Below are positions 1 through 64,000 of a DNA stretch of 64,000 bases, in pieces; position 1 is the stretch's first letter; every line of letters begins with the position of its first letter. The notes beneath the pieces are model-generated. The model was not told the DNA's origin, made no database searches, and worked only from the letters and a program-made list of their open reading frames with translations. Position numbers and translations under genes: made by a program. Source of the DNA: a virus; IMG/VR virus record IMGVR_UViG_3300025379_000003, positions 62,001-126,000 of that record; one strand, 5' to 3'.

Positions 1-3000
1 TTCCAGCTGTTGGCGTTGTCACCGGCAAACAAACTTCCGTCTACTTGGACAGACAGTTGCCCAGGACCCGAACTGAATGTGAACAATTGACTTCCACTTC
101 CGCCATTGTAGCCAATACCAGTTACAGAGTTATTCCCACCTACGTTTCCACCCCATTGGTTACCAAAGTAGAAGTTACCACCGCCACCGTTGCTACTGGC
201 TGGGATAAAGTTACCCTGCATATATAACGTACTGAAGTTTGAAGTACCAGCTGGAGAACAATAATATCCACTATTGTTATAATCATAGAATACACCGTGG
301 AATACGTTGTTGTTGAAGTAGAATGGAGCACTGTTAGAGTAAATGTGTGCGTAGCTACCGTTAGCAGGACCAAATTCAATCCAACCGTAGGGAGTATTAT
401 GTCTCCATCCCCAATCACCGCTGGCAAAATAGTAACCACTGTTACCGTAGTCGATACTGCTTAAACGGCTACGGCTATTAGGATCTACAAAATAAGTACT
501 ATCGTTGGCATCGTAGAAAATAGGACTTGTTGTACTAGTACCAGCATATAATCTACCGTTGAAGTAGGCCTCACCGTTGTTGGTAATACTGGCCACGTTG
601 GCATTTGTACTTGCGTTGTAGAATACCCAAGCACGACCACTAGTATCCATACTAAAGTATGTACCATAGCCATCTGACTGATAACCGTGTGTACCGTTTA
701 AGTATGGACCGTATTTGAAAGCCATGTAACTGGTACTTGCGCCAGCACTGGTCCAGAAACTAATACCACCATAATATCGAGTACTGTTATTACCGTTAGG
801 GTTAGTTACAATATCAGCATAGTTGTAATGAGTAACAGTGTACAATACGTTAAGGTTACTAGTACCCCTGGGAACAACATAATAACCAGTGTTATTGTTA
901 TCGTAAATTGTACCGTTAGCGTAAATTGTACCCATTAAGTATATAGGACCATTACGATAGTAGTTTAAGTATGTACCATAACTACTACTTAAACTTTCTA
1001 AGTGTAGGTTACCACTAGTAGCCGCAATTTGCGCATAACTACCGTCAATACCGTTTCCACCAATCAATAAGTATTGTCCCCACGAACTGTTTGGACCAAA
1101 CTGCCAACGGCCGTTGCTGTTTACACTACCAGAGTTGATAGTTAACGCATTAAAGACAGACGTACCACTTGGGATTGCATAGTAACCAGTGTTGTTCCAG
1201 TCATAGAATATTGGACTTCTAAAACTGTTGTTGTACATGGCGCCAGCAAAACCTGTGTTTTGACCAGTCATGTAAAAATACATGCTACCGTAGTTTGTGG
1301 CCAATGTTGGGGTATTGCCTGTCAGCGGGCTCATCCAAATCCAGTTACTTGCGTTGTTGTCCTGAATCTGTAGCGCACTGGTCCAAGCACCTGGATATGA
1401 TCCCAAATTCAACAGAGAAGTATTACTACGTTTAATGGTCAATGTTTGACCCATTGAGTTACTACTACCTGTCGAGCTACTGCCGTTAGGTGTGTTAATA
1501 ACCATGGAAGTTTGACGGTTTACACGTAGGACTTTCCATCCGCTGATATAAGTTGTTCCGCCACCAGTATAATTGAACAATGCCTGTGGTGTCCAATATT
1601 TTGCGCCAGTTTTAAATGTACCGTAAGTACTACTGCTGAATCCAGTGATATATCCGTAGTATTTTGTCCAGCTAGAGCCGGGGTTATTACCAACCATAAC
1701 CCAATAACCGTAACTACCTGGGTTACCGCCTAGGTTACCAAAACTTTCGTTGTAATCAATAGAACCCATATAGTGGCCGTTACTGCCGCTAACGTTTCTG
1801 ATCCAAACTTCCATGTAGAACATATCGTCCACACTGTCAATTGGAATCATTGGGAAGCCAGAACCGTAGGTATTTGAACCCACGTTGACTCCACCCACAA
1901 TACTGATAGCATATCCGCCTGGTGCTGTGCTGTCTGCTACCCAGCTGACATTGCTGTTACCAAAATACGTTTGAAGTTCAGTGTTGTCCCAAGTTGGATC
2001 AAGACTCCATACTAGATCACCATCACTGTGATAGCTTACTGGGTATGCTTCGCCGGTGTTGTATCTGTTGTGTCTCTTTAAGAACTCGTATGTGTATAAC
2101 GTACTGAGGTTGCTGGTACCACTGGGTTTTAGATAATAAGCAGAGTTAGAGTTATCATATAGCGTGCCAGTCAAGTAGGCATTGTTCGTACTTAATATCA
2201 ATGGTTGATAACTGCCGTTGCCCGTGATAAATGTAGTATAGTTACCAGTTGACTGCATAACCATGCCGGCGTTACTTGCTCCATAACCACCGTTTGCGTT
2301 ACTCCATGCTACATAACCTCTAGTGGTACCCTGTGTAGCAAACACGATTTCTGGATATGTATTGGCATCAATGATAATACCGTCTTCAGTATTGCCTGTA
2401 TATATGTGTAATTTGTGTGTAGGGGCGGTGTTATTAATACCAACGTTGCCAATACGTCCGCTACGACCACTCCATGTCATTACATCGTTAGTCCATGAAG
2501 GACCCGCATATAATACGTCTACACTAGTGGCTAAGCCGTCACCGTAGTCCACACTAGAAAATCTGCTGCCGTAAGCCCAACCAGTGCCGTCCGTGTTTGA
2601 TGCGCCTGCTTGAATGATAGTACTACTACCACGTATCCAACTGGCGCCGCTTGTACCAGGGGTTATGCCAGGTACGTTTTTGTAACTGGTTGGTACAGCC
2701 AATCCGCTGCCGTTAACCTGTAGCACTGTGGATGCTTGTAAGTATCCAGCAAAATAACCAATATTTAGGTTACTGGTGCTACTGGGTTTGACATAGTATG
2801 CGGCATTTTGATAATCATACATTGTACCGTAGACATAGCTATTACCTGTTGATACATATAAACCGCCGGTGGGAATAGTTACGTTTGGTGTCGTGCTAAT
2901 TTGTAGAGCATCTGTACTATTAGCACGAATAGCAAACGCACCGCCGTTGGTTCCGCTAGGATAAACCAAATGTGTAAATTGCCCAGAAGTTTGGCCACTT

Positions 3001-4403
3001 CCACTGGTGTCTGCTGCCATGGCAATACTAACATAACTGTTAGCACTACTACGAACTAGTCGCATGTTTTCATTATAATTTGAACCAGAAGTTGGACCAA
3101 ACTGTACAGTGCCACCAAAGTTAGCGGCATTTAACACAGAAGTTCCACTAGGCACTACATAATAACCATTGTTATTACTATCGTAAAATCTTGGGCCATA
3201 AAAGTTTTGCGGGAATGTTACGTTACCGCTGTTATTAGCAGTTAAAAATGTAGCGTTTACAGCAACTAATTTAATAGATGACCCTACTGCTAAATCATTG
3301 TTAAAATAAAAGTTACTGCTATTGGCATTTAAAACCATGTTGCCTGAACTATCAACACGCTGAGTTCCTAGTAAAGAACCATTGTAAGTCCAAACAATGT
3401 GTGACTGACTGCCTGTAGGGTTATCTAATCTTAGTTGTGCATTACCTACGTTGGCATAGGTAGAAATAACAGTGCTGTTATTAAAACTAATATCTAACTG
3501 ACCAGTAATTGTGCCGCCAGAAGTACCAATAGCATAGCTACCAACATTACCGCTGGTTAACACAGCATAAGCAGTGCCACCTTTGACCCAAACAGGACTG
3601 TTAGGATAACCACTAGTTCCACCGTTGTATAAGTAAACGCCGCTGGGGGTGCCACCAATATAAATGCCGTATGTGGGATTGTAACCTAATGTATCTGTGC
3701 TGGCCGCAGTGCTTAAAATTGTTCCAGTGGCTGCGTTAAGATTTAGATAATAAGCAGAGTTGCTGGATGAATAAAATGTAGGAGCACGGAAACTGGTGTT
3801 AGCATAAACGTTACCACTAAGATCAGTGTAAAAATATATACTGGATCTTGTGGCATTAATACCACCACTTGTTCCACCAAACCATAAGTTATTGCTGGTA
3901 TCGATACCTATACCCATACCAACGCTTGATTGTCTTGTTAAACCATAATATGAATAGTTAGCGCCGGTACCACGAGTAACTGCAATTAAACCATAAGGAT
4001 CATGTGTGCTAGTTTCAGTGCCTAAAGCACTAATTGCCTGTACGTGGCTAGTACCTGCTGATGTAATGTAATAAGCTCCACTACCCAGGGTATCATAATA
4101 TACCGGCGCATACATGGCTGTGCTAGCACCAGCAGTACCTGTCACAGTAAGTGTGTAAGACCCCGATGTAGCTGTGCTACCAATTGCTACTTTTTGCGTA
4201 GCAGTATCAGTAATAGCCATCGCAGGGTTACCTGTGGTATTACCTAAAAATCCCAGTATACCAGTAGTACCATTATTGAATACCTGTAGTGTTATCGAAG
4301 CACTATTACTGGCATCTGCTCCCACAAAGTTAATTGTGGATGGCGTTGTGGCAGATGCGCCTTTATTGGGGGTTATTACAATGTCTTTATCGGTCAGTGC
4401 CAT
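1..4403 (-). CDS. Giant tail-fibre-like protein, C-terminus outside window
   Basis: An uninterrupted reading frame runs from an ATG at 4403 to the window edge (1467 full codons, no stop), so only the N-terminal part is seen. It begins MALTDKDIVITPNKG and continues as a Gly/Ser/Thr/Asn-rich beta-type protein. A motif of the form (F/I/L/M)YDxNNxGYYxxP, usually followed by SGTSNLN, recurs at least eight times: near nt 3740-3775, 3150-3190, 2795-2825, 2125-2162, 1175-1215, 883-913, 487-527 and 255-298. This repeat is typical of long fibres of marine T4-like phages. I infer a host-contacting fibre or receptor-binding protein acting outside the virion. It is the last gene seen in the minus-strand fibre cluster, 36 nt after the 2435-aa fibre. 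A late-type motif (GGTAAATA) lies 22 nt upstream of the start; the SD is weak. No enzymatic motif was recognised. Confidence 0.85.
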   Translation of the reverse strand, partial: MALTDKDIVITPNKGASATTPSTINFVGADASNSASITLQVFNNGTTGILGFLGNTTGNPAMAITDTATQKVAIGSTATSGSYTLTVTGTAGASTAMYAPVYYDTLGSGAYYITSAGTSHVQAISALGTETSTHDPYGLIAVTRGTGANYSYYGLTRQSSVGMGIGIDTSNNLWFGGTSGGINATRSSIYFYTDLSGNVYANTSFRAPTFYSSSNSAYYLNLNAATGTILSTAASTDTLGYNPTYGIYIGGTPSGVYLYNGGTSGYPNSPVWVKGGTAYAVLTSGNVGSYAIGTSGGTITGQLDISFNNSTVISTYANVGNAQLRLDNPTGSQSHIVWTYNGSLLGTQRVDSSGNMVLNANSSNFYFNNDLAVGSSIKLVAVNATFLTANNSGNVTFPQNFYGPRFYDSNNNGYYVVPSGTSVLNAANFGGTVQFGPTSGSNYNENMRLVRSSANSYVSIAMAADTSGSGQTSGQFTHLVYPSGTNGGAFAIRANSTDALQISTTPNVTIPTGGLYVSTGNSYVYGTMYDYQNAAYYVKPSSTSNLNIGYFAGYLQASTVLQVNGSGLAVPTSYKNVPGITPGTSGASWIRGSSTIIQAGASNTDGTGWAYGSRFSSVDYGDGLATSVDVLYAGPSWTNDVMTWSGRSGRIGNVGINNTAPTHKLHIYTGNTEDGIIIDANTYPEIVFATQGTTRGYVAWSNANGGYGASNAGMVMQSTGNYTTFITGNGSYQPLILSTNNAYLTGTLYDNSNSAYYLKPSGTSNLSTLYTYEFLKRHNRYNTGEAYPVSYHSDGDLVWSLDPTWDNTELQTYFGNSNVSWVADSTAPGGYAISIVGGVNVGSNTYGSGFPMIPIDSVDDMFYMEVWIRNVSGSNGHYMGSIDYNESFGNLGGNPGSYGYWVMVGNNPGSSWTKYYGYITGFSSSTYGTFKTGAKYWTPQALFNYTGGGTTYISGWKVLRVNRQTSMVINTPNGSSSTGSSNSMGQTLTIKRSNTSLLNLGSYPGAWTSALQIQDNNASNWIWMSPLTGNTPTLATNYGSMYFYMTGQNTGFAGAMYNNSFRSPIFYDWNNTGYYAIPSGTSVFNALTINSGSVNSNGRWQFGPNSSWGQYLLIGGNGIDGSYAQIAATSGNLHLESLSSSYGTYLNYYRNGPIYLMGTIYANGTIYDNNNTGYYVVPRGTSNLNVLYTVTHYNYADIVTNPNGNNSTRYYGGISFWTSAGASTSYMAFKYGPYLNGTHGYQSDGYGTYFSMDTSGRAWVFYNASTNANVASITNNGEAYFNGRLYAGTSTTSPIFYDANDSTYFVDPNSRSRLSSIDYGNSGYYFASGDWGWRHNTPYGWIEFGPANGSYAHIYSNSAPFYFNNNVFHGVFYDYNNSGYYCSPAGTSNFSTLYMQGNFIPASSNGGGGNFYFGNQWGGNVGGNNSVTGIGYNGGSGSQLFTFSSGPGQLSVQVDGSLFAGDNANSW

Positions 4404-4425
4404 TTGTTAATTCCATATTGTCTTA

Positions 4426-4433
4426 TATTTACC
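4426..4433 (-). promoter_or_regulatory. Candidate late promoter motif GGTAAATA
   Basis: GGTAAATA on the minus strand (6 of 8 to the T4 late consensus TATAAATA), 22 nt before the ATG at 4403, in the short gap between two fibre genes. The same variant occurs at 27387 and 28447. Confidence 0.4.
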
Positions 4434-4439
4434 ATAAAG

Positions 4440-7400
4440 TTAAACTTGTGGTTTTTGGATTTCAACTACCAGTTTTTCAACATCACAGCGTTCGCCAAAC
4501 ACTGTGTAGAAGCAGTCTACAGTTTTACCAAACAAGTTATCATTACCTATGATAATCACATTGTCTTTAATTTCTTCAACATATAATTTTTGATGTTTGC
4601 CTACTGGGGTCAAGTTTACAGTAATTGAGTCAGGATCGACTAATTTAGTCCAGTATTCTGGAAGTTCAATCCTATTGCCCTTTAGTCTGCCGCGTACATA
4701 AACACCGTTTTCTGGTCCTTCTAAACTACCATAACGTAGGTCGTATCCTGGACGTGTTGGATGTTCAATTACGAAAGATTTGGTTGAAGCCGCAAAACTG
4801 CCAACAACCTGTAGTGTGTAACTTCCAGGAGTGGCTGTACCAATTAATACGCCACCGCCATAGGGCTGTAGTTGTATACTACCCGCATTGCCACCAGACT
4901 GTACAGATTGTAGTTGATAGTTACCAGCTGACAATCTTCTCACATACATTTCATCACTGCTACTTGCGCCAACAGCAATGGAAGGACTGCTACCTGCGCC
5001 TGCGTCATAGACTGTTAGAGCCGCTGTACCGCCAGTTGTATATGGGCTAGTAGTTCCTAAGGTTAATTGACCAGCACTAGTTAATCGTAAAACTTCAGTA
5101 TTGCCATTGGTCCAATGATGAGCCGTAGCATAATATGTTAAATCAAAATACGCTGATGTGGATCTATTATAGGCCTGTACGAATCCGCCGCTGTTAATAC
5201 CACTAGTTGGGCTGATTTCTATACCAGCGGCACCAGCATTAGATACAACCAATTGATAACTTGGGTTAGTTATACCCAGACCCAAATACCCGCTGCCATT
5301 AAGGAACATAAAGGTAGATGCGCCATTACCCCATGCCTGCGTGCCTGCGTTAGGATATCGTTCGTGCCAAGTTAAACTTGTAGCAGGAGTAGTGAACGAA
5401 GCATCAACCCAAACTCCGTGGGTAATTTTTTCTGTTGTCCAATCTGTACCAGCACTAGCTCTAGTACGCCATTCTTGAAAGTACACATTGTTGCTAGTAC
5501 CGCCACTTGCTTGCGTTGACAATACTGGAGTATAGTTGCCAGCAGTGCCACCCAATGCCTGAGTGGCATATACGTTTAATGGCGAAACAAGATTACTAGT
5601 ACCAATACCTATATAACCAGTACTTGGGTTGATAACATGGGTACTAGTAGTATATACTGACTGTGCTGATGGACTTGCGTTATTAGCACTAACAAACGTC
5701 AAGTAGTTAGTTGCGTTAGCGGCATTGGCCTGAGTTTGAACTTGACTGACACCGCCACTAAATGCGCCAACGAATGTTGTAGCAGTAACAATACTACTGA
5801 AATAACCACCACCTTGAACACTGAGTTTAGCGCCTTGTTGTGGTGCTGTCCAGTTGGCACTAATTTGTAGATTACCGCTGGTATCTAAATTCATCACAGT
5901 ACCACCAGATATCTGTGTCTGCATACCCAAACCAGTAGTAACGTCAACGTAGGCAATACCTCCGCTGACACCCATACTCATACGGTTGCCAGCGCTGCCG
6001 TTCTGTCTCATGTATACGGGACCGTAGACGTCTAGTACATTATTGCCGCCGTAACTGTCAGTGTCCGCAGGCGCACTTGTACCAATACCAAACTTGTTAC
6101 CAGTAGGAATATAAACTAATCCAGTTGGTCCGTTAGCTTCTAGTGTTGCCGAACCAGTTGATGTATTGGCAAATACCATATATTGCGGTGTAGCGCCACT
6201 GGAAGTTTGTGTCAAGTTAACAGTTGACACGCTGATTGTGTTCCAAGAAGGAGATGCATTGCCGTTACTCATTAGGTACTGACCAGCAGTTCCATAACCA
6301 GTTGTTGAAGTGAATGCAATACCACCAGTTGGCGTGATATATAATCTTGGTGTTAGCGCACCACCTGATGTGCCATTACCAATTTCTAAAACACCAGTGA
6401 CGTCCCAAATACCCCAATTATAGGTTCCGTCAACTAATAGATATCCACCGCCGTATGCGCCGTTAGCAACATGACCAAAACCTGCTGTACTAGCACCTGG
6501 GTTTGTAGCACCAGTTGTAGAATAGAAATTTGTAGAAGTTGTGGTTCCGTTAACATAAGCACCGCCATTTACACTGAGCAGTGCCCCTTGTTGTTGAGCA
6601 TAACTGGTGGATGTTGGAGACATTGTGATGCCTCCAACAGCATTGATATTAAATGCAGCACCACTATATTGAACGAATCCACCACTGCCGTTGTCTTTTA
6701 TGTATTGACCGTTGGCAAAGTTTATTGGTGTAGGCTGTGTAAGACTCACAGTGCCGCCCACACTCAATGTTCCTGTTACTGTTAGTGTGGTCCCGTTCCA
6801 TGTTAAATTATTACTTCCGCTCAATAGGCCGCCTGTGCCAGCATAAGTAACTTGGTTGGCCGACAACCCTGTATCAGTAATGTTTGCAGCTTTTAATCCA
6901 GATGCCGCACTGCCACCAACTACCCAGTTGGCACTACCATCGTATAAGAATGATGCGTAAGGTGTACTTGTTGTACCAACTTGTATTCCGCTGTTAGCCG
7001 CAGTGGCCGCACTAGCACTACTTGTGCTAAATGTTAAGGTAGCATCGCCTGTAGCTAAGTTTGTTTTATTAATGTAAGTTTGTTGTCCGTCAATATACAA
7101 ATCACCAGCAATATAAATGCTATTTGTGGCGGCATTATATGAAAGGTTTGTTGTAGCATAAGCGGTTTGATTGCTACCAATTGTGCCAACCATCACAGGA
7201 TATAAGGTGCCAGAAGCTGTGCTTGTAGCATTGATAATGTTGCTTGGTCCAGCACTACCTGAATAGCCAATGCTACCAGTATAACCTTGTGGTCCTTGTG
7301 GACCAATTGATCCGGTATAGCCTACACTACCTGAATAACCAACAGATCCGGCATACCCAATGCTACCTGTGTAACCCACACTACCCCAATAACCCGCGCT

Positions 7401-10400
7401 ACCTGAATAGCCAATACTACCAGTATATCCCTGCGGTCCTTGTGGGCCAATACTTCCTGTATATCCCTGCGGTCCTTGTGGGCCAATACTTCCTGTATAT
7501 CCCTGCGGTCCTTGCGGGCCAATACTTCCTGTATATCCCTGTGGGCCTTGTGGTCCTATTGATCCAGTATAGCCCTGTGGACCCTGTGCGCCTACACTAC
7601 CTGTATATCCGACACTACCCCAATAGCCCATTGAACCACTGTAACCCTGTGGACCTTGTGGACCAAGTGATCCAGTGTACCCTACACTACCAGAATATCC
7701 AAGACTACCTGTGTAGCCAACACTGCCCCAATAGCCCATTGATCCAGTATAGCCCTGTGGTCCTTGTGGCCCAGTACTACCAGTGTAACCAACACTTCCA
7801 TTATAACCAGCTGATCCAGCATATCCTTGACTACCAGTATATCCTACGCTACCATTATAGCCAGCACTTCCATTATATCCAGCTGATCCAGCATAGCCCT
7901 GTGATCCAGTATATCCTACACTACCATTATAGCCAGCACTACCAGTGTATCCTGCGCTGCCGGCATAACCTTGACTACCTGCGTATCCCTGACTTCCAGT
8001 GTATCCAACAGATCCATAATAACCAACACTTCCGTTATAACCGGCACTGCCAGCGTAACCTTGGCTACCAGTGTATCCTTGACTACCCGTGTATCCAAAA
8101 CTTCCGCTATAACCATAGCCAACAGTGATACCATTTCTAGTAATAGTGCCAAATACATTTAAGTTACCGCCAACACCAACACCACCCGATACTACTAGAG
8201 CACCTGTTGTTGACGAAATAGATGTTGTAGTATTGGTGATTGTGAATATATCTGGACTGGTAACAAGTGTTTGTGTTACTGTAGTATAAGCAACTATCAA
8301 TGTTTGAGCAGTGATAGTTGACGCTGTGATACTTCCGCCAACATTTAAATTACCTTGTACCCCAACCCCACCAGTTACTTGTAAAGCGCCTGTTTGTGAA
8401 CTGCTTGATTGTGTGGCATTAGTAATATAAACAATATTTGTAGTAGTTGCTCCACGACCGGTAACACTTTGAAAAGTACTTGTGTCCCAAATTACAATAT
8501 TACCAGAACTTGTACTAACTGCTGTATCAGTACCAGCAACTATGCTAATGACATATCCTGTGCCGCCACCACCACCAGATGTTAATACTTGTTGCCCATT
8601 ACTGTAAATTAAGCCACCGTAAATATTGCCCTGTACTCCCACTCCACCAGTAACAGTCAATGCGCCTGTGGTAGAGCTAGTACTTTGTGTAGCATTTGTA
8701 ATGTTAATTGCGTTAGTAGTAGTTGCACCACGATTAGTCACACTCTGTAATGTACTTGTGTTGTAAACTGTTACGGTGCCAGTATTTGATGTTACTACAG
8801 TATCTGTACCAGCTGTCAGTGTTTGAACACCTAAGTTAGTAATAGTTACGCTACCTGTATTTGAGCTTACGCCAATATAGGTGCTTGCAATTGTAGCAGT
8901 CACACCCAAGTTTGTAATAGTAACTGAACCTGTATTTGTACTTACACTAATTGCTGTTCCTGCTATGGTAGCAGTTACACCCAAGTTAGTTAATGTAATA
9001 GAACCAGTACTATTTGATGCTCCTAAATTCAAACTTCCAGAAAGATTAGTTACACCTAAATTGTTAATTGTAAATGATGTTGCTGTGCCAGTAGTTACTA
9101 CATTTGAAACACTAATGTATGTGCTACCAGACGGGGTTACGCTTGTAACAACTCTACCGTTAGTGTCGTACAACCCATTAGCATAGATTGCATTTGTTGT
9201 AGAGTTACTTCTGTTGGTTAAACTTTGTAAAGTAGCAGTACTATAAACAATTATATTTCCTGTACTTGTAGTTACTGCTGTATCTGTACCTGCGTTTACA
9301 CTAGTTACATAGGAAGTGCCAGTTCCACTGCCAGTTAATACAGCATTGCCATTGACATAGATGTTCCCGCCAACGTTAACAGTGCCGCCAATGCCAACCC
9401 CGCCATAAACAACTAATGTTCCGTTACTTGTACTTGTGCTAGCGGTACCTACGGAGTTAACGACCATCGCTACTTGCGCGGGGGTTGGTGTTGTTACTGT
9501 ATTAGGCGCCGCTACTAAAAATTTAATATTTGAGCCAGTAGTTGATGTGGCTAAAACTAGATTGCCACGTCCAACTGTAGGATTTTGGCCAACCAGTAAG
9601 TATCCGTCTGTTTTGCCCGCCGCAGTTCCAACGCTATATAATTGAGTACCGTCCCATAAACTGCTGGTAATACCCATATCGATATACCCAGTACTGTCTG
9701 TGCCAATATCAGCGTTTGCTACAATGTCTGTACTTGCTTGGTTTCCAGAATTTTCATTCTGAACACTAATTTGCATGTAACCGTTATAATTAGCAGTGGC
9801 TTGGAAAATTGTTTGACTAAACTGATCATAAGGGCTTAATACCCCAGCATATAACGCATTAGCACCAATAGCATTTCCGTAGAATGTACCACTGGTAGCA
9901 ACTAGTGTATTCAATGAGATATTAGTACCAGTAATGAAGCCGGTTACATACAAATTACCAGTTAATACGCTGTTTCCGTTTACGTTAAATCCACCATTAG
10001 CACCAATTCCGCCAGCAACGTATAACGCATTGTTAGCAACAGAACTTGTGTTTGATAATGTATTAGTAATGATAATTTGTTGATTAGTGCTGTTACCCCT
10101 ACTAGTTACTAATTGTAAGGTATCAGTGTTACTAATTGAGACAGAACCAGTGCTTGTACTAACACTAATACCAGTACTACCAGTAGTTAAAGTTGTTACA
10201 CCTAAGTTATTAATTGTAAATGTTGTTGCTGTACCAGTAGATGTTACGTTAGTGATACTAATTGCTGTGCCATTTACTGGGTTTACGTTTGTAACAACTC
10301 TATTATTGTTGTCGTATAATTGTCCGGCATAGATAGGGAATGTTGTAGTATTGCTTCTGCCAGTAATACTTTGCAATGTTGCAGTACTATACACAACCAC

Positions 10401-11747
10401 AGCACCAGTACTGGTAGTCACGGCTGTATCTGTACCAGCAGTTACGCTACTTACATAGCCACTTCCACCACCACCGCTGGTAAGAACTTGGTTGCCGTTA
10501 CTGTACATTGTTCCAGCATAAACAGTTCCACCAATGCCAACACCGCCGGTAACAATTAATGCTCCAGATTGTGTACTAAAACTTGCCGATGTGTTTAAAA
10601 TTTTAACAACGTTAGTTGTACTATTTCCACGTCCAGTAACACTTTGCAAAGTGCTAGTATCACTGACTGTTACAACACCCGTAGTTGTACTAACACTAAT
10701 ATCTACACCGCCAAGAACAGCACTGACATAGCCAGTATTTGTTCCTGTACTACTTAGAACAGCACTACCGTTGCTGTAAATATTTCCTGCGTATATTGCT
10801 CCTGTGACACCTACACCACCCGTAACTTGTAGTGCGCCCGTTACTTGACTAGTAGCACTTGATCCACTTTGTACCGTAATATTCTGTGTGACTAACAAAG
10901 ATGCTGTACTACCTGGATATGAATATCTAAAGTAAAAATCATCAAATGTTGTTTGGCCAGATGCCAACTGGAAAGGAATTGCTCCTACACCGCCACCGCT
11001 AAAGTTTGTGGCTGTACTAACTGTAACGCCAACTAAAGAAGCCCAATATGGTAATCCAGTACTGGTGCTAACAGCAAGTACTTGCCCTTCCATACCAATT
11101 GGCAGTAATGTTGTTTGATTAATATTACTTTGATATGGAACAGCACCAACAGTACCGCCCAGTAAATTCCCTGCGTAAGTTGCAGTTGTAGCAGTGGTGA
11201 TAGAACCTTGAATTTGACCAGTTCCTGCGTTCCAAGTAGCAGTGGTTGTACGTAATGTTCCGCTGGCATCAACGTACATTATCCCGTTTGTTGTTGTAGT
11301 TAACCCTTTAATTACTACGGTTTGAACATAAAGACTAGACCAGGCATTAGAATTTGAGCCTAATCCGTAAAAATTATTTGTGCTAGGATAAATTCCGCCC
11401 TTGGATGCCCAATTTGAGGATCCATCAAAGGTTAAACTTATCCAAGTTTGTGTATTTGTGGTATTATTTGGATCTGTACCAACTACTATTCCTGATCCAA
11501 TTGCTTGTAATGCTGATACAGTGGATAGTGTACTTAGATATACTACGTTTGTACCGATGTCAACGCTGGTACTTTCAATAGAAGTTACAGTACCATTTAC
11601 TTGTACTGAACCTTGAACAACTAAATTCCCACCTATATTTGCGCCGCCCGAGACCGTTAAGGCATTGGAAGCAGTGCTTAAAATTGATGCTGTGGTACTG
11701 ACGATAAGGCCATTTTTGACCTTAAAATTATTTTCTATGGTTGCCAT
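4440..11747 (-). CDS. Giant tail fibre with collagen-like region and conserved fibre C-terminal domain (2435 aa)
   Basis: Three parts are visible. Residues about 1-1200 are beta-rich modules with the recurring pattern TGALxVTGGVGVxGN, then IYSNGxxVLTSGG, [13 protein letters not shown] and TLQSVTxRG. Residues about 1210-1500 are a collagen-like stretch with Gly every third residue ([18 protein letters not shown] units), part of it built from 36-bp tandem repeats. Residues about 1500-2320 are further fibre modules. The last 115 residues hold a conserved terminal domain ([40 protein letters not shown]) that I recognise from fibres of T4-like marine phages. The collagen-like part probably forms a trimeric rod. 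Its start [16 protein letters not shown] resembles that of the neighbouring 966-aa protein (IIKNGLIV). The SD-like GGAAAGGGAAAC precedes the ATG. Likely a virion fibre; receptor unknown. Confidence 0.88.
7240..8120 (-). repeat. Collagen-like Gly-X-Y coding repeats, including 36-bp tandem repeats
   Basis: Lies inside the 2435-aa fibre gene. About 290 codons read Gly-X-Y almost throughout, mostly as 18-bp units (GYTGSx) and 36-bp units ([12 protein letters not shown]). Between roughly 7428 and 7560, three near-identical 36-bp copies lie head to tail with divergent copies on both sides. Unit lengths are multiples of three, so gain or loss of copies would keep the frame. Confidence 0.9.
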
Positions 11748-11808
11748 TAGTTTCCCTTTCCACGTAACGGCTGGTTACGCTATATTTAGCGTGAAAAGGA
11801 AAATGTGG
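11748..11808 (-). promoter_or_regulatory. Intergenic gap with hairpin and weak late-promoter motif
   Basis: This gap precedes the 2435-aa fibre gene. It holds a 6-bp hairpin (ACGCTA-AATA-TAGCGT, about 11779-11794) that contains a late-type motif GCTAAATA on the minus strand at 11783-11790 (6 of 8 to TATAAATA), 35 nt before the start. No U-tract follows, so it is not a typical terminator. Confidence 0.3.
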
Positions 11809-14709
11809 TTAGGCTGTTATACCAAATCTAACAACTTTGATTGTCATCGACGTTGCGCTGACTGGCGTAAAGGTTAGTACAACTTGTCCGCTTACTAAAT
11901 TGGCACCAAATCCGCCAAGTTCCCCGTTGTTCGTACTAGTACCGTACTCGTTTATATAGACGTTTACACCATCGTGGAACACAGTTAATTCTGTAATATG
12001 ACAGCTGGTAGTTGAGACGTTGACTTGATCTACTACTTGAACAGTATATCTAGCTGTTCTATATGTAGTTGCATTATAACTATCCAAGTTAACAGGGCTT
12101 GAACCGCTTATTGTATTACTTGTATAACTGGCTACTACGGTATTATTGCTGTATAACGCAGGAACTACATTTCCAGGGGCAGATAGTGTAGTACCAACAG
12201 TTATTGGGCCGCCGGCATATATGCTCTTTGCGATAGCAATTCCACCAGAACTTACAATACTGCCAGTGGTTGTAGAAATGGCATCTTGCGTACTGGTAGA
12301 AATTACACTGCCAACTGTAGCAGTATTCACTACAGATAATGTATTGTTAATTAATGCACTGCCGTTGGACTGCAAGTAATTGCCAATTATGTAATTGCCG
12401 TTGATTGTGTTTGTAACTGTCAATCCTGACATGTTTACAGTACCTGTAAACACTGCATTAGTTGCAGTTATCAAGCTACCCACAGTCAATACATTGGTAA
12501 CAGTTAAGTTATTTGCAGTAGCGTTGGTAAATCCAATGGATCCAATAGTGGATAACCCAGTAACAGTTAAGTTGGTAACTGTTACGTTGGTAGCAGTTGT
12601 ATTACCTAAAGTAGTTTGTCCGCTAACTTCTAATGTCGTGGATTGTACATCATTAGATGTTAAAGTATTTGATATTGTTAAATTAGTAAATGTACCAATT
12701 ACTGCAAAAACATCAGTGGCAGTGATATTATTTGCATAGATTGTACCAGTAGAAACTACATCTCTAAACGATCCAGTAGTGCTGGTAATTGTTTCAACGC
12801 CAACGCCTTGAATAAAAATTGTTCCATCAACATACAGGTTTCCACCAATTGTAGCCGATGTTGCTACATTTAATGATGGTGTGAACAATGTACTAGATGA
12901 ATAATACAAGTTACCGATATCAAATGTTGTTGATGATGAGGTACTTTGGAAAGGAATTGCTCCGGTTGAGCCGCCGGTTAAATTGTTGGCTTGTGTAATT
13001 GTACCAACAATAATGTTTGTTAATGTGTTATAGTATGGCTGTGCGTTTTGTAAGAATCCAGAAACATCAGAATAAACTAAATTATTACCACCCAGTGTTC
13101 TATCTTGTAAATTTTCACCAGTAACAGTGCCGCCAGAATACAAATCTTGGCGTGCATATATACCACCGTTTGTTAAAACTAATGTACCTAAGCCAGTAGA
13201 TACTCCATTAATTGAGCCAGTTAAGGTAACGGTTCCACCAAAACTTGATGCTCCAACAACAGTTAACGCACCTGTACTAGTTCCGTTGATATAAACTTGT
13301 TTGCCAAAATAGGCACCGCCTGTTACAGACAGTGCGCCTGTTCCGGTAAATGTGCCTGGTGTAGAACCAAATATAGATAAGTTTTCTACATTTAACGTAG
13401 CAGTTGTAGTTCCAGAATTTGTATAATAAAAGTTAGCGCCATCAAATGCTGTTACACCGGGCGATGCTTGGAACGGCACAGCACCTGCGGTACCTGCTAA
13501 TAAGTTTGTAGAAGTTAACGCAAATCCAACAGTGGATCCACTAGCACTTGCCCATGTTAATGAATTCGCAACAACAGTTAATAAAGTACCGTTGGCACCA
13601 ATTGGTAAAAATGCTGTAGTACCAGTATTACTCTGATATGGTAAACTACCGTAGGCTCCACCTGCCAAGTTTGTTGCAGTATTTGCAGAATTAGCAAATG
13701 TAGCTGTAGTAACTGTACCAAATATTGAACCATTTACTGTTAAATTACCTGTTATTGTTGCAGAACTATTAACAGTTAGTGGGCCAGAAATTGTTGCAGT
13801 TGATCCGACAGTTAAATCACGCCATATGCCAACGCCACCAACAACAGTTAAATCTCCAGTATTAGTACTGCCTAAACTTGGCTTTCCAGATACAAGTTTA
13901 ATTGCACCAGTTTTAAATGTGCCGTAAGTTGCACTGGTAAAATTACTTAATGTGCTTTCTGCACCAGTATTATACCATTCTAAATATTTTGTATCATTGG
14001 CCAGCACAAGTGCGGCATTTGTATCTGTGCCGTTAAAGTAATGGAACCTAAATCCAATGTCTTTCCCGTCATCAAACGCCCACGGCGTGTATACACCCGC
14101 ATTTGGTACATGAAGTTCAAGTAGGTTATCAGTATAGTAAGTGTTTGAAGACAGTACATTGGTAGCAGTACCATTGAATGTTACAGTGTCTTTAAATAAA
14201 ACAGGCCCACCTACAACTAAATTGTTCTCAATGCCAATACCACCTGCTACATATATGGCATTGGATGTTATTGTTGTAATACTAGATAAAGTACTGTCGA
14301 CAATAAGATTTTGCGAGAACGTACTAGTCCCACTAAAATTTAGTGCGCCAGTTAGAGAAATACCCCCTGCAACATTTAATGCACCTTGTACAGTTAAATC
14401 TTGTAGTGTTGTAGTATTTTGTACACTAACAGTACCACCAAAAGATGCAGGGCCGCTTACTATCAATCCTTGACTAATGTTTGCACCAGCACCTACAGAT
14501 AAATCTAAACCAATCGTGGCAGTTGTAGTTACAAATAATGCATCGCCAAATGTACCAGTTGTTCCTACAATTAAGTTTTGTGCAATTGCCGCGCCGCCAT
14601 AGGCTTGCAACGCTCCAATTTGATTTTGTGAGTCTGTAACAGGGTTTTGTCCTAAGACAATTAAACCGTTCTTAATTATAAAGTCTTGACTAGCAGGAAT
14701 TATTGCCAC
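11809..14709 (-). CDS. Tail-fibre / virion structural protein (966 aa)
   Basis: A beta-rich fibre protein from the same modular family as its neighbours. The N-terminus MAIIPASQDFIIKNGLIV is followed by repeats of the GALxVxGGxxIxxNLxV type across residues 25-840. The last 95 residues form a distinct domain (NLDSYNATTYRTARYTVQV, ITELTVFHDG, INEYGTSTNNGELGGF, IKVVRFGIT) that I recognise from structural proteins of T4-like marine phages and that recurs at the end of the 281-aa protein encoded just upstream in the same transcript. Ten nt separate its start from the stop of that gene, so they are probably co-transcribed. No enzymatic motif was seen. Role inferred: fibre or capsid/tail decoration. 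Confidence 0.85.
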   Translation of the reverse strand: MAIIPASQDFIIKNGLIVLGQNPVTDSQNQIGALQAYGGAAIAQNLIVGTTGTFGDALFVTTTATIGLDLSVGAGANISQGLIVSGPASFGGTVSVQNTTTLQDLTVQGALNVAGGISLTGALNFSGTSTFSQNLIVDSTLSSITTITSNAIYVAGGIGIENNLVVGGPVLFKDTVTFNGTATNVLSSNTYYTDNLLELHVPNAGVYTPWAFDDGKDIGFRFHYFNGTDTNAALVLANDTKYLEWYNTGAESTLSNFTSATYGTFKTGAIKLVSGKPSLGSTNTGDLTVVGGVGIWRDLTVGSTATISGPLTVNSSATITGNLTVNGSIFGTVTTATFANSANTATNLAGGAYGSLPYQSNTGTTAFLPIGANGTLLTVVANSLTWASASGSTVGFALTSTNLLAGTAGAVPFQASPGVTAFDGANFYYTNSGTTTATLNVENLSIFGSTPGTFTGTGALSVTGGAYFGKQVYINGTSTGALTVVGASSFGGTVTLTGSINGVSTGLGTLVLTNGGIYARQDLYSGGTVTGENLQDRTLGGNNLVYSDVSGFLQNAQPYYNTLTNIIVGTITQANNLTGGSTGAIPFQSTSSSTTFDIGNLYYSSSTLFTPSLNVATSATIGGNLYVDGTIFIQGVGVETITSTTGSFRDVVSTGTIYANNITATDVFAVIGTFTNLTISNTLTSNDVQSTTLEVSGQTTLGNTTATNVTVTNLTVTGLSTIGSIGFTNATANNLTVTNVLTVGSLITATNAVFTGTVNMSGLTVTNTINGNYIIGNYLQSNGSALINNTLSVVNTATVGSVISTSTQDAISTTTGSIVSSGGIAIAKSIYAGGPITVGTTLSAPGNVVPALYSNNTVVASYTSNTISGSSPVNLDSYNATTYRTARYTVQVVDQVNVSTTSCHITELTVFHDGVNVYINEYGTSTNNGELGGFGANLVSGQVVLTFTPVSATSMTIKVVRFGITA

Positions 14710-14720
14710 AGTATTTTCCG

Positions 14721-15566
14721 TTAAGGTGTAATCGCAGTTCTTAGAACCTGGACAGTTTTGTATGATTGACCGTACATGGTTATATATAATTCAGCTGTCG
14801 GCGGGTTCGTAGCAGTATTTACCTGGCTACTAAATTGTCCGATTTCACCTCCATTGGTATTAATACCGTATTCAAGCAGGCTAGTACCATACCAACCTGT
14901 GCCAGTGTTGGCCACTAGCATCAATAGTTCACTTACTTGGTAACTATTATTGTTTGTATCATCTATTTGGACTAGATATTTTGCGCTTCTAAATTGTGTT
15001 ACAGGATAAGAATCAATCAAGGCAGGCAATGCTGTTGTGACTATAGTTGCCGATGTATCAAAAACAGCGTGAGCTATTTGGATATGTTCCGCATTTAGGG
15101 TACCGGCCATATAGACATCCCCACCAATACCTACACCGCCAGTTACCACCACGGCTCCTGATATAGTACTTACAGAATTAGTGGTATTGGCAAATGTTAC
15201 AATGTTAGTTGTGGTTGCGCCACGATTAATAACAGTTTGGAAAGTAGATGTATCGCTAACAACAATTTTTTGTGTTAGAGTGTTATAGACAATTGAAATG
15301 TCTGTGCCAGATGAAAATACCGATATTAACGAACTTGTTGTTAACACGCTACTTCCGTTGATAGTTATATTTCCATTATTAATAATAACAGTCTGTGTGC
15401 CCGTTCCAATAACTATGGTGCCGCCAGTCACTGTGGTAGCATTGATTGGACCTTGGTTGGTTTTGTACCAAGCATAACCATTCCACGTATAGGTTACCCC
15501 GTTTAGGGTATAGGTTGCTCCGACATTTGTACCGGAAGCATAAATTGGAAAACCTAATGTTGTCAT
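14721..15566 (-). CDS. Short fibre-family structural protein sharing a C-terminal domain with the 966-aa fibre (281 aa)
   Basis: A compact member of the fibre family. Residues about 1-35 (NGVTYTWNGYAWYK) look like a small domain common at the N-terminus of phage fibres. Residues 40-160 carry one copy of the shared module ([19 protein letters not shown]). Residues 185-281 are homologous to the end of the 966-aa protein: the pattern DSYxxTxxRxAxYxVQ, an (S/T)EL segment, EYG, NGE(I/L)GxF and a final TIxV/TVQV strand align in order. It lies in a tight run with 10-nt gaps on both sides. SD: AAAGGCAAAG before ATG. Function in the particle is unknown; a short fibre or adaptor is a reasonable inference. 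Confidence 0.8.
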   Translation of the reverse strand: MTTLGFPIYASGTNVGATYTLNGVTYTWNGYAWYKTNQGPINATTVTGGTIVIGTGTQTVIINNGNITINGSSVLTTSSLISVFSSGTDISIVYNTLTQKIVVSDTSTFQTVINRGATTTNIVTFANTTNSVSTISGAVVVTGGVGIGGDVYMAGTLNAEHIQIAHAVFDTSATIVTTALPALIDSYPVTQFRSAKYLVQIDDTNNNSYQVSELLMLVANTGTGWYGTSLLEYGINTNGGEIGQFSSQVNTATNPPTAELYITMYGQSYKTVQVLRTAITP

Positions 15567-15576
15567 GTCTTTGCCT

Positions 15577-17940
15577 TTAAATTGTTGTTATCTGGATCCA
15601 GAATGTACTGGTTCCATCTTGAATGTATTGTAGCTGTCCACCGGCCACGGTATCAATCCAAAAATCTCCTATATTTGGGTTTGCTGGTGGGATTCCAGTA
15701 CCAGTTACGGTGACTTTTGGTGTATACAACAAATAATTTTGTTGCGGATTACCGTCAGCACTGTAAATATTCCCCTGTACTCCAACGCCACCTACTACAG
15801 TAACCGCACCAGTTGTTGTACTGGTTGATGTGGCTGTCCCAACAACATTAAGAGTTGTTACAGTAAGTGTATTTGACCATAAAGGATTAGAGCCGTTTGA
15901 TATTAATACAGAATTGCTTGGACCAATGGTGATAAACCCAGTAGAACTGCTGGCCACTTGATATACTAATGCGCCTGCGGTACCTCCAGCAATATTATTG
16001 GCTTGACCTGCTCCGCCACTGATACTGGCGTGTAAGATTCCGCCTAACCAGAAGTCTCCGCTAACACTAGCACCGCCGTTTACAATTAATGCGCCAGTGC
16101 CTAAACTTGTAGCAGAAGTATTTGAAGTAATACGTACATTGGTAAATGTGCCCCATGCTGGAACAGCGTTACCAATATTCATATTATTAATATTACCAGT
16201 GGTAACACTTGGATAGATCTGAACACTGCCGCCCACTGTGGGCTCTAGGTAAACAGTTGCTCCTGCTGGTGAAATATTAACATCAGTTGGACCGTTTATT
16301 GTTAATCCGCGGCCAATATTTACGTTTCCAGCAATACCAACACCGCCGTTGACTACCAAAGATCCTGTGTTAATTGAGCTAGACTCTGTGTAATTTAATA
16401 CATTGATTGGGCCGCCAACTAATAAATTTTTAGTAATTGCTACACCACCCAGTACGGACAGTGCTCCAACAATATTGTTTAATGTTACAGTACCGCCGTT
16501 GGTATAATGTGAATAACTACTACTGTTCAATGGCACCTGTAAATCCACATCAGTAAACAATAACAAAGAATTTGTAGCAGTCACACGCACATAAAACGAT
16601 TGATTGTTTAACTGTGTGGTTCCATTTACACCTGTAATTGTAATATACTGATCAGTAACAATACCGTGAGGCGCTACTGTGGTAATAACAGTTTGTGTAC
16701 CTGTAGAAATCGCACTAATTGTGGCTGTTATTGGAGTATTTGTAGCAGATTCGCCCAATCCAACACCAGTATCTGCGTTAAGTTGTAGATATCCAGCACC
16801 ATTATAGTAAAATACTGATCCAATGTTAACTTGGTTGTTTAATCCATCAACTAGGTTATCACCGCCAATTGATATATTACTATTGCCACTCTTCATGTTT
16901 TGGGCAATATCATGTCCTAAGAAGAAGTTGTAACTGCCAGTGGTAAAGTTTTTGGCAATGTTATAACCTAAGAAAAAGTTTTCCGTTCCGTTGGTAAGAT
17001 TAACACCAGCACTTGTTCCAATCGCAAAATTATTATTCCATACCAAATCAATAGATAATGTGCCGCCACTAGTATATGTACTGAAGTTTCGTCCATCAAG
17101 CGGAGTACCTAAAATATTGTCTAGATATAAAGCCACTGTGGAAGAGGACAACACTTTGGCATAATAATTATTACCGTTGACTTCAGTCATACCTAAAACA
17201 TAATCAACATTAATTGGTGTACCAGATGTCAATTCATGATTGGCCACAGTCAATACTACTGGGACGGCCTGTGTGGCAGATGTAATAAAACCAGCAAATT
17301 GTGTTTGTGTAGTGCCGATGTTCTTTAAGGCACTGTCACCAATAGCTATGGTATTTTGTAATTGTGTGCCTGAACTAGCGGCATATCGACCTATAGCAAT
17401 ACTTTGATATGCTGAACTGATTCCCTGTAGACTACTGTATCCAATGTTTATATTATCCTGTCCATTAGGATAAGAATTAGATGAAGGTGTGGCTATACCA
17501 AAAATAGATATATTGTTAATGCCGCCGCCACTCTGTGTATTACTATAACCTTGTCCAACGGTTAGTCCATTGATGTTGACATCGGCCCCAGTATAGAAAC
17601 CTTGTGATATACCAATACCACCTTGTACAACAAGTACTCCGCTGTTTGTGCCAGTATTGGCCACAGTACCTGAAACAATTACAGTGCCAGTGCCTGTACC
17701 AATAATTTGTATGTTCATATTAGGAATATTCGCATACATTGTGCCAGTGTTAAATTCAATATTGCCTAAGCTACTAGCATAGATAGTATCTAATTCACTT
17801 GGTGGTTTAAGATAAGTTATAAGTGTAAAGCCAGTGCTGGTAGTAGGGGTGGCAGGCAACTGAGGCTGTGCGCCTTTAAGGGTAATAAATGTACTTGTAC
17901 TACCCGATCTTAATGTGCCACCGCTTAATAATGCTGCCAT
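15577..17940 (-). CDS. Fibre protein with YadA-like and FCCH-like segments (787 aa)
   Basis: The N-terminal 60 residues include SSLGNIEFNTGTMYAN, a start region typical of marine T4-like virion proteins. Residues about 150-205 and 297-380 contain repeats such as NINIGYSSL, SIAIGRYAA, NTIAIGDSAL, NFAIGTSAG and NFFLGHDIA, which resemble the IGxxA head repeats of YadA-type trimeric adhesins. Two segments (about 217-300 and 400-483) share VxxHxL/xHGI, GMTEVNGNNYYAKV / GTTQLNNQSFYVRV and a closing YTSGGTL / YTNGGTV; this is the pattern of the E1-FCCH fold common in phage proteins. The C-terminus NIGDFWIDTVAGGQ...DGTSTFW matches a small terminal domain frequent in such fibres. Probably a trimeric virion fibre. 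AGGAATAAAATC precedes the ATG. Confidence 0.85.
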   Translation of the reverse strand: MAALLSGGTLRSGSTSTFITLKGAQPQLPATPTTSTGFTLITYLKPPSELDTIYASSLGNIEFNTGTMYANIPNMNIQIIGTGTGTVIVSGTVANTGTNSGVLVVQGGIGISQGFYTGADVNINGLTVGQGYSNTQSGGGINNISIFGIATPSSNSYPNGQDNINIGYSSLQGISSAYQSIAIGRYAASSGTQLQNTIAIGDSALKNIGTTQTQFAGFITSATQAVPVVLTVANHELTSGTPINVDYVLGMTEVNGNNYYAKVLSSSTVALYLDNILGTPLDGRNFSTYTSGGTLSIDLVWNNNFAIGTSAGVNLTNGTENFFLGYNIAKNFTTGSYNFFLGHDIAQNMKSGNSNISIGGDNLVDGLNNQVNIGSVFYYNGAGYLQLNADTGVGLGESATNTPITATISAISTGTQTVITTVAPHGIVTDQYITITGVNGTTQLNNQSFYVRVTATNSLLLFTDVDLQVPLNSSSYSHYTNGGTVTLNNIVGALSVLGGVAITKNLLVGGPINVLNYTESSSINTGSLVVNGGVGIAGNVNIGRGLTINGPTDVNISPAGATVYLEPTVGGSVQIYPSVTTGNINNMNIGNAVPAWGTFTNVRITSNTSATSLGTGALIVNGGASVSGDFWLGGILHASISGGAGQANNIAGGTAGALVYQVASSSTGFITIGPSNSVLISNGSNPLWSNTLTVTTLNVVGTATSTSTTTGAVTVVGGVGVQGNIYSADGNPQQNYLLYTPKVTVTGTGIPPANPNIGDFWIDTVAGGQLQYIQDGTSTFWIQITTI

Positions 17941-17955
17941 GATTTTATTCCTATA

Positions 17956-18336
17956 TTAACCGTTAGAACTTTCCAAAATACTCATAACTAATTGAGCAGA
18001 ATTTGGAGATGTACTCCAAGCCTTAATGCTGTCCAGCGCTTCGATGATCAATTTACCGCTCAATACGTTGGCCGCATCATTAGTTGGTAAAGCAAACTGA
18101 TCAATTAGATAGCTGTCAACGTTGCCTGGTTGAGCATTGTTTCCTTGTGCGTTCTGCTGAATAGGAATGTTTCTATGATGTATAAGACTGACCCCAGTAG
18201 TCTGTGTACTTATATTTGATATCTGAGCCATTAGTACAATGCTGGTTACTCCAACCGGAGCAACATAAATTGTGCTTGAGCTTGTGGTCAATACCGCTGT
18301 CATTGATCTAAACGTATTTAATGGTAACTGTGCCAT
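17956..18336 (-). CDS. Small conserved virion structural protein (126 aa)
   Basis: The sequence runs from FRSMTAVLTTSSSTIYVAP through VTSIVLMAQISNIS to DQFALPTNDAANVLSGKL and IIEALDSIKAW. I recognise this layout (a beta-sandwich-like small protein with ALPxNDAxxVLxGKLxxE) from small structural proteins encoded beside fibre genes in T4-like marine phages; no T4 gene number can be assigned. It lies between the 2822-aa and 787-aa fibre genes with gaps of 14-15 nt, so it is in the same transcript. SD AGGA lies just before the ATG. A role as a fibre adaptor or decoration protein is inference. Confidence 0.75.
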   Translation of the reverse strand: MAQLPLNTFRSMTAVLTTSSSTIYVAPVGVTSIVLMAQISNISTQTTGVSLIHHRNIPIQQNAQGNNAQPGNVDSYLIDQFALPTNDAANVLSGKLIIEALDSIKAWSTSPNSAQLVMSILESSNG

Positions 18337-18350
18337 GATTTATCCTTTTA

Positions 18351-21300
18351 TTAGAATGTTCCGCCGCCTTCAATTGCTAAGATAAATGGAGTCAAATTAG
18401 CAAATAGCGATTTAGTAAATGTTCTACCGCTTAGAACACCCGTTGCTTGACTGATAACTAACCCTGGACCAATACGGAAGTCACCGTTTTGGTCAGTTGA
18501 GGTAAAGAACACCTTACCTGTATCTAATTGTACAGTTTCTTTAGTCTGTACTGGATCAGCAATACCAAACTGTGGTAAAGCACCGTAGTTAGTGCCAGCA
18601 CCCACATATTCAAATACATATCCAGACGCACTAATGTAACTGCGTTGATAGAAGTTTACTGTTGCTCCATCTGGGAATAATGTAGCATCTGTTACATTTT
18701 CACCTAAACTCACAAGATGATGAGTACCATCCTGTGCCCAATAGCTTAATCCAACCTGTACACTGTTGTAATTACCCCCAGTTTCTAAATCATAGATTAA
18801 TCTTTGTAGGGTAACACCAATATCTCGCTTACATTTCAATGCTTGAGCAGGAGTCAATTTAATTTGATTGCTACCGGGGCCTGTGTTAAACGATGTATTA
18901 ATGTAACTAATTGTGTCATTTATAATAGTTGTTTGTTGGCTTGCCAAATAATTGGCGGCGGCCAATATACCAGAATCTACCCATGACAAATCAGGGTTGA
19001 CTTGTGTGGCTGTGGGTGGAGTGGCATTTTGAATGGCACTGTAAATTATGACAAAATTATTGGATATTTGACCTGTTTGTGTACTGGATCCGTAATTACC
19101 GTTTTGACTTTGCGTTTGGGTATTTCCAGCACTCGGTGTTACTGTTTGTCCTAAAACAACATTTTGAGCTATTTGCGACAAGTAATAGTAGGCCGCACTG
19201 GTAGCCGCTGTTTCACTGCCTGCGATTACCAGCTGTCCTGCGCTGTTAAAGTATGCGTTAGCGGCAATTAGTGTGGCACTATTTCCACCGTACATAACAT
19301 CATAACACATGGCGTCAATTAGGAAACCGACATCTCGATAACATGCCGCACTATTATATGTTAGATATGAATAGTTGGCTGCGATCCAAGCAATTATTTC
19401 AGATTGTAGGAATGACTTGTTAGAAGTTAATTGTGCTACAGCGTTTATGGTTGAAGTTGTAGCGTTTGTAGGAGCAGGGAAAGTAACAACATTTGCCACT
19501 GACGCTCCATTAGCTAGAATATTTTTAATTTCATCAAACTCGGCAGTGCTTCTTGCCACTGCTGTAGCATTGCTAGCCAATGCTTGCGCCGCTTGTTGCT
19601 GAGCAAAATCATAAGCATTAATTGTTGCTACTAATTCAGTTGCTGTAACAGCATACGCAGTACCGCGAGCATAAGCAAGACCAGATGTCACACCATTATA
19701 GTTTGTGCCAAGAGCAACATCATAGTATGTGCCATTTAGAACATAGCCCAAATCACGTGCACATGTTGTTTGATTATATGAGAATGTACTGGTATTGGTC
19801 AATGTTTCCACAAATGCTGATATTTCATCTTCTAAGAAACTCATATTTGCTTCTATTAGAGATATAGCACTACCTGCTCCTTGTGGAATTGTACCAGATG
19901 TCTTTACTAGATTTGGTGGCACTACTGTGTTATATGTACTTGATGTGGCTCCAATGATTGTTATCATTTCATTGAATCTTAGATCAATGAATGTGTTAGC
20001 ATCGGCTCCCCCTTGAACCGTTAACAAGAATGTTTGTGTACTTGTTTGTGTTCCAGTTTGGATAGTCTGTACAGGTATGTTACCTGTAATATTATCAACC
20101 AACTCATTCAAAAACTCTAATGAATTAATATGTGCCTCTACTTGATCCACTGTGATATTTCTATTGCTGGTAGAAAGAATATTTGTACCAGTCACATATG
20201 GATTGTCTGCTACAATACTACTCAATACTGTGTAGTAGGCCTTGCCACAGAAGTAGAAAGTAAAATAGTTAGGGTTATCTGCAAATCCGCCGCCAGTTGG
20301 TAGAGCGTAATTGAATGTTACACTTTGATAGTTGACATCAGTAACATAGGTACCTGTTGTGAAATATTGAATACCGTAATTCGCATTTGGTATATAGTTA
20401 GTTACTGTGGTGGTTATATTACCGTTACTATCTAAGTAACGACCAAATTCATCATGAACATACGGGAAACTATCGTATGTGTAACCAAATTGATCCGTAA
20501 TATATACAAAATTGCCCACAGCAATGCCGGTTATATCAATGTTATTGATTGTGATACTGCCAGTTGTTATAGTACTTGTACTTGGTTGAGCATTTAGGAA
20601 TCCTGGGAAGCCTTGACTGTTTGTGTACGGAACAACATTGCCAGCATAGTTAATATACTCAGTTGGAGGTACAACTTCCATAACCAATGATATGTGCGGA
20701 CGATTAGTAGGATCTGGAATGAAAATTTCAACATTACTGTTCTTTGGCCAGAAGCCTTGTGGATAGTATTGATTTAAACCAGTTGGACCTGGGCTATATG
20801 GGTAAGCAATGTAGGCAGGATTATAAACAGTACCGCTGAATTTACGTAGCCCGTAACCTTTGGCAACCAAGCAAAGATCACCAAAGTTAGCGTTACTGTT
20901 AACAATAGAAGCAATACCGCCATTGTCGACTTGAACACCCACACTGGAGAAGATTGTGAACACAGAAACTAACTGTGCGTAACCATCATTGGTAATATGT
21001 ACACCACGACCACCTTGTGTCAATTGTGTAAACGCATCATAAACAAAAGATTGAATTGGACTACGATCACTAATAACAGCACCGTCAACTAAAGATCCGC
21101 CCATACCACCAATTGGGTCAAATTTACGTAGATCCCATGTACCAGTATGACCTGTGTACTGAAGTGCTAGTGCTTCAACCTGAGGATCCTGTAGAGGCCA
21201 TATGTAAGTGTCACCAAAATATAGTGTAGCATAATCACCAAATCCCACTGTTGATGTACTCATACCTATCAAGTAAGTATTTGATGTCAATTGTTGTACA

Positions 21301-24300
21301 CTAGTTACCTTAGGAGCAATCTGTACATCTAAAGCATTTAATCCAGTTGTATTAACTAACCCGCTACCTGGATATAAAATAGGAGCATACAGTGGCCCAC
21401 GATTAATAATATCTGTTACAATATTAAAACTTCTAGCCACTGCCTGTTTAGGCATATAGGCGCTTCCATAACTATAAAACGGATTTATTATTTGTTTAGT
21501 TTCAGTCTGTGGTTGAGCAACTATTGGTTCATTAGAAATAATTTTCAGTGCTAAATCCCTAGCATGGCTAATCGCTAAAGTGGTAGTAGTTTCTTGTCCA
21601 GTTACATAATTGTAACCTTGATTCCAATATGCTAGTCCAGCTTCGATAGACTTCTGATTACCACCTAATAATACATCTTGCGAAACAGCATCAACAATTA
21701 ATCCTGTATCTCTGTAGCATAGATCTTCATTATAACTAAATGATGGACCAGGCCTTACAAATGTGCCATTTATAAATGCTATTGTTTCTTCTTGTATAAA
21801 TGATCTGTTGGCTTCCAATAGATTGTAGGCATTTAGAACATTTGGATTTGAATCTATTGTTTGTCCAATTGGTAATTTTGGCCCTGCTGCCGATGGACCA
21901 TTACTGATAATATCAGTGATAACAGTTAAATTACCTTGTAAGGTACCTACTTCATCATTAGTAGCTGCCGGCAAGGTAGTTACCTGAACAGTGCCAGTTT
22001 GGAATACTCTAGGTGCTGGCTCAGCCAGTACTACATAACGAACTAGATCAGAAACAAAATCATAAGCCGCAATAACTTCAGGCATTTCTGTAGATACCTG
22101 ACTACTTGTGGAAATATAAGAATAGTAGTAAGCACCAGATTTAATGCTTTGCTTGTTACCGCCGTGTAATAGGTCAAAACTCACACTGTTTAAAATATAA
22201 CCAAGGTCTCTATAGCAAGTTGATGTACTATAAACAAATGACGGATATGTATAATTGATCCAATTTATAGTCTGTTGCTGTATTGACGCAATATTGTTTT
22301 GAATTGTGTTATAGGCCGTGACAATAGTACCAGTTGTGCTTGGTAAGCCATTACTAGTTATTTGATCCGTAATTCCAGCTGTTCCGCCATTTAATATGGA
22401 TGTAATTTGATTAAACAATCCAGTTACAGTTGCTTGCGCATCAGTATCTGATATTAATGCCACTGTCAATGAGTTAGCAAAGTTAATTGCCGCTGTGGTT
22501 GTTGTCAATTCAACACCAATTAATCCAGTCAGACCGCCTTGATTCCAATATTGTAGGCCAGCAAATGTACTTTCGCTTATGCTATCGTACAACATGTCTG
22601 TGGCAATGCTGTCAATAATTAACCCAGTATCTCTATAACATGTTGTGGTGTTGTAGGTATAAGGCACTGATTGATAAGCATTATCAATATATTGTAAAAC
22701 TTCAGCTTGAATAAAGCTAAGGTTAGCTTGTAGAATTGTTAGGGCATTTAGCGCATCAGTTGATGTTGTTTCAACTAGACTAATAGGACTTGCGTCAGCG
22801 GCAACACTTGGTCCATTAGTAATAATATTTGTTATGGTACTAAATGCCTGAGCAAACAAATTAATCGTTGCTGTGTTTGTAACTGCTGGCGCTGCCACTA
22901 AATTTTGTGTAGCTGTAGACAATGCTATAACAGGAATATTTTGTATAACTTCGCCAACCAAGTTTGACATGTATGTAAATGCCGCTACTGTTTGTGTGGA
23001 TTCATTCGCAATGTTAGACACTGTGCTTATGAAACCATAGTAGTATAAACCTGCTTGGATACTTTGTTTGTTACCACCATATAGCAAATCAAAACTTACA
23101 CAGTCTGTCATATAACCAATGTCTCTCTTACAAGTTGCTTGATTATATGTAGTACTAAATCCAGGATTGGTTGCGTTAATATAGGCCACAACTTCAGCTT
23201 CTAAATATGCTTTATTGGCCTGTAATAAGGCATAGGCATTTTTGACACTTAAAAATCTGCTGGCTGTGAATCCAAATTCTAATTGATCAGTCCAACCAGT
23301 GGTTTGACCATTTAATATTTTTAAAATATTATTGTAGTTTGCCTGTACAATGGCTGCTTCGGCAGCATTGGCTGGAGTTAAATTAGTGACTTGTGGAACC
23401 GCTGTTTGATAACGTGCCACTAAATCATCTGCTGGTGTAATATTTTGTACAATTTTAGCACTTAGATCGCTTAGGTACGCCACAGCCTCTATTGTTTGAT
23501 TAATTTCGTTAGGTATAATCGACTGTGTACTTGTGCTTTGACTGTAGTATTGTAGCCCAGCAAATGTGCTTTGACTGAAAGAACTAGTTGGGAATAAAAC
23601 ATCTTCTATTACAGAATTTAGAACAACTCCAATATCTCTTTCACATTTTACTTTATTATATGGGAAGGCTTGGAAGGTATTGTTAATCCAGTTGATTGTA
23701 TCTTCCTGGATGAATTTTCTGTTTAATTGCATCAATACTTCAGCACTTAGATATGCGGCATCAGCTGCACTACTACTAAATGATTCAGGTGCGGCAGTTG
23801 GTCCATTCTGTATAATTGTACTGATAATATTAAAACATGAAGCAATACTAGAACTGGCCACTGCTCCTTGATTCAACACAGTGTTGATGACTTGTGTTCC
23901 AGATGATATTCCATATACTGGGGCAAGTATGGTACATGTAGTATTAGTAATAACTTGTTGGCACAGTGAATTTAGATAGTTAATGGCTGCCGCTGTCTGT
24001 GGTTGTTGACCAGCAATTACACTAACTGCTCCGTTCCAGTATGCTAGGCCAGATTCAATAGATTTAGCGTTGCCGCCAAATGTGGCATCATAAGATACAT
24101 TTTCAATTAAAATACCAGTATCTCTGTAGCACAATTCTCTATTGTATGAGAATGTATTGAATTGACTGTCAACATAGGCAACTACTTCTGCTTGAATAAA
24201 ACTTCTATTGGCTTCTAATAATTTCCAAGCATTTATTACTTCAATATTTCCTGACTCGTTATAATTGATAGGTGCTTGTGCTCCGGCCACACTTGGGCCG

Positions 24301-26819
24301 TTGGTAATAATGCTTGTAAGATAATCAATACTGTTTTGAAGCGTTGCTGATTCGTAAGAAGTAGCAGGGAGATACCCGTTGATAATCTGAGTAGCTGTAC
24401 TAAATTGTGTACTTAATTGTTTTCCTTGTACAATGTTTGGTATAATTGCTTTGATGTAGTCGTATGCTACTGTGGTTTGAGATATCTCGTTTGGAATAGC
24501 TGTAAGACTTGAATCGTACCCGTAGTAGTAAACTCCAGATTTAATACTTTGCCAGTTGCTATTAGTCAACAAGTCAAAGGCCACACTTTGAATCATGTAG
24601 CCTACATCTCGATAGCATGTAGATGTACTATAAACAAATCCCGGATTATTGGCATTGATCCAATTAACAGTTTCCAAAGCAATAGTAGGTATAGCCGCAA
24701 TCAAGGCATTATATACAGCAACAGTGGTTGCGTCAGTTGATGGTAAGCTAGGCGTGATAAAGGCATTTGAAACGCCAGTACCAAAAGCATCAGCAGGACC
24801 CACATTCAAAATTTCTAAAATATCGCCAAATAAATTACTTAGTGTGTTAGAAGAATTTCCGCTTACGTCAATCGCATCAGCAATAGCAAATGTTAGTGTG
24901 CTAAAATAACTAATTGCGTTGGTCGTTGTGGCAATTTCTTCAGCAATTAGACCTGTGTATCCAACATCTTGACTCCAATATTGAAGTCCAGCAAATGTGG
25001 TTTCTGTTTGACTTTGATATAACATATCGAGACCAATAGCATCAATAATTAAACCAGTGTCACGATAACACTGTGCTTGGTCATATGAAAAACTACCACT
25101 ATTAAATGTTTGATCAACAAAGCTAACAACTTGAGATTGTAAAAATGGTATATTAGCCAATAGCAAGGTTCTAGCATCAAAGAAGCCTTTGTGCTGTGGA
25201 CCTTGATTCATTGACATACCTTGTACTATAGTACCTGTAGATATTGAATGATCTAAAGTAACTACCATACTGGTTGTGTTTGCTACCCATGTAGCAGTAC
25301 CTACAGCAATGGGAACTTGAACAGTGCCATCAGGCTGGAATAGACTAGCATCTTGTAACCATGGTCCAGAAAGATTTGTACAGTTCTGAATATATGGTGA
25401 GTGGAATAGATCAATTCTATTGGCACCAGTTTGTGGTGGGAAAGCAGTAGCATAAGCACCGCGATTATAGCCGTTGGCATAATAGTTACCTGGTAACAAT
25501 CCGCTACGTCCTTGACAGAACTGCATGAATGCCAAATAGCAACCAGAATTTACATGGAACAAATCCTGTGTCTTATTAATTGGTTCAATTTCTGTTGTAC
25601 GAATGTCACTGCCCATAACGCTGGTATATGGCTTCATTGGCAATGGATTATTTTCAAAGTAGTGTCCGGCACTAACTCGAATCTGTGTACCTGGTTGATA
25701 GTATGGGCTCTTCATAGCGCCACCAATGGTACGGCAAGCACGACTTGCGTCCATAGCACGACCATCATTGGTATCATCACCGTCCATTGTTACATACAAT
25801 GTATTAGTAACTACTGGGCCTGTACCTAAAGGATTAACACCACGAACACGAATATCACCAAAAATGTCAGTTAATTGACCTGCTGGTTTGACAGCAATGT
25901 CACCTTGTGTACTGGCCAATAAATTTGTATAAACTGCTTCTGCGTAGGCTCTACCACCAACATGAACATCTTGTCCAATACCAGCACCACCAGTAACCAA
26001 TAAAGCACCAGTATTTGTGCTGGTTGAATTATAGTTAGCGGCTACCTGTACTTGATCAGATGTTAATTGACCCAAAAATGGATTATAAGTTAATCCACCT
26101 GTGCTAGTGTTAGTACCACTAGATATATCATCAATATAATTGGGACTATAAACAGATCCAGTTGTTGTAGCACTAAATTGAGCAAATGTTGGATAGAATA
26201 TTTGATTAACGTTAGTGGCGGTAACTTGGAAACTTTGTGAGGTAGTGGCTTGCTGAATACGACCGTAGATGAATCCACCTACGTTTAGATCTTTTTCAAT
26301 GCCAACACCACCATTAACATATACAGCACCTAGCTGTCTATGAGCTGCAGTGTCATAAATGTTAGTATTTGTGTAAAGAAGATTTATTGGATTACCAACG
26401 TTGTCTGAATTAGGCTTAATAACAATACCAGTTGTGGCAGTTGTGGCTGTGTTTAGCAACCCCATAACTTCTAATGTTCCTGTGATAGTTGTCACACCTT
26501 GTACATCTAAATTTCCCTCAACATTAGTATTACTACCAATAAACACTACACCGCCAATACCTACACCACCAACAACTGTTAATCCGCCAGATTGTGTACC
26601 GGTAGAAGCCAAGGGAGATAGAATACTTACCTGTCCAGTTAAGGTACTCTGTAATGCCACCGTCAGCGTGTTGGAAATAAATGTATTTCCGCCTATATTG
26701 GTGTTACCTGTAATGTTCGTGTTAGTAGAACTGATGGTAACTCCGCCATTAGGTGCGGATAAATTTGTTATCCCTTGCGGGGTTTGTACTCGAGTTCCGG
26801 ATACCGTTACAGTGGTCAT
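18351..26819 (-). CDS. Giant virion protein with pectate-lyase-like beta-helix and 11 CxRD helical repeats (2822 aa)
   Basis: Residues 1-330 are fibre modules (GGLTVVGGVGIGGVVFIG). Residues about 336-480 start a right-handed beta-helix (LYVTMDGDDTNDG, ACRTIGGAMKS, GSDIRTTEIEP, DLFHVNSG), which appears to resume near 1900-2070 (GGMGGSLVDGAVISDRSPIQ, VHITNDGYAQLVSVFT). Between these halves and again near 2350-2700, a helical repeat of about 145-165 residues recurs with the core C(Y/E/K/A)RDxGxxxxxxxxD and a following GLxYW or GxYYY; eleven copies are counted. The C-terminus (GKVFFTSTDQNGDF, RIGPGLVISQATG) matches the family seen in marine T4-like phages. The SD AAAGGAATAAG and a late motif at 26837 precede it. 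Probably a large fibre or tail-collar protein; no catalytic residues for polysaccharide cleavage can be assigned. Confidence 0.88.
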   Translation of the reverse strand: MTTVTVSGTRVQTPQGITNLSAPNGGVTISSTNTNITGNTNIGGNTFISNTLTVALQSTLTGQVSILSPLASTGTQSGGLTVVGGVGIGGVVFIGSNTNVEGNLDVQGVTTITGTLEVMGLLNTATTATTGIVIKPNSDNVGNPINLLYTNTNIYDTAAHRQLGAVYVNGGVGIEKDLNVGGFIYGRIQQATTSQSFQVTATNVNQIFYPTFAQFSATTTGSVYSPNYIDDISSGTNTSTGGLTYNPFLGQLTSDQVQVAANYNSTSTNTGALLVTGGAGIGQDVHVGGRAYAEAVYTNLLASTQGDIAVKPAGQLTDIFGDIRVRGVNPLGTGPVVTNTLYVTMDGDDTNDGRAMDASRACRTIGGAMKSPYYQPGTQIRVSAGHYFENNPLPMKPYTSVMGSDIRTTEIEPINKTQDLFHVNSGCYLAFMQFCQGRSGLLPGNYYANGYNRGAYATAFPPQTGANRIDLFHSPYIQNCTNLSGPWLQDASLFQPDGTVQVPIAVGTATWVANTTSMVVTLDHSISTGTIVQGMSMNQGPQHKGFFDARTLLLANIPFLQSQVVSFVDQTFNSGSFSYDQAQCYRDTGLIIDAIGLDMLYQSQTETTFAGLQYWSQDVGYTGLIAEEIATTTNAISYFSTLTFAIADAIDVSGNSSNTLSNLFGDILEILNVGPADAFGTGVSNAFITPSLPSTDATTVAVYNALIAAIPTIALETVNWINANNPGFVYSTSTCYRDVGYMIQSVAFDLLTNSNWQSIKSGVYYYGYDSSLTAIPNEISQTTVAYDYIKAIIPNIVQGKQLSTQFSTATQIINGYLPATSYESATLQNSIDYLTSIITNGPSVAGAQAPINYNESGNIEVINAWKLLEANRSFIQAEVVAYVDSQFNTFSYNRELCYRDTGILIENVSYDATFGGNAKSIESGLAYWNGAVSVIAGQQPQTAAAINYLNSLCQQVITNTTCTILAPVYGISSGTQVINTVLNQGAVASSSIASCFNIISTIIQNGPTAAPESFSSSAADAAYLSAEVLMQLNRKFIQEDTINWINNTFQAFPYNKVKCERDIGVVLNSVIEDVLFPTSSFSQSTFAGLQYYSQSTSTQSIIPNEINQTIEAVAYLSDLSAKIVQNITPADDLVARYQTAVPQVTNLTPANAAEAAIVQANYNNILKILNGQTTGWTDQLEFGFTASRFLSVKNAYALLQANKAYLEAEVVAYINATNPGFSTTYNQATCKRDIGYMTDCVSFDLLYGGNKQSIQAGLYYYGFISTVSNIANESTQTVAAFTYMSNLVGEVIQNIPVIALSTATQNLVAAPAVTNTATINLFAQAFSTITNIITNGPSVAADASPISLVETTSTDALNALTILQANLSFIQAEVLQYIDNAYQSVPYTYNTTTCYRDTGLIIDSIATDMLYDSISESTFAGLQYWNQGGLTGLIGVELTTTTAAINFANSLTVALISDTDAQATVTGLFNQITSILNGGTAGITDQITSNGLPSTTGTIVTAYNTIQNNIASIQQQTINWINYTYPSFVYSTSTCYRDLGYILNSVSFDLLHGGNKQSIKSGAYYYSYISTSSQVSTEMPEVIAAYDFVSDLVRYVVLAEPAPRVFQTGTVQVTTLPAATNDEVGTLQGNLTVITDIISNGPSAAGPKLPIGQTIDSNPNVLNAYNLLEANRSFIQEETIAFINGTFVRPGPSFSYNEDLCYRDTGLIVDAVSQDVLLGGNQKSIEAGLAYWNQGYNYVTGQETTTTLAISHARDLALKIISNEPIVAQPQTETKQIINPFYSYGSAYMPKQAVARSFNIVTDIINRGPLYAPILYPGSGLVNTTGLNALDVQIAPKVTSVQQLTSNTYLIGMSTSTVGFGDYATLYFGDTYIWPLQDPQVEALALQYTGHTGTWDLRKFDPIGGMGGSLVDGAVISDRSPIQSFVYDAFTQLTQGGRGVHITNDGYAQLVSVFTIFSSVGVQVDNGGIASIVNSNANFGDLCLVAKGYGLRKFSGTVYNPAYIAYPYSPGPTGLNQYYPQGFWPKNSNVEIFIPDPTNRPHISLVMEVVPPTEYINYAGNVVPYTNSQGFPGFLNAQPSTSTITTGSITINNIDITGIAVGNFVYITDQFGYTYDSFPYVHDEFGRYLDSNGNITTTVTNYIPNANYGIQYFTTGTYVTDVNYQSVTFNYALPTGGGFADNPNYFTFYFCGKAYYTVLSSIVADNPYVTGTNILSTSNRNITVDQVEAHINSLEFLNELVDNITGNIPVQTIQTGTQTSTQTFLLTVQGGADANTFIDLRFNEMITIIGATSSTYNTVVPPNLVKTSGTIPQGAGSAISLIEANMSFLEDEISAFVETLTNTSTFSYNQTTCARDLGYVLNGTYYDVALGTNYNGVTSGLAYARGTAYAVTATELVATINAYDFAQQQAAQALASNATAVARSTAEFDEIKNILANGASVANVVTFPAPTNATTSTINAVAQLTSNKSFLQSEIIAWIAANYSYLTYNSAACYRDVGFLIDAMCYDVMYGGNSATLIAANAYFNSAGQLVIAGSETAATSAAYYYLSQIAQNVVLGQTVTPSAGNTQTQSQNGNYGSSTQTGQISNNFVIIYSAIQNATPPTATQVNPDLSWVDSGILAAANYLASQQTTIINDTISYINTSFNTGPGSNQIKLTPAQALKCKRDIGVTLQRLIYDLETGGNYNSVQVGLSYWAQDGTHHLVSLGENVTDATLFPDGATVNFYQRSYISASGYVFEYVGAGTNYGALPQFGIADPVQTKETVQLDTGKVFFTSTDQNGDFRIGPGLVISQATGVLSGRTFTKSLFANLTPFILAIEGGGTF

Positions 26820-26836
26820 TTCTTATTCCTTTAGAG

Positions 26837-26844
26837 TATTTATT
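26837..26844 (-). promoter_or_regulatory. Candidate late promoter AATAAATA
   Basis: AATAAATA on the minus strand (7 of 8 to TATAAATA), 17 nt upstream of the ATG of the 2822-aa gene and followed by a good SD (AAAGGAA). It lies in the 28-nt gap after the 177-aa gene. Confidence 0.6.
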
Positions 26845-26847
26845 GTT

Positions 26848-27381
26848 TTAGAATATCTGTAATTCAACATGGTTGATATAGGCCCCGTCTCGGTGCGGAT
26901 ATCTTGGATGTGCTTGGAATCTTAAAATTACTCCAAATGTTGGATCTACTATATCTTGTATACTCAATTCCGTTTTCCATAAATCTGTGGGACCACCATA
27001 AAATTTTATTGGGTCCAGATTAAGTGTGCCATAATTATCGCCGATGCCAGCATTGTTTAGGCAGAGTTGAATTGTTTCATCTGTTACTCGTCCTCCCCTA
27101 TTAGCAGTTAGCCTTAGTTGTATTCCAGAAAGAACTTCAGGTAAATTAACAAAATTGAATCCAGAAAGTCGTAGATAAAAAGTTTTTGTTGTTAAATCTA
27201 CCTTGGGCGCACGAGCTATATGCTGTAGCTGTCCTTTAGTAGTCAATGATCCGCTATTAGAAATCAGTTGACCAAAATTTTGAGAATCGTCCCAAGCAAC
27301 ATTTGATAATTCTAAACCTTGTTCAGCGCCAGGTTCATCATACTGCGTAATAGTTGTTGGCGATGTCCAAAGTGTACTCAT
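26848..27381 (-). CDS. Conserved virion structural protein (177 aa)
   Basis: Starts MSTLWTSPTTITQYDEPGA and contains YLRLSGFNF, GIQLRLTANRGGRVTDETIQ, GGPTDLW, VILRFQAHPRYPHRDGAYIN and ends HVELQIF. This pattern (a jelly-roll-like protein with W(S/T)xP, GxxLxLxxxRxGRxxDxxIxL and VExxIY/IF) is familiar to me from structural proteins near the capsid and fibre genes of marine T4-like phages, but I cannot give it a T4 gene name. A terminator separates it from the 300-aa gene upstream, so it should have its own promoter; the only candidate is a GGTAAATA 5 nt before the ATG. No Shine-Dalgarno sequence is visible. It is followed closely by the 2822-aa fibre, for which it might be an adaptor (inference). 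Confidence 0.75.
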   Translation of the reverse strand: MSTLWTSPTTITQYDEPGAEQGLELSNVAWDDSQNFGQLISNSGSLTTKGQLQHIARAPKVDLTTKTFYLRLSGFNFVNLPEVLSGIQLRLTANRGGRVTDETIQLCLNNAGIGDNYGTLNLDPIKFYGGPTDLWKTELSIQDIVDPTFGVILRFQAHPRYPHRDGAYINHVELQIF

Positions 27382-27386
27382 ACCAA

Positions 27387-27394
27387 TATTTACC
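27387..27394 (-). promoter_or_regulatory. Late-type motif GGTAAATA immediately before a start codon
   Basis: GGTAAATA on the minus strand ends 5 nt before the ATG of the 177-aa gene and lies downstream of a strong terminator. Initiation at the usual distance from a T4-type late box would give a leaderless or nearly leaderless message. Confidence 0.4.
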
Positions 27395-27420
27395 TAATCT
27401 GTTTGTGTACGCACAAAATG

Positions 27421-27445
27421 AAAAAGGGCTACAAGAGCCCTTTTC
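27421..27445 (-). terminator. Intrinsic terminator after the 300-aa structural gene
   Basis: A perfect 9-bp stem (AAAAGGGCT / AGCCCTTTT) with a 5-nt loop; on the minus strand it ends in five U residues. It lies 17 nt beyond the stop of the 300-aa gene and upstream of the 177-aa gene. The arms are symmetrical enough to work in both directions. Confidence 0.85.
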
Positions 27446-27461
27446 ATATTAGTATCAAATA

Positions 27462-28364
27462 TTAGTTTAGTACAATAGAAACTAATGTTGAAACTACGTT
27501 TGTTCCAGTTACCCAGTGAACAGTTTGTCCGTTATTGAACAAATAGCCGCTACCAGATTTTTGCCACAAACGTGCTTTCTTAGAAGTCAATTTTGTAACA
27601 AAATAAACATTATTACTTGTATCTTTAGCAGTAATTGTCATTAAACCAGCTGTTAACACAGTGGCGGTTGATAATTTACATGTACCACGACCTTGGTTGT
27701 TTTCAACTAGATAACGATGTGCAGCTTCTTGTTTGATAATAGCAGAACTTACAGCACTAGAACCAGTTGTTAGATAAGCTGTACAAGCGATTGTATTTGT
27801 ATCTGTTTCAACGTGAGTTAAACCAACTGTGAATGTAGCACTAGCACCAACATCACTAAATGTGATAACATTACCAATCAAACTACCTGCTTGATTGTTT
27901 CTTGATAATGTAACTGTATTTGTACCTACATTAACTGCTGTAACATAAGTAGTGGAGGCATTAATACCTGTTCCTGATGCCTGCATACCTACATAGATAC
28001 CATTTACACCGTTTAGTGTAATAGTGGCAGTTGAACTTGTTGTTACTGTGGCAGTTTGAGTTGCTGGAGCAACAACTGTAACAGTTGGGTTTGCGTTATA
28101 TCCAGAACCTGGATTTGCAATTGTTGCGGCACTGATAAAACCACCATAACCGCCACCTACGTTTGTTGTAGTTGTAACTGTTAAAACTACAGTGGCTGTT
28201 ACCCCTGCTGCATCTTGTGGTGCTGAAACACTGGCTGTAGCACCTAAAGAATAGTGTGATCCAGTATTATTAATACTGACTGTAACACCCTCATATTGAA
28301 CTACATCAGTGGGTGTAGCGCCACCACCTCTTACAAAAAATCTCTTTTTAATTGGACGTCCCAT
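27462..28364 (-). CDS. Virion structural protein, possible capsid decoration (300 aa)
   Basis: Starts MGRPIKKRFFVRGG, a basic opening (MGRPxxK(K/R)(F/Y)F) that I know from structural proteins of marine T4-like phages. It has a repeated GSGY element (IANPGSGYNANPTVTVV, and a weaker N-terminal copy GSHYSLGATASVSAP), Thr/Val-rich beta strands, and a conserved C-terminal third (AAHRYLVENNQGRGTCKLS, SKKARLWQKSGSGY, HWVTGTNV). It lies directly downstream of the major capsid gene between two intrinsic terminators, so it forms a separately regulated unit. SD: AAGGAGAAAATAAA before ATG. A head or tail decoration role is inference from composition and position. Confidence 0.7.
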   Translation of the reverse strand: MGRPIKKRFFVRGGGATPTDVVQYEGVTVSINNTGSHYSLGATASVSAPQDAAGVTATVVLTVTTTTNVGGGYGGFISAATIANPGSGYNANPTVTVVAPATQTATVTTSSTATITLNGVNGIYVGMQASGTGINASTTYVTAVNVGTNTVTLSRNNQAGSLIGNVITFSDVGASATFTVGLTHVETDTNTIACTAYLTTGSSAVSSAIIKQEAAHRYLVENNQGRGTCKLSTATVLTAGLMTITAKDTSNNVYFVTKLTSKKARLWQKSGSGYLFNNGQTVHWVTGTNVVSTLVSIVLN

Positions 28365-28446
28365 TTTATTTTCTCCTTGAATATAGACAGTTCTATTGCC
28401 TACGCGGCGGGGACCGCATAAACTCTCGATTAAGAGCGAACAGTAT

Positions 28447-28454
28447 TATTTACC
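28447..28454 (-). promoter_or_regulatory. Candidate late promoter GGTAAATA
   Basis: GGTAAATA on the minus strand lies 82 nt upstream of the 300-aa gene and just downstream of the gp23 terminator, so it could start a separate transcript. The leader between motif and gene has two short inverted repeats (near CTCTTAATCGAGAG and GCGGTCCCCGCCGC). Confidence 0.4.
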
Positions 28455-28464
28455 CATAGTCAAC

Positions 28465-28490
28465 AAAAAGCCCACCTAAGTGGGCTTTTG
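28465..28490 (-). terminator. Intrinsic terminator after the major capsid gene
   Basis: A 10-bp perfect stem (AAAAGCCCAC / GTGGGCTTTT) with a CTAA loop and a run of five Ts on the minus strand, 23 nt beyond the gp23 stop. It separates capsid expression from the downstream decoration and fibre genes. Confidence 0.9.
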
Positions 28491-28513
28491 TTTGTTTTAA
28501 TAACAGTAACGAA

Positions 28514-29692
28514 TTACTGGAATGAAACGTTTGCGCTAGTGATAGCAACTTTACCTAAGTAGTCAGCTGCATTACCTAGAGAAGAAGCAGTGTTGCTTAG
28601 TTCTACGTAACCGTAACGTGTTAGGAAGCCAACTACTGGCTCAAATGTTGCTGGATCTAGAACAACACCAGAGCTCATTAGAGGAATATATGGGCAATAG
28701 AACGCTGCAGCATCTGCTTCGCTAGAACCTTTGTATCCAATTAGAACTTGGTTGTTATCGTTACCAGTGTCTGTCATGTATGCGTCAACATAAACACGCA
28801 TAGCGCCATTCAATGTACCAACAAACTTAGTGTTTGTAGGAGCTTCGAATGTACCTTCTGTTGTACGAGCAAATGCGCTAGTAGTAGCAGATTGTAGAAT
28901 TGTCAATGCTTGGTTAGAAACAACAGCCCAGTTACCAGCACCACGACGTGTACGCTGAGCAATTAAGTTAGCAACACGGTTGATTTGGATAGCTAAGGCA
29001 GCATGTTCGTCACCAACGAATGTTGCTGTACCAGAAACTAAACTTTGATCGTATGTTTGTTCAACACTTGCCAAGCTACGTAGAGAAGCTAGGATTTCTT
29101 GATCAATTTCAGTTGTGATTTCTTGTGCTAGAGCAGCCATGATTTCTGCTTCGATGTCAATGCCTTGTTGGCTTTGTGCATCTTGTGCAGCTTCAAAAGT
29201 CCAGCGAGCGCTTAGTTTACGTGACTTAGCTTCAACTGGGCTCTTCAAGATTTGAATGCTCATACGCTTACCTGGTTGACCTTCAAGCAATGATGTTTGA
29301 GCGGCACCTGGAGTAGCGTCAGTGTTGTTACCACTGTAAGCACTAGCAATCTTGAATGGGCTTAATGCTTCTTCACCAGCTTGTACGTTATCGCCAGAAT
29401 CAGCATAACGAACACGCAATGTGTGAATTTGGCCAACTGGACCAGTCATTGGTTGTACACCGATGATTTCGTTGGCAATAACTGTTGGCATAACACGACG
29501 GATTACTGGAAGAATAACACGGTTAAGTGTTGCTACGTTACCAGCGCTTGTCGCGCCTGCTGTTGCGCTTTCAGCCAAATACTTACGAGTGTTTTCTAAG
29601 CAAACTTGCATAGAAGCACGGCGTGTACCAGATAGGCCTTCAAGCAGAGCTTCTTTGGTCTCTGACCATCTTTCATTTAATAGTTGTGACAT
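28514..29692 (-). CDS. 23: Major capsid protein gp23
   Basis: This 392-aa protein has the signature layout of T4-family capsid proteins: VATLNRVILPVIRRVMPTVIANEIIGVQPMTGPVGQI near residue 55, MSIQILKSPVEAKSRKLSARWTFEAAQD near 145, EIDQEILASL near 195, and the C-terminal FYCPYIPLMSSGVV and FEPVVGFLTRYGYVE. It forms the hexameric shell of the head. It is shorter than T4 gp23 (521 aa), as is common in marine relatives. The N-terminal propeptide probably ends at LAE(41)|S, which fits the T4 prohead-protease rule (I/L)xE. The SD AAGGAGACACAAA precedes the ATG; gp22 lies 16 nt upstream and a terminator follows. Confidence 0.97.
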   Translation of the reverse strand: MSQLLNERWSETKEALLEGLSGTRRASMQVCLENTRKYLAESATAGATSAGNVATLNRVILPVIRRVMPTVIANEIIGVQPMTGPVGQIHTLRVRYADSGDNVQAGEEALSPFKIASAYSGNNTDATPGAAQTSLLEGQPGKRMSIQILKSPVEAKSRKLSARWTFEAAQDAQSQQGIDIEAEIMAALAQEITTEIDQEILASLRSLASVEQTYDQSLVSGTATFVGDEHAALAIQINRVANLIAQRTRRGAGNWAVVSNQALTILQSATTSAFARTTEGTFEAPTNTKFVGTLNGAMRVYVDAYMTDTGNDNNQVLIGYKGSSEADAAAFYCPYIPLMSSGVVLDPATFEPVVGFLTRYGYVELSNTASSLGNAADYLGKVAITSANVSFQ

Positions 29693-29708
29693 TTTGTGTC
29701 TCCTTGAA

Positions 29709-30806
29709 TTATATTTTTGTTAATCCCGCCAACTTGCGGATATCAACAATATTGTCTAAGCCTACCTCGGCTTTTACTTCACGATTTCCAGTTACTTCAG
29801 CACCTTCACTTAAAATAGCTTTCTTAGGAGCTGTTTTACGTGATTGTCCTTCCATTACTGCTGGTAGGTATTTGTCGAAAGACTCATTTAGTTTCTTTGT
29901 TGGAACGGATTCCAACAACTCTTTCATGATATCTCTCTTATCAGCACCTAATGGTGCTAACAACTCACCCATAACAGCTTTACGTTCCATTAGATCTTTA
30001 GTAACACGAAGATCGCGTTGTGTAGATTCTACTAGTTGTGTTTTTTCTGCTACGGCTTGTTTGGCTTCAGCAATTTGTTGTTCTTTCTTTTCAATGATCT
30101 TTAACAATTTACTTGTTTCAGATTTCTCATTTAAATAGGAACCAGCAAACTCCTGCGCAAATGCTTCATAGATCTTACGACCAAAGTCATTGTTACGAGC
30201 ACTGTCAATGTCTTCTTTCAATTGCTTGATTTCAGATGTCAACTTGGTTGTAACAGTCCCTTCAACGACCTTACTAGCACGTTGAATGAAGTTTTGTTTA
30301 ATTTCAGCAAATTTGTTTTTAGCTTCACGAACTAACTTAACTTTTGTTTCAGCTAGGTCCTTCTTGTCTGCGGCAAATTCACTAATTTCTTTTGCTAGAG
30401 CATGTACTACAAAACTCTCTAGCTTGGAAAAATTCTCGGATACTTTTTTACGGTCTCCTTGGAATTCAACCAATTCTTTTCCTAATTGTGTGATTACAAA
30501 TCCTTCTAGCTTCTTAGCATCTTCAGCAATCTTTGTACGATATGCTGTCTTTGCTTCATCTAGAGCTTTTTTGTCTTCATGCAATTCACTCATTTCTGCG
30601 AGCAATCTCTCGCTTAACATCTTGTCGACTGCTTCAACAATAGCACCTTTATCTTGGTTATATTTTTGAGCAAACTCTTCACGAAGTTCTGCGGTTACTT
30701 GTTCGCGATTCTCTTTAATTTTTTCAGCAAAGGCAGACTCAATGACAGTACGTGTGTCTTCTGTCATTACTCCTGACTCTACTAATTGTTTGAATGCGTC
30801 CAACAT
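29709..30806 (-). CDS. 22: Prohead core scaffolding protein gp22
   Basis: A 365-aa, highly charged, mostly alpha-helical protein with long coiled-coil stretches (residues 25-270, rich in Lys, Glu, Ala and Gln). It lies between the protease and capsid genes exactly where T4 gene 22 is. The N-terminus MLDAFKQLVESGVMTEDTR and the C-terminal half (MGELLAPLGADKRDIMKELLE, KKLNESFDKYLPAVM) fit gp22 of marine T4-like phages; T4 gp22 is shorter (269 aa). It forms the internal scaffold of the prohead and is normally degraded by gp21. The SD CGAGGAGAAATAT is clear and the gene is 16 nt from gp21. Confidence 0.9.
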   Translation of the reverse strand: MLDAFKQLVESGVMTEDTRTVIESAFAEKIKENREQVTAELREEFAQKYNQDKGAIVEAVDKMLSERLLAEMSELHEDKKALDEAKTAYRTKIAEDAKKLEGFVITQLGKELVEFQGDRKKVSENFSKLESFVVHALAKEISEFAADKKDLAETKVKLVREAKNKFAEIKQNFIQRASKVVEGTVTTKLTSEIKQLKEDIDSARNNDFGRKIYEAFAQEFAGSYLNEKSETSKLLKIIEKKEQQIAEAKQAVAEKTQLVESTQRDLRVTKDLMERKAVMGELLAPLGADKRDIMKELLESVPTKKLNESFDKYLPAVMEGQSRKTAPKKAILSEGAEVTGNREVKAEVGLDNIVDIRKLAGLTKI

Positions 30807-30822
30807 ATATTTCTCCTCGGGC

Positions 30823-31452
30823 TTATTTTAGACCTTTAATAATTTGAAGTAATGATTCCTTCAAATATTTCTGGGCCTTTGGATCTTCTTTTACTTCTTG
30901 CGCTACTCTAAACGCTCTATTCCCACCACGAGCATTCATCAAATGCTCATAAACAGGAGTAGGGTACGCTCCAGGCGCACTTGGTTGAGCAACTACGTCT
31001 ACTGTGATAATCTCGAAATCAGATACATGGCCGTTCATGTCGTTAACATTGCCGCTACCACGAGAACTAACACCAAGTTTTACTCCACTTTCAAGCATAG
31101 TACGAACTAAGTTACCCATCGGTGTAGGTAAAATTTTCATCTTACCATAACCATTAGGACCTTCCATCCACATTTGAGTTATCATATGGGACACACGATC
31201 CAAATTTACTTTTAAATCGTCAGGATGATCAACTTCACCTAGTACACTATAGCCATTTTTAATCTGATCCATAAGAGTACTAACCGCACGATCAATTTCG
31301 TCTACTGGGTAAACACGTTGATTTGCGTTACGAATGCCACCTTGGATGGCAATACCTTTTAGATAAAGATTTTTGCCGTCCTTATCATCAGACTCAAGAA
31401 TTACTTGAGCCTGATCATAACTTAGATGTTCGCGTAAGTAAGAATATTGCAT
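30823..31452 (-). CDS. 21: Prohead core protein protease gp21
   Basis: A 209-aa member of the T4 gp21-type serine protease family (Peptidase_U9). GEVDHPD places the catalytic His at residue 76, and GVSSRGSG places the catalytic Ser at 129 or 130; NANQRVYP near 42-49 is also characteristic. The enzyme cleaves capsid, scaffold and core proteins at (I/L)xE during head maturation. The C-terminal segment (residues about 170-209) is probably regulatory or self-cleaved. It lies between the gp67-like and gp22 genes as in T4, with gaps of 13-16 nt. Length is close to that of T4 gp21 (212 aa). Confidence 0.95.
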   Translation of the reverse strand: MQYSYLREHLSYDQAQVILESDDKDGKNLYLKGIAIQGGIRNANQRVYPVDEIDRAVSTLMDQIKNGYSVLGEVDHPDDLKVNLDRVSHMITQMWMEGPNGYGKMKILPTPMGNLVRTMLESGVKLGVSSRGSGNVNDMNGHVSDFEIITVDVVAQPSAPGAYPTPVYEHLMNARGGNRAFRVAQEVKEDPKAQKYLKESLLQIIKGLK

Positions 31453-31465
31453 CCTGTCTCTCTAA

Positions 31466-32482
31466 TTATTTTGTATGCTGTGGCAAGAATTGACGTTTTG
31501 TAGCTGGATCAATACTTGTTTGACCTGCTTTGTCGCCTGAGCCAGAACCTACTGGACCTGGATTCTTGTTGTTGTTAGGATATCCAGAACCAACTTTCTT
31601 TAGATTCTTAACACCCATTTTTCCACCTGGAACATTACCAGCTTCTTTAGCAAACTTGTCACCACTTTCTGGAGTGATACCACGATTTACTTTGCCTGGA
31701 CTTGTACCTGTGTTGCTTTGACCTTCGTCTCCGCCTTGACCAATATTTTTAGCATCAGCACCAGTTGTTGGCTTACCTTTACCAGAACTTACTGGGCTAC
31801 GGCCTTCTACTGGGGCACCTTCTGTATCGCCAGATCCAGAACCAACGTTCTTACCTTGAGCTTTTTGTGTACCAGACTTTTCCCAGTCGTTACCGACTTT
31901 CTCAACGTATTCACGTGTCATACGACGGTTTTCCATCATACCCATCATGTCTTCGTCAGCATCTTCTTTGTCATCACTGTCCATGTCCATGTCGTCATCA
32001 CCGTCCATGCCCATTTCGTGTTCTTCTTCACCTTGAGCTTGCTCTAATTCAGCAAAGGCAGCTTCTAGTTCAGCAATGGCGTTCTTGATGTCCATGATTG
32101 CGTTGTCTTCTTGACCTTCGTGACCGTGTTCGTCATCCTCTGGAGCGTCAAAGTTGTCGCCATCAGCAGAAATATCACCACCAAAGTCGTCAGTTTCGTC
32201 GCCAGTTTCATCGCTATCCATCATGTATGAATCTTCGGACTCGTCCATGTCTGCGTCAAAGGCTTCTTCCATGTCGTCATCAGCTGACTCTTCCATATCT
32301 TCGTCAGCGGCTTCTTCCATATCTTCGTCACGGGCTTCTTCCATATCCTGATCTTCTTCAGCGATAAGGTTTTCATAAATTTCACGACTCTTCTCTACAA
32401 CGATTTCATGGAAAAGTTCGTTAGCCTTTTCGTGATCCTCGTTTACAAGATAGTCTAATAGTTGTTCAAATTTTGTAGACAT
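31466..32482 (-). CDS. 67: Acidic prohead core protein, gp67-like, enlarged (338 aa)
   Basis: The N-terminus (FEQLLDYLVNEDHEKANELFHEIVVEKSREIYENL, residues 5-39) resembles T4 gp67, which also begins with a short helix of the LIxxxxxNDxxxAxxLFxE type and then turns strongly acidic. Residues about 40-190 are extremely acidic, with a tandem DEDMEEA-type repeat at 45-80; residues 200-338 are Gly/Ser/Lys-rich and look disordered. T4 gp67 is only 80 aa, so this version is about four times longer. The position (portal side of gp21) supports the call. It would be packed inside the prohead and cut by gp21; LIAE(42) fits the cleavage rule. The SD AGGAGAATT and a TGTAAATA motif lie upstream. Confidence 0.75.
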   Translation of the reverse strand: MSTKFEQLLDYLVNEDHEKANELFHEIVVEKSREIYENLIAEEDQDMEEARDEDMEEAADEDMEESADDDMEEAFDADMDESEDSYMMDSDETGDETDDFGGDISADGDNFDAPEDDEHGHEGQEDNAIMDIKNAIAELEAAFAELEQAQGEEEHEMGMDGDDDMDMDSDDKEDADEDMMGMMENRRMTREYVEKVGNDWEKSGTQKAQGKNVGSGSGDTEGAPVEGRSPVSSGKGKPTTGADAKNIGQGGDEGQSNTGTSPGKVNRGITPESGDKFAKEAGNVPGGKMGVKNLKKVGSGYPNNNKNPGPVGSGSGDKAGQTSIDPATKRQFLPQHTK

Positions 32483-32667
32483 AATTTTTAATTCTCCTGT
32501 TAGGTTAGCGGCATTGCTATAGCTTTATTTACAGGGAGATTAAAATAGATGTGCGAAATAGGCCGAAAATCAGTCGTTTTGGCCTTTTTGTGACAGAGTT
32601 GACTCTGTTTTTGATATCTTTTTGTCAAAAATATTTAGTTTCTGACAGAAAAAGTTATAGTATACGT
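32483..32667 (-). promoter_or_regulatory. AT-rich leader of the head operon with hairpins and late-promoter motif
   Basis: This 185-bp gap separates the 81-aa gene from the gp67-like gene. It contains TGTAAATA (minus, 32526-32533, 7 of 8 to TATAAATA) 43 nt before the gp67-like start and a second weaker ACTAAATA at 32632-32639. A 7-bp hairpin (ACAGAGT/ACTCTGT, 32593-32608) is followed by Ts only on the plus strand, so it would not terminate the head transcript. A TTTTTG/CAAAAA hairpin lies next to it. Confidence 0.5.
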
Positions 32668-32913
32668 TTATGTAGCAGCCGCTTCTGGCGGAGGAGCCGC
32701 GTACATTTTTCTAGTCAAACCCAATTCTTGCTTTTTTTCTTTCTCACGAGCATCGCCAGCTTTGCGTAAATCGTTAAGCATTCCTAGTGTTAATCTAGTC
32801 TTTCTTAGTTCTTTGTCTTTTAAAATGCTGGTATCATTTTGACTTAGATAGCGATCATCCTCCTGGGGAGCCTCGTGTTCTTTGTCAAAATACATAAATT
32901 CTCGTAGTATCAT
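32668..32913 (-). CDS. Conserved small protein between gp20 and gp67 (81 aa)
   Basis: The product (MILREFMYFDKEHE, then DDRYLSQNDTSILKDKELRKTRLTLGMLNDLRKAGDA, ending MYAAPPPEAAAT) resembles a small uncharacterised protein encoded between the portal and prohead genes in marine T4-like phages, where DDR, DTSxL, RKTRLTLxMLNxLR and the PPPEAA tail recur. I take the ATG at 32913; a TTG two codons upstream (32919) is also possible. A GATAAATA late-type motif ends 7 nt before the ATG and no Shine-Dalgarno sequence is visible. It is charged, probably helical, and has no known enzymatic motif. A head-assembly role is inferred from position only. Confidence 0.75.
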   Translation of the reverse strand: MILREFMYFDKEHEAPQEDDRYLSQNDTSILKDKELRKTRLTLGMLNDLRKAGDAREKEKKQELGLTRKMYAAPPPEAAAT

Positions 32914-32920
32914 AGTCAAG

Positions 32921-32928
32921 TATTTATC
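32921..32928 (-). promoter_or_regulatory. Late-type motif GATAAATA close to start codon
   Basis: GATAAATA on the minus strand (7 of 8 to TATAAATA) lies in the 17-nt gap after gp20, ending 7 nt before the ATG of the 81-aa gene, which lacks an SD. Confidence 0.45.
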
Positions 32929-32930
32929 AA

Positions 32931-34670
32931 TTACTGAGGTGGAGCTTCGCCAGCATCACCACCAGGAGAAGGACTTACCGATCCATCAGTAGGAGCATTT
33001 TCATCGCCTAGTTCAGGGGGAGGAGTGTTATCACTTAAACTGCTTAAATCTCCAGACATGCCATTAGCAGTAATACCTGCTGTACGAAGTTCTGCGCTGG
33101 CACTTAATTGTGTGTCATCGTCGATGTTTTCTTCTTTCCACAGTGTTTCATTTTCTGTGACTTCCTCAGTGGTCAATCCCAAGAATCGTTTTAAGGCAAA
33201 TCTCTTGGATATCATGGGAATTGCCACCATGGTATTGAATGTGTTAACACGGGCGGTATCCATTTCTGCTTGACGATAACTCGCAAAGTTTTGTGGAGGA
33301 TTAAATTTAAGATCAAAAATATTGCTGTCTATGTTGATGCCTTTGTTATGTAGATACAGTTTGAACTCAAGATCAAACGGTTCATTCATCAACGATTGTA
33401 GTCGTTCGCAGTATTTGTTGAATCGTAATTCTTGTATATAGGCTGTCCCGACTCGTCCGTCATTGAAGTTGCTCCCTCCATCATCACTACCAGTTGGTAG
33501 GTAAGAACTTGGAATACGCAAAGCTCTAAACAGTTTATTAGTAAAGTACTTAAGGTCATCAATTTCTCCTAAATTAGTACCACCAGGAAGAATTTCAACT
33601 TTACTACCACGACCTTCTGCTGTGGTTGGGAAGAAATAATCTTCGTTGACGCTTAGTGGATTGTAACTTGCGTCAATAACACTTTGACTTCCGCCAGTAG
33701 TACTGGGGATTCTGCGTTGGTTTACTTCATTTTTAACACGTTCAACAAAGCTCATGGCCAAGTGACTGGGCATGTTACCCACATCAATATAAAACACACG
33801 ACGCTCTGGAGCACGTTGTATACGATAGATTAGAATAGCATCTTCTAGCAGTTCTTTTTGTTTGAACACTTTAAAGATACTTTCCATTAAACTGTTGCCA
33901 AATGGGAAGTTACTGTCCAAGCCTTCACTCATTGAAATGTGAATTACATGACGAGCATCTATGGCATATTGGTTTTGATTTTGGCTAAATCGACTACTAT
34001 TTGCGGTGGTTGGATAGGAACCTACCATACCCCTACTACCCCCGGCGCCTCCCTGTCCAGTGCCATAAGAACCGCCAAATTGACTGCCGCCGCCGTTGAC
34101 ATTGCTGGGTTGAATAGCAGTTGTGGCCAGTGTTTCAAAGTTAGGATTGAAGTCACGGATGTGATATTGCTCAGGCTTCTTACCTTCACTTTCATTAACA
34201 ATAATCTTGTCTACCTTGGCAGGATCCACATACATCCAAGCCTGTGTTTCTGGGTCACGAACAAAGAAACTATCGCCATACTTGAAGGCATTGCGTACAA
34301 TTTTAAAAATACGAACAGGGAATTTGTTTAACTTACACCACTGTTGTAGGTATTTTTTAATAATCTTAACTTCAGTATTTGTTGCTTGATCTTTAAAATA
34401 GATCTGGAATGGTGTACCGTTTTCTTCGTTGGTTTGACTACAGAATTCAGCCAAAATATCAAAGGCGGCATTGACTTCACTGTCGCTGTCCATTGTATCA
34501 TACTGTCCGTAACGCTCTAAACGATTAGGATGTCCAGCATACACATCAGGAAGATAACTGCTGTAATTGGTACGGCTAGGGTTACTGCTACCCGCTGTAC
34601 TCATGCTACCACTCACAGGGCTAAGTTTGCCTGAAAGATTTACAGGGGTAAAGTATTTTTTCCAGCTCAA
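32931..34670 (-). CDS. 20: Portal vertex protein gp20
   Basis: A 579-aa protein with the T4-type portal layout: ERYGQYDTMDSDSEVNAAFDILAEFCSQ at about 53-80, KFPVRIFKIVRNAFKYGDSFFV near 115-140, IHISMSEGLDSNFPFGNSLMESIFKVFKQKELLEDA near 240-280, RAPERRVFYIDVGNMP near 287-302, then LPGGTNLGEIDDLKYFTNKLFRALRIPSSYL. It forms the dodecameric ring through which DNA is packaged and on which the prohead assembles. T4 gp20 is 524 aa. The start is TTG at 34670, chosen because an AAAGGAGCG SD sits 7-9 nt upstream. A Gly/Ser/Thr-rich insertion at about 195-225 and a Pro-rich acidic C-terminus are likely disordered. Confidence 0.95.
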   Translation of the reverse strand: MSWKKYFTPVNLSGKLSPVSGSMSTAGSSNPSRTNYSSYLPDVYAGHPNRLERYGQYDTMDSDSEVNAAFDILAEFCSQTNEENGTPFQIYFKDQATNTEVKIIKKYLQQWCKLNKFPVRIFKIVRNAFKYGDSFFVRDPETQAWMYVDPAKVDKIIVNESEGKKPEQYHIRDFNPNFETLATTAIQPSNVNGGGSQFGGSYGTGQGGAGGSRGMVGSYPTTANSSRFSQNQNQYAIDARHVIHISMSEGLDSNFPFGNSLMESIFKVFKQKELLEDAILIYRIQRAPERRVFYIDVGNMPSHLAMSFVERVKNEVNQRRIPSTTGGSQSVIDASYNPLSVNEDYFFPTTAEGRGSKVEILPGGTNLGEIDDLKYFTNKLFRALRIPSSYLPTGSDDGGSNFNDGRVGTAYIQELRFNKYCERLQSLMNEPFDLEFKLYLHNKGINIDSNIFDLKFNPPQNFASYRQAEMDTARVNTFNTMVAIPMISKRFALKRFLGLTTEEVTENETLWKEENIDDDTQLSASAELRTAGITANGMSGDLSSLSDNTPPPELGDENAPTDGSVSPSPGGDAGEAPPQ

Positions 34671-34702
34671 ATCAACGCTCCTTTAATAATATGTAGGCCT
34701 AC

Positions 34703-37102
34703 TTAATGTGGCATTTGATTGCCACTTAGATTTTTTAATTCAGATATCTGTCTATCAGTATTGTCTACAGTTTCTCTCATAAGAGACCGAATATCATTCA
34801 TAATGATATTTAACTGTTTTAGTGATTCTCCAATAGCTTTCTGGCCTATGCTCGATTCTATCATTGCTGTTAAATTTTCGTTGGTAATCACGTTACCACT
34901 GCTGTTAGTAGATATAATTTCTGGGCCTTTTTCACCAACTAGATAAGATCCGGGATTTATTGGACCGCCCGATGCTTTACCTTCTGGTGTTTTGACCTTT
35001 GCTGGATCAAATTGATCATAAGCAGTTTCGCCAATTATTCTACCCAACGGTCCTGCTAATAAGGGTAATAACAAGGATAATCCAAAAGTTTCGGGAGCTA
35101 GAAGTGCAGCGGCGGTGTATAATCCTACTTCTAATCCAGTTCCTACTCTATTACGATTTTGTTGTCTGGCTGCTTCAGCATCATCAATTTGTTTTTGTTT
35201 TCTTGCTTCCTCGATAGCATTACTTTCTTCATATCCGCCGTATATTCCTAAAGCTGAGCCAATCCCTACACTACCTAGTCTGCCTTTATTAAATCTACTC
35301 TTAGGTTTGTTTTCAGAACTGCCACCTCCACCACCTTCTGGTGTTGGAACACCACCCCCAGGTTTAAACCCTTCCCTAATTGCCACCCACATGGGATTGG
35401 CAAAAGTACCGCGTTCTAATGCGGCATTGGCTAGTCCACCTAATCCGCCACCTGCTGATTTTACAGCACTGGCTATGTTAAATGCTTTCCATGCTAGGTA
35501 GGCCAATCCCACTTCCTCTGTTAGATGCTTTAATGCTTGTCCATGCTGAAATACCCAATCAATGGCTGCGGCTATTTTTGGTGTAGCGTCATCTAGTGCT
35601 TTGACAAATCTTTCTTGTATGGCTTGAAATAAACTATTGAATGTTGGCTCTATTTTTTCATTAAGTAAAACTAGGGATTTTACAACCTCTTGGTTGGCCT
35701 CGTTCATTTTTTGTTGAGTTTTTGCGGCCGCGGCTGCTTGACTGCTGGCGGCTTTATCGTTCTTATCAGCAATCTCACCACCTCGATCTAACCAATGTTC
35801 ATGAGCAGTTAGGTTGTTGTTTAGTGCTATTACTTGTTGTTTAAGACCTGCATTGACAGCTGGTGCCAACTCTGTATTAGCCAATGATTGATAAAAGGCA
35901 TTTTCCCCCATATTTTTAGCAGTTTCAGCTAGATAGTAGCCTGCAGCATGCGATTGTTTTAGCAGTTCTGCTTCGCTGATATTTCTATCTCTGGCTAGCG
36001 CCGCTTGTCTACGTTGCTCTGCGTAGAAACTGGCATTTACACCAGCAAAAAGTTGAAGACCTTTTGTCACTGGTGCTAGGTTCATGGTCAATGCCATCAT
36101 GTTCAACCCAGCTTCTTCACCATATTGTGATGTTTGTGAACGCACCAAAGCTAATTCTTTATCCGCTTGTGCTCTTTCACTTTCACCAGTTAATCTTAAC
36201 TGGGTCAAATGTGCTTGGAACGCTTCTTGCTGAGCGATTTTTTTCTGTTCATCTTCTAACTGCTTTCTATTTTTGCCTGTTAGTTCAGTGAGTATGGCTT
36301 GCTCTTGGATATAAGCGTGTGTACCTTCAGCAACAGCATACATGGCATCCTTGCTGGCTAATTCAGCTTTACTTACTCCACCTCGAATCTGCATGTATGT
36401 TAATTCGTTGTCAGTTAATTCTTGAAATGTATAACCTAGGGCTCTTAGATTTTGTCCAAAATCACTTTTGATAAAACTATTACTAAAATTAAAAAACGCC
36501 GTAGCACCATCATTGACATTACCGCCAATCCTAGCAAACGCTTCTTGATTATTTTGAATAGTAGAGGTAAATTGTTCAAGTGTTAGATAGGATTTGGCCT
36601 GTGCTATTCGCATGTCATCCAAACTGCCACTGAAATTAACACCCGAAGCAGATATTTTTTGATATGTGTCTAAATTAGTTTCTTGAAAACTGGCTATTTT
36701 TCCAAATAACTCAGCTACTGCGCCTAATGGTCCAGGCAATTTGGCAAGAGCATCAAATACATCAGAAGTCTTAGCAGTACCGTCAGCCATCTTGGCACCC
36801 AGCGCTTCCACTTGTCTATATGTTTGTTTAGTTGCTTGCCATGCGTTATCCACCGCATCGCCCAAGAGCTTCATACCCACAGTGGTTTGACTCGAAGCAC
36901 TGCCTACATTTTTAATTTGCCCAAGAGCTTCGTCAGTGGTAGATTTTGCTACTCCAGACTTGTTTGCCAGCGTTCTTAAAGTTGCCAGCTGTTCTATGTT
37001 TGATGTGGCTGTGGCTGCCAACAGAGCCTTCAGCGTGGCCTCGGTAGCGGCATTGTTTAATTCTACTTCTTCATTGCCTATTCGGCCGTACACGTCTGCC
37101 AT
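34703..37102 (-). CDS. Tail tape measure protein (799 aa)
   Basis: A long, Ala/Gln-rich, mainly helical protein. Residues 1-450 are predicted helices with FxxLAKLPGPLGAVAELFGKIA; a Gly/Pro-rich linker lies near 565-590; residues about 660-690 (GLYTAAALLAPETFGLSLLL) form a hydrophobic segment. The C-terminal part has the hallmark GGPINPGSYLVGEKGPEIIS...NVITNENL motif of tape measure proteins. It sets tail length and is probably ejected with DNA; it would be the functional counterpart of T4 gp29 (590 aa). It is the first gene of the minus-strand head operon and is divergent from the gp26-like gene. A candidate late motif (AATAAATA) lies 63 nt upstream. Confidence 0.85.
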   Translation of the reverse strand: MADVYGRIGNEEVELNNAATEATLKALLAATATSNIEQLATLRTLANKSGVAKSTTDEALGQIKNVGSASSQTTVGMKLLGDAVDNAWQATKQTYRQVEALGAKMADGTAKTSDVFDALAKLPGPLGAVAELFGKIASFQETNLDTYQKISASGVNFSGSLDDMRIAQAKSYLTLEQFTSTIQNNQEAFARIGGNVNDGATAFFNFSNSFIKSDFGQNLRALGYTFQELTDNELTYMQIRGGVSKAELASKDAMYAVAEGTHAYIQEQAILTELTGKNRKQLEDEQKKIAQQEAFQAHLTQLRLTGESERAQADKELALVRSQTSQYGEEAGLNMMALTMNLAPVTKGLQLFAGVNASFYAEQRRQAALARDRNISEAELLKQSHAAGYYLAETAKNMGENAFYQSLANTELAPAVNAGLKQQVIALNNNLTAHEHWLDRGGEIADKNDKAASSQAAAAAKTQQKMNEANQEVVKSLVLLNEKIEPTFNSLFQAIQERFVKALDDATPKIAAAIDWVFQHGQALKHLTEEVGLAYLAWKAFNIASAVKSAGGGLGGLANAALERGTFANPMWVAIREGFKPGGGVPTPEGGGGGSSENKPKSRFNKGRLGSVGIGSALGIYGGYEESNAIEEARKQKQIDDAEAARQQNRNRVGTGLEVGLYTAAALLAPETFGLSLLLPLLAGPLGRIIGETAYDQFDPAKVKTPEGKASGGPINPGSYLVGEKGPEIISTNSSGNVITNENLTAMIESSIGQKAIGESLKQLNIIMNDIRSLMRETVDNTDRQISELKNLSGNQMPH

Positions 37103-37126
37103 TGTTTATCCAGGGTTTTCTGCGTA

Positions 37127-37134
37127 TATAAATA
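37127..37134 (+). promoter_or_regulatory. Late promoter TATAAATA for the gp26-like gene
   Basis: Perfect match to the T4 late promoter TATAAATA on the plus strand, 51 nt upstream of the ATG at 37186 and within the 83-bp divergent gap. gp55, which reads this element, is encoded in this window. Confidence 0.8.
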
Positions 37135-37165
37135 CTAAAAAGAAGATAACCTTTTATCTTAAACT

Positions 37166-37173
37166 TATTTATT
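37166..37173 (-). promoter_or_regulatory. Candidate late promoter AATAAATA for the tape measure operon
   Basis: AATAAATA on the minus strand (7 of 8 to consensus), 63 nt upstream of the tape measure start. Together with the plus-strand TATAAATA at 37127 it forms a divergent, overlapping late-promoter pair. Confidence 0.55.
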
Positions 37174-37185
37174 CGGAGAAAAACC

Positions 37186-38049
37186 ATGGACCGTAGCACC
37201 ACATTCAACCCCTTGGCAATGTATATGAGACAGCCTAAGATCTACATTAAATTGCCCAGTAATGGGGAATACTGGGCACCCGGAGCTTTGGAAATGCCTG
37301 ACAATGGAGAATTGGCAGTTTATTCCATGACTGCCAAAGATGAGTTATTGCTCAATGTGCCAGATGCTTTAATGAATGGACAGGCCATTGTGGATGTTGT
37401 GGAAAGTTGTATTCCAAATATTAAAAATGCCTGGGAGATACCCAGCATTGACATGGATGTTATACTAATTGCCATAAGATTGTCTACCTACGGTGAGTTC
37501 ATGAACACGCCAGTTACATTTGGCGGCGATGTTGAAATGGAGTATCAAGCGGATCTAAGAGTAATACTAGACGACCTACGTAGACAGATTAAATGGGATA
37601 GTGCCGTAGAAGTTAGCAATGAACTAACAGTGTTTGTTAAACCTTTGATCTATCGTCAGATGACAGAAACTGCTCTACAGACTTTTGAAACACAAAAAAT
37701 AATTCAACTGGCCAACAACGATTCGATCTCTGAAGACGATAAGATCAAGATGTTTAAAGAAAGTTTTAAGAAATTAACTGAATCTACCATAGGTGTTGTG
37801 TCCAAGAGTGTGTATAGGATTGATTCACCACATGGCAGTGTTAGCGATCCTGACACCATCAAAGAATTTATTGACAACATAGATAAGAACACATTCAACA
37901 AGATACAGGATCATCTCAACGAACTTAGAGTAAACAACTCATTAAAACCAATGACTGTTGAAGTTACGGATGAAATGAGAGAAAAGGGCATTACTGGTGA
38001 CACTGTTGAAGTACCACTAACATTCGACGCTTCAACTTTTTTCGGGTAA
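37186..38049 (+). CDS. 26: gp26-like baseplate / tail assembly protein (287 aa)
   Basis: The N-terminus (NPLAMYMRQPKIYIKLPSNG, GALEMPDNGELAVYSMTAKDELLLNVPDALMNGQA, SCIPNIKNAWEIPSID) is the signature of the T4 baseplate protein family represented by gp26. The second half is charged and helical, and the last 40 residues extend towards a TFFG end. T4 gp26 (208 aa) is a baseplate hub/assembly factor. The SD CGGAGAAAAACC precedes the ATG and a perfect late promoter lies upstream. The stop codon follows a T_TTT_TTC slippery heptamer, and the -1 frame continues into a 72-codon ORF, an arrangement like the tail assembly chaperone pair G/GT of lambda. So a chaperone role is an alternative to a structural one. 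Confidence 0.85.
   Translation: MDRSTTFNPLAMYMRQPKIYIKLPSNGEYWAPGALEMPDNGELAVYSMTAKDELLLNVPDALMNGQAIVDVVESCIPNIKNAWEIPSIDMDVILIAIRLSTYGEFMNTPVTFGGDVEMEYQADLRVILDDLRRQIKWDSAVEVSNELTVFVKPLIYRQMTETALQTFETQKIIQLANNDSISEDDKIKMFKESFKKLTESTIGVVSKSVYRIDSPHGSVSDPDTIKEFIDNIDKNTFNKIQDHLNELRVNNSLKPMTVEVTDEMREKGITGDTVEVPLTFDASTFFG
38037..38043 (+). other. Candidate -1 ribosomal frameshift site T_TTT_TTC
   Basis: The heptamer is phased with the gp26-like frame (act-ttt-ttc) and lies two codons before the TAA at 38047. A one-base slip leads directly into the 72-codon ORF without a stop. A 7-bp inverted repeat (CCTTGAC 38066-38072, GTCAAGG 38088-38094) lies 22 nt downstream and might act as a stimulator. 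Confidence 0.6.
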
Positions 38050-38054
38050 GGCTT

Positions 38055-38273
38055 TTGTATCTAGACCTTGACGGCCTCAACAAACTAGTCAAGGGGTTAG
38101 AACAAGATACAGAAGCCTTAAAAGAAGAACTTTTAAGAATTTGTTGGTATATGCGAGGCGGCCTAAGTTACACAGAGAGTCATATGATGACTCCTGATGA
38201 AAGAAAAATTGCCACTAAGATAATTGAAGATAATTTAAAAACGGCTAAAGAAACGCAGATGCCGTTCTTTTAA
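38055..38273 (+). CDS. 51: gp51-like small ORF, probably expressed by -1 frameshift from the gp26-like gene
   Basis: Seventy-two codons in the -1 frame relative to the gp26-like gene, encoding LDLDGLNKLVKGLEQDTEALKEELLRICWYMRGG followed by SYTESHMMTPDERKIATKIIEDNLKTAKETQMPFF. The RICWYMRGGxSYxExxxMxxxER and NLxxxKxxxxPFF patterns match the small protein that follows the gp26-like gene in marine T4-like phages, often labelled gp51. There is no ATG start at the right place; the first usable codon is a TTG 5 nt after the upstream stop with AAGG only 3 nt away. Translation as a C-terminal extension of gp26 is therefore the better reading. It ends 4 nt inside the convergent 291-aa gene, with no room for a terminator. 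Confidence 0.65.
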   Translation: MYLDLDGLNKLVKGLEQDTEALKEELLRICWYMRGGLSYTESHMMTPDERKIATKIIEDNLKTAKETQMPFF

Positions 38274-39145
38274 AGACTCATTCCCAAGAAACGACTGTAG
38301 CCCACATGTTCATTCACAGGATCCACTGACTGTGTTTGTCGTGCCTTGGCAAGTTCCGCATCAGCTTGATCTAATTGAGCTCTTAGCTTCTTACGATCAT
38401 TGTCAGTTTGTAAATTTTTGTAGTAGTTAACTATAGAATTTTGATCAATTGTTTTTTGAGCAGGGGCACTGCCACCCACTATGTTGCCCGTGCCTGCGTC
38501 GTCAGTGCCTTGATTGGCAGGATTTGCTTGGGGCTGACTGGAGGTATTTGTTTGACTGGCTTGCTGTGTTGCGGCAACCTTATTTTTTTCAGCAATTGAT
38601 GCTGAAATAATTTGACTGACCGTCTTATTATCTAAAGGAATATCCTGCTGTCCGTTAGCGTCATCTTCATTGGTTGATAAATGGATATTTGGATTATCAT
38701 CAGCTGGGTGTGCGTTAGGATCATTTAAAGATGCTGCATGAGCACTAGGTGTATTTTGTGGATCCAGTGTAGGATCTTTTCTCTGATTAGCTGGCTGACT
38801 GGCCTTGGTCTTTACGTCTTGGACTAACTTGGCTACTCCGCCAGTTAATGGCAACTGATTAGATTTCATCCAATCAAGTAAGACATTTAAAGTGGGCTGT
38901 TGACTGCCTGTTCTTCCCACATAAGTTTGAAAATCCTTCATCAAGGCATTTGCTTCTTTACCTATTTCTGAAATACCCTTAGCTCTTGCTCGTTGATTAG
39001 GGTTAAATGGGGATATTCTACTTAGCCCTGTTTTTATTTTAGATACAACACCCTGTGGGGTATCACTAGGAGTACTTGCGCTTGCCGCATTGATATCTAA
39101 TTCTGATAATTTTTCACTTTCTAAAATGACATCTGACAAACGCAT
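38270..39145 (-). CDS. Candidate internal head protein with capsid-targeting-like N-terminus (291 aa)
   Basis: No family is recognised with certainty. The first ten residues, MRLSDVILE|S, resemble the capsid-targeting sequence of T4 internal proteins and Alt (for example MKTYQEFIAE), and ILE fits the gp21 cleavage rule (I/L)xE. The rest is Gln/Asn/Ser/Pro-rich and appears disordered between about 120 and 230, with helical parts at 40-115 (NALMKDFQTYVGRTG) and 235-275 (NYYKNLQTDNDRKKLRAQLDQ). It has a perfect late promoter (TATAAATA) 25 nt upstream and the SD AAAGGAA, so it is made late, like a virion protein. I infer packaging into the head and trimming by gp21; a baseplate or tail role is the alternative. 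Confidence 0.55.
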   Translation of the reverse strand: MRLSDVILESEKLSELDINAASASTPSDTPQGVVSKIKTGLSRISPFNPNQRARAKGISEIGKEANALMKDFQTYVGRTGSQQPTLNVLLDWMKSNQLPLTGGVAKLVQDVKTKASQPANQRKDPTLDPQNTPSAHAASLNDPNAHPADDNPNIHLSTNEDDANGQQDIPLDNKTVSQIISASIAEKNKVAATQQASQTNTSSQPQANPANQGTDDAGTGNIVGGSAPAQKTIDQNSIVNYYKNLQTDNDRKKLRAQLDQADAELAKARQTQSVDPVNEHVGYSRFLGMSL

Positions 39146-39170
39146 TTTGATTTCCTTTAATGTTATGATT

Positions 39171-39178
39171 TATTTATA
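39171..39178 (-). promoter_or_regulatory. Late promoter TATAAATA for the 291-aa gene
   Basis: Perfect TATAAATA on the minus strand, 25 nt before the ATG at 39145, followed by the SD AAAGGAA. Confidence 0.8.
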
Positions 39179-39207
39179 TACGGAATTGAGCTAAAGCTCA
39201 ATTGCTT

Positions 39208-39426
39208 CTACGCTTCGCTTGAAGCATTTTTTACTTCGTAGAAGTTTAGTATCATCCAGATTGTTTGGTCACACTTCGCCCTGGCGGGCGAAGGAGCATC
39301 ATCCGAGTTACAATAGTCACTTAGCGTTACAACATTACAGAGGCGGTTGGCCTGTACCTCGAGTTGCGTCTTCATCCAGCGGCGGTTTGTGTCATATACG
39401 CTAACATATACACAAACGTAGGGCAT
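39208..39426 (-). CDS. Possible small ORF (72 aa), doubtful
   Basis: An ORF starting MPYVCVYVSVYDTNRRWMK with an AAGAAGGGA Shine-Dalgarno-like sequence about 5 nt upstream. No family is recognised. It overlaps two strong hairpins of the structured gap, and its codon use (CGC, GCC, CCC) is unlike that of neighbouring genes. It could be a small early protein in the gp47-gp46 transcript or simply an open frame through a structured RNA. Confidence 0.25.
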   Translation of the reverse strand: MPYVCVYVSVYDTNRRWMKTQLEVQANRLCNVVTLSDYCNSDDAPSPARAKCDQTIWMILNFYEVKNASSEA

Positions 39427-39604
39427 ACTATCCCTTCTTTTTGCTTATTCTTTACTTTCAAACATCTAAACCGCAAGCATTTTGCGATCTTCGTCCTGTT
39501 AAGGATAGTAGATGAGTGCTTGCTTCAGCGGCAAGACTTCCGTCCCCGTTTTTATCCGGTTGTCACTAGGCACCCGAGTTAGGCCGGTGCGAGCCCTATC
39601 TGAA

Positions 39605-40030
39605 TTATAGTTTATTTTTTATGTGGGAGCCATGTATGCGAGCACTTATCTGTCCGTTATAATATTCATCAGATTCTAGAACTCGTCTAGAAAACTGTTC
39701 ACGGGCTTCAATATAAGTACACTCTGCTTTTGATCGACAATAGTAGAGTATTTCGCGTTTAAAATTTTCTGTGCCTAAGAGCGCAATGTCCTTACTAAGT
39801 TCATCGCTTGATCCATAATATGTTTGCCAGTCGCTATCTATTTTGCTTCTGATCTTTTTCTTTTTCTTTGTGCCGTTCTTTAACTTTACAGTCTTGTAGG
39901 TCGTTTTACTAAATTTTGCTAATTTTTTGCCTATATATTTTCTACCAGTAGTTAAATTAGTGATAAGGTACACGAAGCCTATACAGTCTTCAGGTAACTC
40001 CGCCACTATTTGATCCTGGTATGTCCACAT
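39605..40030 (-). CDS. GIY-YIG family nuclease (141 aa)
   Basis: The N-terminus has the GIY-YIG core as GFVYLI (18-23) and KYIGKK (31-36), followed by a Lys-rich loop (NGTKKKKKIRSK), a DWQTYYGSS motif near 68-76, and a helix with EAREQFSRRVLE (the Glu likely binds the metal) and a later YYNGQI Asn, as in this fold. Such stand-alone small enzymes in T4-like phages are often annotated as Seg-like or DNA-repair-type endonucleases. There is no DNA-binding NUMOD-type domain, so a homing role is not shown. It overlaps the 124-aa gene by 41 nt at the end of the gp47-gp46 operon. Confidence 0.8.
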   Translation of the reverse strand: MWTYQDQIVAELPEDCIGFVYLITNLTTGRKYIGKKLAKFSKTTYKTVKLKNGTKKKKKIRSKIDSDWQTYYGSSDELSKDIALLGTENFKREILYYCRSKAECTYIEAREQFSRRVLESDEYYNGQISARIHGSHIKNKL

Positions 40031-40364
40031 TGTTTGTTTTTATTTTTTTAGGTCTTCCTGGCCCAGCCTTGACTGTTTTAGTAAACCCTTTTTTATTAGC
40101 TCTACGAATCTCTTTTAGGTTTTGATTATTCATCCTATATATGTGTAACGACAGTTGTATGAGTCGCCGTTCATAATTCATCATTTTTTGGAGACTGACA
40201 CGAACTTGCCGCCCAGTATCCAAAGTATAATTCTTTTCTAGGAAGTCATAATGGTAATTATGCACATTGGCCAAATGCGACACATATTCTGAGTACAGGG
40301 CCTTATATTCGGCCACCATATTATCCAACAATGTCTGCGCTGTTTGAGTAACTTGTGAATCCAT
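39990..40364 (-). CDS. Small basic protein with AT-hook-like tail (124 aa)
   Basis: Not recognised as a known family. Residues 1-90 are helical and rich in Tyr, His and Asn (EYKALYSEYVSHLANVHNYHYDFLEKNY, RVSLQKMMNYERRLIQLSLHIYRMN). The C-terminus is basic with AGPGRPKKIKTNN, matching the GRP core of an AT-hook, which binds the minor groove of AT-rich DNA. It overlaps the end of gp46 by 44 nt and the GIY-YIG gene by 41 nt, so translation is probably coupled. A DNA-binding accessory role beside the gp46/47 nuclease is inference. Confidence 0.65.
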   Translation of the reverse strand: MDSQVTQTAQTLLDNMVAEYKALYSEYVSHLANVHNYHYDFLEKNYTLDTGRQVRVSLQKMMNYERRLIQLSLHIYRMNNQNLKEIRRANKKGFTKTVKAGPGRPKKIKTNNVDIPGSNSGGVT

Positions 40365-42105
40365 TTTCCTTAACCACCCGTAGCACGTTATTTACACGTC
40401 CCATTAATTCATCCTTGTGAGATATAAGATAAATGTTCTTATCTCTCTCCCTTGCCATCTTTTTAAGCACAGCCAACGCACTTTCAACCCCGGCACTATC
40501 CATACCAGCATCAATTAATTCGTCAATGAATAATAAATTAACACTTTGATACAGTCCTTCCCAAACATCTCTAAAGGCAAAACTCATCGATAAAATAAGT
40601 CGATTACGTTCACCTCGACTTAGGTTATCAAAATCTAAATCTTGACCCAGCTGTGTAATTTCAACATTTAGGTCGTTTTGGAATATTACCTGATGCGGTA
40701 ACCCTAATTTGTCAATGTAATGACTCAACCTCTTGTTTAGGTAACTTAAATTTTGATCGATGATCTTCTTACGAATGAAACTGTCCTTACTGGTCAGCAA
40801 TTTTAACAAAAACTCTTGATGTTCTTTGTGTTTATTGAGTTCATTAACAATATCCCAATTGATTTCCTGTAAGGCACTTTTCTTCAACTCGTCTACCTGT
40901 TCGGCATAAGGGTTGATTTCATCTGCTCGCTCGGTTAATCGTCGCTCTAAACTATCTAAATTATTTTTATGTCCCAGCGCTTCTGCTTCTGAGTCATAGA
41001 ATGTGTTTGGACGTTTGGGCTGTTCACCAATATCTTTAATTTCAGATACAATCTTTTCATAGTCAGCTGAAACTTTTTCTAGATAGCTATAGGCATCTAC
41101 CATATTCTTATTGACGAGCGCAGTCATTTCTTCATGTTTATGATCATGAAGGTCCTGTTCACATGCTGGGCATTGTTTACTTTCTAACTTTTCTAATTCT
41201 TTATTATACTTAGATAAAGTTTTGTCGGCCTGTGTTACAGCATTTTCTAATGTTGCTCTTTGTTTTTGTAGGCTGGCAATCTTGCTGTTGTTATCTTCCC
41301 ATACCTTCAATTGAGCATGTAGGTCTAATTCTTCATCAATGTTGACTTCAGTTAAGTCATGTATGTTCTTGACCAAGGATGTGAGGTCTTGTTCTTTTTT
41401 ATTTTCCCATGCTTGACTTTTTAGTTCTAATGAACTGATACTTTTTTGAACATTCTCATTGGCAATTTTAATTGCTTCAATCCTAGCAGTTTCTTCTAGG
41501 ACAGCGTCCTTGGTATCCTTGATTGCGGCTTTGAGTAGTTCTGCCTTTTCACTTAATAGTGTGATACCTAGCAACTGTTCAATGACTTCTCGCTGATCTG
41601 CCGCTCTCATACTTAGGAATGGTTCAGTATATGTGTTCAACGCCAGCAAATGTTTGAACATGGTGTGCGACATTTCCAGCATTTGTTCAATAGATCGCTG
41701 GGTATCTCTACTGTCACCCTGAGCATCATCGTCAACATCTTCTGTTTTTATTTGATCATCGTTGACATAGAGTCTGAGTACATTGGGCTTTCTGCCACGC
41801 TCAATGCGGTATTTGTTGCCTGCTTTTTCAAATTCAACAGTGACCAACATGTTTTTGCCGTTGATCTTGTTGATTAAGTTTTCTTTTTTGATATTGGTAA
41901 GTGCCTGCCCATATAAAGCATAGCTCAAAGCATTAATGATGGTAGTTTTACCTGTGCCATTACGTGACCCAGTATCATCTCCGCCAAGGTCTAGATTTGA
42001 ACCTAGTACCAATGTTAGATTTTGATCAGTAAAATCCACTGCTTGGGTTTGACTACCCACACTCATGAAGTTTTTTACTGTTAGGCTGTTTATTTTAAAT
42101 GTCAT
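40321..42105 (-). CDS. 46: Recombination nuclease ATPase subunit gp46 (Rad50/SbcC-like)
   Basis: A 594-aa SMC-type ATPase. Walker A is GSRNGTGKT (46-54), a zinc-hook CPAC motif sits near 312 in the middle of a coiled coil (about 180-460), the ABC signature is LSRGERNR near 495, and Walker B is LLFIDELIDAGMD near 527. With gp47 it processes DNA ends for recombination-dependent replication and, in T4, host DNA breakdown. T4 gp46 is 560 aa. Its ATG overlaps the gp47 stop by 4 nt (ATGA), so the two are translationally coupled and made in similar amounts. Confidence 0.96.
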   Translation of the reverse strand: MTFKINSLTVKNFMSVGSQTQAVDFTDQNLTLVLGSNLDLGGDDTGSRNGTGKTTIINALSYALYGQALTNIKKENLINKINGKNMLVTVEFEKAGNKYRIERGRKPNVLRLYVNDDQIKTEDVDDDAQGDSRDTQRSIEQMLEMSHTMFKHLLALNTYTEPFLSMRAADQREVIEQLLGITLLSEKAELLKAAIKDTKDAVLEETARIEAIKIANENVQKSISSLELKSQAWENKKEQDLTSLVKNIHDLTEVNIDEELDLHAQLKVWEDNNSKIASLQKQRATLENAVTQADKTLSKYNKELEKLESKQCPACEQDLHDHKHEEMTALVNKNMVDAYSYLEKVSADYEKIVSEIKDIGEQPKRPNTFYDSEAEALGHKNNLDSLERRLTERADEINPYAEQVDELKKSALQEINWDIVNELNKHKEHQEFLLKLLTSKDSFIRKKIIDQNLSYLNKRLSHYIDKLGLPHQVIFQNDLNVEITQLGQDLDFDNLSRGERNRLILSMSFAFRDVWEGLYQSVNLLFIDELIDAGMDSAGVESALAVLKKMARERDKNIYLISHKDELMGRVNNVLRVVKENGFTSYSNSADIVG

Positions 42106-43115
42106 AGATCGTTGTAGATTTGTAGTAATGTATTCTTATCAAATTGTTCGCTTTCAATATTGACCAAACCGTCTGTTACAATTTGATCAACGCTTTCAAA
42201 CTTTCCTTCAGGATTTTCTTCTACCACACCTTCTAGATTAGTTTTATCTTGTACTAGCCCAATTTCTCTAATATCGTAGGTCTTTGAAAATTCTTCTTTT
42301 AAGAAATTAGCTTCTTCAAAACTAATATTGATGTCTAAATTCACCTTCAAGTGCATTTTAGACTTCATTATATTTTCGGTATCGTTTAATAAGGTACTTA
42401 GGTTCAATGATCTATATTTAGGACAGTTATCCCAATTGATAAATTGTGGTTCACCACCCCATTCTAATGTCATCATACCTCGTTCATCATCCCACGCATC
42501 GGCAAAGTTATGCGGGAAAGCATTGCCAATGTAAATTACCTTTTGATTAGTCTGCCGTTTATGAAAATGTCCAGAGAAAATATAGTCTGGTCCGTTAAAA
42601 TCTTCCGCATGTAGCTCGCCGTGGTCGGGCATCTGTACCATGGCATTCATAAAAAACTTAGGAAGTTCAAAGTGACCAAAGACGTATTTGCTCTTAATGT
42701 CCTTCATAGACTTCCATTCATCCCCAACAAGCCACGGGACTAGGGTGACACCATCAAGAGTTGTTATACTATCTACGACAGTAACTCCTGGAATGTGGCG
42801 ACCAAACGCCGATGAATGGATATCTCGCTTGTCTTTGTAAAACAAATCGTGGTTGCCGGGAAACCAGTAAAACTTTTCAAAAGCCGCACCCAGTTTTTCC
42901 AAGCATCTTAGGCTGGAATTCAACGTATATAGATTTAAACTGTTTCTATTATGACTCCAATCGCCAAGGAATATGCAAGTTTCACACCCTTGCTCCTTGG
43001 CGTTTGAAATAAACCAGTCTACAAATTCTTCACAATCATTTAAGTGTGTTATTGAATTTGATTTTAATCCAAAATGGATATCAGTAAAACACGCAACCTT
43101 TTTAAATAGGTTCAT
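42102..43115 (-). CDS. 47: Recombination endonuclease subunit gp47 (Mre11/SbcD-like)
   Basis: A 337-aa calcineurin-like phosphoesterase. Metal-binding motifs are in order: TDIHFG (Asp12, His14), GDWSHN (Asp52), GNHD (Asn88-Asp90), GHFE (His148) and SGHFHKR (His183, His185). It is the nuclease of the gp46/47 complex. T4 gp47 is 339 aa, almost identical in length. The SD is AGGGAGAATTATAACTT before ATG. A sigma-70-like promoter (TTGATC, 17 bp, TATACT) lies just upstream, so this operon is probably read early by host polymerase. Confidence 0.96.
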   Translation of the reverse strand: MNLFKKVACFTDIHFGLKSNSITHLNDCEEFVDWFISNAKEQGCETCIFLGDWSHNRNSLNLYTLNSSLRCLEKLGAAFEKFYWFPGNHDLFYKDKRDIHSSAFGRHIPGVTVVDSITTLDGVTLVPWLVGDEWKSMKDIKSKYVFGHFELPKFFMNAMVQMPDHGELHAEDFNGPDYIFSGHFHKRQTNQKVIYIGNAFPHNFADAWDDERGMMTLEWGGEPQFINWDNCPKYRSLNLSTLLNDTENIMKSKMHLKVNLDINISFEEANFLKEEFSKTYDIREIGLVQDKTNLEGVVEENPEGKFESVDQIVTDGLVNIESEQFDKNTLLQIYNDL

Positions 43116-43137
43116 AAGTTATAATTCTCCCTAATAA

Positions 43138-43166
43138 AGTATAGCAGATGTATTGCTATAGATCAA
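43138..43166 (-). promoter_or_regulatory. Sigma-70-like early promoter of gp47-gp46
   Basis: On the minus strand: TTGATC (43161-43166), a 17-bp spacer, and TATACT (43138-43143). The -10 region TGCTATACTTT is the same as in the gp55 promoter. The -35 overlaps the stop of gp55 by a few bases. Confidence 0.7.
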
Positions 43167-44077
43167 GGAGTAATATCTTCGTTTTCTGTATCTTCTTCTG
43201 GAACTTCATCTTCACTCTTGGGCATACGCATATTTTTGTATAGTTCTGCCTGTCGAGCAATTTCGCCTGCGTACTCCTGACTGTTTTGTCTGGTCATACT
43301 AGGTGTTAACCCTGCTTCTTCCAGCAAGTCATCGCGAATGTTTTGGCTCTTCTTCTCAATATTTAAAATACGAGTAAAGCTATTCGTAACAGCCGCTGTG
43401 TAGTAGGCAAATGGATTCTCTGATTTACTTTCATCAAACTGTAGTCCAATATGACTTAGTTGTAGGATAGCCTGTCCCTTCATTTCATCAACGTAGGTGT
43501 AACCACGCCAGTTACTACGTTGGGCATACCGTTCACTTAGTTTGATAAACATCTTGCCTAAATTTTCTGTGATACGTCCGTGATCTTTGCTAAAGTGTCC
43601 ACTATCAACAGGTCCTTTCCAATGACTTTTGCCTACACATATTAATTCGTTTTGATCATTGAATTTCCAGTGCTGAAATGGTGGAAAATTTACCTTATCA
43701 TGTCCATCTGAAGTGTTTTTAACAGTCTTTTTACGTCCAGGTGCCAACGGGATATGATCAAATGTCATGATTCTAATAATGACATCTGTTTTTGCGATAG
43801 TGGTATAGTCGGGCGTACAGTCTGCTAGTTTTACTTTTTTATCGCCTGAAGCTCTAGCGGCGGCAAATGCGGCAATGCCAATTCTCTTGGCCTGTGCTCT
43901 TTTAGCTTCAGCAATAGTCCGTATGTTTACTTTGCTAAGACTAGGCAAAATAATATCATACTGTTGATATTCTGGTTGAGTAAAACTTGAGAACGAGCAT
44001 TTGCTACGATGGATTTCTGCTAATAAATCTTTATTATTAAGGTATTTTACCTTTCTAGGAGAAAAAGTTGTAGTCAT
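43163..44077 (-). CDS. 55: Late transcription sigma factor gp55, with long N-terminal extension (304 aa)
   Basis: The segment at about 189-255 (SNWRGYTYVDEMKGQAIL, FDESKSENPFAYYTAAVTNSFTRILNIEKK) is the conserved core of T4 gp55, a small sigma factor that binds the host RNA polymerase core and recognises TATAAATA. T4 gp55 is 185 aa; here about 185 residues precede the core (IHRSKCSFSSF, PLAPGRKK, FPPFQHWKF, KSHWKGPVDSGHFSKDHG), a layout I associate with marine T4-like phages. The C-terminus is acidic. It carries an early-type promoter and a late-type GATAAATA upstream, and a palindrome over the early -35 box, suggesting tight control. No SD stronger than AAAGGATAATAA is seen. Confidence 0.88.
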   Translation of the reverse strand: MTTTFSPRKVKYLNNKDLLAEIHRSKCSFSSFTQPEYQQYDIILPSLSKVNIRTIAEAKRAQAKRIGIAAFAAARASGDKKVKLADCTPDYTTIAKTDVIIRIMTFDHIPLAPGRKKTVKNTSDGHDKVNFPPFQHWKFNDQNELICVGKSHWKGPVDSGHFSKDHGRITENLGKMFIKLSERYAQRSNWRGYTYVDEMKGQAILQLSHIGLQFDESKSENPFAYYTAAVTNSFTRILNIEKKSQNIRDDLLEEAGLTPSMTRQNSQEYAGEIARQAELYKNMRMPKSEDEVPEEDTENEDITP

Positions 44078-44095
44078 GTTATTGTTATTATCCTT

Positions 44096-44103
44096 TATTT
44101 ATC
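44096..44103 (-). promoter_or_regulatory. Late-type motif GATAAATA upstream of gp55
   Basis: GATAAATA on the minus strand (7 of 8), 18 nt before the gp55 ATG and just downstream of the sigma-70-like -10 box. It would allow gp55 to stimulate its own gene late. Confidence 0.45.
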
Positions 44104-44107
44104 ACAA

Positions 44108-44135
44108 AGTATAGCACATATTTTTTGGTTGTCAA
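44108..44135 (-). promoter_or_regulatory. Sigma-70-like promoter of gp55
   Basis: On the minus strand: TTGACA (44130-44135, perfect -35), a 16-bp spacer, and TATACT (44108-44113, 5 of 6) preceded by TGC, an extended -10. It shares TGCTATACTTT with the gp47 promoter. Confidence 0.8.
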
Positions 44136-44140
44136 CCAAA
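44124..44140. promoter_or_regulatory. Perfect 17-bp palindrome over the gp55 -35 box (candidate operator)
   Basis: TTTGGTTG-T-CAACCAAA: 8-bp arms around one central base, covering the whole -35 element of the gp55 promoter. The size and placement suit a dimeric repressor. It could alternatively form a small hairpin in a transcript from further upstream, but no such transcript is evident. Confidence 0.55.
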
Positions 44141-44166
44141 CTAATTATATTAGCACATTATTTAAG

Positions 44167-44174
44167 GTTAAATA
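44167..44174 (+). promoter_or_regulatory. Weak late-type motif before the baseplate operon
   Basis: GTTAAATA on the plus strand (6 of 8 to TATAAATA), 18 nt before the ATG at 44193, the same spacing as at other late genes here. The SD AAAGGAAAC lies in between. Confidence 0.35.
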
Positions 44175-44192
44175 GTATAAAAGGAAACAACT

Positions 44193-44981
44193 ATGAGTTT
44201 ACTTGGAGATCTAGCTGGAATAGCGGCCACAGGAGTAGCCGCTTCAGTGCTGACCAAAGCATTTAAGAAAGGTGGCGGGGCACAGCCTCCATCTCCAGCA
44301 GGCCCAGAGGTAAATTTTTATAATCTTCAAGGAAATTCCACGGCTGTTGACACACGGGTTATAATTAAAGTTCCTAAAGCATACCTAACCAGTTACACAG
44401 GATTAAATGGTGAACTGGGGTCAGACAAATCCATTAAGGGTATAATTTTTCCATATACTCCAACAATTTCAGTTGAAAATAAAGCAGACTACGAAACAAT
44501 AAACCCCACACATTCTAATTTTAATCAATATTTTTATAAACATAGTTCAGTTGGCACAATTAGCATACAGGGAAAATTCACGGTTCAGAATGAATCAGAT
44601 GCTGCCGCATATATTTCCACAGTACAGTTATTACGAGCATTGACAAAAATGCAATGGGGAAATGATCCGTTTGCGGGATCACCGCCACCAGTTTGTAGAC
44701 TTAATGCTTACGGGGCTTATATGTTCCCTAATGTTCCAATAACAATTACCAGTTTTAGATTGGAATTACCTGAGAGTGTTGATTACTTTACAGCAGGGGC
44801 TAATCCCAACGGTGCTTATGCTGGTTCTTCTTTTGGAAAGAACCCAACTAGTGTTCCTATACTTTCAACCATAGCCATAACTTGTATTCCAATGTATAGT
44901 AGACAAGAAATATCATCTTTTAGTATTGATAAATGGCTAGTTCCTGGTAGTAGCCTTAGCAAAAATAGTGGATTTATTTAA
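44193..44981 (+). CDS. Baseplate tail-tube cap/initiator, gp48/gp54-like (262 aa)
   Basis: Key stretches are RVIIKVPKAYLTSYTG, GIIFPYTPTISVENKADYETINPTHSNFNQYFYK, GKFTVQNESDAAAYISTVQLLRALTKMQWG, PPPVCRLNAYGAYMFPNVPI and MYSRQEISSFSIDKW. These match the tail-tube-fold baseplate proteins of marine T4-like phages annotated as gp48 or gp54, which cap the hub and start tube assembly. I cannot decide between the two; T4 gp48 and gp54 are 364 and 320 aa. It is the first gene of the plus-strand baseplate operon; its stop overlaps the next start by 1 nt (TAATG). Confidence 0.8.
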   Translation: MSLLGDLAGIAATGVAASVLTKAFKKGGGAQPPSPAGPEVNFYNLQGNSTAVDTRVIIKVPKAYLTSYTGLNGELGSDKSIKGIIFPYTPTISVENKADYETINPTHSNFNQYFYKHSSVGTISIQGKFTVQNESDAAAYISTVQLLRALTKMQWGNDPFAGSPPPVCRLNAYGAYMFPNVPITITSFRLELPESVDYFTAGANPNGAYAGSSFGKNPTSVPILSTIAITCIPMYSRQEISSFSIDKWLVPGSSLSKNSGFI

Positions 44982-45283
44982 TGAGCACAACATATTCTAA
45001 TCTAAGTCCGTATTATAATTCTGATCAAACCAAAGGGTACCTTGATGTTTGGACACCTACGGCATTCCCTTTCGAGACTGATGACATATTGTATGAGCTG
45101 GAGAGCAAATATCAAAATAGACCCGATTTACTATCTTATGATCTCTATAATACAGTTAGTCTTTGGTGGGTGTTTGCTGTGCGTAACCCAGCAATCATAG
45201 AAGATCCGGTATTTGATATGGTAACAGGAATACGAATTTATTTGCCTAAATTAAAAGTACTCAAACAATCGTTAGGATTCTAA
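44981..45283 (+). CDS. 53: gp53-like baseplate wedge protein (100 aa)
   Basis: The core YQNRPDLLSYDLYNTVSLWWVFAVRNPAIIEDPVFDM...IRIYLP matches the region in T4-type gp53 and related LysM-like baseplate proteins in which a Y(R/Q)xRPDLxAxDxYGxxxLWWVxxxxN signature precedes a short beta segment. At 100 aa it is about half the length of T4 gp53 (196 aa), so it represents only the conserved core; a role in baseplate wedge joining is inferred. It is coupled to the upstream gene by a 1-nt overlap and to the next gene by a 1-nt gap. Confidence 0.7.
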   Translation: MSTTYSNLSPYYNSDQTKGYLDVWTPTAFPFETDDILYELESKYQNRPDLLSYDLYNTVSLWWVFAVRNPAIIEDPVFDMVTGIRIYLPKLKVLKQSLGF

Positions 45284-45284
45284 T

Positions 45285-47630
45285 ATGGCAGACGGTAATA
45301 ATATAACCCGAAACACTGCCAATGTCGCTACTACTCCAACAGTAACAATAACAGGCAAAAAACTACCAAAAGTTCCCGCGAATATTTTAGACTCCTATAA
45401 ATCATATACCTATAATTGGACTCTAGCAGGGCTTGATAAAACAGTACCTTCCAATCCAACAATTCAAAATTTTGAAGCTTCGATAAGAAACTTTACAGTA
45501 TTAAAGTCTGGTGGAAAAGGCAATAAGGGCATGGCCCCGTCAGCATCAACTGACGCAACAGGTCAACAGATGATTGATAGTTTCAATAAAAATAGCCCTG
45601 GTAGGTTTGACATGTATATAGAAAATGTTGAAATAGACAGTTTTCTATCCTACGATGAAAAACATCAAACAACTCTACCTAGTGGTTTTAGATTTGATGT
45701 TATTGAACCATATAGCCTTAACGGTTTTCTAGAAGCACTTCAGGTAGCCGCTGTGGGTGCTGGCTATGTTGCTTATTCAAATGCTACTTATATTTTAAAA
45801 TTACAATTTTTTGGATATCCTGATACATTAAAATCAAAAGATTCCACTCCTCCGGCACCAGAGTTGATACCTGGAGCCACAAGATATTTTACAATACGAT
45901 TTACTCTTATTGATGTTGAATTAACTGAGCGTGGTACCATGTACAAATGTGCCGCAATGCCGTCCAATGAGATGGCCTATGCTGATACTGATAATAAACT
46001 ACGTCAACCAATTCAAGGTGAAGGTACAACTGTTGGCGAGATACTAAATGATATCATGACAAAGATACAGCAACAACGTGCTTCTGCGGATGCAGCTGGT
46101 AAACAAACTGTTGAAGGGCATGACACTTATACTATAGAGTTTCCAAAATCTTTGGGTGGTCAAACATTAAGTGGTACTACTGCGGCTTCTAATAATGCAA
46201 TAGCAAATAAAGATTTTGCCACTAATTTAAAAGACAATAAAACTTTTGGATTTGCTGAGCCTGGTTCTAACTCAGTGCCCAATGCTTACCACGTTGATGG
46301 CGCCACCCCACCGGGGGAATCATCTTCAGATTCAGTTATTAGATTAAATCCCAGTGGTACTGCGGTTGCGTCTTTTGGTGCTGGGACTAACATCACCGAT
46401 ATTATCACATCAGTAATACGGGACAGCAATTATACTAGAGACTTGTTAAAATCACCAAAACCAGATTCAGCAGGCGAAGTTGATTATTTTTATTTGAGTG
46501 TTCAAATAACCAATCAAGATAAAATAAATGATCAAACAAAATTGCCCTATAGAAATTTTAAGTACATTATTACACCACGAAAAATATCTATTACAAAATT
46601 GCCTGGACACACTGACGAAAATATAGATGTAACTGGATTAGAATCTAGATTATCTAGGATCTATGACTATTTGTATATGGGGAATAATTCTCATTTATTA
46701 AGTTTCAAACTTACAATAAATGTTTTGTATTTTGAAGGTGTGCCCAATGCCATGGGCAATAATGACAAGGTTCCGGCAGCAGTTACTGGATCACAGGACA
46801 ATGCTGTTAACCCACAAGCGCCGACTAAAGATATCAATTCTGGAAAATCAAGTAGTATCCCTCAAACAGGTCAGCGCGGCGATGCCAAGTATACTAATGG
46901 AGATTCCGGAGTACAAGCCGGTCTGCGCCAGGATGACCCTTACTGGGTTTTGGCCAAAGCCATGCATCATGCTGTCATTAATTCAAGATCAGGATCACTA
47001 TGGGTTGGTGAAATTGAAATTATAGGGGATCCGTTTTATTTGTCTGCCAACGGTATGGGAAATTATTATTCGCCACCTGATCCTAATAATCCAACTATCT
47101 CTAACAGCGACGGTTCAGCAAATAAAGAATACGGTGACATATACATACAGATTAATTTTAAAAATCCCACAGATTTTCAAGCAGTAACCACAACAGGTGA
47201 TGGTGGTATGGCTATTTTTATACCAGAGCAAGTTCCTTTCAGTGGAGTATATGTGCCAACAATACTAGTAAGTAGTTTTAAAAATGGGGTTTTCAAACAG
47301 AGAATGGGTATAAGACGTCCGCCACAGACAGATACTACAGGTGTCAATCCAGTCAAATCGGGAACAGAACCTGAAGGGTTTGTTAATAAACCTAATCCAG
47401 AAGCCCAATTATCTCAGGATGCTAATAAAACTGCTACACAGCCTGCGACACAGACAGCCCAGTCATATTCTGAAACACAGCGGTTCCTTACTCAAAAGGC
47501 AAATACGCCAGGACTTGATCCTAATGCCAGAACGATAATTCTGGATCAGGTAAGGGCAAATGCTGAAGCATATTCTAAACAGCTGGCTCAACAGGCACAA
47601 TCGCCGGTTACCAAAATTGTAAACAAATGA
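45285..47630 (+). CDS. Large baseplate hub-type structural protein (781 aa)
   Basis: Residues about 30-70 (ILDSYKSYTYNWTLAGL) and 105-240 (DMYIENVEIDSFLSYDEKHQTTLPSGFRFDVIEPYSLNGFLEAL, RYFTIRFTLIDVELTERGTMYKC) belong to a family of large structural proteins that precede the spike gene in marine T4-like phages. The middle (YRNFKYIITPRKISITKLPG) and the segment near 555-650 (DDPYWVLAKAMHHAVINSRSGSLWVGEIEIIGDPFYL) look like hub domains. The C-terminal 100 residues are Gln/Thr-rich and probably disordered. By position before gp5 it may replace T4 gp27, but I see no direct sequence likeness to T4 gp27. SD: AGGATTCTAAT. Confidence 0.7.
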   Translation: MADGNNITRNTANVATTPTVTITGKKLPKVPANILDSYKSYTYNWTLAGLDKTVPSNPTIQNFEASIRNFTVLKSGGKGNKGMAPSASTDATGQQMIDSFNKNSPGRFDMYIENVEIDSFLSYDEKHQTTLPSGFRFDVIEPYSLNGFLEALQVAAVGAGYVAYSNATYILKLQFFGYPDTLKSKDSTPPAPELIPGATRYFTIRFTLIDVELTERGTMYKCAAMPSNEMAYADTDNKLRQPIQGEGTTVGEILNDIMTKIQQQRASADAAGKQTVEGHDTYTIEFPKSLGGQTLSGTTAASNNAIANKDFATNLKDNKTFGFAEPGSNSVPNAYHVDGATPPGESSSDSVIRLNPSGTAVASFGAGTNITDIITSVIRDSNYTRDLLKSPKPDSAGEVDYFYLSVQITNQDKINDQTKLPYRNFKYIITPRKISITKLPGHTDENIDVTGLESRLSRIYDYLYMGNNSHLLSFKLTINVLYFEGVPNAMGNNDKVPAAVTGSQDNAVNPQAPTKDINSGKSSSIPQTGQRGDAKYTNGDSGVQAGLRQDDPYWVLAKAMHHAVINSRSGSLWVGEIEIIGDPFYLSANGMGNYYSPPDPNNPTISNSDGSANKEYGDIYIQINFKNPTDFQAVTTTGDGGMAIFIPEQVPFSGVYVPTILVSSFKNGVFKQRMGIRRPPQTDTTGVNPVKSGTEPEGFVNKPNPEAQLSQDANKTATQPATQTAQSYSETQRFLTQKANTPGLDPNARTIILDQVRANAEAYSKQLAQQAQSPVTKIVNK

Positions 47631-47642
47631 TAAGGATCTAAC

Positions 47643-49799
47643 ATGTCAGTAGATAAACAGACGAAAAGTTTACCTAGTCCGGGCCCTTACATTGCCGAGG
47701 TAGTAAATCACCTAGATACATCTTTTATGGGAGCATTAAAAGTTGTATTAACAACCGATGTCCCAGGTTTTGTGAATGATCCATCAAACGCATTGCCTGT
47801 TCAATATATGTCTCCTTTTTATGGAGTGACATCGGCTCGTTTCCTTGGCAACGACAGTGCTAATTTCAATCATACACAAAAATCCTATGGAATGTGGATG
47901 ATACCGCCAGATATTGGCAGCAAGGTCATGGTTATATTCATTAATGGGCAGACTGATCAAGGCTATTGGATAGGGTGTGTACCAAGTGAAGATAAGTTTG
48001 AAAATCACATGGTACCAGGTATTGCAGCCAGTTCACATGTTGAACTTACGCCAGCACAACGCAGTAAATTTGGATCAGATATAACAAGTTTGCCAGTAGC
48101 AGAATATAATAAAAAAGTTTATAACGGAAAAGTACCTAACCCAGATTCAGTAGGAAGACCACTTCACCCCTTTGCCTATAGATTGTTAGAACAAGGATTA
48201 TTAGCAGATACTGTTAGGGGTATTACATCAAGTGGCGCACGTAGAGAAGTACCTAGTCAAGTATTTGGTATAAGTACGCCTGGACCGTTAGATACCAGTA
48301 ATGGCGCACAGCGAGGAGATATTTCCTTTGGTAAAGGTGTCATGGCTCCGGTGAGTCGACTAGGCGGTACAACATTTGTTATGGATGACGGTGACCTAAA
48401 TGGTAACAACGAACTGGTTCGTATCAGAACTAGAACTGGGCATCAAATATTATTACATAATTCAGAAGATCTAATCTACATAGCCAACAGTAAAGGCACC
48501 GCATGGATGGAATTCACCAGTGCTGGAAAAATTGATATCTATGCCGCTGATAGTATTAGTATTCATTCACAAGGAGATTTTAATTTCCGAGCTGATCGAG
48601 ATGTAAATTTAGAAGCTGGCAGAAACGTTAACATAGCGGCTCTGGGATCTTCTTTTGGACAAGCTGGCGGTAACGTCACACTCAGCGCCCAAGGTAGTTC
48701 TAATATAATTGGCAATGACATGTACATCCAAGCTGTTGGTGGATTTAATCTAACAGTGGCCAAAGATTATAATACATCTGTTGGAGGTGTATCAAATCAT
48801 ACAGCCAGCGGAAATCTAAGTTTAAAATCAAACGGACTACTTGCTCTTGGGGCAGGCAGTGATTTGTCTATGACTGGTAAATCTTCAATCACAATGACTG
48901 CTGGGGTAATCAATCAGAATGGGCCAAAAGCCACACCGCCTACTGCAGCTAACCCAACAACTCCTGCTCTACTAAATTTATTCAGCGTAACTGCTAACTC
49001 AACAGCCAGCACATGGGCTGGGTCTCATTACAAATCTGATGGTATTCAATCTATTATGCAACGAGTACCAAGTCATGAACCATGGGACGGTCATGAAAAT
49101 AATAACCCTGCGTTATTTTCTTTTAACTATACTGATTCAAACATTACAGCATCAAGCGGATCTACTAGTGTTCAATCAGCTAGTCAACCGTTTCAAGGAA
49201 AAGCAGGTCCTACATCAGATCGAGGCACAGTTCGCGGGGCATATACCCCTTGGGCCATGGATGATGCCTTCCTTGCAAAGGTTACTCAAGTGGCTCGATC
49301 ATTGACGTTCCAACCTATTGATTTAATTGCCTGTATGCTTTCTGAAACTGCTTATACAATGGATCCTTCAATTAAGAATCCTCGTAGTAGTGCTACTGGT
49401 TTAATTCAATTTATATCATCTACGGCTGCGAGCTTAGGGACTACTACTGGACAATTAGCACAACTAAGTCGTGTACAGCAAATGGACTATGTCTATAGAT
49501 ATTTCCATGATTTATGGCACTGGCCAGATCCAAAGATTCCTAGTCCTTCAATAGGGCATGTTTATTCTACAATATTCATTCCAGCCAGGGCTCACACATT
49601 GGATGTTAATACAATTTTAGTTTCTAAAACTTTTGAACCATGGAACTATACACCAAATGCTCCATATTTTGATCCATCTGGCTTGGGCTATATAACCATA
49701 GGCATGATGTCCAATATTGGTAATCAGAAAAAAGCAGAAGCTATAGCAATATTGCGTAAGGCAGGTAAGAATCCTGATTTTAGCCCGATTACACAGTAA
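47643..49799 (+). CDS. 5: Baseplate spike with OB fold, beta-helix and C-terminal lytic transglycosylase-like domain (gp5-like, 718 aa)
   Basis: Residues about 12-125 form the VgrG/gp5-type OB domain (GPYIAEVVNHLDTSFMGALKV, YGMWMIPPDIGSKVMVIFING, GYWIGCVP). Residues about 240-425 are the beta-helix needle with regular short repeats (DISIHSQGDFNFRADRDVNLEAGRNVNIAA pattern). Residues about 540-700 carry a lysozyme/SLT-like domain: LIACMLSETAYTMDP with a likely catalytic Glu-568, then SATGLIQFISSTAASLG and QQMDYVYRYF. In T4 gp5 the lysozyme lies between the OB fold and the needle; here it is at the C-terminus. It should puncture the outer membrane and open peptidoglycan. SD: AAGGATCTAAC. Confidence 0.88.
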   Translation: MSVDKQTKSLPSPGPYIAEVVNHLDTSFMGALKVVLTTDVPGFVNDPSNALPVQYMSPFYGVTSARFLGNDSANFNHTQKSYGMWMIPPDIGSKVMVIFINGQTDQGYWIGCVPSEDKFENHMVPGIAASSHVELTPAQRSKFGSDITSLPVAEYNKKVYNGKVPNPDSVGRPLHPFAYRLLEQGLLADTVRGITSSGARREVPSQVFGISTPGPLDTSNGAQRGDISFGKGVMAPVSRLGGTTFVMDDGDLNGNNELVRIRTRTGHQILLHNSEDLIYIANSKGTAWMEFTSAGKIDIYAADSISIHSQGDFNFRADRDVNLEAGRNVNIAALGSSFGQAGGNVTLSAQGSSNIIGNDMYIQAVGGFNLTVAKDYNTSVGGVSNHTASGNLSLKSNGLLALGAGSDLSMTGKSSITMTAGVINQNGPKATPPTAANPTTPALLNLFSVTANSTASTWAGSHYKSDGIQSIMQRVPSHEPWDGHENNNPALFSFNYTDSNITASSGSTSVQSASQPFQGKAGPTSDRGTVRGAYTPWAMDDAFLAKVTQVARSLTFQPIDLIACMLSETAYTMDPSIKNPRSSATGLIQFISSTAASLGTTTGQLAQLSRVQQMDYVYRYFHDLWHWPDPKIPSPSIGHVYSTIFIPARAHTLDVNTILVSKTFEPWNYTPNAPYFDPSGLGYITIGMMSNIGNQKKAEAIAILRKAGKNPDFSPITQ

Positions 49800-49805
49800 T
49801 AAATA
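49798..49805 (+). promoter_or_regulatory. Late-type motif AATAAATA immediately before gp25
   Basis: AATAAATA on the plus strand (7 of 8), overlapping the gp5 stop and ending 8 nt before the gp25 ATG; no SD lies between. It may be a near-leaderless late promoter or a chance match. Confidence 0.35.
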
Positions 49806-49813
49806 TTGACATT

Positions 49814-50257
49814 ATGCCATATAAAAATTTTACAATTCCTAGTTCCAACCCTATAGAAAGTCAGGCTCCGCAATCTAATCAATTCTATGTAGGATTTAGC
49901 ACATTAGATAATGCTAACACTGGTAGTAAACTATATGATTATGATTTGATTAAACAAGATTTAATCAATCATTTTAATACAAGACGCGGTGAACGTGTGA
50001 TGAACCCTACATACGGTAGTATCATATGGGATTTATTGTTTGAACCATTGACTCCAGACATACAAGAGCAAATAAAGGAAGATGTGATCAGCATCTGTGA
50101 AAGCGATCCTAGGATCTATCCAACCCAAATTGATATTTCAGAATACCCTCAAGGATATTTGATTGAAATGACCTTGATACTGAATTACAATAATCAATCT
50201 GTGAATTTGGCATTGGCATTTGATCAGCAGGTCGGGCTAGTGGCCCAGCAACAATAA
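49814..50257 (+). CDS. 25: Baseplate wedge protein gp25
   Basis: A 147-aa protein with the gp25/gpW-type core: DYDLIKQDLINHFNTRRGERVMNPTYGSIIWDLLFEPLTPDIQEQIKEDV, where the Glu-Arg pair in RGERVMNPxYG and the EPL motif are diagnostic. It joins the wedge to the sheath and starts sheath polymerisation in contractile tails. T4 gp25 is 132 aa. It sits between gp5 and gp6, as expected for a baseplate operon. No Shine-Dalgarno sequence is visible before the ATG, which is preceded by AATAAATATTGACATT. Confidence 0.95.
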   Translation: MPYKNFTIPSSNPIESQAPQSNQFYVGFSTLDNANTGSKLYDYDLIKQDLINHFNTRRGERVMNPTYGSIIWDLLFEPLTPDIQEQIKEDVISICESDPRIYPTQIDISEYPQGYLIEMTLILNYNNQSVNLALAFDQQVGLVAQQQ

Positions 50258-50277
50258 TATATGTGGTTAATTGCCGC

Positions 50278-50285
50278 AATAAATA
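50278..50285 (+). promoter_or_regulatory. Candidate late promoter AATAAATA for gp6
   Basis: AATAAATA on the plus strand (7 of 8), in the 45-nt gap after gp25, 17 nt before the gp6 ATG; a weak SD (TAGG) follows. Confidence 0.5.
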
Positions 50286-50302
50286 CGGTATAGGCAAAAA
50301 AT

Positions 50303-53300
50303 ATGACAATTCCAGCAACTAATTCACAGTATCTAGTTACAGAAGATTGGAAAAAAATCTATCAATCTTTCCCTAACGCAGAGTTCCAAAGCTATGATTT
50401 TGAAACACTGCGTAGAATAATGATTGCGTATCTTCAAGAAAATTTTCCTGAAGACTTCAACGACTTCATTGATAGTAGTGAATACATTGCCCTAGTGGAT
50501 TTAATTGCTTACCTAGGTCAAAATCTAAGTTTCCGTATTGACCTAAATGCCCGTGAAAACTTTTTAGAAACTGCGACACGTAGAGACAGTATTTTAAGAC
50601 TGGCTCAATTGATCAGCTACGTACCAACTAGGAATGTACCAGCTAATGGTTTACTAAAAATGTCTGCTATTTCTACCACAGACAGTGTGTTTGATGCGTT
50701 GGGCAATAATCTCAGCAATATTACTATAGGCTGGAATGATTCCACAAATTCAAATTGGTATAACCAATTTATAACAATATTAAACAATAGTTTTAATGCG
50801 CCACATGGGTTTGGAACTCCTTCAGATCAAAACACTATTGGCGGAATTTTAGTACAACAATATACAATTAATAGCTCTAATCAAGATGTACCAGTGTTTA
50901 GTTTTACACAGAATATCAATGGCACTCCTATGATTTTTGAAATCGTAAGCACTACATTCTCTGGTAAGACCTACATATATGAAGAACCGCCTGAGCCAGG
51001 AAATAGTTTCTCAATTATCTATCAAAATGATAACCAGGGCAATGCCAGTGCTAATACAGGATTTTTCAGTCATTTTAGACAAGGGTCATTAAGCTCAAGT
51101 AATTTCAGTATAACTGCTCCTGTTCCAAATGAAATCATTGGTGTTAATATCACAGACATCAATAACACAGACGTTTGGTTGTGGCAAAAAGGGCTTAACG
51201 GCCAATACCAGACTTTGTGGACACAAGTTCCTGCTCTAACAGGTAACAATGTTATATACAACAGTTTAAATGCCAGTACAAGAAATTTTTATAGTGTAAG
51301 TACTAGAAACGGTGACCAAATTGATTTAAACTTTTCAGATGGAAGTTTTGGTAATCTTCCCACAGGTGATTTTGGTTTGTTTTATCGCCAAAGTAATGGC
51401 CTAACTTATACAATTAGTCCTAGTCAAATGACTGGTGTAAGCGTTAGAATTCCTTATGTAAATCAAGCAGGTCAAAGTCAAACATTGACTATCACATATT
51501 CTTTAGAATATACTGTGTCAAACAGTCAAGGAACTGAATCCAACGCTAGTATACAAACTAATGCTCCACAAACGTACTACACACAAAACCGTATGGTAAC
51601 TGGGGAGGATTACAATATCGCTCCTTTGAATGTCAGCAGTGAAATACTTAAAGTTAAAAGTGTTGCTAGAGTAACCAGTGGCGTTAGCAAGTATTTTGAA
51701 TTAAGTGATGTTAGCGGAAAATATTCTAGTACAAACATATTTGCTGATGACGGCATTTTATATAAAAATCTAACACAAAACAGTTTTGACTTTACATTTA
51801 ATAGTCAAAATGATATCTACACAATTATACAAAATCGATTAACACCAATTATTGCCTCCTCTACCATGAGATCTTTTTATCTTGATCAATATCCAAGACC
51901 TGATCTCACACAATCTGGAGTTAGTTGGGTACAGGTTACTAAATCTTCTGGACAAAGTACAGGTTATTTTACAAATACATCAACTTATGTTGCCACAGCG
52001 GTTGGCGGATTTTCTAATAGTAATCTTGCCTATATCGTGTCAGGAGCATTAATTAAATTTGTTCCTCCAGCTGGCCAATATTTTTTACCTAACGGCACAT
52101 TAATCAACAAAAAAACTTCTACCACTGTAGATTATATTTGGTCTTTAGTATCTCAGGTTATAGGTGATGGTTCTAATAACGGAACTGGCGCATTAAGTAC
52201 AGGTGTTGGCCCGATAACAATGAACAACGTGGTACCAAGTACTGCTACTCCTGTTGAAATAATTCCAGTGTTTGTAAATTCTTTTTCAAATTCGTTTATT
52301 ACTGAAATTGTAAATCTCTGTCTAATTCAAAGAAATTTTGGATTATCTTTTGATTCTATCAATAGAGTTTGGAACATTATTGCTGACAGTAATCTAAATT
52401 TAGTAAGTCCATTTAGTTTAGAATATCAAAATAATATTAGTAATGCTAATTTAGACTCCAGTTGGTTAGTGGCATTTTCTTGGAACGGCACAAGTTATAC
52501 AGTTCAATACAGACAAACTGACTATGTGTTTGAAAGTGCTCAACAAACAGGATTCTTTATTGATTCAAATAATATTAACTATGACTTTACCACAAATACT
52601 GTTATCAAAGATAAAATTACAGTGTTGTCAGTCAACACATTAAACACCACAAGTTCAGTGGCTTTGGGCACAGATTATTTGTGGCAGGTTGATGGTACAA
52701 TTACACAGTCAGACGGCTATGTGGAACCTAGACAGGTAGTTGTTAGTTTTTACGATTATAACAATTCAGGACAAATTGTTGATCCTGATGCTTTTGAAAA
52801 AATAGTAGCCACTACTAGTACAAATGAAATTACTGGGTGGGAAGATAAATTTGTCTATTTTAAACTTCAATCAGACGGCCTAACATATGAATTAGTTGAT
52901 AGCAGTATGTTCACTGCCTATCCTAACCCAGCTGCCGCAATAGTTGCTATCAACAGTGGTACTATTACACCTTCCACAGGTGATTTATTTTATTTTTATG
53001 ATTCAGATTATAACGTAATCAACAGTTATAGTACAAGCACAGCTAATATTAATAATCCTTGGTTGTATGATACCACCGCATCAACCTACATAGCTTATCC
53101 GGGTCGCAGTGGAATTAAATTCCAATATGTTCATAATACTGGACAGGATACTAGAATTGATCCTAGTAAGAGTAATATTATTGATATCTACATGTTGACT
53201 AGCGATTATGATATTGCTTTTAGAAATTGGTTATTAACTGGTAACGGCACTGAGCCCTTACCTCCAACCAGCGTGGCATTAGAAAATAATTATTCTTCTA

Positions 53301-53749
53301 GTTTAGAACCTATTAAAACAATTAGTGATCAGATCATATATCAGCCTGTAAAATACAAGGTATTGTTTGGAGCATTTGCTGATCTAAATCTACAAGCAAC
53401 ATTTAAAGCAGTACAAAGTCCAACTAGCACATTGAGTGTTAATAATATTAAATCACAAATATTGGCAGCAATCAATAAATTCTTTGCCTTAGAAAATTGG
53501 GATTTTGGTCAGAGTTTCCACTTCAGTGAATTGAGTACATACGTGATGAATTTATTAACACCAGACATAACAAACTTTGTTATTGTTCCTGTAAATCCAA
53601 ATAATAACTTTGGTAGCCTATATGAGGTAGCATGTCAAAATAATGAAATTTTTGTAAGCGGGGCAACTGCGGCAAATATTCAAGTGATATCAGCTATCAC
53701 GGCGAGTCAATTAGATACAAAATCAATTATAACTAGTGCTGGGAATTAA
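50303..53749 (+). CDS. 6: Baseplate wedge protein gp6 (gpJ-like), enlarged (1148 aa)
   Basis: Residues 15-115 (FPNAEFQSYDFETLRRIMIAYLQENFPEDFNDF, YIALVDLIAYLGQNLSFRIDLNARENFLETATRRDSILRLA, YVPTRNVPANG) are the classic N-terminal part of T4-type gp6, the protein that crosslinks wedges and drives baseplate opening. The central part includes TGEDYNIAPL and long beta-rich insertions; the C-terminus (FALENWDFGQSFHFSELSTYVMNLLTPDITNFVIVP) matches the gp6/gpJ C-terminal domain. T4 gp6 is 660 aa, so about 490 residues are extra, mainly in the middle. It is followed after 2 nt by the giant structural gene. Confidence 0.92.
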   Translation: MTIPATNSQYLVTEDWKKIYQSFPNAEFQSYDFETLRRIMIAYLQENFPEDFNDFIDSSEYIALVDLIAYLGQNLSFRIDLNARENFLETATRRDSILRLAQLISYVPTRNVPANGLLKMSAISTTDSVFDALGNNLSNITIGWNDSTNSNWYNQFITILNNSFNAPHGFGTPSDQNTIGGILVQQYTINSSNQDVPVFSFTQNINGTPMIFEIVSTTFSGKTYIYEEPPEPGNSFSIIYQNDNQGNASANTGFFSHFRQGSLSSSNFSITAPVPNEIIGVNITDINNTDVWLWQKGLNGQYQTLWTQVPALTGNNVIYNSLNASTRNFYSVSTRNGDQIDLNFSDGSFGNLPTGDFGLFYRQSNGLTYTISPSQMTGVSVRIPYVNQAGQSQTLTITYSLEYTVSNSQGTESNASIQTNAPQTYYTQNRMVTGEDYNIAPLNVSSEILKVKSVARVTSGVSKYFELSDVSGKYSSTNIFADDGILYKNLTQNSFDFTFNSQNDIYTIIQNRLTPIIASSTMRSFYLDQYPRPDLTQSGVSWVQVTKSSGQSTGYFTNTSTYVATAVGGFSNSNLAYIVSGALIKFVPPAGQYFLPNGTLINKKTSTTVDYIWSLVSQVIGDGSNNGTGALSTGVGPITMNNVVPSTATPVEIIPVFVNSFSNSFITEIVNLCLIQRNFGLSFDSINRVWNIIADSNLNLVSPFSLEYQNNISNANLDSSWLVAFSWNGTSYTVQYRQTDYVFESAQQTGFFIDSNNINYDFTTNTVIKDKITVLSVNTLNTTSSVALGTDYLWQVDGTITQSDGYVEPRQVVVSFYDYNNSGQIVDPDAFEKIVATTSTNEITGWEDKFVYFKLQSDGLTYELVDSSMFTAYPNPAAAIVAINSGTITPSTGDLFYFYDSDYNVINSYSTSTANINNPWLYDTTASTYIAYPGRSGIKFQYVHNTGQDTRIDPSKSNIIDIYMLTSDYDIAFRNWLLTGNGTEPLPPTSVALENNYSSSLEPIKTISDQIIYQPVKYKVLFGAFADLNLQATFKAVQSPTSTLSVNNIKSQILAAINKFFALENWDFGQSFHFSELSTYVMNLLTPDITNFVIVPVNPNNNFGSLYEVACQNNEIFVSGATAANIQVISAITASQLDTKSIITSAGN

Positions 53750-53751
53750 CT

Positions 53752-56700
53752 ATGAGTACATCAACTTTTCAATCAGTTAATTTACTTCCCTCATACTTTC
53801 AAACAGATAAAAACGCAAAATTTTTATCTAGTACTATCGATCAATTAATTCGTCCTGCTCAATTAGAACGCATTGATGGGTATATTGGTAGTAAGGTTAC
53901 TCCTAACTATGTTTCAACCACTGATAATTATATTTCAAACTTTTCGCCAATACGTGCGGCATATAATTTAGAGCCAGCTCTAGTTATTAATGATATCAAT
54001 TCAAATATTAAAGAAGTTATAGCCTACGACGATTTGATCAACCAAGTAAATGTCAATGGCGGCATTACTAACAATCTTGACCGTTTATTTAGAAGTGAAT
54101 TTTATTCATATAATCCGCATATCGATTGGGACAAACTAGTTAACTATCAAGAATATTATTGGCTAGTAACTGGTCCAGAGATCATAACTATTACAAATGA
54201 TGTACTAGATGTGGAAGCAGATATTGTAGGCAAATCTGGATTTACTACATTGATAGGCACTGCCACTATCGCATTATCTAATGGTATGCTGATTGAGTTT
54301 GTTGGTAAAAATATAACTTCTGATTATCTGAATAAAAAATTCTTTGTCGAAGGTGTAGGCTCTTCCGTAGTATTAATTGACTACAATTCATTAGTAACTG
54401 CTGGAAAAATTTCCACAATCTATAATGAAAGTTTTGATGGTGATGGATTTGATGATTTTCCTTTTGATGGAAATAAATCCTTACCTATTAGTCCTGACTA
54501 TATAACAATTAATCGAGCTAGTAAAGATTTAAATGCTTGGACACGTTATAATCGTTGGGTACATCAAGATGTGATTGCGGCTAGCGCTCTAGCAAATGGA
54601 GTACAGGCAGTATACCCTGCGCAACAAAGAGCAACTCGCCCTATTATTGAATTTAAAGCCAATCTACAACTTTATAATTTTGGTGATTCAGCTATTGCCA
54701 ACGTTGATTGGATTGACACCGAAACAACAAATGTTTTTAAATCAGTTGAAGGTTCGTGGGGATATTTTGTTGATTATGACAATACCAATCCAAGATTATT
54801 GGGACAAGGTGATCGTGTTATTTTTACCAACGACCCAGATCCTTTGGTAAAAGATAAAATATGGATAGTTACTTATAATATTCCAGGAGTTGGTAATACA
54901 CGACAATTGGCACTTATTCCAGCACCAGATCACACTCCGGTAACTGGCAACTGTGTTAGTATTGTAAACGGTTCAAAATATGCTGGATCAAGTTGGTGGT
55001 ATAATGGTACAGACTGGGTCTATGCTCAACAACATACTAAATTAAATCAGCCACCACTATTTGATTTATTTGACGATGTTGGAAATAGTTATAGTGATAC
55101 CAATCATTACATATCAGATTTCAAAGGTAATCAAATTTTTGGCTACACTCCTGGCGACGTATATGATTCAGTGCTAGGATTTTCAATAAAATATCAAAAT
55201 AGTATTAGTGTTGGTAGTTATTTGTTTACCAACTATTTTAATTCTGATGTTATCAATGTTTCTCAAGGACAAACTAGCCTAGCAGTGTCGACTGCTGTTA
55301 CCTATTGTAAATTTTCAGAAAGTACTGGCAATGTTTACACAAATGTGTGGTCCTTATCTAACGGATATAAGATACCTATACTACAATTTCAAGCAACAAC
55401 ATCGACTACATCAACTATTGCTATAACTGCCTTAGATAATTTTTCAAACAATGATGATATTGAAGTATATGTTAATTTTTCAAAATTACATAGTAACGAA
55501 TTTACTTTATTAAAATCTTTAGAAAAAACTGTTGTTTCATTTGCCGAGCCATTAGCTACTGGTACAAATGTATTGTTTAAACTATATTCAAAGACTCCCC
55601 TGTCTAACGATACGGGATATTATGAACCTCCTCTTGGGCTTACAAATAATCCATTAAATGGTTTACTTACTTCCATAACATTGACTGATCTACAGGATCA
55701 TGTACAAACAATGGCAGAAGGATCTCCCGAATTCTTAGGAAAATTTCCAGGACTTGGTAATTTGCGAGATATCGCTGGCATTGAACAATATGGCCGTCGT
55801 TTAATTTCTAATGTCAACCCAATACCTTTTGCTCAAATGTTTATTGGGAAAAAGGAACATAGTGTTATCAATGCTCTTACTAAAGCTGCCGATCAGTACA
55901 ATCAGTATAAATTAGGATTTTTGAAACAGATTTTAATATTAGGCAATCAATCAAATCCAATACTGGCAGTTGATCAGGCCTTGGCCGCTATGAATAGTTC
56001 TATGAATATTCTAAGCCCGTATTATCTATCTGACATGATTCCTTACGGTACTGATGTAAATTCTAGAACCTGGACAGTAACAGATTCAAGAAATGTAACG
56101 TATCCATTAAGTTTTGATTTTGATCCTTCAGTACTAAGTCTAACAGCCATGTTAGTTTACATAAACAACGAACAGTTATTACTAAATGTTGATTATGAAT
56201 TTAATGTTGCTGACTCAAGTATTACATTATTAACAAAATTAACTCCTGGAGATGTTTTAACAGTAAATCAATATCCAGATACATCGGGTAGCTATGTGCC
56301 ACCGACTCCTACTAAATTAGGACTATATCCTAAATTTACTCCTTCAATTTATTTAGATAACACCTATGCCGATGGACCAGTAAAAGTTATTCAAGGGCAT
56401 GATGGCAGCATCATGGTGGCATATAATGATTATCGAGATGCCATTGTTTTAGAATTTGAAAAACGAATTTATAATAATATCAAGACTCAATATAGATCAG
56501 ACCTATTTGATATTAACACAGTAATTCCTGGAGCCTTCAATACCAACGATTATTCTTTAAATGAAGTTAATACTATATTATCTCGAGATTTTATTAAATG
56601 GGCAGGAGCATATGGTGTTGATTATACTGAGAATGTGAGTTTTAATCAAGATGAAAAATTTACTTGGAACTATTCAGGATCTTATAATGAACTATTAGGA

Positions 56701-59700
56701 ATCCCAGTAAATGGCAATTGGAGAGGAATTTACAAATATTTTTACGGCACTGATCGTCCTCACACATGCCCGTGGGAGATGTTGGGATTTAGTGAACAGC
56801 CATCATGGTGGACTGCTCAGTACGGACCGGCACCTTATACATCTGGAAACACTTTGTTATGGCAAGATTTAGAATACGGACGCAACGCCCATACCGATAC
56901 CATTAACAGTTTATATTCCCGTCCTGGGTTGTCAAATATATTGCCTGTAGATGAGTATGGCAATTTATTAGACCCTACAGTTAACTTACTAGTGAACTAT
57001 ACTCCAGAAGGTGAACAAAAAAATTGGGTATTTGGAGATCAAGGCCCAGCAGAAGCCGCATGGCGTAGAAGTAGTTATTTTCCGTTTGCGGTTCAAAAAT
57101 TACTGGCATTGACATATCCTGCCGCTTATTCATCTTTAATGTATGACACAAGTCGTATTCAAAAAAATATTGCTGGCCAATGGGCTTATGGTGTAAATTT
57201 AGACTATTCATTTTTAAGCCTTAAAAATATTACACTACAAGGTGTCAATAATGCCCTAACAGCGGGATACAGTGTCTATATTAGCGAAATTGGTCGTCAA
57301 CGCACACAAAATTATAATTCAGAATTACAGTCTGATATTAATTATTTGAGTTATAACTTATTTCATAAAGTTGGTGGGTTTGTAAGTCAAAACACCCTTC
57401 AAGTGACTATAAATGCTATTGATCCAACTGCTACTAGTCCTGGAGCATTATTGGCGCCACAGGATTATTCGTTAATTTTAAATGTCAGCGATCCTATCAG
57501 TTACTCTAGTATTTCTGGAATTATTTTACAAAAAGTTAATGGTGCATTTGTAGTCAAAGGATATGATCAGACTAATCCTTATTTTAATGTTTATACTCCA
57601 GTTAGAAATTCCGCAACACCAACAATAAATGTTGGCGGGGTAACAGCTCCGTTTGTTACATGGTCCAACACCACTAGCTACGGTGAAACAGGACTTACTG
57701 CTGACCAAACAACTACAGCTAATACTTCTCCAACTGGAAAGTTTTATCAGAAAGGTCAATATGTACAATACGGTAGTAATTTTTACATTGTAACTGTATC
57801 ACATCAATCAGAAAGTACATTTAATCCATCATTATATCAAGAAATTTCAGCATTGCCAGTGACTGGTGGCGCAACTGTTCAAATTGCTACAACCTTTAAT
57901 AAAACTATTAAACAGATTTCTTATGGTACTACGTTCAATACAATACAAGAAGTTTACGACTTTATTATTGGCTACGGCGCATGGCTAACTGATCAAAGAT
58001 TTGTTTTTGATTTATACAGTTCAGATTTTGGAACTAATATTGATTGGAATTTTACAGCAAAGGAATTTTTATATTGGTCGACGCAAAATTGGGCAGATAA
58101 TAGTGTAATAGCATTAAGCCCATTTGCTGAAAAAGTACAATTTACTTCTGCTAATTCTGTAGTTGATGATATTTTTGATCCTTTTTATTCCTACAATGTG
58201 ATGTCTGCGAATGGTACATTGATACCAAAAAATAGAATAAACATTACTCGACAGGATGGTGTTTGTACAATAACTACCCTAAACTCTAATGATGGCATAT
58301 ATTTTGCTATATTTAGAAATGTACAAAAAGAACACGGTATGGTGTTTAACAATACCACAATTTTTGATAATACAGCATATAGTATTGAAACTGGATTTTA
58401 TCAACAGCGTATGAAATTAAGTGGTTTTAGAACTGCTAATTGGAACGGTGATTATTTCAGTCCAGGCTTTGTTTACGATACTGCCAAGGTAGGCGACTGG
58501 ACACAATACAAAGATTATAACGCGGGCGATGCTGTTTACTATTCTGGAAATTATTATTCGGCAATTAACAATATTGACGGTGCTCAAAAGTTTGATTTTA
58601 CTAAATGGCAAGTACTACCTAAAAAACCTACAGCAGGATTATTACCTAATCTTGATTATAAAATTAGCCAGTTCCAAGACTTCTACAGTTTAGATATAGA
58701 TAATTTTGATTCTGGTCAACAAAAATCCGCTCAGTATCTAACTGGTTATACACCTAGACCTTATCTGACAAATATTATCATTGATCCGATTGCTCAATAC
58801 AAATTTTATCAAGGATACATTAAAGAGAAAGGTACGTACAATGCCATTGCTAAATTGGCCAAGGCCAGTATACAAAATCTTCAAGGTAATTTTACCTATA
58901 ACGAAGAATGGGCATTTAGAGTTGGACAATACGGATCATATTCTTCATATAATGAATTAGAAGTGCCTTTGGTTGAAGGAACATTTATCGACAATCCACA
59001 AGTGATTGTGTTCACAGCAACTAATCCACCCGTGTCAGCATATGACTTAAAAGTCTACAGTACTGCCACTGACTGGCAAATTACTCCACCAAATTATGTA
59101 AGTTCCATGACCTTTGCGGTAAATTCTGGAACGTTAACTAATAATGCTTTTGAATTAACCACTGCTGGGTATGTGCGAGCTGATGATGTATCCTACACAA
59201 CTTTAAATTTAGATACTTTGAGCGCTGTTGTTTCTAGTAGCACTAGTGTATTCAAAGAAGGCGATATTGTTTGGTTGGGATTCAAACAGGATAATGATTG
59301 GGACGTATTACGTTATACTGAATCAGATGGTCAAATTGCTTCAGTTGGAATCAATGTTCCAGGGGTTGATGTATTAGTTACTACCAATGGATATCATGGA
59401 TTAAATTCAGGAGAACTAGTTTCCATTACTGAATTTGATCCTACTGTGAATGGTGTATATTTGGTAACTGCGGTGCCTAATCCAACCTCATTCTTGATAG
59501 CATCGACTGCTACGTATGTTGCTAATTCTGCCTCTACAACCACTGTGGGGCTTTTATTTAAATTTGATAGTTTTAGATTTAACACATTTGATAATTTATC
59601 AAATGATAAAAAATTATTAAAATTACCTGAAGGCACCAAAGTATGGATTGACAATGCCAACAACGGGCAGTGGGGTGTTTATGAAAAAATAAACAACTAC

Positions 59701-62700
59701 TCAGTGTCTTCAGCAAACAGTCTTGGTAATGTTTATAATCAACAATTGGGCTATAGCATCAGTAAACGTAAGGGATCTAATGTTGTGGTTGTTGGCGCTC
59801 CTGGATTTGTACAAAGCGGAAATTACGGGCGTGTCACAGTATATACAACAAATAATAATGGCGGACTAACTAGAAAATTAGACTATTACCTAAATGAGTT
59901 AAGCGGCGCAGCCAACTCATTAAACAATGACACAGGTTTTGGACAAACTGTAGTCTATGATGATAATGCTTTTGGATCATCAATCTATGGATTGGTATTT
60001 GCTGGAGCTCCAACCGCACAGACTACTAATGGTGTTGTTGATTCTGGTCTAGTAAAGATCAGCAGTATAAATTCTGTAAGTCTTGAAGAAGTTCAGCAAC
60101 TGGTCATTAATAATCCTTCCCCTTCAAACTACGATTTGTTTGGTTCAGGAATATATGTACAAAGAACTTCTACAACAACAAATAAAGTAATGGTTGTGAC
60201 TGCTCCGGGCACAGTCAATACAGGTACAGGAACTCTGAATTTCTATAATTTATCCATCAGTGGTAGTACGGTGTCTGCTACTCTTTTCTACCGACTTGCG
60301 GCTCCTCTTAGTGTTGGTAGCCAATTTGGCTATAGTATTAGCGGTACAGATGACGCATCGTTGATAGCTGTCAGTGTTTTGGGTAATACCAATACACCAG
60401 CATTTGTTAGTATTTTTTCAAATTCTAATGGCTACGCTGTTGCTAATCAGGAGGTTACTGTATCTTTGCCTGCTGGTTCTGGATTTGGACAAAAAGTTCT
60501 ATTATCACCAGATGGAACTTATTTGTTTGTTAGCGCTCCTTATTGTGAAAACTTTGATCGAAGTTATGGTAGTGTGTATGTTTTTGAAAATATTAATGGC
60601 ACATTCTATGAGTCGCAGGTATTAACAAATCCATCTGGAGTTATTGGAGTACATTTTGGTACTGATATAGATATCAATTCAACAAACAATTCGTTGATAA
60701 TTTCTAGTGTCGGATCGGGGGTACATGGGGCAACAACTTTTGATGCTACATCAAAATTTGGCGGGAATACTACATTTGACGCAGATTCTACAAAATTTTA
60801 TGATGTAATTAATAATTCTGGCACAGCATATATCTATACTAGATTGGCAAGTAGATTTGTATTCTCTGAAGAACTTTCACCAGTATCAACAGCAGACGGT
60901 ACTAATTATGGTAAGGCTGTTACTATTGATTCTGATACTGCGCTAGTTGGTGCTCCAGCAATTGATAATTCAACCATAGCAAGTTCTGTGTATCTGTTTA
61001 GTAAGATTGATACTAGTACCAATGGATGGAAATTGCTAAGAAGTCAAAATGATCTTGTTGCTACTGACACTATTCAACGAGTAAGATTGATTAATACATC
61101 AACTGAAGAAATTGTAAATTACCTTGATGTAATCGATCCGCTAAAAGGTCGTATCGCAGGTATGGCAGATCAAGAATTGACGTACAAAATGATTTCAGAT
61201 CCTGCTACTTATTCTATTGGAACTACTGCCAATGCCATTAATACATTGACAAATTGGGCTGACAATCATGTTGGCGAATTGTGGTGGGATTTGAGTACTG
61301 TAAAATACCAATGGTACGAACAGGGCGAAGATACATTTAGAAAAAATACTTGGGGACAAGTATTTCCAGGTTCAAGTATAGATGTTTATGAGTGGGTCGG
61401 GTCTAATCTATCACCTACTGAGTGGAGTGCGTTGGCTGATACTCCTGCTGGTTTAACTTTGGGTGTTAGTGGACAGCCAAAAAATCCAGATAATACCGTT
61501 TATTCTCTAGTACAGTCCTATGACACAGTAACACAAACGTTTAATAACTACAGATATTATTATTGGGTTAAAAATTCAGTTATAGTACCTAATGTTCCAA
61601 ATAGACGAGTCAGCGCATATGATGTGGCACGAGTTATAAAAGACCCAACAGGGTATGGCTTACAATATGCGTCCATAATTTCTCCACATGCCGTGATAGT
61701 TGCTAATGTTGGTGGAGAACTAATAAAGAGTAATATTGATTTAAATATTTCTATTGATACTACCGATAACATTATTCCTAAACACACAGAATGGTTGTTG
61801 CTACAGGAAGGTAATGAGACTTCATTACCTAATGCTCTACTTGAAAAGAAATTATTTGATAGCTTATTAGGCCATGATAGTGTGGGCAATTTAGTTCCCG
61901 ATCCAGCATTAACTTCTAGAACACGATATGGCATAGGTATTAGACCAAGACAAACAATGTTTGTCAACAGATTAAACGCCTTACGAAATTTAATTGAATT
62001 TGCTAATGACATCTTAATTAACAATATTATTACAGGCAGTTATAATTTTATTAATTTAAATGCTCAGGAAGAAATACCGCCTGTATCTTCTAACCTATAC
62101 GATTATACACTCGAGGATACTAATGAACTTGATACAATTGACACATCGTTATTTGTAACCGCTGAACTAACCTGTACAGTATATGATGGGAAAGTAAGAT
62201 CAGTATCTATAACTAACCCTGGTCTTGGATATCTAACTGCGCCAACAGTGACTGTTGATGGTATAGGTACTGGAGCAGTGATCAAGACAGAGATTGATTC
62301 AAATGGTAGAGTTATAAATGCTATAATATCTAACGCAGGTCAAGGCTATGTAGCAACACCTATATTAACAGTTCGACCCTATTCAGTAGTAGTGGTATCG
62401 GATAGTACTTACAATGGCAAATGGGCAATATTTGTACGTGATATTGAAAATAAAACGTGGGTAAGAGCTCGTACTCAATCGTATAATACTACATTATATT
62501 GGAATTATACTGACTGGTCAAGTAGCGACTTTAATAAACACAAGGACTACACCACAACTGTAAACTATGTCTATCAAATTGATTCTTTAGTTTTAAACAA
62601 CGGTGATTATGTTAAGGTTAAAAATAACGGATTAGGCAACTATATTATTTTAGAGTATACTGATAGTAATGTAGGAACATTCAGCAATCACTTTAACATT

Positions 62701-64000
62701 GTTTATTCACAGAACGGCACAATACAAATTTCTGACAATATTTGGAATACACAAAATAATAGCCTAGCCTATGATGAAATCAGTGCGTATGATCAAACAC
62801 TATACGATCAAACTCCTGATTTAGAGTTGAATTATATTTTAACGGCATTACGTGATAATATTTTTATCAACGAATTACGAGTAAATTGGAATTTATTCTT
62901 CTTTAAGGCAGTTAAGTATGCGTTCACAGAACAAAAATTATTAGACTGGGCATTCAAAACATCATTTATCAGTATTACTAATGAAGCAGGCGTGCTGGCA
63001 CAGCCTTCAGTATATTTGGTAACCAGTAGCACAAACTTTGAAAACTATATTGAAGAAGTAAAACCTTATCATACACAAATTAGGAATTTTACAGAACAAT
63101 ATTCTGTTGTAGAACCAACTGCTACTTATACCTCAGATTTTGAAGATTCAACATCTGCTCTAGATCCAATACGTAATTTTGACATTACAATGAAATTTGA
63201 TAGAATTTCAGCCAGTGGACAAATTGGAAATACAACTACTACTGACCAATTCATATGTAATGGATCTGCAACTTCATTTGTGTTAAGGTGGCTCGCTGTA
63301 CCTAATAAATCTTTGATTATTATGACATTGGATGGGCTACGTGTGTTATACTCTGATTATACTATTGAATACTTCACAGAAGAATACAATGGATATTCAA
63401 AAAAATATTGTCAGATTAAATTTTTAAATGCTGTTCCTGGTATCGGGCAGTTATTAAAAATTACCTATGTTAAAGACGTCAGTATCCAATCCGCTGCAGA
63501 TAGAATTTTAAATTATTATACAGCTACTTCGGGTATGCCTGGATTAGATCTAGGGCAACTAATGTTGGGTGTTGACTATCCCAGAACACAACTTCAAACA
63601 TTGGCGTTTAATGCCACAACAGGATGGGATGAAAGCAATGTGCCTTTTGGTACAACACCATGGGGCAACGACATTGAATACTATAGCAAGACTACATCAA
63701 CCTCCACAGCAACTGCAGGAACAAATAATATTTCATTGTACTCAGCATCGGCTACATTAGTTGGGCAATACGCAAATATTATTAGTACAATTACTAATGT
63801 GTTTTATTCAACTGATGTAACAGTGACAGCAGTCACAGGCACAGTGGTGACATTTAGTAGCACATTAACTTCGGCGATCCCACCTGGAACAGTTATTGAA
63901 TTTTGGAATGTGGGTTCTAATTCCGCCCTACTTGATACATCAATTGATGGCGGAACTTGGACTGGGACAAACGCGGCTATACTAACTGGCGCATTAGGTG
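53752..64000 (+). CDS. Giant baseplate-associated structural protein with FG-GAP propeller, C-terminus outside window
   Basis: The ATG at 53752 opens a frame of 3416 codons with no stop before the window end. The N-terminus (LLPSYFQTDKNAKFLSSTIDQLIRPAQLERIDGYIGSK, then FYSYNPHIDWDKLVNYQEYYWL) and the region near 1000-1050 (NWRGIYKYFYGTDRPHTCPWEMLGF) are hallmarks of a very large virion protein encoded after gp6 in marine T4-like phages. Residues about 1990-2440 contain integrin-type FG-GAP repeats (VVVGAPGFVQSGNYGRVTVY, GFGQTVVYDD, GFGQKVLLSPDG, ALVGAPAID), predicting a seven-bladed beta-propeller. Near 2830-2880 there are two GxGY repeats (NPGLGYLTAPTVTV, NAGQGYVATPILTV). It probably stands in for T4 gp7/gp8-type peripheral wedge proteins; this is inference from position. 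Confidence 0.8.
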   Translation, partial: MSTSTFQSVNLLPSYFQTDKNAKFLSSTIDQLIRPAQLERIDGYIGSKVTPNYVSTTDNYISNFSPIRAAYNLEPALVINDINSNIKEVIAYDDLINQVNVNGGITNNLDRLFRSEFYSYNPHIDWDKLVNYQEYYWLVTGPEIITITNDVLDVEADIVGKSGFTTLIGTATIALSNGMLIEFVGKNITSDYLNKKFFVEGVGSSVVLIDYNSLVTAGKISTIYNESFDGDGFDDFPFDGNKSLPISPDYITINRASKDLNAWTRYNRWVHQDVIAASALANGVQAVYPAQQRATRPIIEFKANLQLYNFGDSAIANVDWIDTETTNVFKSVEGSWGYFVDYDNTNPRLLGQGDRVIFTNDPDPLVKDKIWIVTYNIPGVGNTRQLALIPAPDHTPVTGNCVSIVNGSKYAGSSWWYNGTDWVYAQQHTKLNQPPLFDLFDDVGNSYSDTNHYISDFKGNQIFGYTPGDVYDSVLGFSIKYQNSISVGSYLFTNYFNSDVINVSQGQTSLAVSTAVTYCKFSESTGNVYTNVWSLSNGYKIPILQFQATTSTTSTIAITALDNFSNNDDIEVYVNFSKLHSNEFTLLKSLEKTVVSFAEPLATGTNVLFKLYSKTPLSNDTGYYEPPLGLTNNPLNGLLTSITLTDLQDHVQTMAEGSPEFLGKFPGLGNLRDIAGIEQYGRRLISNVNPIPFAQMFIGKKEHSVINALTKAADQYNQYKLGFLKQILILGNQSNPILAVDQALAAMNSSMNILSPYYLSDMIPYGTDVNSRTWTVTDSRNVTYPLSFDFDPSVLSLTAMLVYINNEQLLLNVDYEFNVADSSITLLTKLTPGDVLTVNQYPDTSGSYVPPTPTKLGLYPKFTPSIYLDNTYADGPVKVIQGHDGSIMVAYNDYRDAIVLEFEKRIYNNIKTQYRSDLFDINTVIPGAFNTNDYSLNEVNTILSRDFIKWAGAYGVDYTENVSFNQDEKFTWNYSGSYNELLGIPVNGNWRGIYKYFYGTDRPHTCPWEMLGFSEQPSWWTAQYGPAPYTSGNTLLWQDLEYGRNAHTDTINSLYSRPGLSNILPVDEYGNLLDPTVNLLVNYTPEGEQKNWVFGDQGPAEAAWRRSSYFPFAVQKLLALTYPAAYSSLMYDTSRIQKNIAGQWAYGVNLDYSFLSLKNITLQGVNNALTAGYSVYISEIGRQRTQNYNSELQSDINYLSYNLFHKVGGFVSQNTLQVTINAIDPTATSPGALLAPQDYSLILNVSDPISYSSISGIILQKVNGAFVVKGYDQTNPYFNVYTPVRNSATPTINVGGVTAPFVTWSNTTSYGETGLTADQTTTANTSPTGKFYQKGQYVQYGSNFYIVTVSHQSESTFNPSLYQEISALPVTGGATVQIATTFNKTIKQISYGTTFNTIQEVYDFIIGYGAWLTDQRFVFDLYSSDFGTNIDWNFTAKEFLYWSTQNWADNSVIALSPFAEKVQFTSANSVVDDIFDPFYSYNVMSANGTLIPKNRINITRQDGVCTITTLNSNDGIYFAIFRNVQKEHGMVFNNTTIFDNTAYSIETGFYQQRMKLSGFRTANWNGDYFSPGFVYDTAKVGDWTQYKDYNAGDAVYYSGNYYSAINNIDGAQKFDFTKWQVLPKKPTAGLLPNLDYKISQFQDFYSLDIDNFDSGQQKSAQYLTGYTPRPYLTNIIIDPIAQYKFYQGYIKEKGTYNAIAKLAKASIQNLQGNFTYNEEWAFRVGQYGSYSSYNELEVPLVEGTFIDNPQVIVFTATNPPVSAYDLKVYSTATDWQITPPNYVSSMTFAVNSGTLTNNAFELTTAGYVRADDVSYTTLNLDTLSAVVSSSTSVFKEGDIVWLGFKQDNDWDVLRYTESDGQIASVGINVPGVDVLVTTNGYHGLNSGELVSITEFDPTVNGVYLVTAVPNPTSFLIASTATYVANSASTTTVGLLFKFDSFRFNTFDNLSNDKKLLKLPEGTKVWIDNANNGQWGVYEKINNYSVSSANSLGNVYNQQLGYSISKRKGSNVVVVGAPGFVQSGNYGRVTVYTTNNNGGLTRKLDYYLNELSGAANSLNNDTGFGQTVVYDDNAFGSSIYGLVFAGAPTAQTTNGVVDSGLVKISSINSVSLEEVQQLVINNPSPSNYDLFGSGIYVQRTSTTTNKVMVVTAPGTVNTGTGTLNFYNLSISGSTVSATLFYRLAAPLSVGSQFGYSISGTDDASLIAVSVLGNTNTPAFVSIFSNSNGYAVANQEVTVSLPAGSGFGQKVLLSPDGTYLFVSAPYCENFDRSYGSVYVFENINGTFYESQVLTNPSGVIGVHFGTDIDINSTNNSLIISSVGSGVHGATTFDATSKFGGNTTFDADSTKFYDVINNSGTAYIYTRLASRFVFSEELSPVSTADGTNYGKAVTIDSDTALVGAPAIDNSTIASSVYLFSKIDTSTNGWKLLRSQNDLVATDTIQRVRLINTSTEEIVNYLDVIDPLKGRIAGMADQELTYKMISDPATYSIGTTANAINTLTNWADNHVGELWWDLSTVKYQWYEQGEDTFRKNTWGQVFPGSSIDVYEWVGSNLSPTEWSALADTPAGLTLGVSGQPKNPDNTVYSLVQSYDTVTQTFNNYRYYYWVKNSVIVPNVPNRRVSAYDVARVIKDPTGYGLQYASIISPHAVIVANVGGELIKSNIDLNISIDTTDNIIPKHTEWLLLQEGNETSLPNALLEKKLFDSLLGHDSVGNLVPDPALTSRTRYGIGIRPRQTMFVNRLNALRNLIEFANDILINNIITGSYNFINLNAQEEIPPVSSNLYDYTLEDTNELDTIDTSLFVTAELTCTVYDGKVRSVSITNPGLGYLTAPTVTVDGIGTGAVIKTEIDSNGRVINAIISNAGQGYVATPILTVRPYSVVVVSDSTYNGKWAIFVRDIENKTWVRARTQSYNTTLYWNYTDWSSSDFNKHKDYTTTVNYVYQIDSLVLNNGDYVKVKNNGLGNYIILEYTDSNVGTFSNHFNIVYSQNGTIQISDNIWNTQNNSLAYDEISAYDQTLYDQTPDLELNYILTALRDNIFINELRVNWNLFFFKAVKYAFTEQKLLDWAFKTSFISITNEAGVLAQPSVYLVTSSTNFENYIEEVKPYHTQIRNFTEQYSVVEPTATYTSDFEDSTSALDPIRNFDITMKFDRISASGQIGNTTTTDQFICNGSATSFVLRWLAVPNKSLIIMTLDGLRVLYSDYTIEYFTEEYNGYSKKYCQIKFLNAVPGIGQLLKITYVKDVSIQSAADRILNYYTATSGMPGLDLGQLMLGVDYPRTQLQTLAFNATTGWDESNVPFGTTPWGNDIEYYSKTTSTSTATAGTNNISLYSASATLVGQYANIISTITNVFYSTDVTVTAVTGTVVTFSSTLTSAIPPGTVIEFWNVGSNSALLDTSIDGGTWTGTNAAILTGALG

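Follow-up and report, generated by a model that had tools for sequence, protein, structure and literature searches.

Does the gp26-like gene of this viral genome encode a single protein, or does its 3' end carry a signal for a programmed -1 frameshift that would yield a second, longer product? The window, by which we mean the whole analyzed stretch of 64,000 nucleotides (positions 62,001 to 126,000 of IMG/VR record IMGVR_UViG_3300025379_000003), had been read as containing such a signal, and the original prediction had further proposed that the gp26/gp51 pair of these phages is a chaperone system equivalent to G/GT of phage lambda. The features at the junction are as follows:

37186-38049, + strand: gp26-like short-form gene (TAC-N-like), 287 aa, based on the open reading frame list, PF12322, and phrog_150
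38037-38043, + strand: slippery heptamer T_TTT_TTC, read directly, in register in relatives
38047-38049, + strand: TAA, zero-frame stop of the gp26-like gene, read directly
38043-38273, + strand: predicted extension in the -1 frame (TAC-C-like), 76 codons followed by TAA at 38271-38273, an open frame conserved in relatives

The gp26-like gene has a slippery heptamer close to its stop

The product of the 287-aa gene matched PF12322 (T4_baseplate) with 39 bits, which is above the Pfam cut-off of 24.5 and bears out its designation as gp26-like, and it matched phrog_150 with an E-value of 7.7e-14. It is the sole PF12322 match in the record of 156,630 bases that holds the window. In a profile comparison, the short-form family of the window matched the gp26/gp51 set with a probability of 97.3 and an E-value of 1.9e-11. 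A tail assembly chaperone family, phrog_1749, was weakly touched by 15 of 45 short forms (best E 0.002). A sequence search of solved structures with the short-form profile and T4 gp51 gave no match at E-values up to 1, and Foldseek with both structure models found no match in the PDB at E <= 0.001. Against viral models, Foldseek gave 32 matches at E <= 0.001, of which the named ones near the top were phage baseplate or hub-assembly proteins, the others being uncharacterized. The HK97 chaperone (2ob9) was found at rank 35 with a Z-score of 5.8 and an rmsd of 4.4 over 100 of 107 residues, where it ties with unrelated chains.

Positions 38032-38049 read TCA ACT TTT TTC GGG TAA, which places T_TTT_TTC in the predicted phase near the end of the gene, with one codon (GGG) between the heptamer and the TAA. 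Among the 26 genes of the window, this is the single in-frame occurrence of the heptamer in 15,684 codon positions. At least 75 codons are open in the -1 frame past the stop in seven of the 26 genes, the gp26-like gene among them, in some cases because the next gene occupies that frame. An open -1 frame past the stop is thus not rare by itself, and the weight of the case therefore rests on conservation in relatives.

The heptamer and the open -1 frame are kept in relatives

Relatives were collected via protein homology, and the heptamer was not used as a criterion. An IMG/VR search with the short form gave 88 loci, the best 80 of which were retained, and from 59 records found by tblastn in a phage collection, we took eight named jumbo phages. 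IMG/VR locus L075 does not reach the stop and was left out, leaving the window, 79 IMG/VR loci, and the eight jumbo phages as the assessed set. All 88 sequences contain T_TTT_TTC in register together with an open -1 frame, and the distance from the heptamer to the zero-frame stop ranges from 1 to 11 codons. The alignment of this junction across relatives, which had been suggested as a check, hence confirmed that both the heptamer and the -1 relation are kept. As the short form of locus L010 is 100% identical to that of the window, L010 is not an independent witness.

In a set of 52 non-redundant representatives (below 90% aa identity), the heptamer codons are NNT TTT TTC without exception, and a G directly follows the heptamer in 51. 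TTT accounts for 404 of the 521 upstream Phe codons in these representatives, yet the last codon of the heptamer is always TTC. The junction comparison over the 52 representatives yields a figure of 10^-39.5, which is illustrative only, as it counts related sequences as if they were independent.

The extension evolves as a protein

After a slip at the heptamer, 76 codons are open in the -1 frame, and the predicted long product comprises 286 + 76 = 362 aa; the 72-codon frame of the original prediction corresponds to the listed 72-aa ORF, which begins at a TTG. Past the stop, the -1 frame is open for 59 to 76 codons in 87 sequences and the +1 frame for 3 to 29 codons; locus L042 lies outside this -1 range, as a contig end cuts its extension. 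For the 41 representatives whose extension has 76 aa (820 pairs), the median pN/pS of the extension was 0.46 in the -1 frame versus 0.88 and 1.29 in the remaining frames, and the mismatch rates at the three codon positions were 0.388, 0.234, and 0.561. Judged by these substitution patterns, the -1 frame evolves as a protein.

Direct searches of Pfam, PHROGs, and NCBIfam with the 76-aa extension of the window gave no match. The alignment of extension members gave scattered weak PHROG matches, with the exception of phrog_18291 (no description), which was matched by 4 of 42 members with a best E-value of 1.7e-36. A structure model of the extension is helical, with a mean pLDDT of 87.8. In the jumbo phages XaC1, RaK2, 121Q, and Munch (L006 to L009), the extensions are 70-71 aa long and lack the CWYMRGG and PFF motifs seen in the window group.

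A covarying stem follows the heptamer

The RNA features downstream of the heptamer are the following, with alignment column n corresponding to window position 38036 + n:

38050-38062, + strand: 5' arm of the conserved stem, beginning 6 nt past the heptamer
38105-38117, + strand: 3' arm of the conserved stem, from the alignment
38066-38094, + strand: inner inverted repeat of 7 bp, pairing 38066-38072 with 38088-38094, the repeat of the original prediction

The 5' arm reads GGCTTTTG..., and the 3' arm starts 42 nt beyond it. In the window, this outer stem extends to a pairing of 38047-38062 with 38105-38120 (-30.5 kcal/mol). The 7-bp inverted repeat that had been noted 22 nt downstream is real, but it is nested in this stronger stem, which had been missed, and it is not the conserved stimulator. 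As relatives fold the loop differently, we rejected the repeat in favor of the outer stem, which is the conserved stimulator.

When the RNA past the heptamer was folded from +3 to +103 nt, the mean z was -3.12, with 40 of the 52 representatives below -2. The 60 nt that had been proposed for folding (+3 to +63) also gave a signal, but a weaker one, with a mean z of -1.32 and 19 of 52 below -2. Over 14 pairs in the 35 sequences that share one register, 92.4% of the cells were formed, versus 34-53% in controls obtained by sliding. The covariation score was 0.197 versus 0.104 +/- 0.009 in shuffled alignments, a value that none of 500 shuffles attained, and 24 cells had changed on both sides of the stem versus 6.2 after shuffling. 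Two of the five covariation measures were reached by shuffles: both-sided change occurred in 5 of 14 pairs, which 25 of 500 shuffles equaled, and the 15 further pair types were reached by 74 of 500. The stem-arm codons AGG, CTT, and GCC are each present in all 35 sequences.

The stem count does not include six of the 41 equal-length sequences (L003, L077, L080, L081, L087, and L088), as these pair in a different register, and several of them fold their own stem at that place. With all 41 sequences stacked gap-free, RNAalifold returned an 8-bp helix in the same columns (-3.0 kcal/mol). In XaC1, RaK2, 121Q, and Munch, the stem of the window group was not clearly seen. Because the heptamer is invariant in register, the extension is conserved as a protein, and a covarying stem follows the heptamer, a programmed -1 frameshift is supported at the level of sequence.

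Gene neighborhood

Upstream of the gp26-like gene, two genes are encoded on the opposite strand:

34703-37102, - strand: candidate tape measure protein, 799 aa, divergent, based on phrog_5062 and phrog_14121
32931-34670, - strand: T4-like portal gp20, PF07230 with E 6.4e-108

The divergent neighbor had been taken to be the tape measure gene. A divergent 799-aa gene is indeed present, but its match to phrog_5062 (tape measure) is weak (E 3.2e-4 over 51 residues); its match to phrog_14121 (virion structural) has an E-value of 4.5e-7. Among the best 80 of the 88 IMG/VR loci, 67 contain a relative of this gene within the retrieved flank, encoded on the opposite strand. Among the 13 without one, ten have fewer than 500 bases of upstream sequence, and L080, L088, and L089 have 3 kb with no match. 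In the named phages, the 799-aa gene matches a counterpart in four of seven, namely Munch, 121Q, XaC1, and RaK2 (E < 1e-5 over 99-132 residues), and the counterpart in Phosso reached E 0.09 only. On the other side, a convergent 291-aa gene (38270-39145, - strand), for which Pfam and PHROG searches gave no match, overlaps the end of the extension with its own end.

Two probable products from one gene and the alternatives

The best reading of this locus, and very probably the correct one, is that one gene gives rise to two tail-assembly chaperones of the G/GT type by a -1 frameshift. The heptamer, the coding extension, and the covarying stem thereby support the earlier suggestion of a G/GT-like gp26/gp51 system, with slippage, slippage efficiency, and the chaperone role being the parts that we infer. 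Most ribosomes would stop at 38047-38049 and produce the gp26-like short form of 287 aa. A minority would slip back by one base on T_TTT_TTC, where the downstream stem, set off by a 6-nt spacer, would hinder the ribosomes, and the slipped ribosomes would read 76 more codons to give the 362-aa long form. If lambda gpG/gpGT is a guide, the role of the short form would be to coat the tape measure protein, and that of the extension to recruit parts of the tail tube or baseplate hub. For T4, separate genes, 26 and 51, encode these two forms.

A lineage-specific variant, which we regard as rather unlikely, would hold that a long-range stem around a variable, folded loop of ~42 nt drives the frameshift, that the chaperone gene and the tape measure gene are transcribed separately, that the ratio of short to long form depends on an RNA element described for no other tail chaperone, and that the extension is possibly a domain without orthology to the gp51 tail.

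The extension could also be a small gene of its own, translated from ATGA or TTG starts by coupling, or by re-initiation, where the stop overlaps. In the window, the -1 ORF had been described as having neither an ATG nor a well-spaced SD, and both the ATG and an SD core are indeed absent from the stretch scanned. Among the 52 representatives, 19 have some ATG close to the junction in the -1 frame, which overlaps the zero-frame stop in nine of them, many have a TTG 8 nt past the first base of the stop, and some records, such as those of Phosso, XaC1, and 121Q, have a small CDS annotated there. Homologues with their own ATG and SD had been named in advance as evidence that would speak against frameshifting. 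The overlapping ATG does occur, but an SD core was found at no start in the scanned stretch of any of the 52 representatives, and all of them keep the heptamer; for the short forms, an SD core is present in 39 of 51. Moreover, the conserved motif R-x-RLL begins 5' of the candidate ATG and TTG codons, and re-initiation needs neither an invariant in-register T_TTT_TTC nor a covarying stem right after it. We therefore consider a separate gene very unlikely.

Still less probable is transcriptional slippage on the T run, by which mRNAs in the -1 frame would arise. The window has a run of six T, phiM12 has seven, and HTVC008M has eight, but six T are short for polymerase slippage. In addition, position 7 is a conserved C, the codon register is fixed, and a covarying stem lies at 6 nt, all of which are ribosomal features, and this explanation was rejected on these grounds. 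That the junction is an assembly error within what is really one ORF, as the homopolymer run might suggest, is practically inconceivable and was rejected, as it is contradicted by the concordant frame break in all 88 sequences, eight deposited phage genomes included.

Comparison with known systems

The proposed frameshift resembles that of lambda gpG/gpGT in the combination of a short and a -1 extended form, in the slippery heptamer close to the 3' end of the short-form gene, and in the location beside a gene that, here, is a candidate tape measure gene. The heptamers differ, the lambda heptamer being G_GGA_AAG, and the candidate tape measure gene of the window, unlike that of lambda, is divergent and lies on the other strand.

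Vladimirov and colleagues reportedly described frameshifting in several T4-like groups, with genes 26 and 51 as the short and long forms of T4. In PMC12846349, Vladimirov, Gautam and Davidson (Virology 2022) are cited for poly-T slip sites in T4-like TAC-N genes, and PMC10885494 cites the same study for T4-like phages that have one short and one longer fused gene in place of frameshifting. The phages of that study, as presented in the citing papers, share with the window a gp26-type short form accompanied by a longer form. On this basis, gp26/gp51-type chaperone frameshifting in T4-like phages is already published in kind (Vladimirov et al., 2022, via PMC10885494 and PMC12846349), and the original prediction was therefore sound but not the first of its kind. 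PMC12846349 also describes the chaperone of Pseudomonas phage Adele and its relatives, which have a conserved -1 extension and a T-rich slip site (GTTTTT) as well, but belong to other phage families and have the gene upstream of the tape measure gene. Titles and abstract openings of the open-access literature on frameshifting with gp26 or gp51 contained nothing that points to the present case, and for frameshifting with baseplate hub assembly, no open-access literature was found.

Viewed from its sequence, the window is a well-supported new member of the frameshifted chaperones of the gp26/gp51 type. It contributes a densely sampled, covariation-supported frameshift signal for such chaperones from a freshwater T4-like lineage, and the sampled jumbo phages have the same slip site. 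In such genomes, small separate or unannotated ORFs after gp26 can be interpreted as C-terminal domains that belong to a longer chaperone. The signal agrees with the view, published according to the citing papers, that the T4 short and long forms are separate genes.

gp26- and gp51-type proteins in T4 and its relatives

PF12322 unites the gp26-like protein of the window with both T4 gp26 and T4 gp51, but in T4 these are products of two separate genes on opposite strands. T4 gp51 consists of a full gp26-like core and a C-terminal tail that matches phrog_634; T4 encodes the short form as gene 26 and the short form plus tail as gene 51. PF12322 was found in 12 of 13 named records, with one match each and two in T4 (genes 26 and 51), and the whole record of cyanophage S-TIM5, unlike the 12 others, gave no match.

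Matches to phrog_634 were obtained in 10 of 14 records, that of T4 lying inside gene 51 and that of Atu_ph07 at an unrelated place (E 0.028); the record of the window, S-TIM5, Phosso, and 121Q gave none. The family also matches in 2 of 14 control genomes. In P-SSM2, S-PM2, HTVC008M, phiM12, phiM9, KVP40, phiW-14, and Vi01, that is in eight of eight, the phrog_634 match lies downstream of the gp26-like gene and in its -1 frame, as derived from the match coordinates, with weak matches in Vi01 (E 8.5e-4) and phiW-14 (E 6e-6). The end of the gp26-like gene contains an X_XXY_YYZ motif in seven of these eight phages, the exception being Vi01. The z-scores of the RNA over the next 100 nt were -4.0 in phiM9, -3.6 in P-SSM2, -3.0 in phiW-14, -2.6 in KVP40, -2.5 in S-PM2, -1.9 in phiM12, -0.3 in HTVC008M, and +0.5 in Vi01.

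The extension of the window had been called gp51-like, a label that fits in a loose sense. Direct searches and phrog_634 gave nothing for it, but its family resembles the gp51-type tails in a comparison by hhalign, a modest similarity with a probability of 76 and an E-value of 2.3e-5 over 33 columns.

A gp51-tail-like ORF in the -1 frame after the gp26-like gene was also observed in Vi01, KpS110, Ds3CZ, phiEa2809, and Vibrio phage D506 (L104 and L123-L126). X_XXY_YYZ is absent from the last 20 codons in these five of six phages, in which a single-codon slip (T_TTC) or re-initiation may take place. The sequence ATT TTC ATT TAA is common to four Ackermannviridae, Vi01 and three others. Moby (L127), the sixth phage of that set, does have TTTTTTC.
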